A DNA stretch of 64,000 nucleotides from Stratiformator vulcanicus (GTDB lineage Bacteria; Planctomycetota; Planctomycetia; Planctomycetales; Planctomycetaceae): the NCBI RefSeq assembly GCF_007744515.1, contig NZ_CP036268.1, forward strand, positions 3,802,088 through 3,866,087, written 5' to 3'. A program made the position numbers and the translations under genes. How positions within the stretch are numbered: position 1 is the stretch's first letter; each line of letters begins with the position of its first letter. The notes below the pieces were generated by a model. It saw only the letters and a program-made list of their open reading frames with translations, was not told the DNA's origin and did not search any database. Of this stretch, positions 1-64,000 are shown piece by piece.

Positions 1-374
1 GAACCTGCCGATCCGTTACCCGGCGCGGGATCCCCGAGCAAATGCGCCAGCGTTTCACTACCAACGGCGGTCGAACCGGGGCAGAGCATTCCGCCCGCGT
101 CGACCGTGCTGCTATTGACCACGTCGGCAATCCATCCGTAGCTGTCCGGGCAGCCGTCAAAATGAAAGTCGGAAGCACCCGTGCAAAATCGGTTACTCGG
201 ATCGCCGGTGGCAAACGCGTGCAGCGCGATTCCAACCTGACGCAGGTTGTTTTGGCACTCCGCTTTCCGCGCCGCCTCACGAGCGGCGAACACAGCGGGA
301 ACCGAAATCGCGACCAGGATCGCGATGACCCCGAAAACGGCCAGCAGTTCGATCAGCGTGAAACCACGTCGCAT
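1..374 (-). CDS. DUF1559 prepilin-like protein, N-terminal part (cut by window edge)
   Basis: Read on the minus strand, the frame opens with a type IV prepilin-like N-terminus: [14 protein letters not shown] followed by a hydrophobic helix and [10 protein letters not shown], then [13 protein letters not shown]. This is the N-methylation/cleavage motif and the start of the planctomycete DUF1559 family (usually 300-370 aa). The frame stays open to base 1, so only about 124 residues are visible. I chose ATG at 374 because a GGGA lies about 6 nt upstream; an in-frame ATG at 398 is possible. DUF1559 proteins are thought to be secreted pseudopilins of unknown function. The copy differs from the others here ([13 protein letters not shown] instead of the usual [13 protein letters not shown]), so it is not a recent duplicate of the 31-37 kb cluster. 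Confidence 0.85.
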
Positions 375-704
375 TGAAATTCCCGCGAATGAAGACATTT
401 GATCCGAAAACGGCCAGCGGTTCTCGAGATACGAGCAATCCGAAAATTCTTCCGATCCGGATCGCGACCGCGCCACCTAGATTACGCGGAACCGGCATTC
501 GATTCGCCCGGTCAGTACGAAATTCGCGAAATCCTCATAATTGAGAGGCTTTCCGCCATATTCGACGAGAAAGAGAGTTCGAGGTGAGTACGCGTTACCC
601 TGAACCAATCGCCAAAATGACATGTCATGATGTCACCGCTTCGGTGACCACAGATTGCAACGATCCCGTGGCTCATCTACGATACGCTAACTGAAAGACA
701 AACT
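375..704. other. intergenic region with two short palindromes
   Basis: I see no gene between the prepilin start and tRNA-Pro. The stretch holds a 10-bp perfect palindrome TGACATGTCA at 618-627 and, just after it, a hairpin with 7-bp arms GTCACCG/CGGTGAC (632-638 and 642-648) around a CTT loop. Neither is followed by a T-run, so they are not a clear intrinsic terminator. They could be an operator or a processing site upstream of the tRNA. Confidence 0.4.
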
Positions 705-778
705 CGGGGCGTAGCTCAGCCTGGCAGAGCGCCTGCTTTGGGAGCAGGAGGCCGCACGTTCGAATCGTGTCGCCCCGA
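705..778 (+). tRNA. tRNA-Pro (anticodon UGG)
   Basis: A complete cloverleaf is readable. The acceptor arms CGGGGCG (705-711) and CGCCCCG (771-777) pair fully, with discriminator A778. The D-stem is GCTC/GAGC. The anticodon stem CCTGC/GCAGG encloses loop TTTGGGA, giving anticodon TGG at 739-741. The T-loop is TTCGAAT. No CCA is encoded. The integron-like cassettes start about 270 bp downstream. Confidence 0.97.
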
Positions 779-884
779 TTTGAAGTTTCCCGGTTTGGGA
801 TGAATGCCGCGGTGCGGTGAGTTCTCCGCTGGAATGCGAAGACGACCAGCATCAGCCGATACAGCGCGGCGGCCGACGAACATT

Positions 885-931
885 GGCGGGTGGCTTGGGA
901 CGGTCTTGTAGAGCCGCCCACACAGGCGCGG
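885..931. repeat. GC-rich dispersed palindromic repeat, copy 1
   Basis: This 47-nt element shares GGCGGGTGGCT.GGGAC and GTAGAGCCGCCC with a second copy at 2348-2395 in the same orientation; the first 37 nt differ at about five positions. Copy 2 can fold as a hairpin (GCTGGGG against CCCCCAGC), while copy 1 is less symmetrical. The two copies bracket the cassette island. They resemble REP-like intergenic repeats, or they may be boundary repeats of an inserted segment. Confidence 0.7.
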
Positions 932-1000
932 CCGGCCGATTATAGTTCTCAACAGCGGCGGTCGCGGCGTCCGTAGCCCCGCCGACTTTGGCGATTTCCG

Positions 1001-1030
1001 TTCCGAATAACGTGCGCACGTTATTCGGAA
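1001..1030. repeat. perfect 30-bp palindrome upstream of the cassettes
   Basis: Left arm 1001-1015 and right arm 1016-1030 are exact reverse complements. The arms contain GAATAAC (1005-1011) and GTTATTC (1020-1026), which look like the R'' and R' core boxes of an attC site brought almost together. It lies 20 bp before the GTTATCT at 1050-1056 where cassette 1 starts. It may be a collapsed attC or the remains of the insertion site; it could also be an unrelated operator or hairpin. Confidence 0.75.
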
Positions 1031-1071
1031 TCATTCTTTGTAAACACTAGTTATCTGCTAAGCATCTCATC

Positions 1072-1662
1072 ATGACCAAATGGAACCATCCCGACCTCGG
1101 CGACTTTAAGTTCGACTGCACCGGATGGGCAAAGCAATATGACTTCGCGGCGTTCAAGCCATTCATCTATCGGTGGCACGGTCGCAACGTAGGATGCAGC
1201 AAGATCAAGCTTGAATTTGAGGCCGAGGACGAGACAGAACTTCCGTCAAAGCAAGCCGTGACCGTCGCGCGACGCGTCATCAAGAATCAAGAAACGCTGG
1301 CGAAACGGATTGCCAAAGCCGTCTGGAATGATCTCCAAGGCAAAGGCGAAGATTCAGGCATGTGGTGGCACGGAGACACAAACACAATCAACGAGATGAT
1401 TGATGCCGGCTTCAAAGATCGCAAGCGTAAACCATTTGACAAGCTGGATGACATTTATCATTTGATTGGCGGTGCATCCGTGTGGATCCGGGAGTCGATT
1501 TGGCTTTACGAGAAGCCTTCGGCAACAATCACGTTCGAAGCCGCGTTTGACATCGAACACGGCTTGGGTGTTCTAACGGATGGCAGTCGCATCTTGGGTA
1601 CGGGCTACCAAACGTCCGTCACTCCATATTTCAAAGAACAGTTCCACAAGAAAAGCAGATAA
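1072..1662 (+). CDS. DUF6985-like protein carried on integron cassette 1
   Basis: This 196-aa soluble protein has no signal peptide or membrane segment. The N-terminus (HPDLGDFKFD) and especially the C-terminal FDIEHGLGVLTDGSRILGTGY resemble the DUF6985 family, in which an 'EHGLGV' block follows a long, polar middle region. Function is unknown; DUF6985 proteins are often scattered in accessory DNA and near toxin or immunity genes. The start ATG is 16 bp after the cassette boundary, leaving almost no room for a promoter. The stop codon TAA (1660-1662) lies inside the R'' box of the following attC, typical of compact cassettes. The family call rests on motif resemblance only. Confidence 0.75.
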   Translation: MTKWNHPDLGDFKFDCTGWAKQYDFAAFKPFIYRWHGRNVGCSKIKLEFEAEDETELPSKQAVTVARRVIKNQETLAKRIAKAVWNDLQGKGEDSGMWWHGDTNTINEMIDAGFKDRKRKPFDKLDDIYHLIGGASVWIRESIWLYEKPSATITFEAAFDIEHGLGVLTDGSRILGTGYQTSVTPYFKEQFHKKSR

Positions 1663-1746
1663 CAATTCAATGCACCGGAGTTGCCGTCCGGGCTGAATCT
1701 GAAATCAACGTCGCTGACGGCAACCCGGTGATCGTGGTCGTTATGC
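1655..1746 (+). other. attC recombination site 1 (follows cassette 1)
   Basis: The R'' box is AGATAAC (1657-1663) and the R' box GTTATGC (1740-1746). Between them an extended imperfect inverted repeat pairs CACCGGAGTTGCCGTC with GACGGCAACCCGGTG, leaving one unpaired base as the extrahelical nucleotide expected of a folded attC. A ~27-nt loop separates the arms. The arrangement matches the single-stranded hairpin recognised by IntI. R'' does not match R' here because R' belongs to the next cassette. Confidence 0.8.
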
Positions 1747-1757
1747 TTAATTGAGAC

Positions 1758-2105
1758 ATGCCGAGATCACACTGGAAACTGCACCTTAACTCCGATAAGG
1801 AGAAAAACGCTACGGCGACTGTAAATCGCTGCACAAAGCTAATTAACCGCCCACCTATAGAGTCAGAAATTAAGGAGTATTCTAAGGGTGGTTTCATAGC
1901 AGATTTACAGCTCTTCCACGATGAGGAAATGCAGTGGTCTGAAGTGGTGCTAGAAGTAATAAGATTTGGAGAGTGTTTAGGTAGTGGATGGCTTTTGACC
2001 GGAAAAATATCGGAGAACCCATCCGGTGTACTGAGTAGTCAATCTCCCTCTACCACGATAAAGGAAGCAGGACTGAATTGGGTATTGTGGGAAATCGAAA
2101 ATTAA
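1758..2105 (+). CDS. unknown 115-aa protein carried on integron cassette 2
   Basis: I do not recognise a family. The protein is small, soluble and polar, begins MPRSHWKLHL, and has tryptophans near both ends. The gene is visibly richer in A+T than its neighbours, with codons such as AAA, ATA and TTA that are rare elsewhere in the window. This fits acquisition from an unrelated host. The ATG lies 11 bp after the cassette boundary, and the TAA stop (2103-2105) abuts the R'' box of the next attC. Small proteins of unknown function, including toxins and antitoxins, are the usual cargo of such cassettes; nothing here identifies which. Confidence 0.75.
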   Translation: MPRSHWKLHLNSDKEKNATATVNRCTKLINRPPIESEIKEYSKGGFIADLQLFHDEEMQWSEVVLEVIRFGECLGSGWLLTGKISENPSGVLSSQSPSTTIKEAGLNWVLWEIEN

Positions 2106-2180
2106 GCATAACAAGCGCATGCAGTTCGACCATCTCATTCGCTCCGCGAATGATCTTGCGGATGATGCGAGGCGTTATGC
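2106..2180 (+). other. attC recombination site 2 (follows cassette 2)
   Basis: This 75-nt site starts with R'' GCATAAC (2106-2112) and ends with R' GTTATGC (2174-2180), exact reverse complements. Inside, CGCAT and ATGCG give the L''/L' pair, and CATTCG/CGAATG forms a terminal stem around CTCCG. The AAG after R'' and GGC before R' are typical spacers. It is the most canonical attC in the window. No further R'' box matching the sequence after 2175 was found, so the array appears to end here. Confidence 0.85.
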
Positions 2181-2347
2181 GTCAATGCTGTCAGGGGCCG
2201 ATTTCCTGACTAGATGCTCAATGGCAATCAGGGTGTCCGTATCGAGCCAAGGCTGCCGCTGCAGCAGATAGTTCACAACGGCTTCGGCGTGCTGGGGCTG
2301 AAGAAGCAGGCAGCGAGTAATTCAAAGGCGTATTCGCCAACTCGCTC

Positions 2348-2395
2348 GGCGGGTGGCTGGGGACCGGCTCGTAGAGCCGCCCCCAGCGAGCGCGG
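2348..2395. repeat. GC-rich dispersed palindromic repeat, copy 2
   Basis: This is the second copy of the element at 885-931, in direct orientation, beginning GGCGGGTGGCTGGGGACC. It can fold through GCTGGGG/CCCCCAGC with an inner GGCTC..GAGCC. It lies in the gene-free stretch 2181-2471 between the last attC and the end of the DUF1552 gene. No coding sequence is convincing in that stretch. Confidence 0.7.
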
Positions 2396-2471
2396 GTTAA
2401 GGCTGCTGTTGTTTTTGAATCCCGGTAATTGGCATCTCTTCTCCGCGCATCACCTGGCGATTGCTGCTCTG

Positions 2472-3818
2472 CTAAATGTCGCTCAACGGTCCGTCACTGT
2501 CGACGAATGAATCGACAGGGCAGCCCGCGATTTGAGCCATCCGCACGTAAAGGTTGGCCAGCGGTTGTCGCCCGCTCGCAGCGTAATTGCCCGGGACGCC
2601 GATGTTGTCATAGTCACGAAAATCGACGTGACGATCGGGCGACAGTGCTCCACCGCCGTGTCCGGCCAGAAGATTGGCGAGATGGTCGCCGTCCGGCTCG
2701 CCCTCACCGTGCCGTGAACCCATGCCCGCGCCGTAGTGGACCATGCTGTGATAGAGCAGGTCGTGGCCGCCCTCGTCCACGTTTCGCATTTTCTCGAGCA
2801 GGTAAGCGAAGTGGTCGACGCGCTGCCGGTCAACCGCGACCATTTTGGAGCGTGCGACCTCGGAGCCGGTCGCACCGTGAGTATAGCCGTGATAGCCGTC
2901 CGGGCAGCCGATCTCCGGATACTGGCATCCCATTTCACCGAGCCAGAACGTGACGATCCTTGTCTGGTCGGTCTGCAGGGCGAGCACGATCAGATCCATT
3001 AATGTTCTGACATGCTCGTTCCGTGATTTCGGCACCCCCTTCGGCGCGGTCGCGCCGGCAGGCGCGGGGACTGGTCCTTTCGAAGCCCACTCACGCTCGA
3101 TCGCGAGCCGTTGCTCGACTTCACGAACCTGAAACAGGTATTCATCGAGCTTCTCGCGATCGGACTGACCGAGGCGCCGGTTAAGGGAACTCGTCTGCTC
3201 GGACACGCTGTCCAAGATGCTTTTATTGCGACGATGCAGCGCTTCGAGCTTCGCGAGCGAATCTTGACTGCGTTCACCGAACAGGCGATCGAAGATGATT
3301 TCCGGGCGGTGCTCGCTCGGTGACGCCGAGCCGTTTTCGCTGAAAGAGATGGACGACCTGTTAATCGAAAGATTTAAGGTCGGCAGCCGAGTCTTATCGC
3401 CGATCGAGCGGCTCATCACCTGATCGATGGAGACGCTGTTGCGAGCGGCGACCCCCGGGATGCGGCCCAAGTCGGCCGCCGTCAGGTGACATTGATTATC
3501 TTGCGAATGCCGATTGACGACCGGATTGCGTTTAAAAGCGTTGGCGTGACGCAGGCCCGAAAGGACCGATACGTGCGGCTTTAAATCGGCTAACGGTTCG
3601 AGCGTGGGTGACAGCTCCCACTGTGATTTTGTCCCGGTTTTGGCGGGAGTGAATTCCTCCATCCACACGCCGCTTTGCGTGAAGAGGAACACAGACCGAA
3701 CCGGAGACTGCTGCGATTCGGTCCCGCGGTCCGCACTGGCCAAGCTGTCGAGCAGGGGCAGAGCGATAATCGAGGACGAACCCCGCAATACGGTGCGTCT
3801 CGAGATGGAATGATTCAT
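2472..3818 (-). CDS. DUF1552 domain protein, secreted
   Basis: The 448-aa protein has an N-terminal SRRTVLRG at residues 5-12 followed by a short hydrophobic stretch, matching a twin-arginine (Tat) export signal. The rest fits DUF1552, a planctomycete-rich family of unknown function, over its usual length. It contains a glycine- and histidine-rich region near residues 335-385 (GGHDLLYH, YGAGMG, LANLLAGHGGG) that resembles metal-dependent hydrolase or sulfatase-like folds (inference). A GAGGT ribosome-binding site lies about 8 nt before the ATG. DUF1552 genes are nearly always paired with a DUF1592/DUF1588/DUF1585 partner, as here: the partner is immediately upstream on the same strand, 98 bp away. 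The pair is likely co-transcribed. Confidence 0.92.
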   Translation of the reverse strand: MNHSISRRTVLRGSSSIIALPLLDSLASADRGTESQQSPVRSVFLFTQSGVWMEEFTPAKTGTKSQWELSPTLEPLADLKPHVSVLSGLRHANAFKRNPVVNRHSQDNQCHLTAADLGRIPGVAARNSVSIDQVMSRSIGDKTRLPTLNLSINRSSISFSENGSASPSEHRPEIIFDRLFGERSQDSLAKLEALHRRNKSILDSVSEQTSSLNRRLGQSDREKLDEYLFQVREVEQRLAIEREWASKGPVPAPAGATAPKGVPKSRNEHVRTLMDLIVLALQTDQTRIVTFWLGEMGCQYPEIGCPDGYHGYTHGATGSEVARSKMVAVDRQRVDHFAYLLEKMRNVDEGGHDLLYHSMVHYGAGMGSRHGEGEPDGDHLANLLAGHGGGALSPDRHVDFRDYDNIGVPGNYAASGRQPLANLYVRMAQIAGCPVDSFVDSDGPLSDI

Positions 3819-3916
3819 GGGGAGACCTCGTGATATTAATCGAGTATTTGTTGATGAAAGGTGTTCATTAAATATTTTTTATTGTCACTCGCAACGAGTC
3901 ACCGGATTCGAAGGAG

Positions 3917-6475
3917 TTAACGGGTCCGAAAGGGTTCGGACAGAACCACTTCGCGGATGAGTGCGTTAAAGCGATTGTCCTGTTCTCTAACACCTTCGAC
4001 AATTTGCTGGACGGCCTCTTCATCGGTGACAAGTAACTCACGGCCGATCGCGTAGGTCAGCATCCGCTCGGTCAGGCCGAGCAGAAACCGATCTTGGTTT
4101 GAGAGCAGGTGGGTTTTCAGGCCGCCGAGTCCGGTGAGCGGCTCACCCGATCCGAGTGTCGCGTCGGATGCGACCGCAAACGACTTTTTGCGGCGTTTGT
4201 AATCGGGTTTCGAGAGGTCGTCCCAATGGATGACGATGTCTTCGTCACGCCAGCGTCCGATGGGATCGAAGTTTTCCATCGCCAAGCCGTAGGGATCGAT
4301 TCGTTGATGGCAGGACGCGCACGCGGGGTTCTCCCGGTGGGCAGCCAGCTTGCTCGACACGGGTCGCAATTCGTCGGTCTGCTGTGCCTCGAGCGATCCC
4401 GCGTTCGGCGGCGGCGGGTCGGGCGGGCGATTAAAAATTGTTTCCAGCAGATAAATTCCGCGCTTGACGGGCGACGTGCGAGTCGCTTCCGACGTCATCG
4501 TTAAGATTCCCGCTTGCGTCAGCAATCCGCCCCGCGGACTGTCATCGGGCAGGTCGACTTTGCGAAATGCGAAGCCTTTCACGCCGTCAATTTGATAGAG
4601 TTCCGCCAGCGGGGCATTAATCACGACAAAGTCGGAGTCGATAAAATTAATCAGGCTGCGATTCTCTCGCCGCACGGTATCGAAAAATTCGCTCGGCTCG
4701 CGAGCCATCGAGTCGTGCAGGGCGGTCGAAAAAACGTTCTTAAATAGAAACGGTTCGGGCATGACCCCGCGAATTCGATCCGCACCGGTCCAACCGACGC
4801 CGAACCCCTCGCTCAGCTCCGCGGCTTTCGGATCGGCAAGCATGCGTTCGGCCTGTCGCCGGAGTTCTTCGGGCTTGGACAGTTTTCTTGCGCGGGCGAC
4901 GGCGAACAATTCTTCATCCGGCATCGTCGACCATAGAAAGTAGGAGAGCCTGGACGCGAGCTCGAAGTCAGTGAGTTGATAGGAGCCTCGTTCCGCGTCC
5001 GAAGGCGGTTCTTCGACGAGATAGAGAAAATGAGGCGAGTTGAGAATCGCCGCGAGTGTTAAACGCAGTGCCTCCGTTCGGCTCGCACCGTCGGCACTGG
5101 CTGACTGCCCGATCGCGACGTAATGCCGAATCTCCGCGTCGTCGACATCCCGTCGGAAAGCGAGGGGAAGAATCCGATTCACCAGTTGTTCGATGGAGAG
5201 ATTCGAGAGCGATTCGGAACTAATGACAGATGACGTTGCGTTCTCAATCGACCCGCCCGTTGTTCGCGGCCCCTCCACCTCGACTTGAACGTAGCGGAAG
5301 TGGGGCCACTCAACTTCTTCCGGCCAATGCGTGAACGCCCGCCCGCTCTTAATTCCCTGATCCCGCGCAAGCTTGCTGATCTTGTAGTGAACCCGTGGGA
5401 TCGTCGCCCGAATTCCGTTGCGCCACGTCAATTCCGCCGTGTTCAATTTCTTATTATGAGGAACGAATACCTCGGTATCTAATAAGACTCCGTCTTTGAA
5501 GTCTTCCTCGGTCAAATCGAAGTCGGCGACCTGTCGGTTATTCACCGTAAATCGAAACGAGAGCACTCCGTCGTCGAGATCGACCGGACGACAACGGACG
5601 ATGAAACGGTAATAGCCCGAGGCGGGGGACCGAAATTGGACATGAAACGGGCCGTCGATCCAGTAGTGGGGCGAGTTCTTCCCGTCCTCGCCGACGGCGA
5701 TAAAGCTGTTGCCGTTACGAACCTTAATCGGCCCGTCGACCTCGAACGGGTTGCCTTTATAGAACTGATAATCGAATGCCGTCGTCATCGGGGCGGGAGA
5801 GGTTTTTTCGGGAATCACTTCCTCCGCGATCCGTTGAGAAGCGCTCAGAAAACTATTGATATGCGTCGGTGATACCGACAGGCTCTCGCCGATATTATCG
5901 AATCCGTGAAATCTCGGCTCCTCCGGGAATCGCGAGGCGAACGGATAGTCAATCCCGAACAGGTCTCGAATCGTATTGTTGTACTCGCGGGCATTCAGTC
6001 GACGCATCGCCCGCGGTTTTTGCATCGCCAGAGCCTGATCGACCTTGCGAATGCTGACCTTTAGCGAAGCAATGGTCTGCTCGTACTCCGCTTGCGTAGG
6101 CTGTTCGGAGTCGGCTGGCGGCATCTCACGATGGATCAGCCGCCGGAGCATCGCCTTCCAACCGTGGATGTGATCCGCATAGCTCGCCGACCGCCCCAGC
6201 TCGCTTAGGTTATAGCTCGCCTCGGCATCAGCCCCGGAGTGGCAATCGAGGCAGTACTTCTGATTGAAGGTGAGGACTTCATCCGCGACGGGCACCTGCG
6301 GAAGTTTAAGATGGTTCGACTCAATATCGGCGGCCTGCGACAGACGGCTGGCTGGCAGCAGCAACGCAAACAGCAATGCCGTTCGTACCAAGTAAGACGG
6401 CCGAAGTGATGACACCTTAAACGCCAGGCGAATCGGCTTCCCAATAACCATTTGTGAATTTGGTCCACTATTCAT
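3917..6475 (-). CDS. DUF1592/DUF1588/DUF1585 multidomain protein with N-terminal c-type heme motif
   Basis: This 852-aa secreted protein has a signal peptide (hydrophobic residues 30-45, then SQAAD). A heme-binding CLDCH follows at residues 75-79, in a planctomycete cytochrome-c domain. The rest follows the usual order DUF1587 (ARRLNAREYNNTIRDLFG), DUF1595, DUF1592 (ELASRLSYFLWSTMPDEEL), DUF1588 and DUF1585. A second CxxCH (CASCH, about residue 715) in DUF1588 is followed by QRIDPYGLAMENFDP. The family is abundant in planctomycetes and is suspected of extracellular oxidative or polymer-related chemistry, but no reaction is proven. The ATG at 6475 lacks a clear ribosome-binding site; an in-frame ATG at 6451 is an alternative. 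It is flanked by DUF1552 downstream and an SGNH-like gene upstream on the same strand. Confidence 0.93.
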   Translation of the reverse strand: MNSGPNSQMVIGKPIRLAFKVSSLRPSYLVRTALLFALLLPASRLSQAADIESNHLKLPQVPVADEVLTFNQKYCLDCHSGADAEASYNLSELGRSASYADHIHGWKAMLRRLIHREMPPADSEQPTQAEYEQTIASLKVSIRKVDQALAMQKPRAMRRLNAREYNNTIRDLFGIDYPFASRFPEEPRFHGFDNIGESLSVSPTHINSFLSASQRIAEEVIPEKTSPAPMTTAFDYQFYKGNPFEVDGPIKVRNGNSFIAVGEDGKNSPHYWIDGPFHVQFRSPASGYYRFIVRCRPVDLDDGVLSFRFTVNNRQVADFDLTEEDFKDGVLLDTEVFVPHNKKLNTAELTWRNGIRATIPRVHYKISKLARDQGIKSGRAFTHWPEEVEWPHFRYVQVEVEGPRTTGGSIENATSSVISSESLSNLSIEQLVNRILPLAFRRDVDDAEIRHYVAIGQSASADGASRTEALRLTLAAILNSPHFLYLVEEPPSDAERGSYQLTDFELASRLSYFLWSTMPDEELFAVARARKLSKPEELRRQAERMLADPKAAELSEGFGVGWTGADRIRGVMPEPFLFKNVFSTALHDSMAREPSEFFDTVRRENRSLINFIDSDFVVINAPLAELYQIDGVKGFAFRKVDLPDDSPRGGLLTQAGILTMTSEATRTSPVKRGIYLLETIFNRPPDPPPPNAGSLEAQQTDELRPVSSKLAAHRENPACASCHQRIDPYGLAMENFDPIGRWRDEDIVIHWDDLSKPDYKRRKKSFAVASDATLGSGEPLTGLGGLKTHLLSNQDRFLLGLTERMLTYAIGRELLVTDEEAVQQIVEGVREQDNRFNALIREVVLSEPFRTR

Positions 6476-6525
6476 ATTTGTAATGCCGGGGATATCGAGT
6501 TGCCCGCCCTTTTTCAGCGTCAGAA

Positions 6526-7380
6526 TTAATCGTCGAGTATCGAACCATACCGGGCGGAAATGTTTTCCGTCGGGTGCGCGTCACGTTCTTCATGAAATGC
6601 GGAGATGCGGCCGAGCAAATAGGTCCGAATGGCCTCGGGTACGCGTTCGAACCCGCGGTCCGAATACGGCTGCGAAAGGGCACGCCGCATCATGTTGTGC
6701 ATCAGGAAGCGGCCGGGGCCATAGGTCATATGAATATCGTCTCGATAAAGATCATTCAGGTTCTCGACGGGTCGGTCGCCAGCTTGCAAATCCTTACCGA
6801 TGAATTGCAGGATTTCGGTCGAGTCGGTCGACACGATCCGCAGGTCGGTGAAAGTCTCGTTTAATCGCTTCGAGAGGGCCGCAAAGTAGACCGGTCCGTG
6901 GTGCATGCGATCATCGACGGTTGACTCATACTCTGCGTCACGAGCTTGTTTCGTCGCCCAGCCCTGATGAAGTACCAGCACGCACTCGGGTTGCAGGCGA
7001 ATCCAAGCCGAGATCACGCGAACGTCCTGTTCCAGCGTCGTACTGCCGTGGGGCTGCACGCAGAGGTAATTAAAAATTTCGGAACGCAAAGTCTTCGGCC
7101 AAAGCACTGACGTTTTTACGCAGGGTTTTTCGGGCGAGTCATGAAGTTGTTGCAAGGACTTTCCGCACCCCACATGCCACGTGACATCGCCGTCGAGGCG
7201 TGACGGCACCGTGTCCCAAGTCAGCGAGTTACCGATCAGATAGGTTCGCGGTTGCTTCGAATTTTCTTCGGCGCGCAGCAGGTCGGTGCCGGAAAACAAC
7301 AGTGCCGGCACAGCCAACGCGATGAGTGTGACGCGACGGCTTAACTGGCGATGTTTCAATCCCGAAAAGCAATAGTTCAT
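6526..7380 (-). CDS. secreted SGNH/GDSL-like hydrolase
   Basis: The 284-aa protein has a signal peptide (RRVTLIALAVPALLFSG) cleaved near residue 37. GNSLTWD at 50-56 resembles block I of SGNH hydrolases, with Ser52 as the likely nucleophile, and DDIHMTYG near residue 215 supplies the Asp-x-x-His of block V. The fold suggests an esterase or deacetylase acting on extracellular polysaccharide esters, but the substrate is not readable. An AAGG lies about 7 nt before the start. The gene is 50 bp upstream of the DUF1592 gene and points the same way, so the three leftward genes probably form a unit. The family call rests on the two motif blocks and could be wrong in detail. Confidence 0.75.
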   Translation of the reverse strand: MNYCFSGLKHRQLSRRVTLIALAVPALLFSGTDLLRAEENSKQPRTYLIGNSLTWDTVPSRLDGDVTWHVGCGKSLQQLHDSPEKPCVKTSVLWPKTLRSEIFNYLCVQPHGSTTLEQDVRVISAWIRLQPECVLVLHQGWATKQARDAEYESTVDDRMHHGPVYFAALSKRLNETFTDLRIVSTDSTEILQFIGKDLQAGDRPVENLNDLYRDDIHMTYGPGRFLMHNMMRRALSQPYSDRGFERVPEAIRTYLLGRISAFHEERDAHPTENISARYGSILDD

Positions 7381-7731
7381 CGGCGGCCTTCGAGTGGGAT
7401 GTCATGCCACGGTTTGTGAACCGTCGACGGTGGCGGTGAACTGCACTCCGCGCATGGGACGACGTTCGCCTTGGACAACAGCATGTCGGCGTGGATTATC
7501 CCGGCGAAAAGCTGCTGCTCGTCAAAAAAGTTCAAGCTTTCGCTCGACGATCCAATTTCAGGGATAAGCCGCACCACGGGCGTAAGTTGTTTCACAGAAG
7601 TGTTTTGTGGGGTGCGCGAGGACCGGTTTGTTGCGTCGGGTGACGCGATCTGGTTGCGTGAAATGTTTTGCGTGAGAAAAGTGCGTCCGTAACGCTGTCT
7701 TTTATCTGACACCCGCAATTTTGTAGCCACG
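7381..7731. other. divergent intergenic region
   Basis: About 350 bp separates the leftward SGNH/DUF1592/DUF1552 set from the rightward lipoprotein/DUF1559/ECF set, so promoters for both probably lie here. I could not identify specific -35/-10 boxes. A leftward frame covers this stretch and overlaps the SGNH start by ATGA, but its translation looks non-protein-like (see the rejected list). Confidence 0.4.
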
Positions 7732-8349
7732 TTGCCCGCGCAGCCAGCGGTTTCGGATATGCAAAGCACCAGAAATCAACAGGCGATTTTTGCTGATGAG
7801 GTGCCGAGCGTGAAGAGTGCGTTGCAAGCGCAGATCTCCCGAACGGCCTGCGAACTGAAATTCCCCGCTCGGGAAGTGCGGAGACCAAGTCGCTTTGCCG
7901 GAGCCTTACGCTCCATTGCGGCAGTCCTCGGAGCCTGCACGATTATTGGAGGCTGTGGTGGCGACCCGCAGAAGCCTGATCTCGTTTCAGTCTCCGGTCA
8001 GGTCACTTTGGACGGTGACCCGCTGACGACCGGTGTCGTCCTGTTGCAACCTTTAGATCCGACAGTCGTGTCGCACACGGCGAACGGACTCATTGATAAC
8101 GAAGGACGTTTTAATTTGGGAACTTTCGAACGTGGCGACGGCGTGGCTCCCGGCGAATTCGCGGTCGCCATTATGTCCTACGAAATCGACCCCGAAACCG
8201 GTGCCGAGGGGGACTTACTAATACCCCGGCGGTACACCTTCGCCGATCAGTCAGGTCTGTCGGCAGAAATCCCTCACGACTCCGTGGGGACCGAACTGGC
8301 TTTTCATCTCAACAGTGATTCCGTCGACTCTGGTTCGACAGCGCCATAA
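7732..8349 (+). CDS. lipoprotein with carboxypeptidase regulatory-like domain
   Basis: The frame carries a lipobox IIGGC (Cys75 counted from the ATG at 7732) after a basic stretch and hydrophobic core. The first 45 or so residues do not look like a signal peptide. A later start is therefore likely: GTG at 7810 has an upstream GAGG, and GTG at 7876 would give a 27-residue lipoprotein signal. The mature part (VSVSGQVTLDGDPLTTGVVLLQP, then GRFNLGTFERGDGVAPGEFAVAI) is the beta-sandwich found in small planctomycete lipoproteins that typically sit beside DUF1559 genes. That is the case here, with 29 bp to the next gene. The role is unknown, probably at the cell surface with the DUF1559 protein. Confidence 0.85.
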   Translation: MPAQPAVSDMQSTRNQQAIFADEVPSVKSALQAQISRTACELKFPAREVRRPSRFAGALRSIAAVLGACTIIGGCGGDPQKPDLVSVSGQVTLDGDPLTTGVVLLQPLDPTVVSHTANGLIDNEGRFNLGTFERGDGVAPGEFAVAIMSYEIDPETGAEGDLLIPRRYTFADQSGLSAEIPHDSVGTELAFHLNSDSVDSGSTAP

Positions 8350-8378
8350 ATCCGTTCCCTTCACTTCTCGGAGTTCTC

Positions 8379-9341
8379 ATGCGGCCGACCGACCCCCGAA
8401 AACGCGGCTTTACACTAATCGAATTACTTGCGGTCATCGCCGTGATCGCCATTCTCATTGCACTTCTGTTGCCGGCGGTGCAACAGGCACGCGAGGCGGC
8501 TCGGCGGTCCGACTGCAGTAATCGAATGAAGCAGTTGGGATTGGCACTGCACAACTACCACGACACGTTTCAATCGTTGATGGCCGGTTCTCATGATCGC
8601 GTTCCCCGGCCCGGTGGCGGTACGACGGCCCTGAGCTACAACTGGGGGGTGCTGGCTCTTCCATTTATCGAGCAGGGGGCGCTTCGTCGGCGGATCGACA
8701 TAAGCCAACGCATTTCAAACGGATCGAATAAGAGCAACTTGCAGTATCAACGCTGGCCGGTATTTTCCTGTCCCACCAATCCTTACGCGCATCTATATGC
8801 CAAGCGCGACGGAACTAATTTCGGTTATATGGGGGGCGTGCAGGCCCAATGTTACGTTGCGTGTGTTGGCCGGATGAACGTCAACGGCGGAGCGACCCAC
8901 GATTGCTCCTCGAAAGGAACCTACTGCCTGGGTCCCGACGGCAACCTCCGGCAGAAGGTGGGGATTATGGGGCCTTGGGATTTCCAGAACGCCACCCAAA
9001 CGTGGAAGGGCGTACCGCCCACGAAATTTCGGCAGGTGACCGACGGCCTCAGCAACACCTTTATGCTGGGCGAAAAAAATAATGAGTCGTATCACAATGG
9101 AGCCCTGTTCTGGAATCAGGCCGGTATCGCCCGCACTTCGCTAAAGCTGAACAGCCCTTCCATGGTGTTGCCGGCCGCCAGCAGCGAGAGATCTCAGGGC
9201 GGCTTCTCAAGCCACCACCAAGGGGGGGCGTTCTTCACGCTTGCGGATGGGTCGGTGCGATTCATGTCCGAAACGGTCGACTTTCTCTTGTATAACTCCT
9301 TGGGCGATATTGCCGACGGTCGGACCGTCGGAAAATTCTGA
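8379..9341 (+). CDS. DUF1559 prepilin-like protein
   Basis: This 320-aa protein has the prepilin motif [38 protein letters not shown] at its N-terminus. The family's C-terminal H-x9-DG-type block is present (HHQGGAFFTLADGSVRFMSETVDF). GGAG lies 5 nt before the ATG. Sequence after the first 60 residues diverges from the five-gene cluster at 31-37 kb. It includes several cysteines (for example CYVACVGRMNVNGGATHDC) that may form disulfides outside the cytoplasm. It is probably exported and assembled or anchored like a pseudopilin and co-transcribed with the lipoprotein just upstream. Confidence 0.95.
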   Translation: MRPTDPRKRGFTLIELLAVIAVIAILIALLLPAVQQAREAARRSDCSNRMKQLGLALHNYHDTFQSLMAGSHDRVPRPGGGTTALSYNWGVLALPFIEQGALRRRIDISQRISNGSNKSNLQYQRWPVFSCPTNPYAHLYAKRDGTNFGYMGGVQAQCYVACVGRMNVNGGATHDCSSKGTYCLGPDGNLRQKVGIMGPWDFQNATQTWKGVPPTKFRQVTDGLSNTFMLGEKNNESYHNGALFWNQAGIARTSLKLNSPSMVLPAASSERSQGGFSSHHQGGAFFTLADGSVRFMSETVDFLLYNSLGDIADGRTVGKF

Positions 9342-9403
9342 TGAAACTTAAATTGTGACGTTACGGCGTTCAATGAATATCAGCCGCACTTGATGGCTCA
9401 CCG

Positions 9404-9949
9404 ATGACTTCATTTTTCAGTTCATCCGATCACGATGACTCTGAATTCGTGGTTTTGATTACCAAGTCACAGCGAGCGATTTATGGATATATCCTGTCAC
9501 TCGAACCGAATCGGAATGCGGCGGATGACATTCTGCAACGCACGAACGTCGTGCTATGGCAGAAACAGAATCAATTCGAGCGAGGAAGCAGCTTTCTCGC
9601 TTGGGCCTGCCGAACAGCCTACTTCGAGGTACTGGCATTTCGTAAGGAAGTTGCGCGGCGGCGCGTTCGTGTTGACGCCACGCTTCTGCAGCAGGTCGCC
9701 GATCGGTCTCTGGGCATTGCGGAGGAATTGAATGACGCCACAGAGCGGCTGACTCAATGCGTCGAACGATTGGCGTCGAAAGATGCCGAGCTACTTCGTC
9801 TGAGGTACACAGAAGGACATTCGGTCAAAGAAATTTCGACCATCGCGGGCCGAACCGAGAAAGCGATTTATCGAGCCTTAGCGTCAATACATGCCCGACT
9901 ACTTCGCTGCATCCGTGTCGGCGTCTCCGACGGCGGGCGCAATACATGA
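9404..9949 (+). CDS. ECF sigma factor, Rhodopirellula/Verrucomicrobium type
   Basis: At 181 aa it has sigma region 2 (ILSLEPNRNAADDILQRTNVVLWQK, then FLAWACRTAYFEVLAFRK) and region 4 with a helix-turn-helix (LRYTEGHSVKEISTIAGRTEKAIYRAL). It resembles the small sigma family described in Rhodopirellula and Verrucomicrobium (TIGR02989 type). The stop overlaps the start of the next gene as ATGA (9946-9949), so it is translationally coupled to a FecR-like protein, its probable membrane anti-sigma or signal transducer. Its targets are unknown; the linked pectate-lyase-like gene is the obvious candidate. Confidence 0.93.
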   Translation: MTSFFSSSDHDDSEFVVLITKSQRAIYGYILSLEPNRNAADDILQRTNVVLWQKQNQFERGSSFLAWACRTAYFEVLAFRKEVARRRVRVDATLLQQVADRSLGIAEELNDATERLTQCVERLASKDAELLRLRYTEGHSVKEISTIAGRTEKAIYRALASIHARLLRCIRVGVSDGGRNT

Positions 9950-11592
9950 CATTTGGGATCAATTCATTGTCTGAGACAGATTTTAATGCTGTCGACGAAC
10001 TGCGAGCTCGAGTTGCCGATTCCTCGGCAACCGAGTCCGATGTCGTCGCGCTGCAGGAATTATTATCCGACCAGCAAAACTTGGAATATTACTGCGGTCT
10101 CGCGGTTCTGGAATCACACCTGCGTTATGAGGGCGCGTCGCCAGGCGAATTGGCGGGGTTGATCCTGCCTTCTCAGTCGGAAAGTCATTCATCAGCATAT
10201 TCAATTAAACGCTCTCGCTTTCGTTTAGTGACGGCCGGCTCGGTCGCACTCGCAGCAGTGGTCTGCATCGTGATGGCCCTTGTGTGGACGATGCCGCCGG
10301 GAGGTCAAACCGCTTCGCCGCTCGCGACGGTGACGGCCGCTGAGCATTGTCGCAGCGTCGCGGGCCGGAGCGTCCACCTCGGCGATGAATTCGGGACCGA
10401 ACGCATCGATCTTGCCGAAGGGCTGTTGGGTCTCACGCTTGCCGGTGGCGTCGAACTGTTGCTGGAGGCCCCGGTGCAATTGCGACTGGAGAGCGCCCAA
10501 CGTTGTGTATTGCTCGACGGGTATGTGGTAGCGAAGGTGCCGGAGCAGGCGATCGGATTCGAAATTACGACTCCCGATGCCACCGTGGTCGATCTGGGAA
10601 CGGAGTTCGGCGTTGCCATCGACTCCGACCGTCGGACCGTCGTGCAAGTATTCGACGGCGATGTCGAAACGCACTTCAATCGTGAAGAGCATCAACCGAA
10701 GCAGTATTTTCAGGCCGGCGACGCGGCGGTGCTCTCCGACAACGGTTCCACCGAGGTAGAGCGAATTAAGTTCGATCCGAATCGATTCGTCCGGCGGTTC
10801 CCGCTTCCCGAAAGCAGGGAAGGGGATGAATTAAGCCCTTATAATACGTCAAAACTTAAGTCCGTCACCGTGGCGAAAATCGAGACCCCGCTTCAAATCG
10901 ATGCGGACCTGTCCGACTGGCCGAGCGACTCAACATTCTCGGCCCAGTGCGACCCTCCATATGCGAAAACATATCGAGTCGTCGGTCGCCTCGGCTATGA
11001 CGAGAATTTCCTCTATGTCGCCGCCGATGTTTCAGACCCGTTTCCGTTAAGAAGCGTCATCACCCCGGACGGTGATCCGAATGTTGTCTGGCGCGGGGGC
11101 AGCGTCCAACTCCGCATTTCCTGCGATCGCGCCATCGGCTGGCCCGTCGATGCTCACATCCGACGGCACGACGTTCCATTAAATCCCTCCGAACCGCGGA
11201 CCCGGCTCGGCTATCGACCGCAGGATGTCAATCCGAAGCTGGCACACCTCACCATGTGGCATCACCAACCGGCCGGTAAATCCTGCCTGCAGATTGCCTA
11301 CGGCATGGATTTCACCAACGTGAATAGCCATCCGGCTGGCTGGCGAGGCCGATTTCGACAGAAGGAGCAGGGCCGCGGCTACCTGATGGAATATGCGATT
11401 CCCTGGGAATTACTTAACGCGGGCGACGATCCACCCCAAGCCGCGGATGTCCTGGCCGCCAACTGGACCGTCCACTGGAGCGATGAAGGCGGCCGTATCT
11501 GGCGAGGGCATCTCGTCGAAGTCACCAATCCCGATGAGCCCGGACTGACCTTCCATCGCGCAGCGACCTGGGGACAGGCGATCTTCGAGTAG
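9946..11592 (+). CDS. FecR-like transmembrane regulator with C-terminal CBM9-like domain
   Basis: I chose ATG 9946, which overlaps the sigma-factor stop; a longer frame from 9757 runs through the sigma gene and is not credible. The 548-aa protein has a cytoplasmic N-terminal part (about residues 1-85) and one membrane helix (about 88-110, AGSVALAAVVCIVMALVW). A FecR domain follows at about 145-245 (FEITTPDATVVDLGTEFGV, VQVFDGDVETHF). A C-terminal region (about 290-548) starts IDADLSDWPSDSTFSAQ and resembles family 9 carbohydrate-binding modules. A natural reading is that an external glycan ligand is sensed and relayed to the ECF factor. That is inference from domain order; ligand binding is not shown. 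Confidence 0.88.
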   Translation: MTFGINSLSETDFNAVDELRARVADSSATESDVVALQELLSDQQNLEYYCGLAVLESHLRYEGASPGELAGLILPSQSESHSSAYSIKRSRFRLVTAGSVALAAVVCIVMALVWTMPPGGQTASPLATVTAAEHCRSVAGRSVHLGDEFGTERIDLAEGLLGLTLAGGVELLLEAPVQLRLESAQRCVLLDGYVVAKVPEQAIGFEITTPDATVVDLGTEFGVAIDSDRRTVVQVFDGDVETHFNREEHQPKQYFQAGDAAVLSDNGSTEVERIKFDPNRFVRRFPLPESREGDELSPYNTSKLKSVTVAKIETPLQIDADLSDWPSDSTFSAQCDPPYAKTYRVVGRLGYDENFLYVAADVSDPFPLRSVITPDGDPNVVWRGGSVQLRISCDRAIGWPVDAHIRRHDVPLNPSEPRTRLGYRPQDVNPKLAHLTMWHHQPAGKSCLQIAYGMDFTNVNSHPAGWRGRFRQKEQGRGYLMEYAIPWELLNAGDDPPQAADVLAANWTVHWSDEGGRIWRGHLVEVTNPDEPGLTFHRAATWGQAIFE

Positions 11593-11735
11593 CTTCGACG
11601 CTCGATATCACGCGACTGCCAATCGCGGCCTATTCGCAGTCATGACTTAACATTCCGCCGCATTATTAAAGATGCGTTTTGTCTGTGCGGACTCATATTT
11701 TTATTCTGACAACCACAACTTTAGGCCTGACGCAT

Positions 11736-13964
11736 ATGCACCCCCATTGTTCGATTGCGATGTCCTTAGTTCTTCTTGGCGTTGCAAGCACATTCAGTCA
11801 CGCGCGTGCGGAGGATGACCCGTCATCGAAATTGCTCCCCCCGCTGAACTGGCAAGAGTGTGATGATTGGATCAACGTGACTACCGACCTCGATCCGCCC
11901 GCGCTAGGCGACGGTCGTTCTGATGACACCGCTGCGATTCAATCGGCGCTGGATCAGATGCACGGACTCGGAGGCGGTCCGAAGGTGATCTACCTTCCGC
12001 CGGGGACGTACCGTATTACGAAAACGCTGGTCATGCCGAGCAGTGTGAGTTGCCAGGTCGTCGGTCACGGTGGAGAAACACGCATCCTCTGGGACGGAGT
12101 CGCATCGACGGCCAAGAATTCGCCCAGAATGTTTCTCAGCAATGGATCGGTGATGACCCGTTATACCGGAATTATCTGGGACGGCAACGACCGTGCCGCG
12201 ACAGGAATTCATCATCAATCCGAGGACCGATTCGAGAATAAAATTCTGCACGAGTACGAGGCATTCATCAATTTTCGCGATGCGGGTCTCGCGATGGGAC
12301 CGGCCACTCGGTTCGCCTCATCGGAGAGCGTACTCCGCAACTGCCGCTTTATTAATTGCGACACCGGCGTGCGGATCGAAAGCTTTAACTACTACAACGA
12401 AGTGGTGGAGCAGTGCGAATTTATCGACTGCCGGGTGGGGATTAATTGTTTCAAGTACGGCGAAGTGTTCGCGCGAAATTGCCTGTTCGAGCGGTCGCGT
12501 GCTTCCGACATTTGGGCGGGCGAGTCGCACGGGCATTCCGTCCGGTGGTGCGTATCGCGGGGCTCCAAGCAGTTCTTTGCAGGGCGGGATACCGTCATGC
12601 AAGGATGTCGCATCACCGATTGGACCGGCGACGGGGCCGCGATCAAAGTTCCTCGCAATCGCACGAAACCTATCTTGATTATTGACAATATCTTCGAGAA
12701 GGCGACTTCCACAACGCCGCCGATCGCGATTGGTGATCCGAAGCTGGAGGTCATCGCAGCCGGCAACGCCGACTCGGCTGGCAATCCGATCTTTGAAGGC
12801 GGCGAAGGCGTGCTGAATTTATCGGCTGTCGACCCGTCGCTCGGCGTCAGTCCCGAGTCGGACCAGCGATTCTTTGACGATTCCCCACGCATACCCGGAA
12901 AGGTGTTCGATGCCGTGCGTGATTTTGGTGCGGGCGGGAAGGATTCGACCGCCGCTGCTCAGGCGACAATTGATGCTGCCGCAGCTCACGGGAATGATGC
13001 GGTCGCTTACTTCCCACCGGGTCGATATCGAATTAGTCAAACGCTGCAAGTGACCGGCGGTAATTTCTTTTTGGCGGGGACTGGTTATCACTCCGAGTTT
13101 CATTGGACCGGTGAACCGGGCGGTGTGGCGATGAACGTCCACGACTGCGAAGACGTCGTCCTTCGCGAGTTTCATATCCTCGGCCACACCAAGCCGAAGG
13201 CGTTCATCGCAATTGTGCATCGCGGCGGATCGTCCAAGACAGCAGTAACCTACGACCGGCTCTATCTCCCGAAAGGTTGGCAGCCCGACTCGCAAGAGCA
13301 GGTCAGAGGAGTCGTCTTTAAGAATTTAACGGAAAGAGATCATTTGCGTGTCTTGAGAATTAACGGCAGTGGCCAATTCCAGAATTGCAACTACTCAAAC
13401 GTGTTCGTGAACTTCTGGGACGGGGCTTCACCGTTGGTTGTCGAGGGTGATGCGAATGGTGACTCGCCGCTATCAATACTTAATGTGAACTGCGAGCAAC
13501 TCGTTTTACGCGACGGACCGAACATTGTGATCGGCGATCTTTACGTGGAGCAGGCGAAACAGAGCGTGTTTAAGGTGACGGGTCATTCGGAAGCGAATGA
13601 AAGCCAAATTACGATCGGCGCCGCCCGCATGCACGCGTGGGAAGAAGCCCGGCCCTTCGCGCGGTTTGACGGCTACAAGGGACAGTTTTCCTACTTTAAC
13701 CCCCACGTCACCGTTCATGATCGCGGGAAGAAACCATTTGAGTTTGAGATCACCGGTAACGATCCGATGACACTCCTGCTGGCCGGCTTGAGCAGTCCCG
13801 ACGTCACCGTCCAACCCGCACCTACCGCGAATGTCGTCTTACTGCAGAATCGCAAGCTGGAGAATTCTGGTTCCAATCGGACCGAAGCTGCCGAGGCCGC
13901 CATTAATCAGTTCCGCACACTCGGTCGCAGGAATCTAGATGTACTCCGCGCCGGGCACAATTAG
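11736..13964 (+). CDS. secreted pectate-lyase-like (parallel beta-helix) protein
   Basis: The coding frame extends upstream to a TTG at 11679. ATG 11736 gives a more normal signal peptide (IAMSLVLLGVASTFSHARA), so I take about 742 aa. There are two pectate-lyase-superfamily units. The first begins near the N-terminus (GDGRSDDTAAIQSALDQ, IYLPPGTYRITKTL). The second is near the middle (VRDFGAGGKDSTAAAQATIDAAAAHG, AYFPPGRYRISQTLQV). Repeated short strands such as ENKILHEYEAFINFRD and LRNCRFINCDTGVRIES fit a right-handed beta-helix. These folds cleave or bind acidic polysaccharides. Catalytic residues cannot be assigned from sequence alone, so lyase activity is inferred. It lies 143 bp after the FecR gene and may be its regulatory target. 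Confidence 0.85.
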   Translation: MHPHCSIAMSLVLLGVASTFSHARAEDDPSSKLLPPLNWQECDDWINVTTDLDPPALGDGRSDDTAAIQSALDQMHGLGGGPKVIYLPPGTYRITKTLVMPSSVSCQVVGHGGETRILWDGVASTAKNSPRMFLSNGSVMTRYTGIIWDGNDRAATGIHHQSEDRFENKILHEYEAFINFRDAGLAMGPATRFASSESVLRNCRFINCDTGVRIESFNYYNEVVEQCEFIDCRVGINCFKYGEVFARNCLFERSRASDIWAGESHGHSVRWCVSRGSKQFFAGRDTVMQGCRITDWTGDGAAIKVPRNRTKPILIIDNIFEKATSTTPPIAIGDPKLEVIAAGNADSAGNPIFEGGEGVLNLSAVDPSLGVSPESDQRFFDDSPRIPGKVFDAVRDFGAGGKDSTAAAQATIDAAAAHGNDAVAYFPPGRYRISQTLQVTGGNFFLAGTGYHSEFHWTGEPGGVAMNVHDCEDVVLREFHILGHTKPKAFIAIVHRGGSSKTAVTYDRLYLPKGWQPDSQEQVRGVVFKNLTERDHLRVLRINGSGQFQNCNYSNVFVNFWDGASPLVVEGDANGDSPLSILNVNCEQLVLRDGPNIVIGDLYVEQAKQSVFKVTGHSEANESQITIGAARMHAWEEARPFARFDGYKGQFSYFNPHVTVHDRGKKPFEFEITGNDPMTLLLAGLSSPDVTVQPAPTANVVLLQNRKLENSGSNRTEAAEAAINQFRTLGRRNLDVLRAGHN

Positions 13965-14365
13965 CCAAGAGTGGAACGCTCTATAACGATTAACGAATTG
14001 ATCAAGTTGTTAATCAACCGATCACGCGTTGCACGAGCTTGCGTGAACGCCGGACGAAAGTGCCTCTTTGTATTTATTCTCCTCTGAATTGGTACGGAGA
14101 GGTCGTTCAAGACTGCCAAAGTTCGGTACGAGGTGCTGCTCGCGTTGGCAACGTGCCCGCTCTCAACATTGCCCGACGCCTCACGGACCTCACAAACTTT
14201 GTGATCGATCTGGTTGGTACCGGCGAAAATCCTGATCGTCACTCGGCGATATGGGTTTTGCTCGCACAAGTTGCGACTGAACCAGTAGCATAGTTGGGCT
14301 GTCGATCCTTCGACGCGATCGGTTCGCGTTGCCGAAGTTCTTGCAGTCCCAACTTGCGAATTGAC
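13965..14365. other. intergenic region upstream of the RNA-repair operon
   Basis: This 400-bp stretch should carry the promoter of the hen1-pnkp operon. Its clearest feature is the imperfect palindrome at 13988-14015 (listed separately). A TTG-initiated 84-codon frame at 14039-14293 is present, but nothing supports its use. I found no convincing sigma-54 element and no regulator gene such as RtcR nearby. Confidence 0.4.
13988..14015. promoter_or_regulatory. 28-bp imperfect palindrome, possible operator
   Basis: GATTAAC (13988-13994) and GTTAATC (14009-14015) are mirrored around a central perfect TTGATCAA (13998-14005), all sharing one centre at 14001.5. It lies just after the stop of the pectate-lyase-like gene and about 350 bp before hen1. 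There is no T-run, so an intrinsic terminator is less likely than a dimeric repressor site. Which neighbour it controls is unknown. Confidence 0.45.
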
Positions 14366-15766
14366 GTGCTGCTCACTCTTTCGACCACGCACCAACCAGC
14401 CACCGACCTCGGCTATCTGCTCCACAAGCATCCCGATCGGGTCCAGACTTTCCGGCAGAGTTTTGGGAACGCAGTCGTCTACTATCCCCATGTCGCTAAC
14501 GACCGCTGCGAGGCGTGCCTGCTACTTGACGTCGATGAAGTCGCACTCGTGCGGGGGAAGGGAAGGTCGGCCACGAAATTCTTGTCCGACAATCAATACG
14601 TCAATGACCGTCCGTACGTGGCGTCTTCCTTGATGAGCGTCGCGATCGCCGATGTCTATCGCACGGCGCTCAACGGAGCCTGTAAAGATCGCCCCGAACT
14701 TGTGGAGACCTCGCTGCCACTTAAGGCTCGCATTGACGTCCTGCCGATGAGAGGCCCTGAGAAGTTTCTGAATGAAGTTTTTGAACCGCTGGGATACACG
14801 GTCGAAGCCGAGCGCAAACCGTTGGACCCTCAGTTCACGGAATGGGGTGACAGCCCCTACTTCTCCGTCACACTCACCGGAACAAAGACTCTTGTCGATC
14901 TTCTGAAGCACCTCTACGTGCTGATTCCGGTCTTCGACGGGCGAAAGCACTATTTCATTAGTGACGATGAGTTGGACAAATTACTCACAAAAGGCGAACA
15001 CTGGCTGGCGGCGCATCCCGCAAAGGAAACGATCACGCGGCGCTATTTCAACAACAAGCCGAGCCTCTATCGGCAGGCGCTGGCCCGACTGGTCGAAGAA
15101 GAGCAATTAGATATCGACGAGGCGCAACCATCGCGGGCCGAGGAGTCGCTCGAACGAAAGTTAAGCCTGAACGAGCAACGGCTCGGCACTGTGTTGTCGG
15201 CTTTAAGATCCAGCGGAGCACGCAGCGTTGTCGATCTCGGCTGCGGAGAGGGCAAGCTGTTAAAAGAATTGATCGAGGATCGTCAGTTTCATCGCGTTGT
15301 CGGCGTCGACGTTGCCGTCCGTTCGCTCGAGATCGCCTCTCGGCGATTAAAGGCTCACCGCCTGCCGCTGTGGATGGCGGAAAAACTCGAACTCCTCCAC
15401 GGCTCCCTCATATATCGCGACAAACGATTGGAGAACTTCGACGCCGCCGCCGTGGTCGAAGTCATTGAACACCTTGATCCGCCGCGGTTGAAAGCCTTCG
15501 AGCGCGTGTTGTTCGAGTTCGCGCGCCCGAAGACGGTCGTCCTGACGACACCGAACCGCGAATATAACGTGATGTGGGAAACCCTTCCCGAAGGAAGATT
15601 GCGTCACCCCGACCATCGCTTTGAGTGGACAAGGGCAGAATTTCAGGAATGGGCCGACGGCGTGGCAGAACGATTCGGCTATCAGGTGCGTTTCGCGCCG
15701 GTGGGGCCGGTCGACGAAATTGTCGGTTCACCGACACAGATGGGGGTGTTTACTCATGACAAATAA
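14366..15766 (+). CDS. hen1: Hen1, 3'-terminal RNA ribose 2'-O-methyltransferase
   Basis: I chose GTG 14366 because the sequence from there (VLLTLSTTHQPATDLGYLLHKHP) matches the usual N-terminus of bacterial Hen1; the frame extends upstream without similarity. At 466 aa it has the normal length. The N-terminal half is the Hen1-specific domain that partners Pnkp. The C-terminal half is a class I methyltransferase (VVDLGCGEGKLLKELI). The metal-binding set is intact: EVIEHLD supplies the E-x-x-E-H cluster and the later HRFEW the last histidine. It 2'-O-methylates the break-proximal ribose during RNA repair so that the sealed RNA resists re-cleavage. Its end overlaps the next gene by 11 bp. Confidence 0.95.
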   Translation: MLLTLSTTHQPATDLGYLLHKHPDRVQTFRQSFGNAVVYYPHVANDRCEACLLLDVDEVALVRGKGRSATKFLSDNQYVNDRPYVASSLMSVAIADVYRTALNGACKDRPELVETSLPLKARIDVLPMRGPEKFLNEVFEPLGYTVEAERKPLDPQFTEWGDSPYFSVTLTGTKTLVDLLKHLYVLIPVFDGRKHYFISDDELDKLLTKGEHWLAAHPAKETITRRYFNNKPSLYRQALARLVEEEQLDIDEAQPSRAEESLERKLSLNEQRLGTVLSALRSSGARSVVDLGCGEGKLLKELIEDRQFHRVVGVDVAVRSLEIASRRLKAHRLPLWMAEKLELLHGSLIYRDKRLENFDAAAVVEVIEHLDPPRLKAFERVLFEFARPKTVVLTTPNREYNVMWETLPEGRLRHPDHRFEWTRAEFQEWADGVAERFGYQVRFAPVGPVDEIVGSPTQMGVFTHDK

Positions 15767-16706
15767 AGTCCACCTCTCCGAGTCGCTCATTTATTCCAGC
15801 GGGTCCCAAGTCGTCACACGGTCTGACGTCGTGGGTCCGTCCGGAGTTATTCTTCATCCCGCCGGTGCCGTCGGCGTGGTGGTGAAGTCGCCGCCCGATC
15901 TGGATCATCATTATCGTGTTCGGTTCCCGGACGGCGTGGAGGAGTCGCTGAAGCCATCCGAATTAACGCTGCTCGCAAAATATAAAGAGGGCCGCATCGG
16001 CGAAGGTGCCGAAGGACTGCACGACGGCGACCTGTTCGACCGTGTCATTTTTCGATGCGTGATCGGCTCGCAAGCATACGGCCTTGACGATGAAGCGTCC
16101 GATGTCGATCGCCGCGGGTGTTTTCTCCCGAAGGCGGAGCGACACTGGTCGCTATTCGGCATTCCGGAGCAACTCGAGTGTCACGAGACGCAAGAGTCTT
16201 ACTGGGAAATTCAGAAGTTTGTCGTTCTCGCCCTGAAAGCGAACCCGAACGTGTTGGAGTGCCTCTACACACCACTCGTGGAGAAAGCGACGCCGCTTGC
16301 CGAAGAACTTCTGGCGATGCGGGAGTCATTTCTCTCGCGGCTCGTCTATCAAACTTACAACGGCTACGTGCTATCACAGTTTAAGAAAATGCAGGCGGGT
16401 CTCCGCAATCAGGGCCGGGTTAAGCCGAAGCACGTGATGCACTTGATCCGCCTGTTAATCTCCGGCATCGGTGTGCTCCGTGACGGTTTCGTCCCGGTTC
16501 GCGTCGATAAGCACCGCGACGAACTGCTCGCGATTAAACGGGGTGAACTGCTTTGGCAGGAAACGGAAAAGTGGCGGACGCAACTGCATCAAGAATTCGA
16601 CGAAGCACTACAACAAACATCGCTACCGGAGCGGCCTGATTATGAGAAGGCAAACGCCTTTCTGGTCAAGGCAAGGCGGGCGGCAATGGCGAAAGACCTC
16701 CCGTGA
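15756..16706 (+). CDS. RlaP-type nucleotidyltransferase (first copy)
   Basis: ATG 15756 gives 316 aa and overlaps the hen1 stop; the frame continues upstream into hen1 but without meaning. The nucleotidyltransferase core GSQAYGLDDEASDVDRRG (about residues 105-122) has the G-S and D-x-D features of the DNA polymerase beta superfamily, and matches RlaP, a family repeatedly linked to RNA repair. About 85 N-terminal residues precede the core, with a small beta-rich segment (AGAVGVVVKSPPDLDHHYRVRF) absent from the second copy. RlaP is predicted to add nucleotides to, or otherwise modify, damaged RNA ends; its exact reaction is unproven. The stop overlaps the next start as GTGA. Confidence 0.88.
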   Translation: MTNKVHLSESLIYSSGSQVVTRSDVVGPSGVILHPAGAVGVVVKSPPDLDHHYRVRFPDGVEESLKPSELTLLAKYKEGRIGEGAEGLHDGDLFDRVIFRCVIGSQAYGLDDEASDVDRRGCFLPKAERHWSLFGIPEQLECHETQESYWEIQKFVVLALKANPNVLECLYTPLVEKATPLAEELLAMRESFLSRLVYQTYNGYVLSQFKKMQAGLRNQGRVKPKHVMHLIRLLISGIGVLRDGFVPVRVDKHRDELLAIKRGELLWQETEKWRTQLHQEFDEALQQTSLPERPDYEKANAFLVKARRAAMAKDLP

Positions 16707-17458
16707 CCGACGATCCCCGGCTGACTCAACAAGTCGAAGACCATCCCTACCCGCTACTGTTCGCCACGATCAGCGGGGCGCATCTTTACGGCTTTCCCTC
16801 GCCCGATTCCGACTATGACCTCCGAGGCGTTCACCTGCTGCCGCTCCGGGATGTGATCGGTTTAAAACGCGGTCAGGAGACCGTCGAGCGGTCCGGGGTG
16901 CATGACGGCTTGGAGATTGACCTCGTTACGCACGACGCAGCCAAGTTCTTCGGGCTCATGCTGAAAAAGAACGGCTACGTTCTGGAGCAGGTGCTCTCTT
17001 CGCTCGTCGTGCACACCACGCCCGAGCACGAAGAATTAAAGGCAATTGCACGGCAATGCGTAACCCGTCACCACGCCCACCATTACCTCGGTTTCGCCGC
17101 CACGCAGTGGAAGCTGTTTAATAAGGAGGACCCACCACGTGTGAAACCGCTGCTGTATGTCTATCGCGTGCTACTGACCGGCATCCATCTGATGCGCACC
17201 GGCGAAGTTGAAGCGAACCTCGTCCGGCTCAATGAAGTGTTTCAACTGCCTTACATCCCGGAGTTGGTCGAGCGAAAGACGCAAGGCACGGAGAAAGGCA
17301 CGCTCGACGATGGGGACTTGATGTTGCATGAGCACGAGTACGAGCGGTTGCGGGGAGAGTTGGAGCTGGCTCACTATGCTAGTGCGCTACCGGATATAGC
17401 AGAGGTCACGGAGCCGCTGAATGAACTCTTGATCCGCGTTCGCCTTTCCCAAACCTGA
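16703..17458 (+). CDS. RlaP-type nucleotidyltransferase (second copy)
   Basis: The start is GTG 16703, overlapping the previous stop by 4 bp, which is strong evidence for co-translation. The 251-aa protein begins almost directly with the catalytic core: SGAHLYGFPSPDSDYDLRG near residues 21-39, with the G-[SA] and D-x-D elements intact. It aligns with copy 1 in the middle (EQVLSSLVVHTTP vs NVLECLYTPLVEK; LLYVYRVLLTGIHLMR vs VMHLIRLLISGIGVLR), but identity is low. This is an old duplication, not a recent one. Two intact paralogues suggest either a heterodimer or two different end substrates (inference). Confidence 0.88.
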   Translation: MTDDPRLTQQVEDHPYPLLFATISGAHLYGFPSPDSDYDLRGVHLLPLRDVIGLKRGQETVERSGVHDGLEIDLVTHDAAKFFGLMLKKNGYVLEQVLSSLVVHTTPEHEELKAIARQCVTRHHAHHYLGFAATQWKLFNKEDPPRVKPLLYVYRVLLTGIHLMRTGEVEANLVRLNEVFQLPYIPELVERKTQGTEKGTLDDGDLMLHEHEYERLRGELELAHYASALPDIAEVTEPLNELLIRVRLSQT

Positions 17459-17488
17459 CTCTTATCCGTAGACGTTTCAGATTGTGCA

Positions 17489-20086
17489 GTGAAGATCAAC
17501 GTCCCCAAACTCTCTCTCGTTGTCCTCATCGGCCCCAGCGGGTCGGGGAAGAGCACGTTTGCGCGGACGCATTTTCTGCCGACGGAGGTGCTTTCGTCCG
17601 ACTTCTTTCGTGGCTTGGTCAGCGATGATGAGAACGATCAGGATGCCACGCAGGATGCGTTTGCTCTGCTGCATGAAGTGGCGGCGACACGGCTGAAGCG
17701 AGGGAAACTGACGGTCATCGATGCGACCAACACGCAGCCGGAGGCGCGACGGCCTTTGGTGCAAATCGCGCGAAGGTATCACTGTCTGCCGGTGGCGATC
17801 GTGCTCAACCTCCCCGAAGCCGTCTGCCGGGACCGAAACCGCGATCGCCCTGATCGCGACTTTGGGCCGCATGTGATTCGCAACCAGCGGTCGCAATTAA
17901 GACGGTCACTGAAGTCTTTAAAACGCGAAGGCTTCCGGCACATCTTCGTGATGGACTCTGTCGAGAAGGTAGACGCGGCGACGGTCGAGCGCGTGCCGCT
18001 TTGGAACGATAAAACTGACGAACACGGGCCGTTCGATTTCATCGGTGACGTCCACGGCTGCGCCGATGAACTTGAGACCCTTCTGTCCGAACTCGGCTAC
18101 GAGAATACGAATGCCTCGGACCTCGGCCCCGGTTGGGGAGACACGCGCTATCGGCATCCCGAAGGACGCAAAGCGGTCTTCGTGGGTGACCTTGTCGACC
18201 GTGGGCCGCGGATCGTCGATGTGTTACGGATTGTCCGCAATATGGTCGAAGGTGGTTCGGCGATTTGTGTGCCCGGCAACCACGACATGAAGCTGCTGCG
18301 AAAATTAAATGGTCGTAATGTGCAGGTGACGCACGGCCTCGCCGATTCGCTCGCTGACATTGAAGCATTGCCCGACGCCGTTCGCGAGTCCTTCGTTGAA
18401 GATCTTAAGACCTTTCTCGACGGACTCGTCAGCCACTATGTCCTCGACGATCGCCGCGTCGTCGTCGCACACGCGGGTATTAAAGAGTCAATGCAGGGGC
18501 GCGGCTCGGGGAAGGTCCGCGACTTCTGCCTCTATGGAGAGACGACCGGCGAGACCGACGAATTCGGCTTGCCGATCCGGCACAACTGGGCCGCCGACTA
18601 CCGCGGCTCGGCAATGGTCGTTTACGGACACACGCCGGTTCCGGAGCCGGAGTGGCTGAACGAGACGGTTAATATCGACACCGGATGCGTGTTCGGCGGC
18701 AAGCTGACGGCGATGCGCTATCCCGAGCGGGAATTTGTTTCAGTTCCTGCACAAATGATGTACTGCGAACCTTCCCGCCCATTCTTGACGCCTGACGTCG
18801 AAGCCCTCTCCGCGCAGCAGCGGCACGATGACGTGCTTGATGCCGAGGATGTCATCGGGAAGCGGATCGTATCGACACGGCTGCAGCGGAATATCACGAT
18901 CCGGGAGGAGAATGCGACGGCGGCCCTCGAAGTGATGAGTCGCTTTGCGGTCGATCCGAAATGGCTAATTTATCTACCGCCGACAATGTCGCCGTGCGAG
19001 ACCTCGTCGGAGCCCGGAATGCTGGAGCACCCTGCCGAAGCATTCGCCTATTACCGCAATCAGGGCGTGCCACGGGTGATCTGCGAAGAGAAGCACATGG
19101 GCTCTCGGGCGGTCGTTGTATTGTGTCGCGATGAAGAGGCTGCGGTAGCGCGGTTCGGCATCGACACCGGCGAAACGGGGATCGTTTATACGCGGACCGG
19201 TCGACGGTTTTTTAACGATCAGACTTTGGAACGACAATTCCTTAACGTGCTGCACGGTGCAATTAATGACGCCGGGTGGTGGGAGCAATTCGAGACGACG
19301 TGGGTTTGCCTCGACTGTGAATTAATGCCGTGGTCAGCAAAGGCGCAAGAACTTCTGCGCTCGCAGTACGCCGCGGTCGGAGCCGCAGCCGGCGCGGCTT
19401 TGCCTCGCGCGGTGACTTCGCTGCAACGCGCTGTGGCTCGGCTTAGCGGCAGTGACGAAGAGACGGCCACGGCTCTGGTGGATCGATTCGCGCGGCGGTC
19501 ATCCGCGGTTGAGAAATATGTCGCCGCCTATCGGCATTACTGCTGGCCGGTCGCGTCGCTGGCCGATCTCAAGCTCGCCCCGTTTCACCTGCTCGCCACT
19601 GAGGGCCGTGTTCACATCGATCAGGCCCATCCCTGGCACATGGAAACGCTCGCCAGCTTAAGTCGAAACGGTAACGGGCTGATCACCGCCACCGATTGCC
19701 AAACCGTTAGTCTGACTGATGTCGACAGCGTTGAGGAAAGAGTGCGGTGGTGGAATGAAAAGACCGCGACCGGCGGCGAGGGAATGGTCGTGAAGCCGAC
19801 CGACTGGGTCGTCCGCGGCAGGAAGGGACTGGTTCAACCGGCCGTGAAGTGCCGTGGCAAAGAGTACCTGCGGATCATCTACGGCCCCGATTACGATGCG
19901 GAGGAGAACTTGTCACGGCTCCGCAATCGCAGCCTCGGTCGTAAACGATCATTAGCACTGCGGGAGTTCGCCCTCGGAGTCGAATCTTTGGAGCGATTCG
20001 TTCGGCAGGAACCTCTGCGACGCGTCCACGAGTGCGTTTTCGGCGTGCTCGCGTTGGAAAGCGAGCCGGTCGATCCGCGGTTGTGA
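17489..20086 (+). CDS. pnkp: Pnkp, RNA 5'-kinase / 2',3'-phosphatase / ligase
   Basis: This 865-aa protein has the three domains of bacterial Pnkp at normal length (Clostridium thermocellum Pnkp is about 870 aa). The kinase has P-loop GPSGSGKS at residues 13-20. The central calcineurin-type phosphatase has DVHGC, GDLVDRGP, GNHD and YGHTP. The C-terminal ligase has motif I EKHMGSRA with the AMP-accepting lysine at residue 535. It heals and, with Hen1, seals RNA cut by ribotoxins. The GTG start at 17489 follows a 30-bp gap after the second RlaP gene. All key residues appear intact, so the operon should be functional. Bacterial Pnkp alone seals poorly and needs the Hen1 N-terminal domain, which is encoded in the same operon. 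Confidence 0.96.
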   Translation: MKINVPKLSLVVLIGPSGSGKSTFARTHFLPTEVLSSDFFRGLVSDDENDQDATQDAFALLHEVAATRLKRGKLTVIDATNTQPEARRPLVQIARRYHCLPVAIVLNLPEAVCRDRNRDRPDRDFGPHVIRNQRSQLRRSLKSLKREGFRHIFVMDSVEKVDAATVERVPLWNDKTDEHGPFDFIGDVHGCADELETLLSELGYENTNASDLGPGWGDTRYRHPEGRKAVFVGDLVDRGPRIVDVLRIVRNMVEGGSAICVPGNHDMKLLRKLNGRNVQVTHGLADSLADIEALPDAVRESFVEDLKTFLDGLVSHYVLDDRRVVVAHAGIKESMQGRGSGKVRDFCLYGETTGETDEFGLPIRHNWAADYRGSAMVVYGHTPVPEPEWLNETVNIDTGCVFGGKLTAMRYPEREFVSVPAQMMYCEPSRPFLTPDVEALSAQQRHDDVLDAEDVIGKRIVSTRLQRNITIREENATAALEVMSRFAVDPKWLIYLPPTMSPCETSSEPGMLEHPAEAFAYYRNQGVPRVICEEKHMGSRAVVVLCRDEEAAVARFGIDTGETGIVYTRTGRRFFNDQTLERQFLNVLHGAINDAGWWEQFETTWVCLDCELMPWSAKAQELLRSQYAAVGAAAGAALPRAVTSLQRAVARLSGSDEETATALVDRFARRSSAVEKYVAAYRHYCWPVASLADLKLAPFHLLATEGRVHIDQAHPWHMETLASLSRNGNGLITATDCQTVSLTDVDSVEERVRWWNEKTATGGEGMVVKPTDWVVRGRKGLVQPAVKCRGKEYLRIIYGPDYDAEENLSRLRNRSLGRKRSLALREFALGVESLERFVRQEPLRRVHECVFGVLALESEPVDPRL

Positions 20087-20529
20087 GAGTTTCCGGGTAA
20101 AATCGCCCGATCAACAAAAGGCCGGTCGACCGTTCTTCCGGCGAATCTCAATCAGTCTGGACCGCAGGCGACCGGGACGGATCTCGCGAATTGGTCGAAA
20201 TCGCCAATAATTCTTGGCCGGTCGACAGTCCCGCATCCGCTGAGTGAGAAGGACGGTCCGCATTTGGGCGATTGGCCCGGCTTTTCATCCCCTTTTTGAA
20301 ACAGAATGAATTCTCGAAGCAACGCTTTCACTGACTTTTAGAGCGGGAAGTCTCATGATTTTTGAGTAAAGCGCCCCATGGACTACTCACCCTGCCACTT
20401 TTGAATCGATTAATTTCCTACCGCGCCGCTCGCCCGATCGCCAACTGCCGTTTCCGCTCATCTCCGTCCTGGGAGTCGCACCGCGGGAACTGCGTTCACC
20501 ACTTGAAATCTCTCGACGGACCGAGCCAC
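20087..20529. other. intergenic region after pnkp
   Basis: About 440 bp separates pnkp from the most likely start of the next gene. The sequence GCCGGTCGAC occurs twice (near 20122 and 20217), but I see no RNA gene or strong terminator. If the transporter uses the upstream TTG at 20362 the gap shrinks to 275 bp. Confidence 0.35.
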
Positions 20530-21549
20530 GTGCTCTCTCGAAGCCAACGACAAATCGCACTGCTCGGTGCCGCCTATGTGGCCGCGGCGTTTCTACCGGA
20601 CGTCGGCATTTGGCTGCGCGGAGAATGGTCTTTTGAATTGGCCGCCGCGCCGTTCACGTCTTCGCCGGTCCACTTTTTGTTGGCGTTTCTGCTTTTCAGC
20701 CTCGGCATTAAGTCGGGCGGGAATTGGCTCGCTCAATGGCGAAAATTACTGCGGGGGTTGGCTGTGTTTTGGACGATTCGCACAGCCGCGGTGCTTGCCA
20801 TACTAGCGGCGATGTGGAGTTACACGATCATTGTCGGCCCAGTCGCCGATGCCATTAGTCTGCTTGCCATCGGGATGCTGCTTGCAGTGACATTACCAGC
20901 GGCAGGTTCGTCGGCCGGTTGGATCGTGCGTGCCCATGCTGACGCACCGATGGGGGCTGCGGTCGTGGCGGGTTCGACTTTGACCTCTGTGGCCATGACG
21001 ACCGTCTTGCTTTCCTTGCCGCTGCCGCAACAAACAGAATCCTCGCAGGTCTTCTCGGCAATCCATTCCGCCTTCCAACCCGACTTCGCCATCGCGTGGG
21101 TCTGCCTGCCGCTGCTCGCGGGAATGATCGCACAGTTTCTGCTCAGACGGTCGGGGCGCGACATCAAGAGTCGACATTTCGATACGCCGAGCCTAGTCGC
21201 ACTGCTCTTGCTCAACTACGCGAACGGAGCCGTTTGCCTCCCGCAATTGTTAGCTCGCGGGCAATTCGGAGCCGTCGTAGCCACCGCGCTGGTCGCCCTC
21301 GTTGGCACGTTCGCCCTGCGCGAAGCAGCGGACCGGTTCGCGCGACTCTACTTTCCTGACCGGGCTGCGGCGGATTCGCTCGGGATTACAACCGCGATGA
21401 GCAATACCGGGCTCGGACTGATAATCGCAACCACCGCGGTTCCAGACGAACCACTCGTTCCGCTGGCGTTAATCGGATTTACATTCGGCCAACATGCGGT
21501 CGCGGCTTGGCGGGCCGACCCTGTTCTTAATGAACCGAGCGAGGACTGA
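20530..21549 (+). CDS. BASS-like (bile acid:sodium symporter family) membrane protein
   Basis: From GTG 20530 the protein has 339 aa and about nine hydrophobic segments, for example ALLGAAYVAAAFLPDVGIWL, FLLAFLLFSLGI and LLAIGMLLAVTLPAAGS. The overall plan and the small-residue motifs (SNTGLGLIIA near the C-terminus) resemble the bile acid:sodium symporter/arsenite-permease superfamily. Substrate cannot be read. The frame runs upstream to TTG 20362, but those 56 residues are not protein-like, so a later start was chosen; the exact codon is uncertain. It points toward the kinase gene, which ends 20 bp away on the opposite strand. Confidence 0.7.
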   Translation: MLSRSQRQIALLGAAYVAAAFLPDVGIWLRGEWSFELAAAPFTSSPVHFLLAFLLFSLGIKSGGNWLAQWRKLLRGLAVFWTIRTAAVLAILAAMWSYTIIVGPVADAISLLAIGMLLAVTLPAAGSSAGWIVRAHADAPMGAAVVAGSTLTSVAMTTVLLSLPLPQQTESSQVFSAIHSAFQPDFAIAWVCLPLLAGMIAQFLLRRSGRDIKSRHFDTPSLVALLLLNYANGAVCLPQLLARGQFGAVVATALVALVGTFALREAADRFARLYFPDRAAADSLGITTAMSNTGLGLIIATTAVPDEPLVPLALIGFTFGQHAVAAWRADPVLNEPSED

Positions 21550-21568
21550 CGCGACGTCGCTTTCGATT

Positions 21569-23881
21569 TCAATCAATATCGATTGCAGCGCGTGATTTCT
21601 CAGCCGATTCGGAACTATCGATGAGGACGACACCCCATTGCGTGTTGGCCAACGTCCACTCCCGGCCCTCGAGAAAGACCGGTGCAAAGAGCGCCGGTCC
21701 GACTCTTCCGGTGACCGGATCGGAAAATTTTTCGATCATGTGCAGCGGTGTTCGCCGCAAGCGTTGCTCTTTATTCCACTGCCGCTCAGTCTTTTGAAAT
21801 AACTTGTCAACGGCCGTCACCAATTCCTGATCGACCTTGTGAATCTTAGGGCTGTGAACGGCATCGGAGTGGTGCAATATCCACCCACGCCCGGCCGAAA
21901 CCTCGTCGATTTCGTTTGGGCGAAGATCGATCACTGAGACGCGATGATTGCCCGACAATTGCTCTTTTAATTCGCCGAACTCGTTGACGCCGATCGACAA
22001 ACCTAACACCCCTAAGAACTGACGACCATCGGTGTCGTCCCAAATGGGGGCGGACAGCGCGACCTTTAATTCCGACGTGTTCGAACTGCGATAAACCTTC
22101 GAAAGGTTCGGCTGCCGGATGTATCGAATCGTGTCGGTCGGCTCGTCTGAACCCAGCCCGTGGAAGTAGTCGCGATATGCGTAATTGTTCTGCCCGACTG
22201 TCTCCTTATAAGGAAATCGACCGACCTGAAGACCATCGGCCCGACAGATGAACCAGCTCAGCGCGTTAGCGGCACGATGTCGGGCAACTCGGTCTCGAAA
22301 ATACGCATCGAGCCGATCGAGCGTCTCAGCGGATATCGATTCGCCTTCCTGATTGGCCGCCTTCATTAGCTTTAAGAAGGCCGGGCGAGACGTCTCCATT
22401 TCGAGAATTCGGAAGCGGTCGTTTTGCTTTAATGCAATCGTCTGCGCCGTCATTCGGGTCGCGAACTCCATCGACTCGTCCCGTGCGACACTGGCGGCCA
22501 AGACCGCCGCCTCCGCCGACTGCCGGGCCGTTGACTCCGCCTCGGCCTGCTCGACGCTCCGCCAGGCAAACAACGAACTGAGCACCGCGAGCACGACACA
22601 GGCCGCTCCCGCCGTGCGCATTAACCCGTAGTGGTGACGCATCCACCGCGAAACGCGGTGCCCCATTGTCTCATGCATGGCCTCCGTCGGTTCGTCGGCC
22701 AGATAGCGTTCGACATCCCGTGCCAGATCCGCTGCGGTTAAGTATCGCTCGCGATGTGACTGATGCATCGCTTTCAGACAGATCGCTTCTAATGAACGAT
22801 GAACCTGCTTACGGACCGTTCGCGGCTTCGGATAATCGGCGGCGACGGCAGCTTCGCGGATCTGCGAAAATCTCCTCATCCCCTGAAAGGGACTCTGGCC
22901 GGTCAGGATGAAATAAAGCGTGACGCCGAGAGAATAGACATCCGCCGCCGGCCCAAGGCTCGGGTCGTCCGTACACAGCAGCCGTTCCGGGCTCATATAA
23001 GGCACGGTGCCGCCTGGGTCGGAGCTGAGCCGCTCCGGCACGGGAGGGTCTTCCGAACGTGGCAACGTCCCCTCGACATCGCCTGAGTAATGCGAATCAC
23101 GGCCGGTAATCAAGGCCGAACCCCAGTCGCTGACGAGCGTCTCGCCGAAGCGACCGATTAGAATATTCTTGGGTTTAATATCGAGGTGCAGCACGCCGCG
23201 GGAGTGGGCGTATTCGATCGTGCGGGCGGCCGACATAAAGGAGTTGAGCAGCCGGCGAAAGTGGATGTCGTGACGGGCCCGCTCACCCCGATCCTGGGGT
23301 TGATGCCGATAGTATTCATTGACGGCTTCGTCCAGCGTCCCCTGCTCGAGATAACGCATCGCGTAGAACGGCTGACCGGTCGAGGCGTTGCGATCGCGTG
23401 CATAAATCGGCACGACGCCGGGATGATCGAGCAGGGCGGTGATCCGCGCCTCCTCGACAAATTGTTTCACGGCAAGTTCGGTGTCGACGTGATCCTGTTT
23501 CAGGAACTTCACCGCGACGGTTCGACCAAGCCGAATATCGGTCGCTTCATAGACTTCGCCCAGCCCGCCTGAACTGACAAGGTTTAAGTTGGTCAGACGG
23601 GTCGTGAGCTCAACATCTTCCATATTTTCGCTCGGCGGCGCCGGCGTCGTATGAGCCAGGTTCGTCGGCTGTTCCAGAAAGTCGTTGGCCCGTCGGAGTT
23701 GCTTGAGCTTCTCTTCGATGACCGGAATCGCCTCCGGGCAATCACGACAAAGTTGCGACGAACTGAGAACGACGCCCCTATCACAAGCGGCCTCCCACTC
23801 GTCGAGCAGGCGGTCGATCAGATCGTCGGGAGCTTTCGAATTATCCAACTCTTGCGAATTCTCGGAGGGTTCTGAGATCAT
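21569..23881 (-). CDS. transmembrane Ser/Thr kinase with extracytoplasmic Cache-like sensor domain
   Basis: ATG 23881 overlaps the sigma-factor stop (ATGA), giving 770 aa. Order: a ~90-residue N-terminal segment common in planctomycete kinases; a kinase domain with a degenerate glycine loop (SSGGLGEVY), Lys125 (AVKFLK), HLDIKPKN at 232-239 in place of HRD, and DWG at 252-254 in place of DFG; one membrane helix at about 420-440; then a ~300-residue external domain. That part (GRFPYKETVGQNNYAYRDYFHGL, YRSSNTSELKVALSAPIWDD, FLGVLGLSIGV) reads like a dCache ligand-binding module. Asp and Lys are retained, so activity is plausible. With the coupled sigma factor it looks like a one-operon sensory pathway. 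Confidence 0.92.
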   Translation of the reverse strand: MISEPSENSQELDNSKAPDDLIDRLLDEWEAACDRGVVLSSSQLCRDCPEAIPVIEEKLKQLRRANDFLEQPTNLAHTTPAPPSENMEDVELTTRLTNLNLVSSGGLGEVYEATDIRLGRTVAVKFLKQDHVDTELAVKQFVEEARITALLDHPGVVPIYARDRNASTGQPFYAMRYLEQGTLDEAVNEYYRHQPQDRGERARHDIHFRRLLNSFMSAARTIEYAHSRGVLHLDIKPKNILIGRFGETLVSDWGSALITGRDSHYSGDVEGTLPRSEDPPVPERLSSDPGGTVPYMSPERLLCTDDPSLGPAADVYSLGVTLYFILTGQSPFQGMRRFSQIREAAVAADYPKPRTVRKQVHRSLEAICLKAMHQSHRERYLTAADLARDVERYLADEPTEAMHETMGHRVSRWMRHHYGLMRTAGAACVVLAVLSSLFAWRSVEQAEAESTARQSAEAAVLAASVARDESMEFATRMTAQTIALKQNDRFRILEMETSRPAFLKLMKAANQEGESISAETLDRLDAYFRDRVARHRAANALSWFICRADGLQVGRFPYKETVGQNNYAYRDYFHGLGSDEPTDTIRYIRQPNLSKVYRSSNTSELKVALSAPIWDDTDGRQFLGVLGLSIGVNEFGELKEQLSGNHRVSVIDLRPNEIDEVSAGRGWILHHSDAVHSPKIHKVDQELVTAVDKLFQKTERQWNKEQRLRRTPLHMIEKFSDPVTGRVGPALFAPVFLEGREWTLANTQWGVVLIDSSESAEKSRAAIDID

Positions 23882-24570
23882 TTCGGTTTCCCGGGCTGCT
23901 CGGGCGCCAAACGCCCTGCCAACTCCAATTTTGCTGCCCGCCACCTTCGCCGGACTGTCCGAGCCGACGCGTCGAGCACCGTCGCGGCCTCCTCCTGAGT
24001 CAGCCCATGGTAATACAATAGATCGAACATCTCACGGCTGTCGTCGTCCAACCCTTCAACAAGCTGATGAAAATCGCTCCACTCGGCCAATGTATCGGGA
24101 CGATGTGTTTCCGATCCACCTTCATAAGGGAGTCGTGATTCGCTATCGCCCCCGCGGCCAGCGGCCTGAGTCTGGTGTTGGCGAGCCGCTCCTTCCGGAC
24201 CGAAATGATGCCTGGCCATGTCGATCATCGTGCGCCGCACGATCAGCGCGGCTGAGCGGTAGAAGTGCCGGGCGTCGACATAATCGCGACTGCGGACTTC
24301 TTCGAACAACTTGATCGCGACTTCCTGAAACACGTCCTCGGTCTGCTCCCAGCGATCGAGCCTGTCATAAGACAGCTTCACCCGGCGGACGATCGCCATC
24401 AGACGACGTTCGCACAGCCGAAATAGCTTATCGTCGGCACCTGGTTCCCCGCGCCGGGATTCCGCCAACAGGCTTTCGATCTCTTGGGATTCGGCTTCCA
24501 TGGGCAATGGGGGCGACGTGGCGTCAGACGGAACTGCAGGGGGTTTCTCAAAGGCTGACCTGTATCTCAT
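23878..24570 (-). CDS. ECF sigma factor coupled to the sensor kinase
   Basis: The 230-aa protein has region 2 (RWEQTEDVFQEVAIKLFEEV, RSAALIVRRTMIDMARHHFG) and region 4 with a helix-turn-helix (LLYYHGLTQEEAATVLDASARTVRRRWRAA). It matches the planctomycete ECF type (Sigma70_ECF, PF07638) that lacks an anti-sigma and is encoded with a Ser/Thr kinase, thought to control it by phosphorylation. Start ATG 24570; an ATG at 24501 would remove a proline-rich leader. The 4-bp overlap with the kinase implies coupled translation. The 361 bp upstream (24571-24931) contains no recognisable gene. Confidence 0.93.
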   Translation of the reverse strand: MRYRSAFEKPPAVPSDATSPPLPMEAESQEIESLLAESRRGEPGADDKLFRLCERRLMAIVRRVKLSYDRLDRWEQTEDVFQEVAIKLFEEVRSRDYVDARHFYRSAALIVRRTMIDMARHHFGPEGAARQHQTQAAGRGGDSESRLPYEGGSETHRPDTLAEWSDFHQLVEGLDDDSREMFDLLYYHGLTQEEAATVLDASARTVRRRWRAAKLELAGRLAPEQPGKPK

Positions 24571-24931
24571 GTCCCGGATCGATCACGGTCAAGGAACTGA
24601 CCGGGCTTTCTGCGAAAATTGATCAATCGACTGTGGAGAACCGAGGCTGGTGAAAATAGCGAATTGGGTACGGTCAGACAGACGAGACCGTCATTTCGTT
24701 CGGAAACCGGAAGGCAAGCAGAAGGTTTGCAAGAACCGAACTCGGCCCGTATCGAGCGGCAACAATAAATGCCTCACAATGCTCTTCAGATCGCGACCGA
24801 CCTGCGGCAAAGTACGATTCGCAGTCCTCGAGCAAGCCTTTTCTGCCGAATGATCTTCGCCGTTGGCTTTCGGCGTCACCGGGCAACATTATGGCCAAGC
24901 GTGGGTTGTCTTACTGCACCGCCACAATCGA
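24571..24931. other. intergenic region, nothing recognised
   Basis: This 361-bp stretch lies between the sigma-factor start and the end of the porin remnant. No frame gives a protein-like translation, and I see no tRNA, terminator or strong repeat. The sigma promoter presumably lies in its left part. Confidence 0.3.
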
Positions 24932-25453
24932 CTATAGAACCGGGTATCTGCCCGGTCGCATCGGTGTTTCTACCCGGTACTGTTCAACGGGCGAAATAGA
25001 AATTACCGGGCGAACCGAGCCTCGACCCGGATTCTTGGAGCGAAACAATACGCGAGCGCCGCCCGTCTTAAAATCGACCTGTGCCCGCAGGGCGAAGATA
25101 TCCGCATTGCTCGACGGAACGGCAGTGCCGTCGAGCAACGCGTGAATCCAGTTGAATTGAAACTTCGTGTGCTGATTTAAATACCAATTCAAGCCGACGG
25201 TCGTGTCGGTTAACCGATTGCCGGTCACGGGGTCGTCGTCGAGATCGATCCACGACAGCCGACCGGCGAGTTCCCAAGCTCCGAGCCCTCGGCCCCATCG
25301 AAACGACTGACGGGGCACAACGGCTCCGAACACGCCGGCCGCACGTTGATAGGGCCGCACCTCACCTGTTAGCAGCCAAGCAACCTGTCCGTAGGCAGAC
25401 CAGAATTCGTTTGTGTCTCCGCCCAATTCAAGTACTGCGCGGCCGAAATGACC
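24932..25453 (-). pseudogene. C-terminal remnant of an OprP/phosphate-type porin
   Basis: The frame ([68 protein letters not shown]) is a convincing C-terminal quarter of the planctomycete OprP/OprO-like outer-membrane porin (normally about 450-550 aa). The rest of the gene is absent: an in-frame TGA at 25454-25456 closes it upstream and no porin sequence follows in other frames. The natural porin end is ...RAQVDF. Here the stop is lost because a T-run has four Ts (minus strand, 25070-25073) where five would give TTT-TAA. Translation therefore runs on for about 45 non-porin residues. I read it as a decaying fragment. Confidence 0.8.
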
Positions 25454-25808
25454 TCAAAGTCGATGTCGCCAACCGCCGCACATTTATCAGCCTATCGCCT
25501 CAATCGGAATAATCGCCGCGACCGCTTGAGATCGTTTGATCGGTAAAGGTCGCCCAACCCCCACAATTTGACCACGGCCGCGGGATGACCTCTCGGGAAC
25601 CCTCTAAACATGCTTTGAGAGTTTTGGCTGCCAAACCTCATGACGCGCGAGAGAGTCGGTCCCTTCAGGACGCTCTTTCTGGCTCAGCCAAACCGGGCCA
25701 ATGGGCCGCCTCGGCGATGCCGATGAGTCCGGGACGATTTCAGGTTGAGGATTCCAAGGGATCGATGTCACAATGCGTTCGCCCCGTCGTGTTCCAAGAG
25801 GTCATTCG
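25454..25808. other. intergenic region before pcm
   Basis: No gene is convincing in this 355-bp stretch. It should hold the pcm promoter. Its left edge borders the porin remnant, so part of it may be derelict sequence. Confidence 0.3.
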
Positions 25809-27035
25809 ATGCGTCACCCGCGTTTCGCCTTTTTCCCGGTCATTTGTCTGGCTGCCTGTGGTGCGGGCCTGCACGTCACGAAAGCGTTCGCGCAAGACCG
25901 ATACGCTGGCGTCCGGGCTGAAATGGTCGCTGAATTCATTGAAGCGGAGGGCATCGACAATCGCAGGGTGCTGGCAGCGATGAGGACCGTGCCGCGTCAC
26001 CTTTTCGTGCGTCCGCCGATGCTTTCAAGGGCATACGAAGATGCTGCGTTAGCGATTGGTCATCGCCAGACAATCTCCCCGCCATTCGTCGTGGCCTATA
26101 TGACGCAGTCGATCGACCCGCAGCCTGAAGACAAAGTCTTGGAGATCGGCACCGGCAGCGGCTATCAAGCGGCCGTGCTGGCCGAATTGGTAAACGAAGT
26201 CTACACGATCGAAATTGTCGAACCGCTCGGCAAGAGCGCCGCCCGGGTGCTTAAACGGGTGAAAGCCGACAACGTGAAAACACGAATTGGCGACGGCTAC
26301 AAAGGTTGGCCGGAGGCCGCGCCGTTCGACAAAATTATCGTCACCTGCTCGCCCGAGAAAGTGCCACGACCGCTCGTCGATCAACTGGCCGAAGGCGGCC
26401 GAATGATCATTCCGCTCGGCGAGCGGTATCAGCAGGTGTTCTACTTATTCCGCAAAGAGAACGGGAAACTCGTCTCTGAAAAACTGATCCCCACGTTATT
26501 CGTTCCGATGACCGGCATCAGCGAAGACAATCGCGAGCAGAAGCCCGACCCCGCCAATCCGAGGGTCGTCAACGGCAGTTTCGAGATCGATGCGAATGAT
26601 GATGGGAAGGCCGACAATTGGCACTACCAACGGCGGACCGAACTTGTCGATGAGGGTGCCGCCGAAGGCTCGAGGTTTTTGCGGATCACCAACAGCGAAC
26701 CGGGGGAACTCTCTCAAGCGCTGCAGGGAATGGCGTTGGACGGGCGAGAGGTTCCCGCGATTCGGCTTATGGTCAAAGCGCGACCGCAGGGTGTGACGGC
26801 CGGCCCTGATCGCCGTCGCCTGCCCGGCCTGTCCGTCGTGTTCTATGACTCGATCCGCAAGGAAGTCGGCAGCGTCGCCCTCGGCCCGTTCGGCAGAACG
26901 GAGAGCGACTGGCGCACCTACGCCAAGACATTCCGCGTCCCCGCGAACGCCCGCGAAGCCATCATCCGCGTCGCCTTAAACGGCGGAGCGGGGACGCTCG
27001 ACATCGATGCGATTTCGCTGGAGGCGGTGCGTTAG
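25809..27035 (+). CDS. pcm: exported protein-L-isoaspartate O-methyltransferase with C-terminal beta-sandwich-like region
   Basis: ATG 25809 follows GAGG at good spacing and opens a signal sequence (FAFFPVICLAACGAGLHVTKAFAQ), possibly a lipoprotein signal (LAAC). The 408-aa product has a full PCMT domain at about 25-220: VPRHLFV, TISPPFVVAYMTQ, the SAM motif VLEIGTGSGYQAAVLAEL, and a C-terminal block (IPLGERYQQVFYLFRKENGKL). PCMT repairs isoaspartyl residues using SAM and is normally cytoplasmic, about 210 aa. Here a further ~170 residues (VVNGSFEIDANDDGKADNW onward) look like a CBM4/9-type beta-sandwich. An exported SAM-dependent enzyme is puzzling. Its stop overlaps the convergent small gene by 4 bp. 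Confidence 0.9.
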   Translation: MRHPRFAFFPVICLAACGAGLHVTKAFAQDRYAGVRAEMVAEFIEAEGIDNRRVLAAMRTVPRHLFVRPPMLSRAYEDAALAIGHRQTISPPFVVAYMTQSIDPQPEDKVLEIGTGSGYQAAVLAELVNEVYTIEIVEPLGKSAARVLKRVKADNVKTRIGDGYKGWPEAAPFDKIIVTCSPEKVPRPLVDQLAEGGRMIIPLGERYQQVFYLFRKENGKLVSEKLIPTLFVPMTGISEDNREQKPDPANPRVVNGSFEIDANDDGKADNWHYQRRTELVDEGAAEGSRFLRITNSEPGELSQALQGMALDGREVPAIRLMVKARPQGVTAGPDRRRLPGLSVVFYDSIRKEVGSVALGPFGRTESDWRTYAKTFRVPANAREAIIRVALNGGAGTLDIDAISLEAVR

Positions 27036-27262
27036 GCTTCGTTCGGCGCATTCGGAGTGATGTCCTTGGCCTCGTTCTGCCTGAAAAGAAGCTCGTTTCG
27101 GAGATTTTGGATCGAGAAATCGTCTGCCCAACGGTGGCGATCTACAGCGTAATCGCCTTCGCCTCGCTCAAATTGAGCCAGGAAGCGAAGCATGCCTCCT
27201 TGCCCAAGCCGCTCACGCAGGGCTTCGAGCCCTTCGCGTCGAATTTCTTCTTGCGTCTGCAT
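27032..27262 (-). CDS. small conserved protein of unknown function
   Basis: The 76-aa soluble protein (QTQEEIRREGLEALRERLGQGGMLRFLAQFERGEGDYAVDRHRW) resembles a family of about 70-80 aa proteins in cyanobacteria and planctomycetes with the pattern 'G-x-x-AL-x-x-x-LG-x-x-G-x-x-RF-x-x-QFE-x-G-x-GDY-x-x-[DE]RH-x-W'. Members are often beside toxin-like genes, so antitoxin is one possibility, but no partner toxin is present here. It is convergent with pcm (4-bp overlap) and divergent from ygfZ, whose start lies 107 bp away; both probably share a promoter region. Confidence 0.75.
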   Translation of the reverse strand: MQTQEEIRREGLEALRERLGQGGMLRFLAQFERGEGDYAVDRHRWADDFSIQNLRNELLFRQNEAKDITPNAPNEA

Positions 27263-27369
27263 CTTCGGTCTCTAATTCCGGCCGGATCTCGCCTCAGGTT
27301 GACGCAGGATACAGCGATCTCGTCGAATGTAGTTCGGAAAAATATCAGGTCCTTTCGGACGAAAAAGCT

Positions 27370-28359
27370 ATGTTGGATGCCAATCAAGATGGAAGTCCCG
27401 TTGATGGAGTCGATTGCGCTCAAGATCACACCCTCCTGTTCGACTTCCCCAACCGCACCCAGCTTCGGCTGACGGGGGACGATCGGGCGAAATTGCTGCA
27501 GAATCTCTGCTCGAACGACGTTTCAAAGTTGCAGCCGGGGCAGGGGTGTGAGGCGTTTCTCACGAACGTGAAGGCGCGAGTGCTGGGGCATATCTTCGTC
27601 TACGCTGCGGCAGACGAACTTTGGATCGACTCCGCCCCCGGACAGGAGGATGCCCTGTTCGAGCATCTCGATCGATACGTGATCACCGAGGACGTGACGA
27701 TCGAACGGATGACCGAGAGCCGGGGCGATCTGCTGCTCGTCGGACCGCAGGCGGAGTCGTTGTTGACGCAGTGCGATCTGATGCCCGCGGAACTGGAAAT
27801 CGGCCATCACGCGACACTCAGCGACGAGCATCACACGCAAGTCCGTTGCACCGGCTGGCTGAAGCAGCCGACCTTCGTCATTTCGTCGGGGACTGCTGGT
27901 TGTGCGGCTATTCGAGGTCGACTGACGGAAGCTGGCGCCAACGACGGAGACCCCAAAGTCTGGGACATCCTCCGCATCGAAGCTCTGTTCCCTGAGTTCG
28001 GGCGCGACATCACTGAAGACCGCCTCGCACCAGAAGTCGGTCGAAATGATCTCGCCATCAGCTACACGAAAGGCTGCTATTTAGGGCAGGAGCCGATCGC
28101 ACGCATTAAGGCACTCGGCCACGTGAACCGTGAGCTTCGGGGCCTTCTGATTGAGGGGCAATATGACGAACTTGCGGATGCACCGATCCTGGCGGATGGC
28201 AAGGAGATCGGTCGCGTCACGTCGTTCGTCGCGGTTCCGGGAGAAAATCGGACCGTTGCCTTGGGCTACTTGCGAATGAAATGGGCGGGCCCCGGCACGA
28301 CTGTCGAAATCGGAGACCAAACGCAAGCGATTGCGGCGAAAGTGTTTGCAAACGAATAA
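27370..28359 (+). CDS. ygfZ: YgfZ/GcvT-family folate-dependent Fe-S cluster protein
   Basis: The 329-aa cytoplasmic protein shows the T-protein-like fold and the diagnostic KGCYLGQE motif near residue 236, followed by a C-terminal beta-barrel segment (GEIGRVTSFV style). YgfZ uses a tetrahydrofolate-bound state to maintain Fe-S enzymes such as MiaB. The conserved cysteine of the motif is intact. ATG 27370 was used; the frame has no better upstream start. It stands alone: the next gene begins about 140 bp downstream. Confidence 0.92.
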   Translation: MLDANQDGSPVDGVDCAQDHTLLFDFPNRTQLRLTGDDRAKLLQNLCSNDVSKLQPGQGCEAFLTNVKARVLGHIFVYAAADELWIDSAPGQEDALFEHLDRYVITEDVTIERMTESRGDLLLVGPQAESLLTQCDLMPAELEIGHHATLSDEHHTQVRCTGWLKQPTFVISSGTAGCAAIRGRLTEAGANDGDPKVWDILRIEALFPEFGRDITEDRLAPEVGRNDLAISYTKGCYLGQEPIARIKALGHVNRELRGLLIEGQYDELADAPILADGKEIGRVTSFVAVPGENRTVALGYLRMKWAGPGTTVEIGDQTQAIAAKVFANE

Positions 28360-28501
28360 CGCACGCCCACGGCCGTTCAAACCGTTCGCCGATTGTCAGC
28401 AAGAATTCGCCCGTCGTCTGGTCGCGACGCGGCAACCGCGCGGTTACGATGGGTGAGATTCATTCCACCCACTTCCGCATTATTTCAGCGCCGCCCTCGC
28501 C

Positions 28502-29731
28502 ATGAGTCTCGGTCATAAATTGCAGCGACCGTTCCGCGCCGTCAGCCGTGCCGGTTTCGATTTCATCCATCCGCGGATTCTCATCTACAACCAGTGTTGG
28601 GAAGATCCGCGTCTCGATCGCAAGGCGTTGGAGCTCGGCCCGGACGACTCGGTCGCGATGATCACGTCGGCCGGGTGCAACGCGCTCGACTACGCGCTCG
28701 TCGGCCCCAAAGCGGTGCACGCGATCGACATGAATCCGAATCAGACGGCTCTGCTCGAGCTCAAGCAGACCGCGATTCGGAATTTGTCCTTCGAGGATTT
28801 CTTCGACCTGTTCGGCAAAGGGTCGTCGCCGCGTTGGAAAGAGATATACCGCGACACACTTCGCCCCGAATTGTCGGAACGCGCTCAGAAAATCTGGGAT
28901 CGCCAAGGCAGCTTTTTTGAGGTCCGGCGCAGGCGGTCGAGCTTCTACTTCCGCGGCTCCTCCGGCACGTTCGCGTGGATCGTCAACATGTACATCGACC
29001 GCATCGCCAAGGTGCGGGACGTCATTAACGAATTGCTCGAAGCCGAGTCGGTCGAGGCGCAGACCGAGATTTATCGCCGGCACCGCATGAACGAAATTTT
29101 CTGGAAGCCGATGCTAAAGTGGATGCTCCGTCGTGACGCGACACTCGCAATGCTCGGCGTCCCGCAGCCGCAGCGACGAATCCTCGACCAAGGATACCCC
29201 GGCGGCATCGTGCAATTCGTCGTCGATCGCGTCGATGAGGTCTTCACAAGACTTCCGCTCTCGGACAACTATTTCTGGCGGGTCTACTTAACCGGTTCGT
29301 ATTCCGAGGACTGTTGCCCGGAATACCTGACACGAGCGGGCTTCGATCAACTTCGAGACGGCGCCGTCGACCGGGTGCATCGCCATACCACGACCGTGAC
29401 CGACTTCCTGAACGGACACGACGAGCCGATCTCACGTTTTGTTTTGCTTGATCACATGGACTGGCTCAGCGTGCCGAAGCGCAAGCACCTGCTCGACGCC
29501 GAATGGCAGGCGATCGTCGACAGCGCCGCGCCGAACACGCGGCTGCTGTGGCGCAGCGCCGGACTTGATGTCGACTTTATTGATCCGATCGAGGTGACGA
29601 TCGACGGCGAACAACGACGCGTCGGCGATGTGCTCAACTACCACCCCGAATTAGCAGCCGAGCTTCACAAGATTGATCGAGTCAACACGTACGGCAGCTT
29701 CTATATCGCGGACCTAAATTCGTCGGCTTAA
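28502..29731 (+). CDS. btaA: BtaA-like S-adenosylmethionine:diacylglycerol 3-amino-3-carboxypropyltransferase (DUF3419)
   Basis: At 409 aa it matches BtaA over its length: FIHPRILIYNQCWEDPRLDRKAL and MITSAGCNALDYAL near the N-terminus, and DHMDWLS in the C-terminal half. BtaA transfers the 3-amino-3-carboxypropyl group of SAM to diacylglycerol, the first step of betaine lipid (DGTS) synthesis. The next genes are a SAM methyltransferase and an acyltransferase, exactly the context expected. Betaine lipids replace phospholipids under phosphate limitation in some bacteria. Confidence 0.92.
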   Translation: MSLGHKLQRPFRAVSRAGFDFIHPRILIYNQCWEDPRLDRKALELGPDDSVAMITSAGCNALDYALVGPKAVHAIDMNPNQTALLELKQTAIRNLSFEDFFDLFGKGSSPRWKEIYRDTLRPELSERAQKIWDRQGSFFEVRRRRSSFYFRGSSGTFAWIVNMYIDRIAKVRDVINELLEAESVEAQTEIYRRHRMNEIFWKPMLKWMLRRDATLAMLGVPQPQRRILDQGYPGGIVQFVVDRVDEVFTRLPLSDNYFWRVYLTGSYSEDCCPEYLTRAGFDQLRDGAVDRVHRHTTTVTDFLNGHDEPISRFVLLDHMDWLSVPKRKHLLDAEWQAIVDSAAPNTRLLWRSAGLDVDFIDPIEVTIDGEQRRVGDVLNYHPELAAELHKIDRVNTYGSFYIADLNSSA

Positions 29732-29867
29732 GATTGGCGCCCCCTATATGAACGCGACCAAACAAGCCCGACGCCCAAGCGAGGGACGCGAGGGAAAACT
29801 CACGAGTCTCTTCCGCGATTGACCGCCAACCGAAATTACTGATTCGACTTCGTTAAGACCATTCTCC

Positions 29868-30635
29868 ATGTCTGCTTCGGCCGGAATTTTTAACGACCTG
29901 CGCATCCTCTGGCAGCTCACGTTTAATCGCGTCAAAGGTGATTCCCACGCCGAGCGGCTCGAAAGTTTCTACCGGCATCAAGCCTCTGGGTATGACGCCT
30001 ATCGCCGCCGTCTGCTTCACGGTCGGACCGACATGATTCAATCCCTGCCCGTCGTCGAAGGCGGTACGTGGATTGATATGGGAGCCGGCACCGGCGAGAA
30101 CGTCGAGCACATGGGCGACAACCTTTCGAAATTTGGGAAGGTCTATCTGCTCGATCTCTGTAGGCCACTACTGAAAATCGGAGAGGAACGGGTTGCTGAA
30201 AAAAATTGGCAGAACGTCGAACCGGTCCACGGCGATGCCACCGCGTGGACGCCAACCGAAGGAGCAGGGCAGGTCGATCTCGTCACGTTCTCCTATTCAT
30301 TGACGATGATTCCCGATTGGTTCGCCGCGATCGAACACGCCTACCGCTTACTCAAGCCGGGCGGCACAATCGGGATTGCCGACTTCTACGTCGCTCGCAA
30401 ACACGCCGGCGAATCCGAACGTCGCCACGGCTGGCTGACCCGCGAATTCTGGCAGACGTTTTTCGCGGTCGACAACGTCTTCTTAAGTCCCGATCACCTG
30501 CCTTATCTCAAGAACCGGTTCGAAACGGTTCAAATCAAGGAACGTTTCGGGTCCGTCCCCATCGTCCCTTTCCTGTATGCTCCGTACTATATTTATCTGG
30601 GTCGAAAGCCCGATGACGTCGCAGCCCCGGAGTAA
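29868..30635 (+). CDS. btaB: BtaB-like N-methyltransferase
   Basis: This 255-aa class I SAM methyltransferase has motif I DMGAGTGENVEHM, motif II SYSLTMIPDW and post-motif IADFYV. It follows btaA by 136 bp and probably trimethylates the homoserine head group to DGTS. In some species BtaA and BtaB are fused; here they are separate. Specificity is inferred from the neighbour, since the family resembles other small-molecule methyltransferases. The acyltransferase gene begins only 5 bp after its stop. Confidence 0.85.
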   Translation: MSASAGIFNDLRILWQLTFNRVKGDSHAERLESFYRHQASGYDAYRRRLLHGRTDMIQSLPVVEGGTWIDMGAGTGENVEHMGDNLSKFGKVYLLDLCRPLLKIGEERVAEKNWQNVEPVHGDATAWTPTEGAGQVDLVTFSYSLTMIPDWFAAIEHAYRLLKPGGTIGIADFYVARKHAGESERRHGWLTREFWQTFFAVDNVFLSPDHLPYLKNRFETVQIKERFGSVPIVPFLYAPYYIYLGRKPDDVAAPE

Positions 30636-30640
30636 CAGCC

Positions 30641-31456
30641 GTGCGCAATTCCCGACCGAATCCGTTCTCTTATTCGCAGGAAATTGACGGTCGCTGGAAA
30701 CGGGTCCTCGCCCGGCAGGTGGAGAACCTCTCAGGTCTGCGAAAGCTCGGCCGGGTCTACGAAGAAGAGCGTCGCGAGGCCGACCGCTACCCCAACCCCT
30801 GGGCAGTCGCACTGGGGGCACTTGATTTGCGAGTGCATATCAGCGGGCCCGTCGAGGACATCCCACGCCAAGGGCCATTAGTCGTCATCGCCAACCACCC
30901 GTTCGGCGTGGTCGACGGCATGATCCTGTGTGATCTGATCGCCCGCGTCCGACATGACTACCGCGTGATCATTAACCGCGTCCTCGAATCGGTCGAAGAC
31001 ATCCGGCCCTACCTGCTGCCGATCGACTTCACCGGCACAAAAGAGGCCACGCGGGTTAATCTGGAGTCACGCAAACAGGCTCGCCAATTCTTAAAAGAGG
31101 GCGGCTGCGTCATCCTGTTTCCGGCCGGCGGCGTCTCGACCTCCAAAGGCCCCCTCGGCCCCGCCGTCGACCCCGAGTGGGGCACCTTCGCAGCGAGACT
31201 GATCTTACAGAGCAAAGCCGACGTCCTACCGGTCTACTTCCACGGCCAAAACTCCCGCCTCTTCCAAGTCGTCAGCCAGTTCAGCAAAACACTAAGGCTC
31301 GCCCTGTTGGCCCGCGAGGTGCGCAAAAAGGTCGGCGAGGCGGTGGAGGTCACCGTGAGACCAGTTTGCCATTTCCGCGACTATGCCGAAATAAACGACG
31401 CGCAAACGCTCACGACAACGCTTCGTAGAGCGGTTGACGGAAAGTCGACTTGTTAG
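30641..31456 (+). CDS. PlsC-like lysophospholipid acyltransferase
   Basis: The 271-aa protein carries an acyltransferase motif NHPFGVVDG (His86, Asp92) and a downstream FPAGGVSTSKG block, as in the LPLAT/hemolysin-type acyltransferases. By my count the motif is H-x5-D, as in the NHPFGGLDG subgroup, instead of the classic H-x4-D. It starts 5 bp after btaB, so all three genes are probably one transcript. It may supply or remodel the diacylglycerol backbone for betaine lipids. A hairpin terminator follows at 31465-31495. Confidence 0.88.
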   Translation: MRNSRPNPFSYSQEIDGRWKRVLARQVENLSGLRKLGRVYEEERREADRYPNPWAVALGALDLRVHISGPVEDIPRQGPLVVIANHPFGVVDGMILCDLIARVRHDYRVIINRVLESVEDIRPYLLPIDFTGTKEATRVNLESRKQARQFLKEGGCVILFPAGGVSTSKGPLGPAVDPEWGTFAARLILQSKADVLPVYFHGQNSRLFQVVSQFSKTLRLALLAREVRKKVGEAVEVTVRPVCHFRDYAEINDAQTLTTTLRRAVDGKSTC

Positions 31457-31464
31457 ACGGCAAC

Positions 31465-31495
31465 AAAAAACGCCCCGACGTTTCCGTGGGGCGTT
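31465..31495. terminator. bidirectional intrinsic terminator
   Basis: AAACGCCCC (within 31465-31475) pairs with GGGGCGTTT (31487-31495) around an ~11-nt loop. The A-run on its left gives a clean U-run for leftward transcription of the DUF1559 cluster, and the right arm provides a shorter TTT for the rightward acyltransferase. Confidence 0.8.
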
Positions 31496-31519
31496 TGCGG
31501 GTTATCTATCTGCAACTTC

Positions 31520-32500
<981 letters not shown>

Positions 32501-32562
32501 GATATCCTGAAGTGTTAAGTTATTTGGCATTTCGCCAATGGGCCGAATGAAACGAACACCTT

Positions 32563-33606
32563 TTAAAAGGCTCCAATTGAATTACCGTCGCGACGATTTG
32601 CGAGACGCTGAAACACGCCGGAGTTGGCATTTCGACCGTCCACGCCGCTGACGAACTCAATATTTTCGCTGATGAAATGCACGGAGCCGTCGGCCATGAC
32701 GAACTGCATGCCGCCAGCATGAGAGCTCGCGTAAGTTCGGCGGAAACTATCATCTGAACTGCAGTTAGCCTCGACCGGGTTGAGAGGACAGCTCGTGGCC
32801 AGATTCATGACTGAGGTCAGTCCTGTCCAGCCATAGCCCGTTCCTTCAAGAATCGAAGGCGATGCATAGATCAACGCACCGTTCTTGCGTGGCGTGTAGC
32901 CGTCTCGATAGGCCCAGACGCGTTCGCCGAGAGCTATCGTGTTACTTGTACCGTCGGAAATGTCTCCGGTATTAAGAGATAGGCCAATCCCGAAGACGCC
33001 GTCGAACGAGGTTGGTCGTTTCTTCTGCGTCTTTTTGAACAAGGCACGCGGCGTTGTATTCCCTTCGTCCTGCTCTTCGAAATAACCCCGACTCGTCGAC
33101 GTATCTTCGAAGTTCGCCACGTAATTACTAGAAGCGTGCGAATCGCCGTTAATCTCATTTGCACTATTAAGTTTCGGCATCTCATCCGACGGACACAGAA
33201 AGACCGGCAATGATGTTTGGAGTGCCGAGAGCGGCGAACTCGAAACGGGAAGCACTGTCATTTCGAGTTGTTCGTATAACGGCTGTTGATCGAGGAACGG
33301 CAAAATCCGCGCCCCCCAAGCCCAAACACCACTGGCGTTTTGCAATGCGTTGTAATTCGTAGTCGAATTATTGAGCCAGGCGTTGTTCGGCGTTACGCCG
33401 GGCGGAAAAGCGCTGTTCGCGTCGTGGTAGTTATGCAGTGCCAGCCCCAACTGCTTTAAGTTATTCTTGCACTGACTCCGACGCGCGGCCTCTCGAGCCT
33501 GCTGAACGGCGGGAAGCAACAACGCGATCAATATCGCGATGATTGCGATGACCACCAGCAACTCGATCAGAGTGAAACCACGTCTTGTCCCTAATTGATC
33601 AGTCAT
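32563..33606 (-). CDS. DUF1559 prepilin-like protein, cluster gene 4
   Basis: I prefer ATG 33606 ([17 protein letters not shown], 347 aa) to the TTG start 15 bp upstream. It has the prepilin helix and C-terminal [25 protein letters not shown]. The first ~110 nt of the conserved segment are identical in DNA to cluster gene 3 (33476-33585 against 34548-34657), including synonymous positions, while the remainder diverges strongly. That is a sign of recent gene conversion. The middle region has a lysine-rich patch (FKKTQKKRPTSFDG) not seen in the other copies. Confidence 0.93.
   Translation of the reverse strand: MTDQLGTRRGFTLIELLVVIAIIAILIALLLPAVQQAREAARRSQCKNNLKQLGLALHNYHDANSAFPPGVTPNNAWLNNSTTNYNALQNASGVWAWGARILPFLDQQPLYEQLEMTVLPVSSSPLSALQTSLPVFLCPSDEMPKLNSANEINGDSHASSNYVANFEDTSTSRGYFEEQDEGNTTPRALFKKTQKKRPTSFDGVFGIGLSLNTGDISDGTSNTIALGERVWAYRDGYTPRKNGALIYASPSILEGTGYGWTGLTSVMNLATSCPLNPVEANCSSDDSFRRTYASSHAGGMQFVMADGSVHFISENIEFVSGVDGRNANSGVFQRLANRRDGNSIGAF
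33476..33585. repeat. 110-bp gene-conversion tract, copy in cluster gene 4
   Basis: This stretch is identical base for base to 34548-34657. It codes the prepilin cleavage motif, helix and AREAARR of two neighbouring DUF1559 genes. Sequence on both sides differs. Confidence 0.85.
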
Positions 33607-33670
33607 TATTTTCAACAACAATTAAAGGATCGGCTCGTCAATGAAATACTTGCCATTACTCTCGCCAGCA

Positions 33671-34693
33671 CTAGAAGGCTCCCACCGTGTTACCATCGCG
33701 ACGGTTCGCCAAGCGTTGAAAGACGCCCGAGTTCGCATTACGACCGTCGAGACTCGTCGAGAAATCAATGTTCTCGCCGATAAACTGAACTGAGCCGTCC
33801 GCCATCGCGAAGTGGACGCCCCCCGCGTGAGCGCTGTGATAAGTCCAATCATAATCTTGAGAACAGGTGGCCGCGGTCGGATTGAGGCCGCATCTGGACG
33901 CCAGACCGAAGACCGAAGACCCCGCGGAATCAGTCTGAATGATATTGTTCCCTTCAAGGACCGAGCGAGCCCCATAGATTGTGCCAGCCTCTGCGATTGT
34001 ACCGTCTTTTAAAGCCCACGCGCGTTCGCCAATCGCAATAGTATTGCTCGACCCGTCCGAAATATCGGTCACTTTAATCCCGACTGAGTAAACGAGCACC
34101 CCATCTTGGTTTCCGTTTGTATCCAGCTTCGCACCCTCGGCGTTGGCATACTGCCGCGTGTCATCGAAGTTTCCGACATAGTTCGAAGTAGCGACCGAAA
34201 TCGTTGTCCCCCCACCGCCACTTGCGGTATTGAATGTACGGCCTGAATTGACCTCAGGGGCTTCGTCCGACGGACAGCGGAAGACGTCTAGACCTCGCTC
34301 GATATCATCACGATCAGCGACGCGGCTCAGAAAATGAACATTGTTGATATTCAATCGCTCGTACAACGCTTGTTGTTCCAAGAATGGCAGCAAACGAGCC
34401 CCCCAGCTCCAAAACCCGACATCGGGGTCATTTCGGTGATTTGCTGGGACCGAGGTTGGATTAACCATTCCGATCGGAAACATGCCGTTGGCATCATGGT
34501 AGTTGTGTAAAGCAATGCCGAGCTGCTTCAGATTATTCTTACACTGGCTCCGACGCGCGGCCTCTCGAGCCTGCTGAACGGCGGGAAGCAACAACGCGAT
34601 CAATATCGCGATGATTGCGATGACCACCAGCAACTCGATCAGAGTGAAACCACGTCTGCCGGAATCTTTAATTGTTCGTCGATTATTGACCAC
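33671..34693 (-). CDS. DUF1559 prepilin-like protein, cluster gene 3
   Basis: GTG 34693 follows GAGGGG with good spacing, giving 340 aa. It contains the prepilin helix, [15 protein letters not shown], a serine/glycine-rich loop ([20 protein letters not shown]) and C-terminal [25 protein letters not shown]. Closest in sequence to cluster gene 4. Its N-terminal 110 nt are shared exactly with that gene. Confidence 0.93.
34548..34657. repeat. 110-bp gene-conversion tract, copy in cluster gene 3
   Basis: Identical to 33476-33585 in the next paralogue (same strand, about 1070 bp apart). A direct repeat of this length can also mediate deletion of the intervening gene by recombination. Confidence 0.85.
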
Positions 34694-34743
34694 TGTTTCC
34701 CCTCGATGAGCTTGAGCGATTGACTTCGTTCGTATCTGAAGAA

Positions 34744-35748
34744 TTAGAACTTGCCGACGGTCATTCCATCCACTCGATTGACAAGCCGATTGAGGACACC
34801 AGAGTTGGCAAGCCGAGCATCGCCTGAGCTTCCGCAGCAGGTGAAGGAAATGTTTTCACTCAGAAAATGGACCGACCCGTCACCGAACACGAACTGGGAA
34901 CCACCGGCGTGCTTGCTGCTGAATCCATTGCCAGCAGCACGGCGTGCCTCGGTCTCATTGGTGTCGAAGTCGCCAACACCGGCCCCGTTGATGCCGCCAT
35001 AGCCCAGCGTTGCGAACGCTAAATTGATCCCGTTACTGTCTTGCGCCCCGTTTAGCCGACGAGTGGCATAAGCAAATGCCCCGTATGCCCGGTTCGGATA
35101 GGAGGTGTCGACCTGAAAAGCCCGCTCGCCGACAAGAATGGTGTTACTCGTACCGTCTTTAATCATATCCAGGGTATAGGCGACATCGATTCCGAAAGCA
35201 CCACTAAACTCCTCCCGGTCGCCTATGATCCCTGATCCGCCCCAAGTATTTTGTCGCAAGATATCACTCGTACTGGAGACGTAGCTCGAATAGGCGGCAG
35301 GAACGTCATTGTTGAAGTCTTGAAACGGGTGAATCGGATCGACTTCGTCAGCCGGGCACCGATACTCCGCCATCGGAGTACTGATCAATGCGCCAGCCGC
35401 TTCAGGGCTCTGTCGTCCGGGTGAAAATTGATCGTAGAGTGGCGCCTCATCCATATACGGCAATATGAAGCAACTCCAAATCCAGTGCCCCCGCGTATTC
35501 GTGTAGCTCCCGTTGACGTTCGCCCCATACAGCCAAACCGATGCTCCGGTCGGCAGGTAGCCGAAGGTGTCACTGTAGTTATGCATCGCCAGACCAATTT
35601 GCTTCAAATTGTTTTGACAGGCACTTCGCTGCGCGGCGGCGCGTGCCTGCTGCACGGCTGGCAACAGAAGGGCGATCAGGATCGCAATAATTGCGATGAC
35701 CACCAGCAATTCGATCAACGTGAATCCACGAACCCGATCATGACGCAT
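34744..35748 (-). CDS. DUF1559 prepilin-like protein, cluster gene 2
   Basis: ATG 35748 follows GGAG at about 7 nt. At 334 aa it has the prepilin start ([39 protein letters not shown]). Note ARAAAQR in place of the usual AREAARR, which sets it apart. C-terminal [26 protein letters not shown] is the family signature, and a CC pair follows (SFTCCGSSG). The middle is tyrosine- and asparagine-rich. Confidence 0.93.
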
Positions 35749-35823
35749 GAGCTAACTCCAAACCAATTGTATGAATTCAGTACGAATGCCTTCGACGGCA
35801 AGAACCACTGAGGTGTTTCCGCG

Positions 35824-36933
35824 TTAGAATTTCCCGATGGGCTGACCATCATTCCGGCTGCAAAGCCGTTGCAAGACGCCATAATTTCTTGACGAAGGCG
35901 CACTGGGGGTGCCCCCAAGCGTCGGGTCGGCATCGAAGTCAATATTCTCACCCAAGAAGTGAACAGAGCCGTCGGCCATCAAAACGAACGCGCCCCCCGG
36001 ATGCTCGCTTCCGATCGCCCCCATCGTGTTCGGGTAACAGTTGCGGCGCTGCTCGTTATTGTCCCACGAGTCTATACTGTTGATTGGCCGGCCTCCTGTG
36101 GCAAGAACGGCGCCCTGCGTTCCCGAATGCGTGTAAAGTGTTGAAGTTGAGCACTGCGTTCCGGTCCGCCCCAGGTTCGAAAAACCGAGAGCAATTCCAG
36201 CCGCATTCCCGTAAGCCGGCTTTTGCCAACTCGCCAAACCGACTTGAACCTCGGGACCCCATGCCGCCTCGGCCATCGCGATCGTATTGCTTGTCCCGTC
36301 CGTGACGTCGCGTAACCGGAGAGAGGTATTAATTCCGAACAACCCGTCAAAGTTCGTCGACCCCTCAAGCGGTAAAGACCGGAATGCGTTAGAGTCATTC
36401 ATCGCCCGATAGTTCGATATCGCCAGAGCATAATTTAAGATGCCCGAGTGCTTAAGCCGCCGGGTGTTCAACTTGTCGGCACTCGTGCTCGGGCACCGAA
36501 ATGCGGGAAGAGCCTTCTGCAATTCATTCTGATTATTGCTGAGAGCCTGTTGAAAAGTCCGGTCACCCGGTTGCAGTGTTTTGAATAGTGCTCCCTGATC
36601 GAGGTAGGGCAAGATGAGCGAACCCCAACCCCAGTAACCTTGGCTGCCCGATTCGGTATCGCCTGAGCTGTTGTTATTGATCGCTGCGTTCGGGTCATTG
36701 GTGTGAGCGGAAGCCCCCATCGGAAACCGCGACAGCGCCTCATGATAGTTGTGCAGAGCCAACCCGATTTGCTTCAGATTGTTCTGACACTGGCTCCGCC
36801 TGGCCGCCTCGCGGGCTTGCTGCACGGCGGGCAGCAGCAGGGCGATCAGGATCGCGATGATCGCGATCACCACGAGCAGTTCGATGAGCGTGAATCCGCG
36901 GCGCGAGGCGCGAAGGCCGGCGTGGACCTGCAT
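35824..36933 (-). CDS. DUF1559 prepilin-like protein, cluster gene 1 (first)
   Basis: ATG 36933 has GGAG 6 nt upstream; the TTG 12 bp earlier is less likely. The 369-aa product is the longest of the five, with [18 protein letters not shown] and C-terminal [25 protein letters not shown]. Its third quarter has two cysteines ([15 protein letters not shown]) that may pair. As the most upstream gene of the leftward cluster, its 5' flank (36934-37300) probably carries the main promoter. Confidence 0.93.
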
Positions 36934-37300
36934 TCCGTTCTCCAATGATCAGAGTTTTCTGTGACGATGCACCCGGCTCGTGAAATTCTGCCGGCACATC
37001 GCGATGCGGGGAAATCCCGCAAGAAATTTTGAATTGTCTGCCCGATTCCACGTAGCGACGGGGGAAGTGAATACGCCCCTACGAAGACATACTACCTGCG
37101 ACTGGCCCTCTTATCAACACGTGCTGATATACTTCGCCCACTGAGGTAGCACCTGTAAATGCCGATCTCGCAGAAATATTCTCAAGAAATCTGGTCGGAT
37201 TGATAATTTTTGCCCAATTGACGTTCGACCAGATTCTGCGACGATGCCGCGAACCTCATGATTTCTGAGTCCCCTCCTGCCCAACGCCGAGGACACCGAT
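36934..37300. other. divergent intergenic region
   Basis: This 367-bp gap lies between the DUF1559 cluster start and the DJ-1 gene. I see no gene, tRNA or strong inverted repeat. Promoters for both directions presumably lie here. Confidence 0.35.
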
Positions 37301-37825
37301 ATGACGCAAACCGCATCCAAAAAACGAGTTATGATTTTCGCCGGGGCTGATTACGAGGACCTTGAATTGTGGTATCCGAAGCTCAGGCTGGAAGAGGCGG
37401 GGTGCGACGTTGTGCTCGCGGGAGCGGCTGCGGGCGAAGCATTTCAGGGAAAACACGGCTACCCCTGCCGGACCGATGCCTGCGTTGATGAGCTCTCAGC
37501 GGCCGATTTCGACGGCCTCGTCTGCCCCGGCGGGTGGATGCCCGACAAATTGCGGCGGCACGAAAAAGTGCTCTCGCTGACTCGCGACTTCCATGAGGCC
37601 GGCAAATTGGTGGCTGCGATCTGTCACGGCGGGTGGATTCCTATATCCGCGGACATCTACGAAGGTGTGCGCGTTACGGGATCCCCCGGAATCAAAGACG
37701 ATCTGGTCAACGCCGGAGCCGCGTGGGAGGACGCGTCGGTCGTCGTCGATCGGCATTTCGTCTCGAGCCGACGTCCTGACGACCTGCCTGATTTTATGAA
37801 AGGGATTTTCGAAGTCATTGGCTGA
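37301..37825 (+). CDS. DJ-1/PfpI family protein
   Basis: The 174-aa single-domain protein has the family layout: GADYEDLELWYP with Glu19 near the active site, CPGGWMPDKLRR, and the nucleophile elbow AAICHGG with Cys108. The family includes deglycase-like and protease-like proteins responding to protein or nucleotide damage; the exact activity here is unknown. GAGGA lies before the ATG. It is followed by a 110-bp gap and the PDZ gene, so it is probably transcribed separately. Confidence 0.92.
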   Translation: MTQTASKKRVMIFAGADYEDLELWYPKLRLEEAGCDVVLAGAAAGEAFQGKHGYPCRTDACVDELSAADFDGLVCPGGWMPDKLRRHEKVLSLTRDFHEAGKLVAAICHGGWIPISADIYEGVRVTGSPGIKDDLVNAGAAWEDASVVVDRHFVSSRRPDDLPDFMKGIFEVIG

Positions 37826-37935
37826 CGGTTATGTTGATCAGCCCGGCACCGCTTGAATCACTGAGATCAGCAGCGGTTCTCGAACGTCGGGAACAGCCGG
37901 TGCTGACTCATTTCGCGTGATCGAGGAAAACATCG

Positions 37936-38898
37936 ATGGTCCGAAGTCGCGTCCGCTCTGCCTCTTGCAGTTGGGTGGTCTTGCTGTTGGTTTTCGGTGT
38001 GTCGTTAGTTTCAAGCGCGGCAGAGCCTGTTGAAGCCCGGCACCCGTTGCGGCCGATCGAACGGCTGCTGGTTGAGTTGGCGTCCCCTGACTTTGCCGTT
38101 CGCGTGGCCGCCGAGCAGGAACTGGTAGCCCACGGCGAGCCGGCCATCGAACCGCTCGCGAACGTGATGGATGAGAAGTATCCCGAAGTCACCGCCCGCG
38201 CGCTGGCCGCAATGACCGAGATCGCGTGGGCCGCCCGGGACGACGATCGCTGGGACATCGTCGACAAGGTCATGACCTTGCTCGAAGACGCGGGCAAAAC
38301 GGACGACCCGCTGGTCGCGATGATGGCCCAAGGCCGACTCGATGAGCAAGAACCGCTCGATGAAAAGAGGATGGTCGCCAAGGTCCGTGAACTGGGCGCG
38401 ATCGTTGAAATGATCGAGGACAAAACTCCGGACGCTAACGGCAACCGGCAGAACGCCGCGCAGATTCAGCACGTCTTCCTTGGACATCGTTGGAAGGGTG
38501 GCGAAGAAGGGCTGCGTTACATCGGCCGTCTCGCACCGTTCCAAACCCTTTATTTCACGAAGAATGCCAAAGTCTCCGAGCAAGCGTTGCTGAAGTTAAG
38601 GCAGTCCCGACCGCAAATGACATTGCAGCGTCGAGGACCGACCAAATTGGGCGTGTCCGCCGACCCGTTTGCGGGCGTGTGCCGTGTGGGCGAAGTCACT
38701 CCTGATTCTCCCGCCGACCGGGCCGGGATTCGATCCGGCGACGTAATCACGTCGTTTAACGGCCAGGAAATCACCACGCTGCAGTCTCTCGTTCTGGCCA
38801 TTGAGGACGTCATTCCGGGCGACAAAGTCGACGTGATGATTCAACGCGGGTTTACCGACGTGGAACTGGACGTCACCATGAGGCGGTGGGGCGAATGA
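37936..38898 (+). CDS. secreted PDZ-domain protein with HEAT-like repeats
   Basis: The 320-aa protein has a signal peptide (SWVVLLLVFGVSLVSSAAEP). Helical HEAT-like repeats follow (ELASPDFAVRVAAEQELVAHGEPAIEPLANVM, VTARALAAMTEIAW). The C-terminal PDZ domain (GVCRVGEVTPDSPADRAGIRSGDVITSFNGQEITTLQSL) resembles the ligand-binding domain of HtrA-type proteases, but no protease domain is present. It is probably a periplasmic scaffold or substrate-binding protein. GAGGA precedes the ATG. The stop overlaps the maf start (ATGA, 38895-38898). Confidence 0.9.
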   Translation: MVRSRVRSASCSWVVLLLVFGVSLVSSAAEPVEARHPLRPIERLLVELASPDFAVRVAAEQELVAHGEPAIEPLANVMDEKYPEVTARALAAMTEIAWAARDDDRWDIVDKVMTLLEDAGKTDDPLVAMMAQGRLDEQEPLDEKRMVAKVRELGAIVEMIEDKTPDANGNRQNAAQIQHVFLGHRWKGGEEGLRYIGRLAPFQTLYFTKNAKVSEQALLKLRQSRPQMTLQRRGPTKLGVSADPFAGVCRVGEVTPDSPADRAGIRSGDVITSFNGQEITTLQSLVLAIEDVIPGDKVDVMIQRGFTDVELDVTMRRWGE

Positions 38899-39557
38899 GT
38901 GCGGAAGAGGAGCCGTCAGATGGTGGACGGCCGGGACAGATCGTACTCGCTTCGAGCTCACCGCGGCGACGGGAATTGCTCGAACTGATCGTCGACGCAA
39001 GCCGAATCGAAGTCGTTCCACCTCCCGATGCCCGTGAGCAATCACTCGATCACCTTCGATCGGTCCCGGAGATCGTTCAGGGTGTTTGCTCAATCGCCAG
39101 TCAGAAGGCCCGCAGCGTCGGTGAAATACTCGGCAGTCGCAACGATGTCGCGGCGATCGTGGCGGCCGATACGACGGTCATCGTTGATGACCGCGACCAA
39201 GCCCGCTCGCTCGGAAAACCGGACGGATCGTGCTGGCGTGATCAGGTCAGCGAGTGGTTTCGGCGATACTACTCCGGGCAAACTCACTCTGTGGTCACGG
39301 GTGTGTGCGTGATCGCGGCGGGAAGGCAGTTCGACTTTTCGGTGACGACGGCTGTCACAATGGTCGACGATCTGGATCGCCATCTCGAATGGTATCTTGC
39401 CACCGAAGAACCACTCGGAAAGGCAGGGGGATATGCGATTCAGGGTGCCGGTGCGACCCTCGTCAAACGAGTCGACGGCAGCCTGACCAACGTCGTCGGG
39501 CTTCCGCTGCGCGAACTCAACGATCTCTTTGGCGAGTTGGGAATCGATGTCGGCTGA
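38895..39557 (+). CDS. maf: Maf-family nucleoside triphosphate pyrophosphatase
   Basis: From ATG 38895 it has 220 aa. The N-terminal LASSSPRRRELLELI and the C-terminal GYAIQGAGATLVKRVDGSLTNVVGLPL are signatures of the Maf family, which hydrolyses non-canonical or pyrimidine nucleoside triphosphates and affects septation. An active-site Asp in VAADTTV is present. Overlaps of 4 bp with the PDZ gene and 11 bp with dus indicate a coupled three-gene operon. Confidence 0.95.
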   Translation: MSAEEEPSDGGRPGQIVLASSSPRRRELLELIVDASRIEVVPPPDAREQSLDHLRSVPEIVQGVCSIASQKARSVGEILGSRNDVAAIVAADTTVIVDDRDQARSLGKPDGSCWRDQVSEWFRRYYSGQTHSVVTGVCVIAAGRQFDFSVTTAVTMVDDLDRHLEWYLATEEPLGKAGGYAIQGAGATLVKRVDGSLTNVVGLPLRELNDLFGELGIDVG

Positions 39558-40611
39558 CCTGGCTACGCCGCCCCGACCCGGCCTCCGGATCGGCGACCGC
39601 GAACTCGCAACACGATACTTTCTGGCCCCGCTGGCCGGATACACGCACCTTGCCTTCCGGACGGCGATTCGCGAACTCGGCGGTCTCGGCTTGGCGACAA
39701 CCGACCTGATTCCGGCCAAGCACGTGATCCGCGGATCGCGAAAGTCGGATCAGTTGTTGGAAACGTCTCCCGAAGACAGGCCGCTCACCGTGCAGATTTT
39801 CGGCCGTGACGCCGCAGAAGCCGCTCAGGCCGCGCAGGTTCTCGAAGACGACGGCTACGGCGGGGTCGATCTTAATATGGGTTGCCCCATGCGAAAGATT
39901 AATAAGTCGGGCGGGGGCGCCAAATTAATGTGCGAGGCCGACAGCGCCGTCAATATGGCCCGGACTGTCATCGCGGCCGTCTCGATCCCGGTCACCATTA
40001 AAATGCGGTTGGGCTGGGACGCCGATTCCATCACGGCTCCGCAACTGGCCCGGATGTTCGAACAGGAAGGCGTTGCCGCCGTCACCGTGCATGGTCGAAC
40101 CCGGGCACAGGGTTTCTCCGGAAGCGTCGATCTTAATGGCATCGCGGCCACTGCCGCGGCCGTCGACTCAATGCCGATTATCGGCAATGGCGATGTTAGA
40201 ACACCCGAAGATGCACTTTACATGCAGCAGTTCACTGGTTGCGATGCGATCGCAATCGGTCGCGGTGCGATGATGGACCCGTGGATATTTCGCAAGCTCG
40301 ACGACATCGCCGCGGGGCGTGAGCCTCACGAGCCAGAGCCGGCCGAGATCATCGCATTCCTGCGTCGACACTTCACCCTGATGACCGAGCAGCACGGCGA
40401 TTACTCATGCACGCTATTCCGCAAATTCGCCGCCTGGTACGGGGCGAAGCTCGGGGTTCCCGAAGACTTGGAAGACCGACTTCGCCTGATCGGATCCGTC
40501 GAGACCTTTAACGAGATCGTCGACGAGATTGAGCAGCGACACGGCGAACGAGAGTCATCGATCCCGACGGCATTGGTTAAGGTTCCGAACGGTCCAGTGG
40601 AGCGGTGGTAG
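39547..40611 (+). CDS. dus: tRNA-dihydrouridine synthase
   Basis: ATG 39547 lies inside the end of maf and gives 354 aa. It is a TIM-barrel flavoenzyme reducing specific uridines of tRNA with NADPH. Conserved parts are LAPLAGYTHLAFR, QIFGRD, LNMGCPMRKINKSGGGAKLM with the catalytic cysteine, TIKMRLGWD, VHGRTRAQGFSG and IGNGDV. It is closest to the DusB class by the RKINKSG..G pattern. A glycosylase-like C-terminal helix bundle follows. Nothing odd. Confidence 0.94.
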   Translation: MSADLATPPRPGLRIGDRELATRYFLAPLAGYTHLAFRTAIRELGGLGLATTDLIPAKHVIRGSRKSDQLLETSPEDRPLTVQIFGRDAAEAAQAAQVLEDDGYGGVDLNMGCPMRKINKSGGGAKLMCEADSAVNMARTVIAAVSIPVTIKMRLGWDADSITAPQLARMFEQEGVAAVTVHGRTRAQGFSGSVDLNGIAATAAAVDSMPIIGNGDVRTPEDALYMQQFTGCDAIAIGRGAMMDPWIFRKLDDIAAGREPHEPEPAEIIAFLRRHFTLMTEQHGDYSCTLFRKFAAWYGAKLGVPEDLEDRLRLIGSVETFNEIVDEIEQRHGERESSIPTALVKVPNGPVERW

Positions 40612-40613
40612 CG

Positions 40614-41573
40614 TTAGCTTCCGCCAGTGCGAACATCTCGCAGCAAGCCTGGTGTTCCCTTTGCCCCGCGGGACCAGATCGCTGCCAGGAACGGGCCGGT
40701 GATGTTCATCATGGTGGCGAAGATCACCGGGGCAGCTCCCATCGTACCGGCTTTTCCGATCGAGGCGGCCAGCGCCGAGGCGAGGCCGCCGTTCTGCATA
40801 CCCACTTCGATGGCGACGGTCCGGCAGTCTTGCTCGCCGAGCCTCAGCAGTCGCGAGAGTCCGTATCCGAGGCCGAACCCGCAGACGTTGTGCGTGGCGA
40901 CGGCCGCAATTAAGAACAGGCCTCCGCTGGCGATCGCATCTCGACCGAGAGCCGTGATGATCGCCACCACGATTGCGATCGAAGCCATTGAGACGATCGG
41001 CAAAACCTGATGTAGGTATTCCGCTCGTTTGCCGAGGATCGCGTTGAAAACCAGTCCCCCGGCAATCGGCAGCAGCACGATCTGCACCATGCTCCACATC
41101 ATCGCGACGGCATTGACCTCAATATAGGCCCCCGCGAGATACTTCATCAGCGGCGGTGTGACGAATGGGCCGAGCAGCGTCGCACAGGAGGTCAGCGTTA
41201 TCGATAGAGGAACGTTCGCCTTCGCGATGTAAGTAATGACGTTTGAGGACAGCCCGCTCGGGCAGCAGCCGATGAGGATCAGACCGGCGGCGATCTCATC
41301 GGGAAAGCCGAACGTGCGGGCGAGCGTCCAGCCCAGCAGGGGCATGATCGTGAACTGGCAAATCAGACCGACAAACACGCCCCAAGGCTGCGTCGCGACT
41401 CGGCCGAAGTCGCGCCACGTCATCGTGGCCCCCATGCCGAACATAATCACTTGCAAAAGGGGCACGATGGTCGGCTTGAGTTCGATGCCGAACGGCGCGG
41501 TACACGGCCCCGGAAACACGTACCCAAGCACGGCTGCGGCCACGACGGCGAGGGCGAAGGCGAGATGCTGCAT
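40614..41573 (-). CDS. bile acid:sodium symporter (BASS) family transporter
   Basis: The 319-aa protein has about ten transmembrane segments and clear BASS motifs: PLLQVIMFGMGATMTWRDF, GWTLARTFGFPDEIAAGLILIGCCPSGLSSNVITYIAKAN (the conserved unwound helix with CPSG) and RTVAIEVGMQNGGLASALA. Family members use the Na+ gradient to import organic anions such as bile acids, pantoate or pyruvate; the substrate here is unknown. It converges with dus (2-bp gap), with no room for a terminator between them. Confidence 0.92.
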   Translation of the reverse strand: MQHLAFALAVVAAAVLGYVFPGPCTAPFGIELKPTIVPLLQVIMFGMGATMTWRDFGRVATQPWGVFVGLICQFTIMPLLGWTLARTFGFPDEIAAGLILIGCCPSGLSSNVITYIAKANVPLSITLTSCATLLGPFVTPPLMKYLAGAYIEVNAVAMMWSMVQIVLLPIAGGLVFNAILGKRAEYLHQVLPIVSMASIAIVVAIITALGRDAIASGGLFLIAAVATHNVCGFGLGYGLSRLLRLGEQDCRTVAIEVGMQNGGLASALAASIGKAGTMGAAPVIFATMMNITGPFLAAIWSRGAKGTPGLLRDVRTGGS

Positions 41574-41676
41574 GTCGGCAGGTTAGCGACTTGTGACTGA
41601 ACCTGCGAAAGCAAGCACTCTTCGCTTTGCGGCCAACACCGCATACCTACGGACAAAGGCAAGTTCGCTCTGCCGG

Positions 41677-42225
41677 CTACGCAGTCGGCGGTCCGAAGGT
41701 GATCACGCTGCCGCCGAGGCCCAGTTTCCAGGCAAGTACGATGATCCAGTGAAACAGCACCGGTGCCCAGACCGATCCGGTCCGGCGATAAAGATAGGTC
41801 GCCCCAACGCCGAGAATCGCCGCGATCACCAGAAAATCGAGTCTGAAGAACAGCGGCTTCGTCCACGGTGCAAAGAGCGCCGCATTCATCGGGTGCCACA
41901 GCACGAATAGTATCAGCGAGACGGCACAAGCAAGACGTAGTCGCCGCTCGGAGACTCGCTCCGACGGGTGCGGAATAAATAGCACCCGGAAGATCGTCTC
42001 TTCGATCAGGCTCGGCAGCACGAACGAGGCGGGGATGTAGAGCAGCAGCGTTGAAATCGCGTCGGCCGGCGGCGCAAGCCGGAGCAATCCCGTCGCCAGA
42101 CCGAGCGGAACGGCAATGAGGCTGAAGCCCCCGAGGCAGCCGGCCAGTTGCAACAGGTCGCCAAGCGTCAGCCCCGACCGAAAAGCACGGATGAACCGAC
42201 TATGGACAAGCTTCAGCGGCTTCAT
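41677..42225 (-). CDS. CPBP family intramembrane metalloprotease
   Basis: The 182-aa membrane protein carries the two-part signature of CPBP/Abi proteins: LIEETIFRVLF (E-E-x-x-x-R) and a later FVLWHPMNA (F-x-x-x-H). Hydrophobic segments lie on both sides. Relatives include CaaX prenyl proteases and bacteriocin-immunity proteins; the role here is unknown. It lies 23 bp downstream of tRNA-Ile on the same strand. Confidence 0.88.
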   Translation of the reverse strand: MKPLKLVHSRFIRAFRSGLTLGDLLQLAGCLGGFSLIAVPLGLATGLLRLAPPADAISTLLLYIPASFVLPSLIEETIFRVLFIPHPSERVSERRLRLACAVSLILFVLWHPMNAALFAPWTKPLFFRLDFLVIAAILGVGATYLYRRTGSVWAPVLFHWIIVLAWKLGLGGSVITFGPPTA

Positions 42226-42248
42226 TCATCACCACCGTGCGACGCCAC

Positions 42249-42322
42249 TATCCCCGGTCGGAATCGAACCGACGCGGACGCGTCTTATAAGGACGCCGCT
42301 CTCACCACTGAGCTGCGGGGGC
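42249..42322 (-). tRNA. tRNA-Ile with anticodon UAU (acceptor-stem mismatch)
   Basis: Read on the minus strand a 74-nt cloverleaf forms: D-stem GCTC/GAGC, anticodon stem GCGTC/GACGC with loop CTTATAA (42285-42291), T-stem GTCGG/CCGAC with loop TTCGATT. The anticodon is TAT, which would read AUA. The acceptor pairs at positions 3-7, but the top is imperfect (position 1 G-U, position 2 C-A), and the variable loop is six nt. Most bacteria use a lysidine-modified CAU tRNA for AUA, so a UAU tRNA is unusual. It may be a genuine but degenerate tRNA or a pseudo-tRNA. Confidence 0.8.
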
Positions 42323-42375
42323 GCGATCGTTGTCGCGGCCCCGTATTCGTTTGGCCGTTTCCATTGTAGTGCCGA

Positions 42376-42816
42376 TCAGGCCGATTTCGAAATCGAAGTG
42401 ATGGCGTCCCTCCAAATTTCGTCAATCCATTCGAGGTCGCCGTATGGGACAGTGCGGCGGACATCCCAGTCGGCATCCGCCAATTCGAACTGCATGGCGT
42501 CGGCTGCGGCCCGGTTCGTCGAGTGGATTATGACAGGGCAAATCGGCGATCGGTTCGCGAGGTACTTGCTCACGTCGCGCCCGCTGCCGAAATCGTCGAC
42601 GTGATCGCCGTGCGTCATCAGCGGGAGGTCGTGATCGAGGCAAATCAGGTCGAGTTGCTGCCACAGCAACTCGACAATCTCGATGAACGCCGATGAACGG
42701 TCGGAGTCGACCAGTTGATGCGCTGGGAAGTGGGACGAGACTACCGGCCGCATTCGTTCGAGCCGAGCGGCTTCGTCTTCGAGAATGGCGACGCAACGTC
42801 GAGCCAACATCAGCAC
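42376..42816 (-). CDS. receiver-like protein, probably cyclic-phosphate processing (cREC) type
   Basis: The 146-aa protein resembles a response-regulator receiver: CVAILEDEAARLERM supplies the acidic pair, LDLICLDHDLPL the phosphoacceptor-like Asp, and CPVIIHSTN the switch region with an extra histidine. The LDHDL and IIHS-N pattern matches the 'cyclic-phosphate processing receiver' family, which was predicted from links with RNA-end repair systems. No output domain or kinase is nearby. It is 22 kb from the hen1/pnkp operon, so any link is speculative. The start could be ATG 42816 or 42810. Confidence 0.75.
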   Translation of the reverse strand: MLMLARRCVAILEDEAARLERMRPVVSSHFPAHQLVDSDRSSAFIEIVELLWQQLDLICLDHDLPLMTHGDHVDDFGSGRDVSKYLANRSPICPVIIHSTNRAAADAMQFELADADWDVRRTVPYGDLEWIDEIWRDAITSISKSA

Positions 42817-42904
42817 GCACCTCAGTCTGCGGCACTGTCCGTCAATACTTAACCGACCTCAAACCTTGATGGCGTGACTCAATATTCCCCGCAATCCTGC
42901 AGAG

Positions 42905-43891
42905 CTAGTCGACAGTCTGCACGACTTTGCCATACGGAAAAGCGCCCTGCATGAGATCGTAGAGTCGGTCTTTATCCTCATCCACGACGCTCCGATACTT
43001 CTCAATTCGTGCAAGGCATTCGGCCAGGACTCTATTTTTTTCAGCCTGAGTCAGCGGCGGCACGTCTTCGAACGGGTCATCGTCTAGTTCGTATTGCAAC
43101 TTGATCGCAGTTGCCGAAGCCCCTTCGCGATGGAAGGGGCCTTTTACCAATTCGTTATTTTCAAACTTCGCGCGAACCGCAGCTGCCAAGCTGTCGAAGT
43201 ACCAGTTAAAAACCGCCGCCATCGACTCCGGCGATTCGAAGAGGGCGACAACCAACTCGTGAGAGTCACGCGGTGCGGCAGAAGCATAGGAGCCGTAAAC
43301 GTGATTATGAAACACGAACTGAAGGTCGAAATAAGGATGGTGCAGCGCGAATGGCTCTAAACGATGCCGCTGATCCGGCGTCAGGGCAATCTCAAAGTAC
43401 CAGCCGTTATCGGGTTCGACGGTACGGCGAAGTGACGTGGCAATCGCCCAGCCTTTCGGCTGCTTAGAGTCGACCTGAATGATTACCTCCTCGACACGGT
43501 CGGTCGGCCACTTTCGCTGAGGATAGCTTGCGCCCACAACGATGGTATGCAGGATGTCGTCCTGGACCGAACGTCGACCTTCCCGACTCAACGACCTCTC
43601 CCACCGGACCTCGAACAGAGACTTCCGACCTCCTGCGGGATCGCTATCGATGCGCACGGCGTCTTCCGGCATTACTGAATCGGCGGCGGCAAGACTCGCG
43701 GTAAAGAGCTTTCGCAACGACGGATCAGCAAATTCGTGCTTCGAGAGGTCAATCCGTCCAGACGTGTGTGTGACGTATTCAGAGGCTCCGAAGATGGTCG
43801 TGGCGATCAATACGCACACCGCTATCGCGGGTGCAAGTCGCCGGCAGCGGATTGCCGACGGCCGTTGTGGAGTCTGTCGGGTGGTATTCAT
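42905..43891 (-). CDS. uncharacterised secreted or membrane-anchored protein
   Basis: I do not recognise the family. The 328-aa protein has a basic N-terminus and one hydrophobic segment (APAIAVCVLIATTIFGA, about residues 20-38), suggesting export or anchoring. The rest is a soluble mixed domain with many charged residues. A region (VVGASYPQRKWPTDRVEEVIIQVD) is strand-rich, and the C-terminal 60 residues are helical. It starts 17 bp after the thiG stop on the same strand, so it may be co-transcribed with thiS-thiG, though nothing in it suggests thiamine work. Confidence 0.75.
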   Translation of the reverse strand: MNTTRQTPQRPSAIRCRRLAPAIAVCVLIATTIFGASEYVTHTSGRIDLSKHEFADPSLRKLFTASLAAADSVMPEDAVRIDSDPAGGRKSLFEVRWERSLSREGRRSVQDDILHTIVVGASYPQRKWPTDRVEEVIIQVDSKQPKGWAIATSLRRTVEPDNGWYFEIALTPDQRHRLEPFALHHPYFDLQFVFHNHVYGSYASAAPRDSHELVVALFESPESMAAVFNWYFDSLAAAVRAKFENNELVKGPFHREGASATAIKLQYELDDDPFEDVPPLTQAEKNRVLAECLARIEKYRSVVDEDKDRLYDLMQGAFPYGKVVQTVD

Positions 43892-43908
43892 TCGAGTTTT
43901 GGTCTCAA

Positions 43909-44721
43909 TTACGTCCTCTCGAACCCAATAACCCCGTCCTCCGGGCTGCTCGCGGTGGCGTAGAGCTTCTTTGGGATCCGCCCCGCTTCGAATGCTTCCC
44001 GACCTGCGAGGCAGGCGTGTTTCATGGCGGACGCCATCTTAAGCGGGTCGGTGGCGCCGGCGATGGCGGTGTTGAGGAGGACGCCGTCGCAGCCGAGTTC
44101 CATCGCCCCGGCGACGTCGGAGGCGGTGCCGACGCCGGCATCGACGATCACCGGGTAGCTCGGGTCGCCCTCCTTCAGATACTCAAGGCAGATGCGGATG
44201 TTGTTGGGGTTGAGGATGCCCTGGCCGCTGCCGATGGGGCTGCCGGCGGGCATCACGCTCGTCGCCCCGGCGTCTTTGAGTCGCTTCGCGGTGATCGGGT
44301 CGTCGGTCGTGTAGCAGAGGACTTGGAAGCCGTCTTTGACGAGTTGCTCTGTCGCTTTGAGCGTGCCGACGGGGTCGGGGAGCAGCGTCCGCTTGTCACC
44401 CAGAACCTCGATCTTGACCCAGTTCGCACCGGGGTTGTCGAGACCCTCCAGAATCTCGCGGCCGAGCCGGGCGACGCGGACGGCGTCCTCCGCATCGAAG
44501 CAGCCGGCGGTGTTGGGCAGGATCGTGTATTTCGCGAGGTCGATGTAATCGAGGATGTTCCGTCCCTCGGCATCGACCAGCCGCTCCCGCCGCACGGCGA
44601 CGGTAATCACATTCGAGCCGGACTCTTCGAGGCAGTCCTTCATCAGTTCATACGTGGCGTACTTGCCCGTACCAACGATCAGCCGGGAAGTGAGAGTGTG
44701 CGTGCCGAGTTGGAGAGACAT
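43909..44721 (-). CDS. thiG: thiazole synthase
   Basis: The 270-aa protein is a standard Thi[49 protein letters not shown] with the Schiff-base lysine in [24 protein letters not shown] and [17 protein letters not shown]. It condenses deoxyxylulose phosphate, dehydroglycine (or iminoglycine) and ThiS thiocarboxylate into the thiamine thiazole. thiS is upstream on the same strand, with a 312-bp spacer. No TPP riboswitch core was found before thiS or thiG. Confidence 0.97.
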
Positions 44722-45033
44722 CGATTTGGTTGATTGTTGAGAGATGAGGGTTGAGGGGCGAGTTCGAAGTCAGAAGTCAGAAGCCAGAAGTTAGAAGTTA
44801 GAAGTTAGAAGTTAGAAGTTATTTAGCCGACTTCCAGCGTAACCGAAGACGAGCCGCGCACGAAGCAAGCGGATGACGGGGTTGAGGTACATCCCACTCG
44901 AGGGCTGGAAGGGAGGAGCGGGGAGCAAGGAGCAGGACGACGAAATTCGGCGAACGGGTCTCCGACCCTCGCCGCCGATGCGGGGAGCGAACGCGTCTCT
45001 AAACTCGCTCGGCACAAACGCGGGCTGTGCCCG
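44722..45033. other. spacer between thiS and thiG with repeats
   Basis: This 312-bp gap is unusually long for two genes of the same pathway. It contains the heptamer tandem repeat (44766-44821) and a GC-rich stretch with small hairpins such as GCGGGCTGTGCCCGC. No reading frame is convincing. Confidence 0.5.
44766..44821. repeat. heptanucleotide tandem repeat (GAAGTTA)n
   Basis: Eight contiguous 7-bp units: GAAGTCA twice, GAAGCCA once, then GAAGTTA five times in a row. The units read TAACTTC on the transcribed (minus) strand. The last five are identical, so copy number is likely to vary by slippage. It lies in the leader of thiG. Confidence 0.95.
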
Positions 45034-45234
45034 CTAGCCGCCGCCAACCAACGTCACGATCTCCACGCGATCCCCCTCCTCTAACACGCACTCGGCGTGA
45101 CGGCCGCGGGGGACGAGTTCGCGGTTGCGTTCGACGGCGAGGTACTTGTTCGACTTGCCGAGGAGTTCGAGCAGGCCGGCGATGGTGGTGCCGTCGGGCA
45201 GGTCGTGGGGTTCGTCGTTGAGGGTGATTTGCAT
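45034..45234 (-). CDS. thiS: sulfur-carrier protein ThiS
   Basis: The 66-aa beta-grasp protein (MQITLNDEPHDLPDGTTIAGLLELLG, then AVERNRELVPRGRHAECVLEEGDRVEIVTLVGGG) ends in the obligatory Gly-Gly, on which the thiocarboxylate forms. ATG 45234 starts exactly where the family begins; the frame extends 123 bp further upstream without similarity. It acts with ThiG and needs ThiF, which is not in this window. Confidence 0.95.
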   Translation of the reverse strand: MQITLNDEPHDLPDGTTIAGLLELLGKSNKYLAVERNRELVPRGRHAECVLEEGDRVEIVTLVGGG

Positions 45235-45403
45235 GGGACGATCAGAGGCTAGCCGCGGACGCCAGACTGCGGGTCTTTGAGCTGTGGCCCATGAACCATA
45301 TCCCCCCCATTTGAGCGTGTCTATTGGCGGCGACCTGAGGTGGAGAGTGGCCCGCACATCGTCCGGGTCGCGTAGCGACTAGAGCACTCAGCTCAATGCT
45401 TGA

Positions 45404-45498
45404 AGCGTTTCGGGGCGCTGCCCATCATCGAAAGAGTCAGCTGAATGCTCTTGCGGCTCTGCCGCCCGGACGTTGTCCGGTCCACTCTCCGAAACGCT
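45404..45498. ncRNA. multi-hairpin structured element, unknown class
   Basis: AGCGTTTCGG (45404-45413) pairs with CCGAAACGCT (45489-45498), and the stem extends by one G-U and one G-C pair. Inside are three hairpins that directly abut: AAGAG/CTCTT (45432-45452), GCGGC/GCCGC (45453-45465) and CCGGAC/GTCCGG (45466-45480). The left part of the loop (45416-45431) is unpaired. No T-run follows, and it does not look like a TPP, tRNA, tmRNA or 6S RNA. It overlaps the last two bases of the exbB stop codon (45497-45499). It may be a leftward 3'-UTR structure, an RNA gene or a DNA-level repeat; strand is undetermined. Confidence 0.4.
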
Positions 45499-46441
45499 AG
45501 CCCGCCTCTTTCGCCACGCTGGGGGCGATCGTTTTCTGATTCCCGCGCTCCCGCTTCCGCTCGCTCAGGCCTTCGCCGGAGATCAAGTGGACGACGTCTT
45601 GGGCGAGGGCGTCCATGTCCATGACCAGCGAGTCGATGCGGCCGGCGAGGTACATGTAGAGGATCAGGCTGGGGATCGCGATCGTCAGGCCGAGGGCGGT
45701 TGTCGAGAGGGCCGTGACGATGCCGAAGGCGAGTTCTTCGGTGCGGTTCGCCCCGGTCGGGGCACCGGCGATGTCGACAAAGGCGATCATCATCCCGAGT
45801 ACCGTGCCCAACAGCCCCATCAAAGGCGTGACGGTCGCGACGCCGTTGAGTACGCGGAGGTGCTTTCGCAGTTGAGCGACCTGACGTTCGCCACCGTCGA
45901 TGATCGCTTGTTCGACCTCGACCGAGGGCTTGCCCCATTTGCGAATGCCATGCGCAAAGACGTGGGCGACCGGACTTTGGTTCTGCTCGCACAAGTCGAG
46001 TGCCGACTCGGCATCGAGTTCGCCCTCGCGTAGCAGATGCAGGAATCGGCTCACGAACGGTTTCGGTATGACCCGGCCACGGCGGAGCACGACCATGCGC
46101 TCGATGCCAAACCATAGCGCGATCAGCGAGGCGATCGCGAACGGCGCGGCGGCCAACGCGATCACGATCGGCGTCGCCTCCGTGAGTTCGGCGAGCGATC
46201 CGAGCGCGTCCTGTCGGTCGATGGCCGAATTCGAGACATCGTCGGGGCTATCGTCCGTCGCGTCGGATGCCGTTGACGAGTCGACGGCGGTCGCCGCACC
46301 GTCCGTCGCTTCGACCGCCGGGGACTCGCCCTCCGACGGATCCTGAGCGACGACCGCCGAGGAGACGGCGAGGCAAAGGGCGAGGGCGAGCCACATCTGA
46401 TGCGGCAAAGCTAAGCGTCCGGTCATCCGTTTCGGCCGCAA
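45497..46441 (-). CDS. MotA/TolQ/ExbB proton channel family protein
   Basis: The 314-aa protein has an N-terminal signal-like helix and a ~50-residue acidic, alanine/serine-rich linker ([19 protein letters not shown]), then three membrane segments typical of ExbB/Tol[41 protein letters not shown] and [25 protein letters not shown]. These couple the proton gradient to outer-membrane transport or motility. Its usual partner ExbD/TolR is not in the window on either side; the next gene upstream is the TPR protein. The linker is a planctomycete feature. ATG 46426 is an alternative start. Confidence 0.92.
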
Positions 46442-46579
46442 TTCGAGGTCGTTCGCTTAAGATTCTGATCGAGCGCGTGGGCAAAACGGTAACGACCGAC
46501 GAACCGATGGTCTATGGGAATCGGCCCCAGGCGCGGGGCGGAGACACAATTTGCGGTCGAAACCGGTGCGCAGCTTGCC

Positions 46580-49500
46580 TCAATTACTTGAACCGTCATT
46601 CAATTCTTTCAGACGTTTGGACGCCTGTTCGGCAAAGACGGTGGACGGGAACTCTTCGGCGACCGAGGCGTAAAACTCGCGGGCTTCGGCCGTATTGCCG
46701 AGTGCTTCATCACAGCGGGCGGCCATCAGCAGGGCAGGGGCCTGGACGTCAGGGACCTCGTAAATCGAATAGGCGCGAAACGCCGCATCCCAAGCGGCCT
46801 GCCACTTCTCCTGCAAGAAATAACTCTGGGCGATGCCGTATTGGGCACGTGCCGCCGTCGCAGTCAGTTTTGCATCGGGATTATCGAGGACCTTCTGAAA
46901 CGAACCGCGAGCCTCATCGAATTTCGCTTTCTTCAGCAGTGCTTGGCCGAGCAACTGATCGGCCTGATAGACAATTTTGGGGACCGGATCGAATGCCCGA
47001 AGCTCCTCCACATAGGACTTCACGGCGGCAACATCGCCTTTTTGTCGCTCGACCTCGGCCGAGAGTACCCATGTCCGCGGGAACCATTCGGACTCGCGGG
47101 CGGCATCAGATTCGGGGGTCTCGCGGACGGTTTTGAGAATCGGGCGGGCCGCGTCGAACTCTTCGAGTTGAATCAGCGCTTCGGCCAATTGATAGCCGAT
47201 CGCCGGTCGATCGGGCGCATTCGGAAAGGCCTGAAGATACTCGGTTCCCGATTTCTTGACCGACTCCCAGTCATTGCTCTGCCCGGCGATTCCGACCATG
47301 AGCGCGAGCGACCGCCGTTTGACATCGGCGTCAGATTTGGCCGACGTGGCCAGTTCGCTGAGCATTTCACTCGCTTTGTCGAGACGACCGGCGGCGATTT
47401 CACTTTCGGCGAGCGAGAGTCGCGCGTTATCAGCGACAGGGCTGTTTGGCCGTGCCGCGATCAATCGCACAAAGAGTTCGTCAGCCCGGTCGTAGTCGCC
47501 CGCCTCGTAATGCAGCAACGCCCACTCGTCGAGGAGGCGATCCAAATTGCGAGGTTCGGGAAAGGCGTCGAGGACATCTTTATAGGCTTCGGACGCGTCC
47601 TCCAACTTGCCGGCGGTGCGCAGGTTTCGCGCCAATTGAAGTCCAGAAAGATAGACGTTGCGTAAGGCCGTATCCTGTTCGAACTCCGCGGGCGCCGGTT
47701 TCTCCGGCCGGTAATTTGCGAATGCTTTTTTGTACGCCTGCCGAGCTTCGTCCGGCTTCCCCGCTTCTTCGAGCGACCGCGCGGCCATGTACGCGGATTC
47801 CACGGCGACCGCCGGTTGCAACTGCGCCGCTTGCACCGCCGCTTCAAATCGTGTCGCCGCGTCGGCATATTTGCGGGCTTCGAACATCGCCCAACCGGCC
47901 CCCGACAGCAGCCCGGCCTTCGCCTCTTCATCGGCCAGATCAGCCGCTACGCCGAAGAGTTCGGCTGCCTCCGCGTAAGACTTCGATGCGTAGGCGCGCT
48001 CGGCTAAATCGGACGTCACCCCGGGGAGCAACTTCGACTTGGGATAGTCGTCCCGCAGGCGATTCCAATCCAGCATGGCATCGTCGACTCGACCGGAAGC
48101 CATGCGACTGATCGCTCTGGCGGCGAGCGCGGCGTCATCGAGCGGCGAGTTGCCCGACAGAGACAGATAGGCATCGGCCAACTGATCCGCTCTGTTCCAA
48201 TCCTTTTCGGCAACCAAGGCCCGTGCGGCAAATACGAACGACTCGGTAAATGCTCTCAGCGATGCCTGTTGATCGGGCTCCGCGGACGCATAGGCAGCTC
48301 GAATTTGTTCGGCGGACTCGGCCGCAACATCAGAATTGCCGAGCCGTTCGGCCAAAGCGGCGCGATAGTAATGGGCCTTCATCCGTGTCGGCATTTTCGC
48401 GTCGGACTTGGTGACGACCGTGTAACGATTGATCGCTCGGCCCAACTCTTGTCGTTGCGTTGCCGAAAGGTCTCCGTCTTTGGATTCAATCGACGCTTCC
48501 AGCAAACGGGCCGTCAGGATCTGATTTTCTTGCGATAATGATCCTTCAGGAAACTTCTCCGCGTATGCGGAGGCGATCGAGTTCGCCCTTTCCAGTTCGC
48601 CTGCGAAGAATGCCGCCTGCGCGGCGAAAAAGGTCGACTCTTCCGTTCTCGGGCCGTCAGCAACGAGCTTGAAGGATTGTTCGAAGGCTTGGCTCGCCTC
48701 GGCATATCGGCTTGCGCGGTACTCGATTTCGCCGAGCCGATACAGGCTTTCCGCCCGCAGCTCTTTGTCGCCCTCGGACGAGGCGATTGTGCGGTAGATT
48801 TCCGCGGCCGCTTCCGGCTTCTCCTGCTTTTCAAGCGACAGCGCCGTCCAGTATCGCGCGGTTGGGAACTCCGGGGATTTATCCTCGACCTGCGCGAATC
48901 GTTTGATGGCCTCGTCAAACTGACCCTGACGGTAAAAGGCGAACCCGGCATTGAGCCGGGCCGTGGTCGTCACCTTTCCGGGCGGTTCGAGCTTCGCCGC
49001 TCGATCGAAGAATTCCGCCGCGGCGGCGAAGTCGTCTTGTTCGAATCGAATGGAACCGAGACTGACCAGCGCATCATCGAGGTACGGGCCCGGTCCGCTC
49101 TGGATCAGTTTCGTATAGGCCGAGGCCGCTTCCTTGGGTCGATCGAGTCGCTCCAACGCCCGTGCGAGCCCAAATTGCGACTCGTCCGCGAGGGAACTAT
49201 TGGGGAACTGCTTCAGCGCAGCCTGAAAAATCGGCTCGGCCTTGCCCGGGTCCCCGAGCCGCAACCGCGCGTCTCCCAAGTAGGGCAGGGCCCATTGGCG
49301 CAGGCTGTGCCGGGGATAGGCGGTTAAAAACTCCGAGAGCTGCTCCTCCGCGGCTTTGTAGTCCCCGAGGTAATAGCTGGCTTCTCCGATGCGGTACTTC
49401 GCGTCGGCGAGATTTTTGCTTTCCGGATAGCGTCGCACGAAATCTCGAAGGACGTCGCGAGCCTGCCGCTGCTGATTCAGATTGATCAACGTCAGCCCAT

Positions 49501-49771
49501 AGTAAAGCTGAGCATTCTCGGCTCGCGGATGACGCGGGTTTTGCTGCAGAAATGCCTGAAACCGCTGGGCTGCCTGATCCCAGCGCGATTTCCGGTACAA
49601 GGCGACGGCGAATCCATAGTCTTCGTTCGGACCGCTCGACGCGACCGCGGCAAATGTCGCCAGCATTGCGCAGGTGAGAACGCCGATCGTCAGCCTCCGC
49701 ATGAGCGATGAAACCGGTGATCGATTCAACGTCCGCGGAACGGGGCGGTTGAAATCCGTTGTCGAAGGCAA
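46580..49771 (-). CDS. very large TPR-repeat secreted protein
   Basis: At 1063 aa this is almost wholly tetratricopeptide repeats, for example AVALYRKSRWDQAAQRFQAFLQQNPRHPRA and later RAENAQLYYGLTLINLNQQRQARDVLRDFVRRYPES. Repeats continue to the C-terminus (ARCDEALGNTAEAREFYASVAEEFPST). A signal peptide is present if ATG 49702 is used (MRRLTIGVLTCAMLATFAAVASS); the longer start at 49771 adds 23 residues. Its style recalls BamD/YbgF-type outer-membrane TPR proteins but it is far longer. It lies 138 bp upstream of exbB, same strand, suggesting it scaffolds an ExbB-energised envelope complex (inference). Confidence 0.92.
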   Translation of the reverse strand: MPSTTDFNRPVPRTLNRSPVSSLMRRLTIGVLTCAMLATFAAVASSGPNEDYGFAVALYRKSRWDQAAQRFQAFLQQNPRHPRAENAQLYYGLTLINLNQQRQARDVLRDFVRRYPESKNLADAKYRIGEASYYLGDYKAAEEQLSEFLTAYPRHSLRQWALPYLGDARLRLGDPGKAEPIFQAALKQFPNSSLADESQFGLARALERLDRPKEAASAYTKLIQSGPGPYLDDALVSLGSIRFEQDDFAAAAEFFDRAAKLEPPGKVTTTARLNAGFAFYRQGQFDEAIKRFAQVEDKSPEFPTARYWTALSLEKQEKPEAAAEIYRTIASSEGDKELRAESLYRLGEIEYRASRYAEASQAFEQSFKLVADGPRTEESTFFAAQAAFFAGELERANSIASAYAEKFPEGSLSQENQILTARLLEASIESKDGDLSATQRQELGRAINRYTVVTKSDAKMPTRMKAHYYRAALAERLGNSDVAAESAEQIRAAYASAEPDQQASLRAFTESFVFAARALVAEKDWNRADQLADAYLSLSGNSPLDDAALAARAISRMASGRVDDAMLDWNRLRDDYPKSKLLPGVTSDLAERAYASKSYAEAAELFGVAADLADEEAKAGLLSGAGWAMFEARKYADAATRFEAAVQAAQLQPAVAVESAYMAARSLEEAGKPDEARQAYKKAFANYRPEKPAPAEFEQDTALRNVYLSGLQLARNLRTAGKLEDASEAYKDVLDAFPEPRNLDRLLDEWALLHYEAGDYDRADELFVRLIAARPNSPVADNARLSLAESEIAAGRLDKASEMLSELATSAKSDADVKRRSLALMVGIAGQSNDWESVKKSGTEYLQAFPNAPDRPAIGYQLAEALIQLEEFDAARPILKTVRETPESDAARESEWFPRTWVLSAEVERQKGDVAAVKSYVEELRAFDPVPKIVYQADQLLGQALLKKAKFDEARGSFQKVLDNPDAKLTATAARAQYGIAQSYFLQEKWQAAWDAAFRAYSIYEVPDVQAPALLMAARCDEALGNTAEAREFYASVAEEFPSTVFAEQASKRLKELNDGSSN

Positions 49772-49924
49772 AGCTTACTCCGCAGCGGTAAAGTTCGCGT
49801 CTGCGTGCACTGGGGACGCGGCAGGGAATGCATGAGTGTATCTCCGCCTAAACGAACCCGACAACCCGCGGTCCGTTCCCAAGTTCAGATTCGCCGGGGA
49901 ACGGCTTCCGATCGGCGCAACAAA

Positions 49925-49955
49925 AAACCGCACCGGAGTGACTCCGGTGCGGTTT
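49925..49955. terminator. intrinsic terminator for the leftward lipoprotein gene
   Basis: A perfect 15-bp stem, AAACCGCACCGGAGT against ACTCCGGTGCGGTTT, closes around a single G, with the A-run at 49922-49927 serving as the U-run in leftward transcription. It lies 27 bp after the stop of the lipoprotein gene. It also works, less strongly, for rightward transcripts. Confidence 0.9.
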
Positions 49956-49981
49956 GGTCGAATTGATTTTCCGGCGACGAC

Positions 49982-50659
49982 CTAAATCGGGCCGATCTGA
50001 CCGGCCGGCGGACCGGCACAGCGAATCAGGTGGTCATGGTCGATGTAAACGACTTCGGTCGTCTCATCGGTGAATTCGTGGGGCACCGGCCAACCGGAGC
50101 GGATCGTCTTATCGTAGTAGACGGTGCACTTATAGTGGCATTTGTGAAGGCGGGCCGGCCCGACAAGCGGGTAGAAGCGGCACTCTCCGACATCGTCGAC
50201 CATCGGCTCGACGACCATCCGCACGTTGTTGCGGAACGACTCGGCGACGAACGGGATTCCGCCGCTGATGTCTTCCGGTAACGCCCGGATGACTTCATCC
50301 GGCGTTGGCGGATCGAGACAGAACAGCGGGGCAAACTCGCCCTCGACCGGATCGAGGATCGGCGTGCGGCCGTAACGCTCTTCTTCCCAGAGCGTATCTT
50401 CGATCTGGTTGCTCATGTAGGAGGTGACCGGAATTAACCCGGTCGTTCCCCAGAACTCGCTGAGTGTCCACGTCACTTCGGCGAAGCCGGTGACGATCCT
50501 CAGCCCGTTGAAATACGTGCATCCGCTCATCGAGCCGGTGAGACACGAGAGTACGGCAAGTGCCACGATTCGGCGAAGCAGACGGCTGGGCGTCTTCCAG
50601 AGTTGCATCTTTGCCATCCCCTCAAGGTCGTCTCGGAAATCTTGACTGTCGCCCGACAA
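49982..50659 (-). CDS. uncharacterised lipoprotein
   Basis: The 225-aa protein has a lipobox SMSGC after a hydrophobic segment (IVALAVLSCLTG), so Cys47 would be lipidated if ATG 50659 is used; ATG 50615 would shorten the leader to a more normal length. Mature part: many Cys (CLDPP, GECRFYP, KCHYKC) and aromatic residues, consistent with a periplasm-facing, disulfide-containing domain. I do not recognise a family. A strong terminator follows at 49925-49955, and 276 bp separate it from the BON gene upstream. Confidence 0.78.
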   Translation of the reverse strand: MSGDSQDFRDDLEGMAKMQLWKTPSRLLRRIVALAVLSCLTGSMSGCTYFNGLRIVTGFAEVTWTLSEFWGTTGLIPVTSYMSNQIEDTLWEEERYGRTPILDPVEGEFAPLFCLDPPTPDEVIRALPEDISGGIPFVAESFRNNVRMVVEPMVDDVGECRFYPLVGPARLHKCHYKCTVYYDKTIRSGWPVPHEFTDETTEVVYIDHDHLIRCAGPPAGQIGPI

Positions 50660-50850
50660 CCCGGACGCGCTGTTTCCTACTGGGTTTATCGTTCGTTCGG
50701 GTTACGCAGCTTGTGAGAATCTTGCTGTTTTTTCAGTCTCAGTACGATTCGTGCCTTCGGACCGGGTCGCGCGCTCCCTGGCGGTCGCGGCTAAACAGCC
50801 CTATTGCTCATGACGCGTCGCTCATTGCTTTAACGCGAGGCATCAACGCG

Positions 50851-50884
50851 AAAAAGCGGGTACCCGATGAACGGGCACCCGCTT
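50851..50884. terminator. intrinsic terminator for the leftward BON gene
   Basis: AAGCGGGT (50854-50861) pairs with ACCCGCTT (50877-50884). An inner CCCG/CGGG pair is separated by one mismatch, and the loop is ATGAA. The AAAAA at 50851-50855 gives the U-run on the minus strand. It lies about 50 bp after the BON-protein stop. Confidence 0.85.
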
Positions 50885-50935
50885 GGCCTCTCGCGTCACG
50901 TCATCCGACCCAACGGGCCGGCCATGCCGGAATCG

Positions 50936-52234
50936 TTACCAGTTCTTCGGGCTGAGGAACCACCACCAACGATCGGTCCGGTCGTTGAAGTCGAGGTACC
51001 ATTGGCCGTCATCCCATTCGAGCGTCACGCTCCGCCAACCGAGCGGAACCTGCGGATAGGGATAGAACGGTCCGATGTAGGGCCAGGCACTCGCGGAGTA
51101 CTGCTCCGGATAGGTGACGGCCGCGTAGTTCGGGTACTTGGCGTAAGTCGGCCAGGCGTGCTCCGGAACGCTCGGGTTGTTGTAGACCGGCGAGGCCATT
51201 CCCGGCGGCACGAACTGAGCCGGAACCGGACCGCCCTGAGGCGGCATTCCCATTTGCGGACCCATCGGCATGCCTTGGGCCATGTAGTTCGTCGGCGAGA
51301 CCGCCTGGCCGCCCATCCCGGCCTGAGCGGCCGCGTAAGGATTGCCGTACGACTGAGGAGCTCCCAACTGATTGTTGACCGACTCGACACCCGGAGTCGA
51401 CGAAGCGGCCTGAACCGCCGCGACGATATGAGCCGGCGAAGCGACTTGCCCGCCGAGCGTGCAAACGCCGTTCGAGTAGCGGATTTCGATGTCGTAGCCG
51501 CTCAGCCCTGCCGACTTGAGCGAGGTCGCGACCTGTTCGGCCACTTCCTGATTCGACAATCCGCCGTTGTTGAAGTTGCCGACCTGACTGACCGGCGGCT
51601 TAGCGGCACCAAACTGCGGAGCCGGGGCCGGGGGTGCCGAGGGGTAGTAGGTCGAATCGGCCGTCGGTGTCGCAGCGACCGGCGTCGTATTCACCTGCGG
51701 TGCGACGGGGGGCCGTTGTTGCGCTCGCGGCGTGTACTTCGGCTTGGGCTGCTGCCGCGACTCGGTCCGCTTAGGCTTGTGGGCCGCAACGGTTTCGATC
51801 GCCGACTTTTCACCGAAGGGCGACTGGAAGGCGGCGTTCTGAACCGACTTCGTGGGAGCGGCAGTGGTTTCGGCCGAAACCTGACGGATCGGCGAGGCGA
51901 CGGTCATCTGGTTTGTGACGCCCTGAACGCCCGGAACGCGCGAACAAACCGAGCTGGCCAGAGCTTTCTGCCCCGCGTCGGAGACTTCTCCGACCAGAGT
52001 GACGACGCCGTCCTGAAATTCGATTTCAATGCCCCGGCCCTTCAGTCGGGCGGAGCGGAGGGCGTCGGCAATCGCCTCGGCCATCTCCTGATTGTTCACG
52101 GCGGGGGCAGCCGAGGCTTGCTCTCCGCGACGGAACATGTTGAGCGGGTTCGACAGACCGAACGGTCCGGCGAGGGCCAGCGTCGGGCTCGCGACGAGTC
52201 CCAACGTCAGGACCCATGAGGTCATCTTACGCAT
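50936..52234 (-). CDS. secreted protein with two BON domains and a proline-rich linker
   Basis: The 432-aa protein has a signal peptide (SWVLTLGLVASPTLALAGP). BON domain 1 is at about 45-110 (EMAEAIADALRSARLKGRGIEIEFQDGVVTLVGEV) and BON domain 2 at about 225-295 (EVAEQVATSLKSAGLSGYDIEIRYSNGVCTLGGQV). A Pro/Thr/Gln-rich linker (TESRQQPKPKYTPRAQQRPPVAPQ) separates them, and a Gly/Met/Pro-rich region with a tryptophan/aspartate C-terminus (WWWFLSPKNW) follows. BON domains bind membranes or attach to channels (OsmY-like). An excellent AGAAGGAG precedes the ATG. Likely an envelope-associated stress or surface protein. Confidence 0.92.
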   Translation of the reverse strand: MRKMTSWVLTLGLVASPTLALAGPFGLSNPLNMFRRGEQASAAPAVNNQEMAEAIADALRSARLKGRGIEIEFQDGVVTLVGEVSDAGQKALASSVCSRVPGVQGVTNQMTVASPIRQVSAETTAAPTKSVQNAAFQSPFGEKSAIETVAAHKPKRTESRQQPKPKYTPRAQQRPPVAPQVNTTPVAATPTADSTYYPSAPPAPAPQFGAAKPPVSQVGNFNNGGLSNQEVAEQVATSLKSAGLSGYDIEIRYSNGVCTLGGQVASPAHIVAAVQAASSTPGVESVNNQLGAPQSYGNPYAAAQAGMGGQAVSPTNYMAQGMPMGPQMGMPPQGGPVPAQFVPPGMASPVYNNPSVPEHAWPTYAKYPNYAAVTYPEQYSASAWPYIGPFYPYPQVPLGWRSVTLEWDDGQWYLDFNDRTDRWWWFLSPKNW

Positions 52235-52598
52235 CGGAGTTACTCCTTCTGACGTCTTGCGAGAGGCGGCGGTCCGGCGACGGGCGTTGCCCGCGGCGTC
52301 GACGGAATCCCGTGACGGCGAATTCCTGAATGTCGATCGCCGAGCGGCGACGCAAAAAACAGTTCATGCGCCCGCCGACCGCCGAGGGTGAGCGGACTCA
52401 CTGCCCTCTACATCGGACACGTCGGACCGATTCGGTGAACTTTTCTGGTTGGTTCGGTCGAATCGGCCGTATCGAAGTTGCCGCCTCTAAGGCCGCCCGG
52501 TCGCGGTACGGTGGAGGATTCGCGGGGGCCACGTTATTCTCTTCCGCTTCGGAACTGAACGATTTCATCACCCCCTCGATTGGGCGGGGAGAGGACTT
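52235..52598. other. divergent promoter region
   Basis: A 364-bp gap lies between the leftward BON gene and the rightward basic protein. No gene, tRNA or strong inverted repeat was found; promoters for both directions probably lie here. Confidence 0.35.
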
Positions 52599-53015
52599 AT
52601 GGCACGTAAAACAAAGAGCCGCGTTGACTTACGACGCGAAGCCGAGGCCGCTGAGGCGATCGACGCCGCCGACGAGAAGTCGGGCGTCAAGAAGAAGAAG
52701 AAGGCGACCCGTAAGAAATCGGCAAGCCGGGCACGAACAAAAAAAGAGGCGCCGCGAAAACGCCTGATGTGGGCGATCTTCAACGGCAGCATGAAAGAAG
52801 AGGCCCGTTTCACCTACGGTGAGCGGAAGCAGGCCGACGAAAAACTGGAGCAATTGCGGGCCAAAGCGACCAAGAAGCTCTATTTTATCCAACCGCTCAA
52901 AGTGTCGCTCAGTGACTCGACCGGGACCCTCGAAGTCGAACTCGACGACGAGATGGATACCGACGATGAGCCTGTCAAGAAGAAGGCGAAGACCGATTCG
53001 GACGAGGAAGAATAA
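52599..53015 (+). CDS. small highly basic/acidic protein, unknown
   Basis: The 138-aa protein has a lysine/arginine-rich segment (VKKKKKATRKKSASRARTKKEAPRKR) and an acidic C-terminal tail (DDEMDTDDEPVKKK, SDEEE), with a structured-looking middle (LMWAIFNGSMKEEARFTYGERKQADEKLEQL). The charge arrangement recalls small nucleic-acid-binding or histone-like tails, but the family is unknown. GAGAGGA precedes the ATG. A near-perfect terminator follows at 53060-53095, so it is monocistronic. Confidence 0.82.
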   Translation: MARKTKSRVDLRREAEAAEAIDAADEKSGVKKKKKATRKKSASRARTKKEAPRKRLMWAIFNGSMKEEARFTYGERKQADEKLEQLRAKATKKLYFIQPLKVSLSDSTGTLEVELDDEMDTDDEPVKKKAKTDSDEEE

Positions 53016-53059
53016 GCTCGAGCAGAGCGATTTTCGCGACGACCGAAGATAGTCAACGA

Positions 53060-53095
53060 AAAGCGGGCGGTCAGAGTGATCTGACCGCCCGCTTT
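53060..53095. terminator. strong bidirectional hairpin terminator
   Basis: A perfect 16-bp stem AAAGCGGGCGGTCAGA / TCTGACCGCCCGCTTT (53060-53075 and 53080-53095) closes on GTGA. It sits between the rightward basic protein and the leftward rpsU and can end both. Confidence 0.9.
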
Positions 53096-53164
53096 CTATT
53101 TCAATTGATTCGAACTGATTGCAGTTCGGCAGAATCCAAGCCGCTGGCAGGACTACTGTCTGCT

Positions 53165-53359
53165 CTAATTGCCGCTCAGTCGGCTCAAGCGTGCGCGACG
53201 TTCCGCACGTCGGCGGGCTCGGCGATTTTCGTCGCTGGGCTTCTCGTAATACTCGCGACGCCGCATTTCCTTCTTGATCCCGGCGTGTTCGACCAGTTTT
53301 CGAAACCGCCGAACCGCGTCGTTGATCGATTCATTCTCACGTAACCGCAGCCGAACCAC
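53165..53359 (-). CDS. rpsU: ribosomal protein bS21
   Basis: The protein ([42 protein letters not shown]) is bS21 in full. GTG 53359 gives 64 aa and has GGGAG 7 nt upstream. The frame extends 24 bp to a TTG, but bS21 proteins normally begin at the VRLRLRE segment, so the shorter start is preferred. It acts in 30S initiation and mRNA binding. It is followed on the leftward strand by the terminator at 53060-53095. Confidence 0.95.
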
Positions 53360-53458
53360 GCAAATCTCCCGTGAATTGTGCAAATATCGGACGGACCGGG
53401 CGAAAGCTCGGTCAAAATTTCAGCCTACAAGCTAACAGTCTCGCCGTCGTCTGCAAAG

Positions 53459-54367
53459 TCAATCGTCTGACGTCTCGTCGGTGAGTAACCCAAGTTTGAC
53501 TAATTTCTGGTGACACTCATCTCTTTCCCGGCAGCGTTTCAGGTCGCGCCACTTGTCATCCTGGGCTGAGAGAAACGCGTCAGCCCCATAGGGAGGGGTA
53601 TGACCGGAGGCAGCCAGACGGGTGATGACCCCCCGATCCTGATTGGTCAGGAACATCGATCCGAGCCGGTAATCCTCGAAGGCCTCCCACACGACCGGAA
53701 ACAGAGGTTTGACGATTTCCTCCCCGATCATCGCGGCGTATTCACGAATCTCAAGTTGCGCGTGGGCATCCATTCGCAACGCGAGGAAGTGCAGCAAATT
53801 GTGCAGGTCAATCTTCCAGTAGGCTTCCGTGTAGGTCGAAAGCGGAAGGTCTTTGCGGGCCTGTTCGCGAGCCACACCGGCTTCAAGTCGCTGTTCATAC
53901 AGGTGACGGGCCGCGGACTGAAATTCGGTCTCGGAGTCGGTCAGCGCGCCGCCTGCTTCGGTGGGGAGAAACCCTTCGCTTCCCTGTCGGTTACTTTGAG
54001 CCTGCGAACGCCAGGCGTCCGGCGGCGTTGCTTGAGCCGCGTCGATCGCGACCGAGTAGCGTGTGCTGTACTCGTTGACGTTCGCGGTGCGATGCCGAAT
54101 CCATTGCCGCCACGTATCCATCGGTACGCGCACCAGCAATTTCACTTCCGCCATTTCGAACGGTGTCGAGTGGCGGTGCCGCATTAGATATCGGATCAGC
54201 GTGCGGTCATCCGAAACCTTTTTGGTTCCCTCGCCGTAACTGACGCGGGCCGCCTGAACGACGGCGCCATCGTCACCCATCACATCGACGAGACAGACGA
54301 ACCCGTCATCGAGCACTGGAAATTTCTTCCAGCGTAAGTCGTCAAGAAATTGCTGTCGCTCCGACAT
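53459..54367 (-). CDS. thyX: FAD-dependent thymidylate synthase
   Basis: From ATG 54367 it has 302 aa. The diagnostic RHR-x7-S motif (RHRTANVNEYSTRYS) is intact, preceded by LIRYLMRHRHSTPFEMAEVKL. It converts dUMP to dTMP using FAD, NADPH and methylene-THF. The usual ThyX is 220-260 aa; this one is longer at the C-terminus, ending SAQDDKWRDLKRCRERDECHQKLVKLG, which looks like a planctomycete extension. A further-upstream frame start at 54478 is not family-like. rpsU follows about 100 bp downstream. Confidence 0.95.
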   Translation of the reverse strand: MSERQQFLDDLRWKKFPVLDDGFVCLVDVMGDDGAVVQAARVSYGEGTKKVSDDRTLIRYLMRHRHSTPFEMAEVKLLVRVPMDTWRQWIRHRTANVNEYSTRYSVAIDAAQATPPDAWRSQAQSNRQGSEGFLPTEAGGALTDSETEFQSAARHLYEQRLEAGVAREQARKDLPLSTYTEAYWKIDLHNLLHFLALRMDAHAQLEIREYAAMIGEEIVKPLFPVVWEAFEDYRLGSMFLTNQDRGVITRLAASGHTPPYGADAFLSAQDDKWRDLKRCRERDECHQKLVKLGLLTDETSDD

Positions 54368-54462
54368 GAACAAAACCGCGGCGAGGAACTGGGCGCTGAA
54401 AGTCTGGGCGATCCTAGCGCGGAGGTCGCCGGGCGGCAATCGAACCGCGGCAACTGGCGGCC

Positions 54463-54822
54463 TCAAAACCCAGGCCAAGGCTCTTCGTTGCGGTGATAAC
54501 GGCCGTATTCAAACCCGTCGAAGTAAGTCGCGATCAACGGATGAGCCAGCGGATCGCCCGCGTCATCCATTTCCAGATTTTCTTCCGCCGGATAGGTGCA
54601 TTCGGAGGTGCCGTCGACCAGCACATGATACCAAGGCTGATCACGGGCCGGCTGCGTCACGTTGGCGAAATACCACGCCGGGTCGGCCTTGCAATGACCA
54701 TCGACCGAGACAATGACTCCCCGATAACCGTAGCGACGATGTCTGACGATATGCCCGACGGCGAAGATCGGTACGCGATCCGGTAGAGGATCGACGAGGA
54801 AGTTCGTGTTCACACTAATCAT
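54463..54822 (-). CDS. HspQ/YccV-like protein
   Basis: ATG 54822 (AAGG at 7 nt) gives 119 aa. The fold matches HspQ/YccV: FAVGHIVRHRRYGYRGVIVSVD, AWYFANVTQPARDQPWYHVLVDG, TYPAEENLEMDDAGDPLAHPLI. E. coli HspQ is a heat-shock protein binding hemimethylated DNA and a specificity factor for Lon; whether that applies here is unknown. It is an ordinary member with the family's C-terminal region. The gene lies about 95 bp upstream of thyX on the same strand. Confidence 0.88.
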   Translation of the reverse strand: MISVNTNFLVDPLPDRVPIFAVGHIVRHRRYGYRGVIVSVDGHCKADPAWYFANVTQPARDQPWYHVLVDGTSECTYPAEENLEMDDAGDPLAHPLIATYFDGFEYGRYHRNEEPWPGF

Positions 54823-55047
54823 GTAACTGCCTTTCGAGGCCCACCGACCTATCAATCCCTACCCGGTCTGTGCCGGACTCGCAACCACCGTTTTTGCAGA
54901 AGCGGGTAAGCAGATCGGGATTCGGCAATCTTTTCTCAGGACTCCGGGCGGAGGCGACGACGGCAGGCAATGTCGGTTAGACTTCGCCACTGGTGACGTT
55001 CAAGAACTTCAACGACAGTCCGGCGCATCAGTTTCAGGGCGGTATCC

Positions 55048-55800
55048 GTGTCGAAATTTGCGAGCTTTGATACCGACCTGGCACCCGGCAAGCCCGACGG
55101 TGTTCGGGCATGGGTTCGGGAGCGACTACGCAAAGACCTGATCACCTATTTGGTCGTCGCTGCGGTCCTGCTTCCGGTGGCGATGGTCGCAGCCGGGATC
55201 ACATACGCCGTTATCTTTGCCGTATCCTACTTTCTTTTGGCCGTCTGGCTGGGCTTTTCGATCCCGCTGTACGTCCTCCACATCATCGCCTCGGTCGGCC
55301 TTGTCGCCTTGTTCTGGCTCAACAAGCGGGTGGAGCAGGCGGCATGGGCGCCGGTCCGAATTCGCAATGAGGTCGTGAATACGACAGTTCGGGTCTCACA
55401 GATGACCGGTGCCGGCTGGCTGCTGCTCCTGCAAAGCCCGCGCGACATGAATCCGGTCCTGCGGGGAGCGTCCAATCTCTTTTTGTTCGCCCCGCGCCTG
55501 TTCGATTTGTTCGGGGCGATCATCGGCCGGGTTTGGAACATGCGGACGATCGACGTCGCATCATGCGGACGGGCCGTCACGCTTCTGCTCAACGCCCGCG
55601 GAAAGGTCAATCTGGCAGAACTCGTCAACGAGTTTCAGCAGCACGACCCGCAAAAACTGGTGGACGATCTCGCCGCAGTCGATGGCGTCGTATTCCTGGT
55701 CACAGATCCGCCCGGGGTCACGCTCTCCCCGTTGGTCGCTGATGAATACAAAGCATGGCGCGATGCGAAACGCGGGCAGACGACGTCCACCACTGATTAA
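55048..55800 (+). CDS. uncharacterised inner-membrane protein
   Basis: The start is GTG 55048. At 250 aa it has two strongly hydrophobic N-terminal segments (YLVVAAVLLPVAMVAAGITYAVIFAVSYFLLAVWLGFSI, VLHIIASVGLVALFWL). The soluble C-terminal part has several helices, followed by a ~70-residue domain (GKVNLAELVNEFQQHDPQKLVDDLAAVDGVVFLVTDPPG) that resembles a winged-helix-like fold. I do not recognise the family. Located between a divergent HspQ-like gene and the truncated haemoglobin, with 62 bp before the latter. Confidence 0.78.
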   Translation: MSKFASFDTDLAPGKPDGVRAWVRERLRKDLITYLVVAAVLLPVAMVAAGITYAVIFAVSYFLLAVWLGFSIPLYVLHIIASVGLVALFWLNKRVEQAAWAPVRIRNEVVNTTVRVSQMTGAGWLLLLQSPRDMNPVLRGASNLFLFAPRLFDLFGAIIGRVWNMRTIDVASCGRAVTLLLNARGKVNLAELVNEFQQHDPQKLVDDLAAVDGVVFLVTDPPGVTLSPLVADEYKAWRDAKRGQTTSTTD

Positions 55801-55862
55801 CGGGGCTGCCTCGTTACTCGTTCTCGTTACCTCACGGAAACCTCTCACTCATACCATCGACC

Positions 55863-56267
55863 GTGGCATTGCAATCGACCGACGACCGGCCCGACCCGGT
55901 ATTCGAAATCGTTCCGGCCATCGGGGCCGCTCCGATTGAGCAACTCGTCGCTGCGTTCTATCGGCGAGTCGCCACCGATGATTTGTTGCGACCGATGTAT
56001 CCGGACGAAGCGCTCGACGAAGCCGAGCAACGCCTGCGTGACTTTCTGATCTTCCGCTGTGGCGGCAGCGAGGCTTATTTGACGAACCGCGGACATCCAC
56101 GCCTGCGGATGCGGCACGCGCCGTTCGCGATTGACCAAGCCGCGCGAGATCGGTGGGTCAAACTGATGGACGAAGCATTCGAGGAGGTCAATATCCCCGA
56201 CCCGCAACGTTCGACGCTTCAAGAATTCCTCAGGGCGACAGCGACGTTCTTGCGGAATCGCGAATAA
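55863..56267 (+). CDS. truncated haemoglobin, group II type
   Basis: The 134-aa protein with GTG start reads as a 2-on-2 globin: AFYRRVATDDLLRPMYP, LRDFLIFRCGGSEAYLTNRGHPRLRMRHAPFAID, where RMRHAPF carries the probable proximal histidine, and helix RDRWVKLMDEAFEEV. It probably binds O2 or NO in detoxification or sensing. No reductase partner is nearby. The gene follows the membrane protein by 62 bp. Confidence 0.88.
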   Translation: MALQSTDDRPDPVFEIVPAIGAAPIEQLVAAFYRRVATDDLLRPMYPDEALDEAEQRLRDFLIFRCGGSEAYLTNRGHPRLRMRHAPFAIDQAARDRWVKLMDEAFEEVNIPDPQRSTLQEFLRATATFLRNRE

Positions 56268-56311
56268 CCAATTCGACGCCGGATCGACGGACCAAGGGCG
56301 TCGCCTAAGTA

Positions 56312-57697
56312 TTACAGGTCGTCGCTCTTCTTGATCGCTTCCCGTGCGGTCGAAGCCGCGTACCGGACCGAAGACTCTTCGTCCTCGCGTTGAAGCCGCG
56401 TCATCTGTTGCACATAGCGGCTCGCTCGCGGTCCGAGGCTCTCGATGCTTCGAATCGTTTCCACTCGGACATCGGTCTCGGAATCGTCAAGCCCCGCTTC
56501 CAAGGCATCCAGTGCGCGATCGTCATCAATCGCCATATGCGCCAGCACCCGGACCGACGTCACCCGCTCTTCGACGGAGCTCGATGTCGCCAGCACTTCC
56601 GTCCAATGACTTCTGGTTTGCTGATAAGCCACTGCCGGGCCGCGGAGAGACCATATCCACAGGCAAAGGATCAGCAGCAAGGAACCCGCTGCCGCGATCG
56701 ACCACGAGGGAAACTCGAAGCGGGTGGGGAATCCCGCGTTTGTGCGGCCCGTCTTCGTTGATCGTGTCGACGTACTTCGACTCGAACCCCGCCGCACCGG
56801 GGCGGTCACGGTCGCTTCAGGATCGGAGTCTTTCGAGGCCGCCTTCTTTGATCGTCCGGTGCGTGAGACCGGAGCCAGAAATACGTCATCCATCCGGTCG
56901 AGCGCACGGGCCACTTCGGTGGCTGACTCGGGGCGGTCTTCGATCGCCTTTTGAAGCAGGTTATCGACCACCCCGACCAGTTCGTCAGGCGCGTCGGGCA
57001 CGACCGACGACAGCAGCGGCGGTTCTTTTTTCAGATGCTGGTTCAGGACGTCAGCCGGGTTATCCGCTTTGAATGGGGGCTGCCCCGTCACCAATTCGAA
57101 CAGAACCACGCCGAGCGCATATAAGTCGGTCTGTGGACATGGCTCCGGGCGACCGCGGATCTGCTCCGGGGCCATGTAGCGAAAGGTTCCCAACGTCCGC
57201 CCGGCAGCCGTCAATTTTGAGGCCGCGTGCACCGTTGCGAGGCCGAAGTCGGCAAGCTTCAAACGGCCCTTGGACGTGAGCAAAAAGTTGCCCGGCTTGA
57301 TATCGCGATGGATGATGCCCCGCTCATGGGCGAATTGCAGCCCGGCACACATTTGCCCGGCGTACAGAATCGTCAGGTCGGAAGAAATCCGTCCCTTGTC
57401 GCGCAACTGGTCATCGAGCGTTCCCCCGTCGATGAACTCCATCGCGTAGAAGCGACGATCGCCTTCACAGACGCCACCGAAACTCGACACGATGTTCGGA
57501 TGCTTCAGACCCTTAACGATCTCAATCTCACGCTCGAAGCGGGAGAGGATCGTCTGATCGCTAATGTCTGTGGGCACTAACTTAACCGCGAAAATGCGAT
57601 CGTTCTTGACGAATCGAGCCTTGTAAACGACTCCCATGCCCCCTTCGCCGACTTTCTCAAGTAGCTCGAAGGGCCAGAGCCAGCGGTTTTCGATCAT
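56312..57697 (-). CDS. Ser/Thr protein kinase with membrane anchor
   Basis: The 461-aa protein has a canonical kinase domain: glycine loop GEGGMGVVY (17-25), Lys39, HRDIKPGNFLL at 130-140 and DFG at 150-152. All catalytic residues are present. After a basic Thr/Ser linker it has one membrane helix (about 330-350, IAAAGSLLLILCLWIW) and a C-terminal region with HEAT-like repeats (ALDALEAGLDDSETDVRVETIRSIESLG). Such kinases are abundant in planctomycetes; substrate unknown. No sigma factor is adjacent, unlike the kinase at 21.6 kb. Confidence 0.94.
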   Translation of the reverse strand: MIENRWLWPFELLEKVGEGGMGVVYKARFVKNDRIFAVKLVPTDISDQTILSRFEREIEIVKGLKHPNIVSSFGGVCEGDRRFYAMEFIDGGTLDDQLRDKGRISSDLTILYAGQMCAGLQFAHERGIIHRDIKPGNFLLTSKGRLKLADFGLATVHAASKLTAAGRTLGTFRYMAPEQIRGRPEPCPQTDLYALGVVLFELVTGQPPFKADNPADVLNQHLKKEPPLLSSVVPDAPDELVGVVDNLLQKAIEDRPESATEVARALDRMDDVFLAPVSRTGRSKKAASKDSDPEATVTAPVRRGSSRSTSTRSTKTGRTNAGFPTRFEFPSWSIAAAGSLLLILCLWIWSLRGPAVAYQQTRSHWTEVLATSSSVEERVTSVRVLAHMAIDDDRALDALEAGLDDSETDVRVETIRSIESLGPRASRYVQQMTRLQREDEESSVRYAASTAREAIKKSDDL

Positions 57698-57941
57698 GGC
57701 CCGATCAGGAGAAGAACGTTGTGGGCATTAAACGTCGCAGTTGAACGTCGAGACTGACAGGAGTCTGAGAAACCGTCCGCCAGCCGATCGACCGAGAGTC
57801 CGAATCGATCGTGGATGGTCACAAAGGTCTATCGTAATTGACCGGATGCCTCCGACGCAAAAGCACCACTTTGTTCACGACTCTGTGCGGGGAGTGATCC
57901 TCGAATCGCTAGTGGGTGAAAGCGTGTTTGGGTCCTCTGTC

Positions 57942-60125
57942 TCAGTCTTCGAACGAGGGCAGCCTCATCTTGAACTGGTCGACCAAAAAGGCGAGTTCAT
58001 CGGCCGTTTCCTCGATGATTTTACTCGTCGGTTTTCCCGCCCCGTGGCCGGCTTTCGTTTCGATCCGAATCAGCACGGGGGCATCGCCGGCATGAGTCGC
58101 TTGCAGGCGCGCGGCGAATTTGAAGCTGTGACCGGGCACCACGCGATCATCCGTGTCGGCCGTGGTGATCAAAGTGGCCGGGTAGCGCGTCCCTTCCTTC
58201 AAATTGTGATAGGGGGAGTAAGCCAGCAGGGCTTTAAAGTCTTCGGGGTCGTCCGGGGAGCCGTAGTCGTCGACCCAATAGCGCCCCGCCGTGAAGCGGT
58301 GGAACCGCAGCATGTCGAGCACCCCCACCGCAGGGAGGGCGGCCCCGAACAGTTCGGGTCGCTGGGTGATGGCCGCCCCCACGAGCAGCCCGCCATTGCT
58401 GCGGCCCTGAATCGCCAATCGTTCCGGCGTCGTATAACCCTCGTCGATCAGCCACTCGGCGCAGGCGAAAAAATCATCGAACACGTTCTGCTTTTGGCCC
58501 TTGGTGCCGGCACGATGCCACGGTTCGCCAAACTCCCCGCCGCCGCGCAAATTCGCCATGGCGTAAACGCCGCCGAGTTCCAACCACATCAACCGCGTAA
58601 TCGAGAACCGCGGCATCAACGAAATCTCGAAGCCCCCGTAACCATAAAGTAACGTGGGGTGAGAGCCGTCGAGTTCGATGCCGCGCCGGTGTACGACGAA
58701 CATCGGCACCCGAGTCCCATCTTCACTTTCACAAAATACCTGTCGCGACACGTAGTCGGTAGGTTCTATATCGATGTCCGATCGATTGAGCAACTCGCTC
58801 TCGCCCGTGTCGAAGTCATAACGATAAATGCTAGGCGGCGTGATCATCGACGAGAACGAATAAAAGGTCTCGTCGTCGGACTGACGGCCGCCGAAGCCTG
58901 CAGCCGTGCCGAGTCCATCGAGCTTAATTTCGTCGCTTGGGGTACCATCGACCTGATACAGCAGCACCTTGGACCGCACATTCTCCAGGTATTCGCAGAT
59001 AAACTGACCCGCGACCAAATCCACACTTTCGAGGACCGAAGCCGCTTCGGGGACGATCTCGGTCCAGTCGACTTCGGGTTTTGATACATCGACAGAAATC
59101 AACCGCTTCCGCGGAGCGTCTTTCGTCGTGATGAAGTAGAATGTCGACTCCCGCGCGGCAACAAAGCTGTACTCAAGATCGAAACTGTCGATGAGTCTGC
59201 GGAAGCCAAAATCTGGCGCAGCCTCGTCGCCCGAATTAAGGTCTTTGTAGTAAACGCGATAGCCGTGGTCGGTCCCCTCGAAGATCGTGAGGATGAGATA
59301 TCGGCCGTCCTCGGTCACGTCACTGTAAAAGCCCCATGTCGGCTCATCAGGGCGTTCGTAGATGAGAACGTCGTCGCTTTGTGGCGTCCCAACTTTGTGA
59401 AAAAACACTTTTTGATTCAGGTTTAAGTCCTGAAACGCGGCTTCCTCATCGGGCTGCGGATAGCGAGAGTAATAGAAACCCGATCCGTCGGGCTTCCATG
59501 AGATGCCCGTAAATTTAATCCACTTAAGTTCCTCATCAAGCAGCGAACGATCTGCAATATTCATAATGCGATAGGTTCGCCAATCAGAGCCCGCTTCCTG
59601 CACGCCGTAGGCCACGTAGCGACCGTCATCGCTGAAGGCGGTTCCCGCGAGCGCGACGGTCCCGTCTTTTGACCACTCGTTCGGATCAATTAAGACCTCG
59701 GGCTTCTCATCGAGCGAATCCTGCACGTAGAGCACGTACTGATTTTGAAGCCCATTATTCTTGCGGAAATAATATCGTCCGCCGGCCTTGAACGGAGTGC
59801 CGAACTTTTCATAGTTCCAAAGCTCAGTCAGTCGCTCTCGAATTGGTTCCCGGCTTTCGATCTGCTCCAAATATTGAAACGTCACCTTGTTCTGAGCCTC
59901 GACCCACGCGGCAACCTCTTCGGACTCTCGCACGTCGGTCTCAAGCCAGCGAAAGGGGTCCGGGACGTCCCGCCCATGCAACCGGTCAACGACCTCAACC
60001 CTTTTCGTATCCGGATAATTAATCATGTTGTTGTCTTCAGCCGGGCAGTCCTGAATAAACAGCAGCCCCACGCCAATAAGGATAGTTAGGTTTGCGAAAT
60101 AACGTTTACGAATGCAAAAACTCAT
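57942..60125 (-). CDS. prolyl oligopeptidase (S9A family), secreted
   Basis: The 727-aa protein has a signal peptide (LTILIGVGLLFIQDCPAE) and a seven-bladed propeller domain. The C-terminal alpha/beta-hydrolase carries the full triad: Ser in GRSNGGLLV, Asp in TDDRVVP and His in AGHGAGKP. It cuts peptides after proline; export suggests nutrient peptide processing or signal-peptide maturation. Length is normal for the family. Nothing odd. Confidence 0.95.
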   Translation of the reverse strand: MSFCIRKRYFANLTILIGVGLLFIQDCPAEDNNMINYPDTKRVEVVDRLHGRDVPDPFRWLETDVRESEEVAAWVEAQNKVTFQYLEQIESREPIRERLTELWNYEKFGTPFKAGGRYYFRKNNGLQNQYVLYVQDSLDEKPEVLIDPNEWSKDGTVALAGTAFSDDGRYVAYGVQEAGSDWRTYRIMNIADRSLLDEELKWIKFTGISWKPDGSGFYYSRYPQPDEEAAFQDLNLNQKVFFHKVGTPQSDDVLIYERPDEPTWGFYSDVTEDGRYLILTIFEGTDHGYRVYYKDLNSGDEAAPDFGFRRLIDSFDLEYSFVAARESTFYFITTKDAPRKRLISVDVSKPEVDWTEIVPEAASVLESVDLVAGQFICEYLENVRSKVLLYQVDGTPSDEIKLDGLGTAAGFGGRQSDDETFYSFSSMITPPSIYRYDFDTGESELLNRSDIDIEPTDYVSRQVFCESEDGTRVPMFVVHRRGIELDGSHPTLLYGYGGFEISLMPRFSITRLMWLELGGVYAMANLRGGGEFGEPWHRAGTKGQKQNVFDDFFACAEWLIDEGYTTPERLAIQGRSNGGLLVGAAITQRPELFGAALPAVGVLDMLRFHRFTAGRYWVDDYGSPDDPEDFKALLAYSPYHNLKEGTRYPATLITTADTDDRVVPGHSFKFAARLQATHAGDAPVLIRIETKAGHGAGKPTSKIIEETADELAFLVDQFKMRLPSFED

Positions 60126-60164
60126 TGCAATGACTCATATGACAATAAACTTACCCAAATCCAA

Positions 60165-61748
60165 TTAGCCGACAGGTGCGAACCGCCGGACCACCTCTCG
60201 TGCCGATCTCAGCCCGTCGACCGCGGCGGTTACGATTCCGCCGGCATAGCCCGCCCCCTCACCGATCGGGTAGAGGCCGTCGATATCCGGACAGACGCGT
60301 GACCGCCGGTCACGGTCGATTCGAACCGGGCTACTCCCACGCATTTCAGGCCCCACGAGCACGGCGTCCTTAAGAAACTGGCCGCGCCATTTTTCATCCA
60401 TCACGGGCAGGCCCGCTCGAACGGCATTCGCGATGACGGGTGGCAACACTTGTGACAACTCCAACGGCGTGGAGCCGCGGCGATAGGAACAGTCGATCGG
60501 GCTGCCGGTCGCCGGAGCGCGACTGTTGACGAAGTCGTCCGCCCGCTGAACCGGGACCTGATAATTTCGTCCGGCCAATTCAAAGGCAGCAGCCTCATAT
60601 TGACGTTGGAGTTCAACCCCGGCGAGGGGATGACTCGCACCGAACTCGTGAGGTTCGAGCGTGACGACAAGGCCGCTGTTGGCCCATTCGGTATCGTGCC
60701 GGGAGTTGCTCATTCCATTGGTGCAGAAACGCCGCGGCTCCGAAACACTCGGAATGATCCATCCGCCTGCGCACATGCAAAACGTATAAAGATCTCGCCG
60801 GCCGTTCGCGACGAGCGAGTAATCGGCCGCGCCCAAAATATCGAGATAGCTCTCGCGCCCGTATTTGTGCTTATTCACGATCTCTTGCGGTTGCTCGATC
60901 CGCAGCCCCAATTGAAACGCTTTCGGCAGCAGCGGCACCCCGGCGGCGAGCAGCATCTCATAGGTGTCTCGGGCGCTATGTCCGATTCCGAGCAACAGTT
61001 GATTCGTTTTCACGTAACCGCCGCTGGTCATGGCGCCGCGGACCCGACCATCAACGATATCGAGGCCCTCCAGCGTCGTATCGAAGCGGTACTCGCCGCC
61101 CAAAGCTTCGATCTTGCGGCGAAAGTTCCGGCAGATCATCGGCAATTTGTTGCTGCCGAGGTGTGGCCGATGCTCGTAGGTCAGCGACTCGCGGCCGCCG
61201 CATTCGACGAACCGCTCCAGCACGTAATCGACATCGGCCCCGGTCACGCGGCACGTCAGCTTGCCATCGCTGAAGGCACCGGCCCCGCCTTCACCGAACA
61301 GGTAATTGTTCTCCGGTTCGAATTCGCCGCCGCCATCAAAAGCCCGAATGGCGGCGACACGTTCTTTGACGGGCCGCCCGCGTTCGATAATCAGCGGCCG
61401 ATATCCCTTCCTGGCGAGATAATATCCGGCCAGGAGGCCGGCCGGACCCGATCCGACGATCAGTGGCCGATCGTCGGTCGGTTCCTGACCCGGATCAGGA
61501 TCATCAAATTGCGGCGGTTCAAATGCCTGCACCGCTCCCCGCTGTGAGACGCGAAATTCCTCCGGTGCTTCGACGACCGCCGTGTAGACAAATCGCAAGT
61601 TCGACCGCTGCCGGGCATCCAGACTCTTTCTCACGATCCGCCAGCGCGGCAGATCGCCCGGAGCGCATCCGATCTGTTTGGCGAGAATCCTTGGGACAGA
61701 CTCCTCGGGTTCTTCGACGGGCAGGGCGAGGTTCGGGACCTTGAGCAT
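60165..61748 (-). CDS. FAD-dependent dehydrogenase (COG2509 type)
   Basis: The 527-aa protein has an internal FAD/NAD-binding motif (PLIVGSGPAGLLAGYYLARKGYRPLIIERG at about 96-125) and a second nucleotide-binding region (GEGAGYAGGIVTAAVDGLRSA) near the C-terminus. A ~90-residue N-terminal domain precedes FAD binding, the layout of the uncharacterised COG2509 oxidoreductases. A conserved cysteine (YTFCMCAGG) is present. Substrate unknown. It is 39 bp downstream-facing from the S9A gene. Confidence 0.9.
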   Translation of the reverse strand: MLKVPNLALPVEEPEESVPRILAKQIGCAPGDLPRWRIVRKSLDARQRSNLRFVYTAVVEAPEEFRVSQRGAVQAFEPPQFDDPDPGQEPTDDRPLIVGSGPAGLLAGYYLARKGYRPLIIERGRPVKERVAAIRAFDGGGEFEPENNYLFGEGGAGAFSDGKLTCRVTGADVDYVLERFVECGGRESLTYEHRPHLGSNKLPMICRNFRRKIEALGGEYRFDTTLEGLDIVDGRVRGAMTSGGYVKTNQLLLGIGHSARDTYEMLLAAGVPLLPKAFQLGLRIEQPQEIVNKHKYGRESYLDILGAADYSLVANGRRDLYTFCMCAGGWIIPSVSEPRRFCTNGMSNSRHDTEWANSGLVVTLEPHEFGASHPLAGVELQRQYEAAAFELAGRNYQVPVQRADDFVNSRAPATGSPIDCSYRRGSTPLELSQVLPPVIANAVRAGLPVMDEKWRGQFLKDAVLVGPEMRGSSPVRIDRDRRSRVCPDIDGLYPIGEGAGYAGGIVTAAVDGLRSAREVVRRFAPVG

Positions 61749-61872
61749 CGCAACGCATCTGAAAACGGAACAAGCCGGTTAAGACGGGACCAACAATCGC
61801 GTGCCGAATGCTACGCCTGAGCGGTCGCGGATAAAATGGCACCGCATCGACACCGGCCGACAAGTCTGTCGA

Positions 61873-62565
61873 TCACTCTCGAAATGCCAATCGCGCTGCA
61901 GCGGCGATCGCCGCCGTTTCGGTCCGAAGAATATGCGATCCCAAGCGGATTTTCGTGGCCTCAAGCTCTTCGAACAACTTCAGTTCCTCGTCGCTGAACC
62001 CGCCCTCTGGGCCGATAAACGCGGTCGTCGTTGAAGTTTCTTTGATTCCGACAGGATCAGTCGATCCGTGCGGATCGAGCAACACGATTTGCTCTTCGGA
62101 TGCCTGCTTCAGCAACTTCGGCAAGGCGATCGGTCGATCGATGACCATCAGTCGCGAGCGGCCCGACTGCTTGCAGGCGGCGATGACGTTCTGCCGGAGT
62201 CGTTCCAGTTTGCTGTCGCGCGGATCGACGACACTGCGTTCGGTAATCAGCGGGATCACGCGGGCCACCCCGAGTTCCGTCGCCTTTTCGATGAGCCAAC
62301 GGAACCGATCTCCTTTCGGCGGGGCGACCGCCAGCGTCAGACGCGGTTCGGGTTGCTCGGTCAACTGAACCGACTCAACCAAAATTCTGACCGACTTCTT
62401 CGAAACGTCGGTGACATTTCCGAACGCCTCGCGGCCGGTGCCATCGAAGAGTTGAACAGTGCTACCGACGGTGCCGCGCATCACGGTGGCGAAATGCTGC
62501 GACTCGCCTTTGTCGAGCCGGATTTCCCCGACTTCCAACTGCTCCACAAAGAATCGTTCCGACAC
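61873..62565 (-). CDS. rsmE: 16S rRNA m3U1498 methyltransferase
   Basis: GTG 62565 opens SERFFVEQLEVGEIRLDKGESQHFATVMRG, the normal RsmE N-terminus; the longer frame to 62628 has no similarity. At 230 aa it has the PUA-like N-domain and SPOUT C-domain: KATELGVARVIPLITERSV, AACKQSGR, FIGPEGGFSDEELKLFEEL and ILRTETAAIAAAARL. The enzyme methylates U1498 of 16S rRNA in the 30S subunit. Confidence 0.95.
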   Translation of the reverse strand: MSERFFVEQLEVGEIRLDKGESQHFATVMRGTVGSTVQLFDGTGREAFGNVTDVSKKSVRILVESVQLTEQPEPRLTLAVAPPKGDRFRWLIEKATELGVARVIPLITERSVVDPRDSKLERLRQNVIAACKQSGRSRLMVIDRPIALPKLLKQASEEQIVLLDPHGSTDPVGIKETSTTTAFIGPEGGFSDEELKLFEELEATKIRLGSHILRTETAAIAAAARLAFRE

Positions 62566-62684
62566 ACTTGCTCCGCGCGCAGAGGATAAGCGTCTGATGA
62601 CGCCCGCATTGTCTGCCGATAATAACATAAGCGCATTTCTTCGCCGCGCCGTTCGGCATCCCCATCTCGCAGCCGAGGCAGCCT

Positions 62685-63521
62685 GTGTATCGTCAGCATT
62701 GGTCCGTTCAAGGCTCTCCGTTCGCGGACCGGCCCGACCCCGACTGCTATTACGCCGGCTTCGGCCACGACGAAGCGATGTCGCGGGTTCTGTATTGCAT
62801 TGAAGAGCAGCACGGCGTTGCGGTCATCACCGGAGCGGCCGGATGCGGAAAAAGTCTGCTCCTGACGATCTTGGAGCAAGGCCTCGGACGGACCCGCAGA
62901 ACCGTCTGCCGGCTCGGCGCGATCGGCGAGGGCGGTTTGATCGATGATCTGACCCGTCGCCTTCTCCCCTCTGACGAAGACCGCAGCCATCGCCGCCTCT
63001 ATGAGGAATTGGCAACGCGGAGCGAGGCTGCCATGCACACCGTCGTCCTGATCGACGACGTCGACCGCACTCCCAGTTTCGCCCGCGAAGCCAGTTCACT
63101 GATCAGGCTGCTCGAACAGTTCTCGGCGCGGATGACCGCTGTCGTGTCGGCAGCGAATGCGGAGGCGCTGCCGACTTCGCTGACCGCGGGTCGATTGAAA
63201 ATCGAGGTCGGCCCATTGGCCGCGCACGAGATCGAACCTTACGTTCGACAGCAGCTTGGAGACGATGCGAACGGCGAAATCTTTACGCCGGAGGGCTATC
63301 GGGTGATCGCCGAACTTTCCGGTCGCGTCCCCCGGACAATCAACTCCCTGTGCGAACTTGCCCTGATCATCGGCGCCAATCGTCGGGCCTTAGCCATCGA
63401 CGGCGAGATCGTCGAAGCCGCCGCGAAGGAACTGCGTTTATCGGTGACTAGTCACGAGTCGGCCAAACAACCCGCATCGCCGTCGCCCGTCAGCGAACAA
63501 CGCCGGGTGTTCGTGAATTGA
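62685..63521 (+). CDS. ExeA/GspA-like AAA ATPase
   Basis: GTG 62685, 278 aa. It begins YRQHWSVQGSPFADRPDPDCYYAGFGHDEAM, the ExeA pattern, with P-loop GAAGCGKS at 50-57, Walker B VVLIDDVD and an arginine-finger region (GRVPRTINSLCELALIIG). ExeA-type ATPases help assemble type II secretion or resolve transposition (TniB-like). The lack of a peptidoglycan-binding C-terminal domain makes it the short type. Context gives no hint. Confidence 0.88.
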   Translation: MYRQHWSVQGSPFADRPDPDCYYAGFGHDEAMSRVLYCIEEQHGVAVITGAAGCGKSLLLTILEQGLGRTRRTVCRLGAIGEGGLIDDLTRRLLPSDEDRSHRRLYEELATRSEAAMHTVVLIDDVDRTPSFAREASSLIRLLEQFSARMTAVVSAANAEALPTSLTAGRLKIEVGPLAAHEIEPYVRQQLGDDANGEIFTPEGYRVIAELSGRVPRTINSLCELALIIGANRRALAIDGEIVEAAAKELRLSVTSHESAKQPASPSPVSEQRRVFVN

Positions 63522-63590
63522 CGTGCGCTCGGTCATCCTTATCCGCTTACTACGTGCGCGGCTTGTAGGTCCGCGGCTTGTTGGGCTCGA

Positions 63591-64000
63591 TTAACCAGCC
63601 ATTCGCGGTGCGGGGGTTCGCTCGCGGGTGGGCAACCAAATTGGCTCGACGCCCCGGGATTGGAACAGGTGCGCGAGGTGCAGGTGACACGTGAAGTACA
63701 GGACCTGCCGACCTTGCCGGGCGAACTCGATGATCGTCTCAGCGGCTGCTTCGGTCCGCTCCTGATCGAAATTGACGAACACGTCGTCGATCAGAACCGG
63801 TAGTTCGATCCCTTCGTCCGCGAGCGTCGCGACGAGCGCGAGTCGGATCGACAGGAAAATCTGCTCTCGCGTTCCGCCGCTGAGACAATCGAGCGACCAC
63901 TCCTCACCGCGGTCATCGGTCACCAAAATATCTTTCGTGCCAATCGGCGATCGCAATTGGTGATACCGACCGCGTGTCATCTGCGACAGTAGATCAGAGG
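63591..64000 (-). CDS. SMC/YhaN-like ATPase, C-terminal part (cut by window edge)
   Basis: The frame is open to the right edge (…DLLSQMTRGRYHQL). It contains the ABC signature LSGGTREQIFLSIRLAL, Walker B PVLIDDVFVNFD and the C-terminal motif YFTCHLHLAHLF. These belong to RecF/SbcC/YhaN-type large coiled-coil ATPases involved in DNA handling. Only about 136 residues are in the window, so the family subgroup (YhaN-like) is tentative. Confidence 0.85.
   Translation of the reverse strand, partial: SDLLSQMTRGRYHQLRSPIGTKDILVTDDRGEEWSLDCLSGGTREQIFLSIRLALVATLADEGIELPVLIDDVFVNFDQERTEAAAETIIEFARQGRQVLYFTCHLHLAHLFQSRGVEPIWLPTRERTPAPRMAG

Follow-up and report, generated by a model that had tools for sequence, protein, structure and literature searches.

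A signal-bearing protein-L-isoaspartate O-methyltransferase with a C-terminal CBM-type fold in the planctomycete Stratiformator vulcanicus

The locus

The window analyzed here is a stretch of 64,000 nucleotides from Stratiformator vulcanicus (contig NZ_CP036268.1, positions 3,802,088 to 3,866,087). It contains an open reading frame at 25773..27035 on the + strand, with an in-frame ATG at 25809 and a product of 408 amino acids, in which an export signal is followed by a complete PCMT domain and a beta-sandwich tail. The individual features are:

25809..25892, + strand: predicted signal peptide, 28 amino acids if cleavage follows AFA (sequence and clade pattern)
25920..26516, + strand: PCMT catalytic domain, residues 38-236 (PF01135, E 1.3e-58; 3lbf, Z 32.4)
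26067..26078, + strand: QTIS motif, identical in all 24 tail-bearing orthologs
26136..26168, + strand: SAM motif I, VLEIGTGSGYQ, mature residues 82-92 (G86, G88 and G90 present in all 101 signal-bearing rows)
26211..26216, + strand: Glu135-Ile136, mature E107 I108 (residue counts in signal-bearing versus other rows)
26292..26297, + strand: predicted SAM/SAH-binding Asp-Gly, mature D134 G135 (alignment; role according to the available sections of PMC11522691)
26541..27032, + strand: C-terminal beta-sandwich tail with predicted CBM16/CBM4-type fold, residues 245-408 (model m2fc5ed2f8b64, pLDDT 95.2; Z 16.6 to 2zey and 4d0q)

Directly 3' of the PCMT gene, at 27370-28359 (+), lies a GcvT-type gene whose product we take to be YgfZ-like, and the same arrangement is found in five other loci. 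Besides this GcvT/YgfZ-like gene in six loci, the window included, no conserved operon was found in the window's family, and the neighbor is probably unrelated to the PCMT. Genes for a DUF3419 protein, a UbiE-like methyltransferase and an acyltransferase follow in series at 28502-31456 (+), a row that we take to be reminiscent of betaine-lipid synthesis (BtaA/BtaB). At 31520-36945 (-) five pilin-like secreted proteins, presumably of the DUF1559 type, stand in tandem with a common start sequence, and at 21569-24570 (-) a Ser/Thr kinase that matches Cache weakly adjoins an ECF sigma factor. A part in anti-phage defense (PADLOC mads_2) was rejected, as only part of the profile is matched (positions 260-421 of 492), and Pfam scans of seven window proteins at 21569-31456 gave no defense gene.

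Catalytic domain and active site

Residues 38-236 match the PCMT profile PF01135 with 198.6 bits against a curated cut-off of 20.3, and the protein scores 234.5 bits against a cut-off of 188 for the NCBIfam model of protein-L-isoaspartate O-methyltransferase (NF001453). The nearest solved structures by sequence are the PIMTs from Vibrio cholerae and E. coli. AlphaFold2, run on 24 orthologs, yielded a mean pLDDT of 91.8 for the mature protein, and the fold aligns to E. coli PIMT (3lbf) with a Z score of 32.4 and an rmsd of 1.7 over 205 residues (VIA-align). By all sequence and fold tests that could be run, the predicted protein belongs to the PCMT family. It is like the known members (PF01135; E. 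coli 3lbf, V. cholerae 4l7v, P. furiosus 1jg1) in fold, SAM motif and isoaspartate-contacting residues, but adds an export signal and a C-terminal domain; what is new for a PCMT, as read from the gene, is thus its predicted place and the additional domain.

As described in the available sections of PMC11522691, PIMT holds the isoaspartate by a threonine and a serine, and SAM or SAH by an Asp-Gly pair. The isoaspartate-contacting residues correspond to T60 and S62 of the QTIS motif (mature numbering), and these two, together with D134 and G135, are invariant in all 24 tail-bearing orthologs. The full set of T60, S62, G86, G88, G90, D134 and G135 is retained in 95 of 101 signal-bearing and 55 of 57 other rows, counted after removal of two very divergent rows (L226, L227); the six signal-bearing rows that depart from it are L036, L038-L041 and L219. 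Judged by these alignments, the substrate- and SAM-binding residues are intact, and with the key residues kept to this extent the possibility of a degenerate enzyme finds no support.

Signal-bearing PCMTs are separated best from all others by two columns, each of which adjoins a SAM-binding residue (E107 and D134/G135, respectively). Column 108 is an isoleucine in 98 of 101 signal-bearing rows versus an arginine in 38 of the 57 others, and column 136 is a tyrosine in 85 of 101 versus a threonine in 28 of 57. The window protein accordingly has Ile108 and Tyr136 where the signal-less PCMTs mostly have Arg and, in about half of cases, Thr, respectively. The SAM pocket may be altered in the signal-bearing proteins; because Ile108 is shared by 18 signal-less rows, 13 of which fall within signal-rich parts of the tree, the Ile108/Tyr136 pair is possibly a mere mark of lineage.

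Export signal

The protein starts with MRHPRFAFFPVICLAACGAGLHVTKAFAQ, which reads as a positively charged n-region followed by a hydrophobic core. A signal-peptidase-I-like site is found at residues 26-28 (AFA, followed by Q), and a lipobox-like LAAC occupies residues 14-17; if the latter were used instead, the lipid-bearing cysteine would be residue 17. Note that all signal calls derive from a simple hydropathy rule of this analysis, not from SignalP. In family loci a hydrophobic segment lies directly before the catalytic domain, and by eye no conservation of its sequence is seen.

The clade of the window protein was defined by a tree of 160 PCMTs, not by hand, and 42 of its 44 rows carry a signal under the stricter version of the rule; in the two that fail, L042 and L113, the hydrophobic stretches are weaker. 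The same rule detected a signal in none of 20 lower-identity planctomycete PCMTs (L231-L250), a control composed of 16 additional copies and four sole copies. An earlier hydropathy count, less strict than the rule under which L042 also fails, had given a signal in 33 of 34 exported-type loci, with L044 as the exception; this count omitted L048, a cytosolic-type locus where the signal is absent and has no room, and becomes 33 of 35 if L048 is included. The mean net charge is 2.56 before the core, amino end included, and -0.43 in the 15 residues after it, and for 93 of the 100 distinct rows with a signal the former is the more positive value, which is the N-in/C-out pattern. As evidenced by these sequence patterns the predicted export signal is no artefact, and the comparison with other planctomycete PCMTs that the initial annotation had proposed bears out its reading of an exported PCMT.

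With respect to processing, the 100 distinct signal-bearing rows contain a strict AxA pattern in 35 cases, a lipobox in 13 and neither in 54, and strict AxA occurs in 10 of 23 tail-bearing orthologs. With duplicates included, the lipobox expression matches 16 of 126 signal-bearing rows. The possible lipobox noted at the outset is thus present as LAAC but unconserved, and by sequence a lipobox is doubtful and no feature of the group. Lipoprotein-like signals (VLGC, VAAC, LLGC, LAGC) are seen in the tail-less exported PCMTs L043, L143, L147, L160 and others. Tat export as a rule was rejected, as only 11 of the 126 rows with a signal, counting duplicates, have RR before the core; the signal of L041 is twin-arginine-like.

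In the literature, the Pcm of Bradyrhizobium is given as cytoplasmic in the available sections of PMC4287336. Among the open PMC papers searched, no title or abstract opening concerned an exported or periplasmic PCMT or a periplasmic supply of SAM, which is a weak negative.

C-terminal domain

Modeled alone, residues 245-408 reached a pLDDT of 95.2. The best structural matches were a CBM16 (2zey) and a hyaluronan-binding module (4d0q) at Z 16.5-16.6, followed among others by CBM4 and CBM61, within a Z range of 13.8-16.6 and at 15-21% identity; CBM22 (4xuo) was matched in Foldseek only. The structure prediction thereby supports the beta-sandwich tail assumed in the initial annotation, whose 'CBM4/9 style' is right as far as the fold is concerned, but the tail misses the Pfam cut-off for CBM_4_9 (PF02018) with E 0.05 and 14.4 bits versus 25.9. 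With CBM16, CBM4, CBM61 and the pneumococcal hyaluronate lyase module (2zey, 4bj0, 2xom, 4d0q) the tail shares its beta-sandwich, differing from them by its low identity, its place below the family cut-off and the putative nature of its sugar binding. As modeled, the tail is of CBM-type fold. Note that many proteins without sugar binding share this fold, and that phage tailspikes, cyclases and other proteins are likewise among the structural matches.

Domains homologous to the tail are found at the start of other proteins, doubled in four of five that were fetched (L050-L053), and in three such proteins that were scanned (L050, L051, L054) a GH5 cellulase domain lies behind them. In Chryseobacterium, a PCMT gene is located upstream of a GH5 gene, in a predicted separate transcription unit (available sections of PMC5812240). 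In the planctomycete family f2 a tail-less exported PCMT is followed by a same-strand gene with a tail-type domain in seven of seven genomes (L036-L042). In the secreted proteins encoded there, of up to ~950 amino acids, a second tail-type domain is visible by eye; none of five scanned gave a Pfam match, and that of L042 had no sequence match in the PDB. The third gene at the four f2 loci scanned is epimerase/GDP-mannose-dehydratase-like. As far as the sequences go, the tail-type domain accompanies the PCMT, either fused or next door.

Another C-terminally extended PCMT is the fusion with an erythromycin esterase on pSymB of Sinorhizobium (CP140948, U8C33_15505; L076 6013-7989), from which the window protein differs in that the fusion lacks a signal by our rule (row L076_no) and its tail is unrelated (PF05139). 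In two signal-less planctomycete PCMTs, L208 and L241, the open frames extend 459 and 137 amino acids beyond the domain.

Distribution and phylogeny

In the window's family an exported-type match is present in 33 of 37 genomes, 19 of which have both types and 14 no other PCMT match, and four of the 37 have the lower-identity type only. Altogether 46 of 59 genomes hold an exported-type match; three genomes of f4 have the lower-identity type only, and six of f3 have no match. As it is the sole PCMT match in 14 genomes, the exported PCMT is no decayed spare. The genome of S. vulcanicus itself also encodes a signal-less PCMT (L001).

The best 80 relatives were taken from a scan of one genome per species with the exported form as query. 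The tail occurs in 14 of them (L101-L113, L117), all in planctomycete-named records that include Blastopirellula marina DSM 3645 and Rhodopirellula solitaria, and is absent in 66; L137 has a different extension. The tail-less proteins are spread over Zixiibacteriota, Acidobacteria, Verrucomicrobia, Bacteroidota, Gemmatimonadetes, Deltaproteobacteria, Chloroflexota, gamma- and betaproteobacteria, among others, and signal-bearing close relatives were also seen under the record name Geobacter. A signal is found in 13 of the 14 tail-bearing and 54 of the 66 tail-less proteins, in total 67 of 80 (65 by the earlier rule), which is no frequency, as these relatives were picked for their similarity to the exported form. 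Of 25 genomes from this set, a signal-bearing copy is present in 24, of which 17 also encode a signal-less one. In even samples the same rule gave a signal in one of 29 Bacteroidota loci (the phylum of G306, Salinimicrobium) and in five of 21 Planctomycetota loci, with the caveat that L359 and L360 are fragments and L350 looks like a miss. Among 246 evenly sampled Planctomycetota genomes, 21 matched the tail; 15 of these belong to the window's class, and the matches in the six others are weak.

With signal-bearing relatives across many phyla, the planctomycete cell plan, suggested at first as an explanation for the exported enzyme, was discarded as the cause. Plasmid spread was likewise rejected: 491 plasmid records match, none over 80% of the protein length. 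On the tree of 160 PCMTs, 13 changes account for the signal label versus a mean of 48 after shuffling, with none of 500 shuffles as low; the tree was built by a quick method, 83 of its 157 inner branches are open and the starred branches force only four of the 13 changes. The 44-row planctomycete clade has an SH-aLRT of 97. A single origin of export may be compatible with this tree, the deep branches of which are weak.

A membrane protein near tail-less exported PCMTs

In 16 of the 66 tail-less loci among the best 80, a membrane protein of ~800 amino acids (alignment A3) is encoded near the PCMT gene:

same strand, 3' of the PCMT gene: L140, L141, L142, L153, L154, L157, L164, L165, L166, L172, L177, L180
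other strand: L148, L152 and L162 directly after the PCMT gene; L167 ~1 kb off

With start codons placed by eye, the gap between the two genes is about -1 to 27 bases in 10 of the 12 same-strand pairs, and 118 and 408 bases in the others. None of four A3 proteins scanned gave a Pfam match. Their center resembles spermidine synthases (profile versus 1uir, E 1.2e-8), and L172 matches NCBIfam PRK03612 with E 6e-13, below the cut-off. A simple hydropathy count gives 12-14 helices. In 11 of 16 proteins seven of these precede the central domain, and in 14 of 16 positive charges are commoner on the side opposite this domain; on this sequence pattern the spermidine-synthase-like domain is probably periplasmic.

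A full-length A3 protein is encoded in seven of the 25 genomes, where its gene adjoins that of a signal-bearing PCMT in six cases and is ~1.1 kb from it in one; full-length copies at other sites in the 25 were not found. All of these loci except that of G315, the one new pair, had been counted among the 16. In the window genome there is no A3 match, and in 32 of the 59 genomes of the window's relatives the hits are all remote and incomplete (best E 1e-21) and fall mainly in the spermidine-synthase-like part; several lie in frames of 750-930 amino acids and may be remote members of the same architecture. A3 was rejected as a general supplier of SAM, being absent from the window genome and only distantly and partially matched in its relatives, and it stands as a candidate for a SAM deliverer or membrane partner limited to other phyla.

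Proposed function and alternatives

Starting from the export signal, the intact catalytic and SAM-binding residues and the two folds that sequence and models provide, we infer location, activity, access to SAM, substrate and tail ligand as follows. On balance we consider it somewhat more likely than not that the protein is an extracytoplasmic, periplasmic or surface-located, protein-L-isoaspartate O-methyltransferase that repairs exported proteins and is held near glycans by its tail. A Sec-type signal peptide would take the PCMT out of the cytoplasm, where it would methylate isoaspartyl residues of aged, long-lived exported proteins, with SAM that reaches the outside as the methyl donor. In PIMT chemistry the methyl ester collapses to a succinimide that partially reopens as aspartate; in the same way the ester formed here would lead via the succinimide to partly normal aspartate, and no second enzyme would be required. 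The planctomycete tail would most likely hold the enzyme at a cell-surface or extracellular glycan or glycoprotein.

The alternative that survives best, although we give it a rather low probability, is an exported methyltransferase with another substrate that esterifies carboxyls of extracellular glycans or glycoproteins, or of a molecule recruited by the tail. The CBM-type tail, the tail-type domains in common with GH5 proteins and the order of genes in f2 (tail-less PCMT, secreted tail-type protein and then a sugar-nucleotide dehydratase/epimerase-like gene, the last at the four loci that were scanned) point in this direction, as do columns 108 and 136, beside E107 and D134/G135, which are unlike those of most signal-less copies. 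However, the isoaspartate-contacting Thr and Ser and the PIMT fold are retained, 66 of the best 80 relatives lack the tail, and a recurring glycan-related neighbor was not found in the window's family.

Less probable still, and in our judgment unlikely, is an exported but non-catalytic protein that binds isoaspartate or SAM/SAH, similar to PCMTD1 or to the inactive CI-PIMT of Paracoccus. In this case the problem of SAM supply would vanish, PCMTD1 is a structural neighbor (9oma, Z 21.6), and inactive relatives do exist: CI-PIMT (8qby chain t) shares the PIMT fold with Z 31.5 and, according to the available sections of PMC11522691, binds complex I at its hydrophilic domain and was judged inactive from the loss of Thr/Ser and Asp/Gly. 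Yet these very residues are kept here, as the four positions that the same sections describe as lost in CI-PIMT and RPA2580 are those that never vary among the 24 tail-bearing orthologs, and the glycines of the SAM motif are retained in 101 of 101 signal-bearing rows.

A cytoplasmic enzyme, with the signal left untranslated by a start at Met39 or acting as a reverse anchor, is very unlikely: Met39 is indeed in frame, the position is Met in 17 of 24 tail-bearing orthologs and the signal classifier is a simple hydropathy rule, but since it is Leu in the other seven and the stretch from the hydrophobic core to domain position +9 lacks ATG, GTG and TTG alike in 6 of 126 signal-bearing rows, a downstream start, the point on which the initial annotation would have given up export, is available in the window protein and yet does not account for all of the set; Met39 moreover lies inside the first helix of the fold, about half of which such a start would delete, the signal is seen in 42 of 44 clade rows versus none of the 20 lower-identity copies, and the charge asymmetry would direct the domain outwards.

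The source of the methyl donor

SAM is regarded as a cytoplasmic cofactor, and for the favored reading of an exported repair enzyme the question of its source, raised already from the first inspection of the sequence, is a genuine one. The literature searched contained neither a pool nor a supplier of SAM outside the cytoplasm. In the genome of S. vulcanicus there are 37 matches to PF13649, of which 30 were fetched; 29 frames of class-I methyltransferases were read from them, L305 and L307 being one gene and L303 having been dropped because its frame was not found. As the PCMT is the only one of these 29 frames with a convincing signal, next to three weak flags (L281, L287, L294), these frames give no hint that SAM is used more widely on the outside.

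A broader scenario is conceivable, though we hold it to be improbable, in which many phyla run extracytoplasmic repair methylation on an outside pool of SAM. The exported lineage would be marked by the Ile108/Tyr136 pocket signature and, in several phyla, would probably be co-transcribed with the 12-14-TM protein, the spermidine-synthase-like domain of which would be periplasmic and could deliver SAM; planctomycetes would instead have added a glycan-binding tail.

The exported form is conserved in a class of planctomycetes and has signal-bearing relatives across phyla. An exported SAM enzyme with an intact site would mean that the cofactor can be had outside the cytoplasm or else that the repair fold serves another use there, and if isoaspartate is indeed what it repairs, long-lived exported proteins would have an ageing repair of their own.
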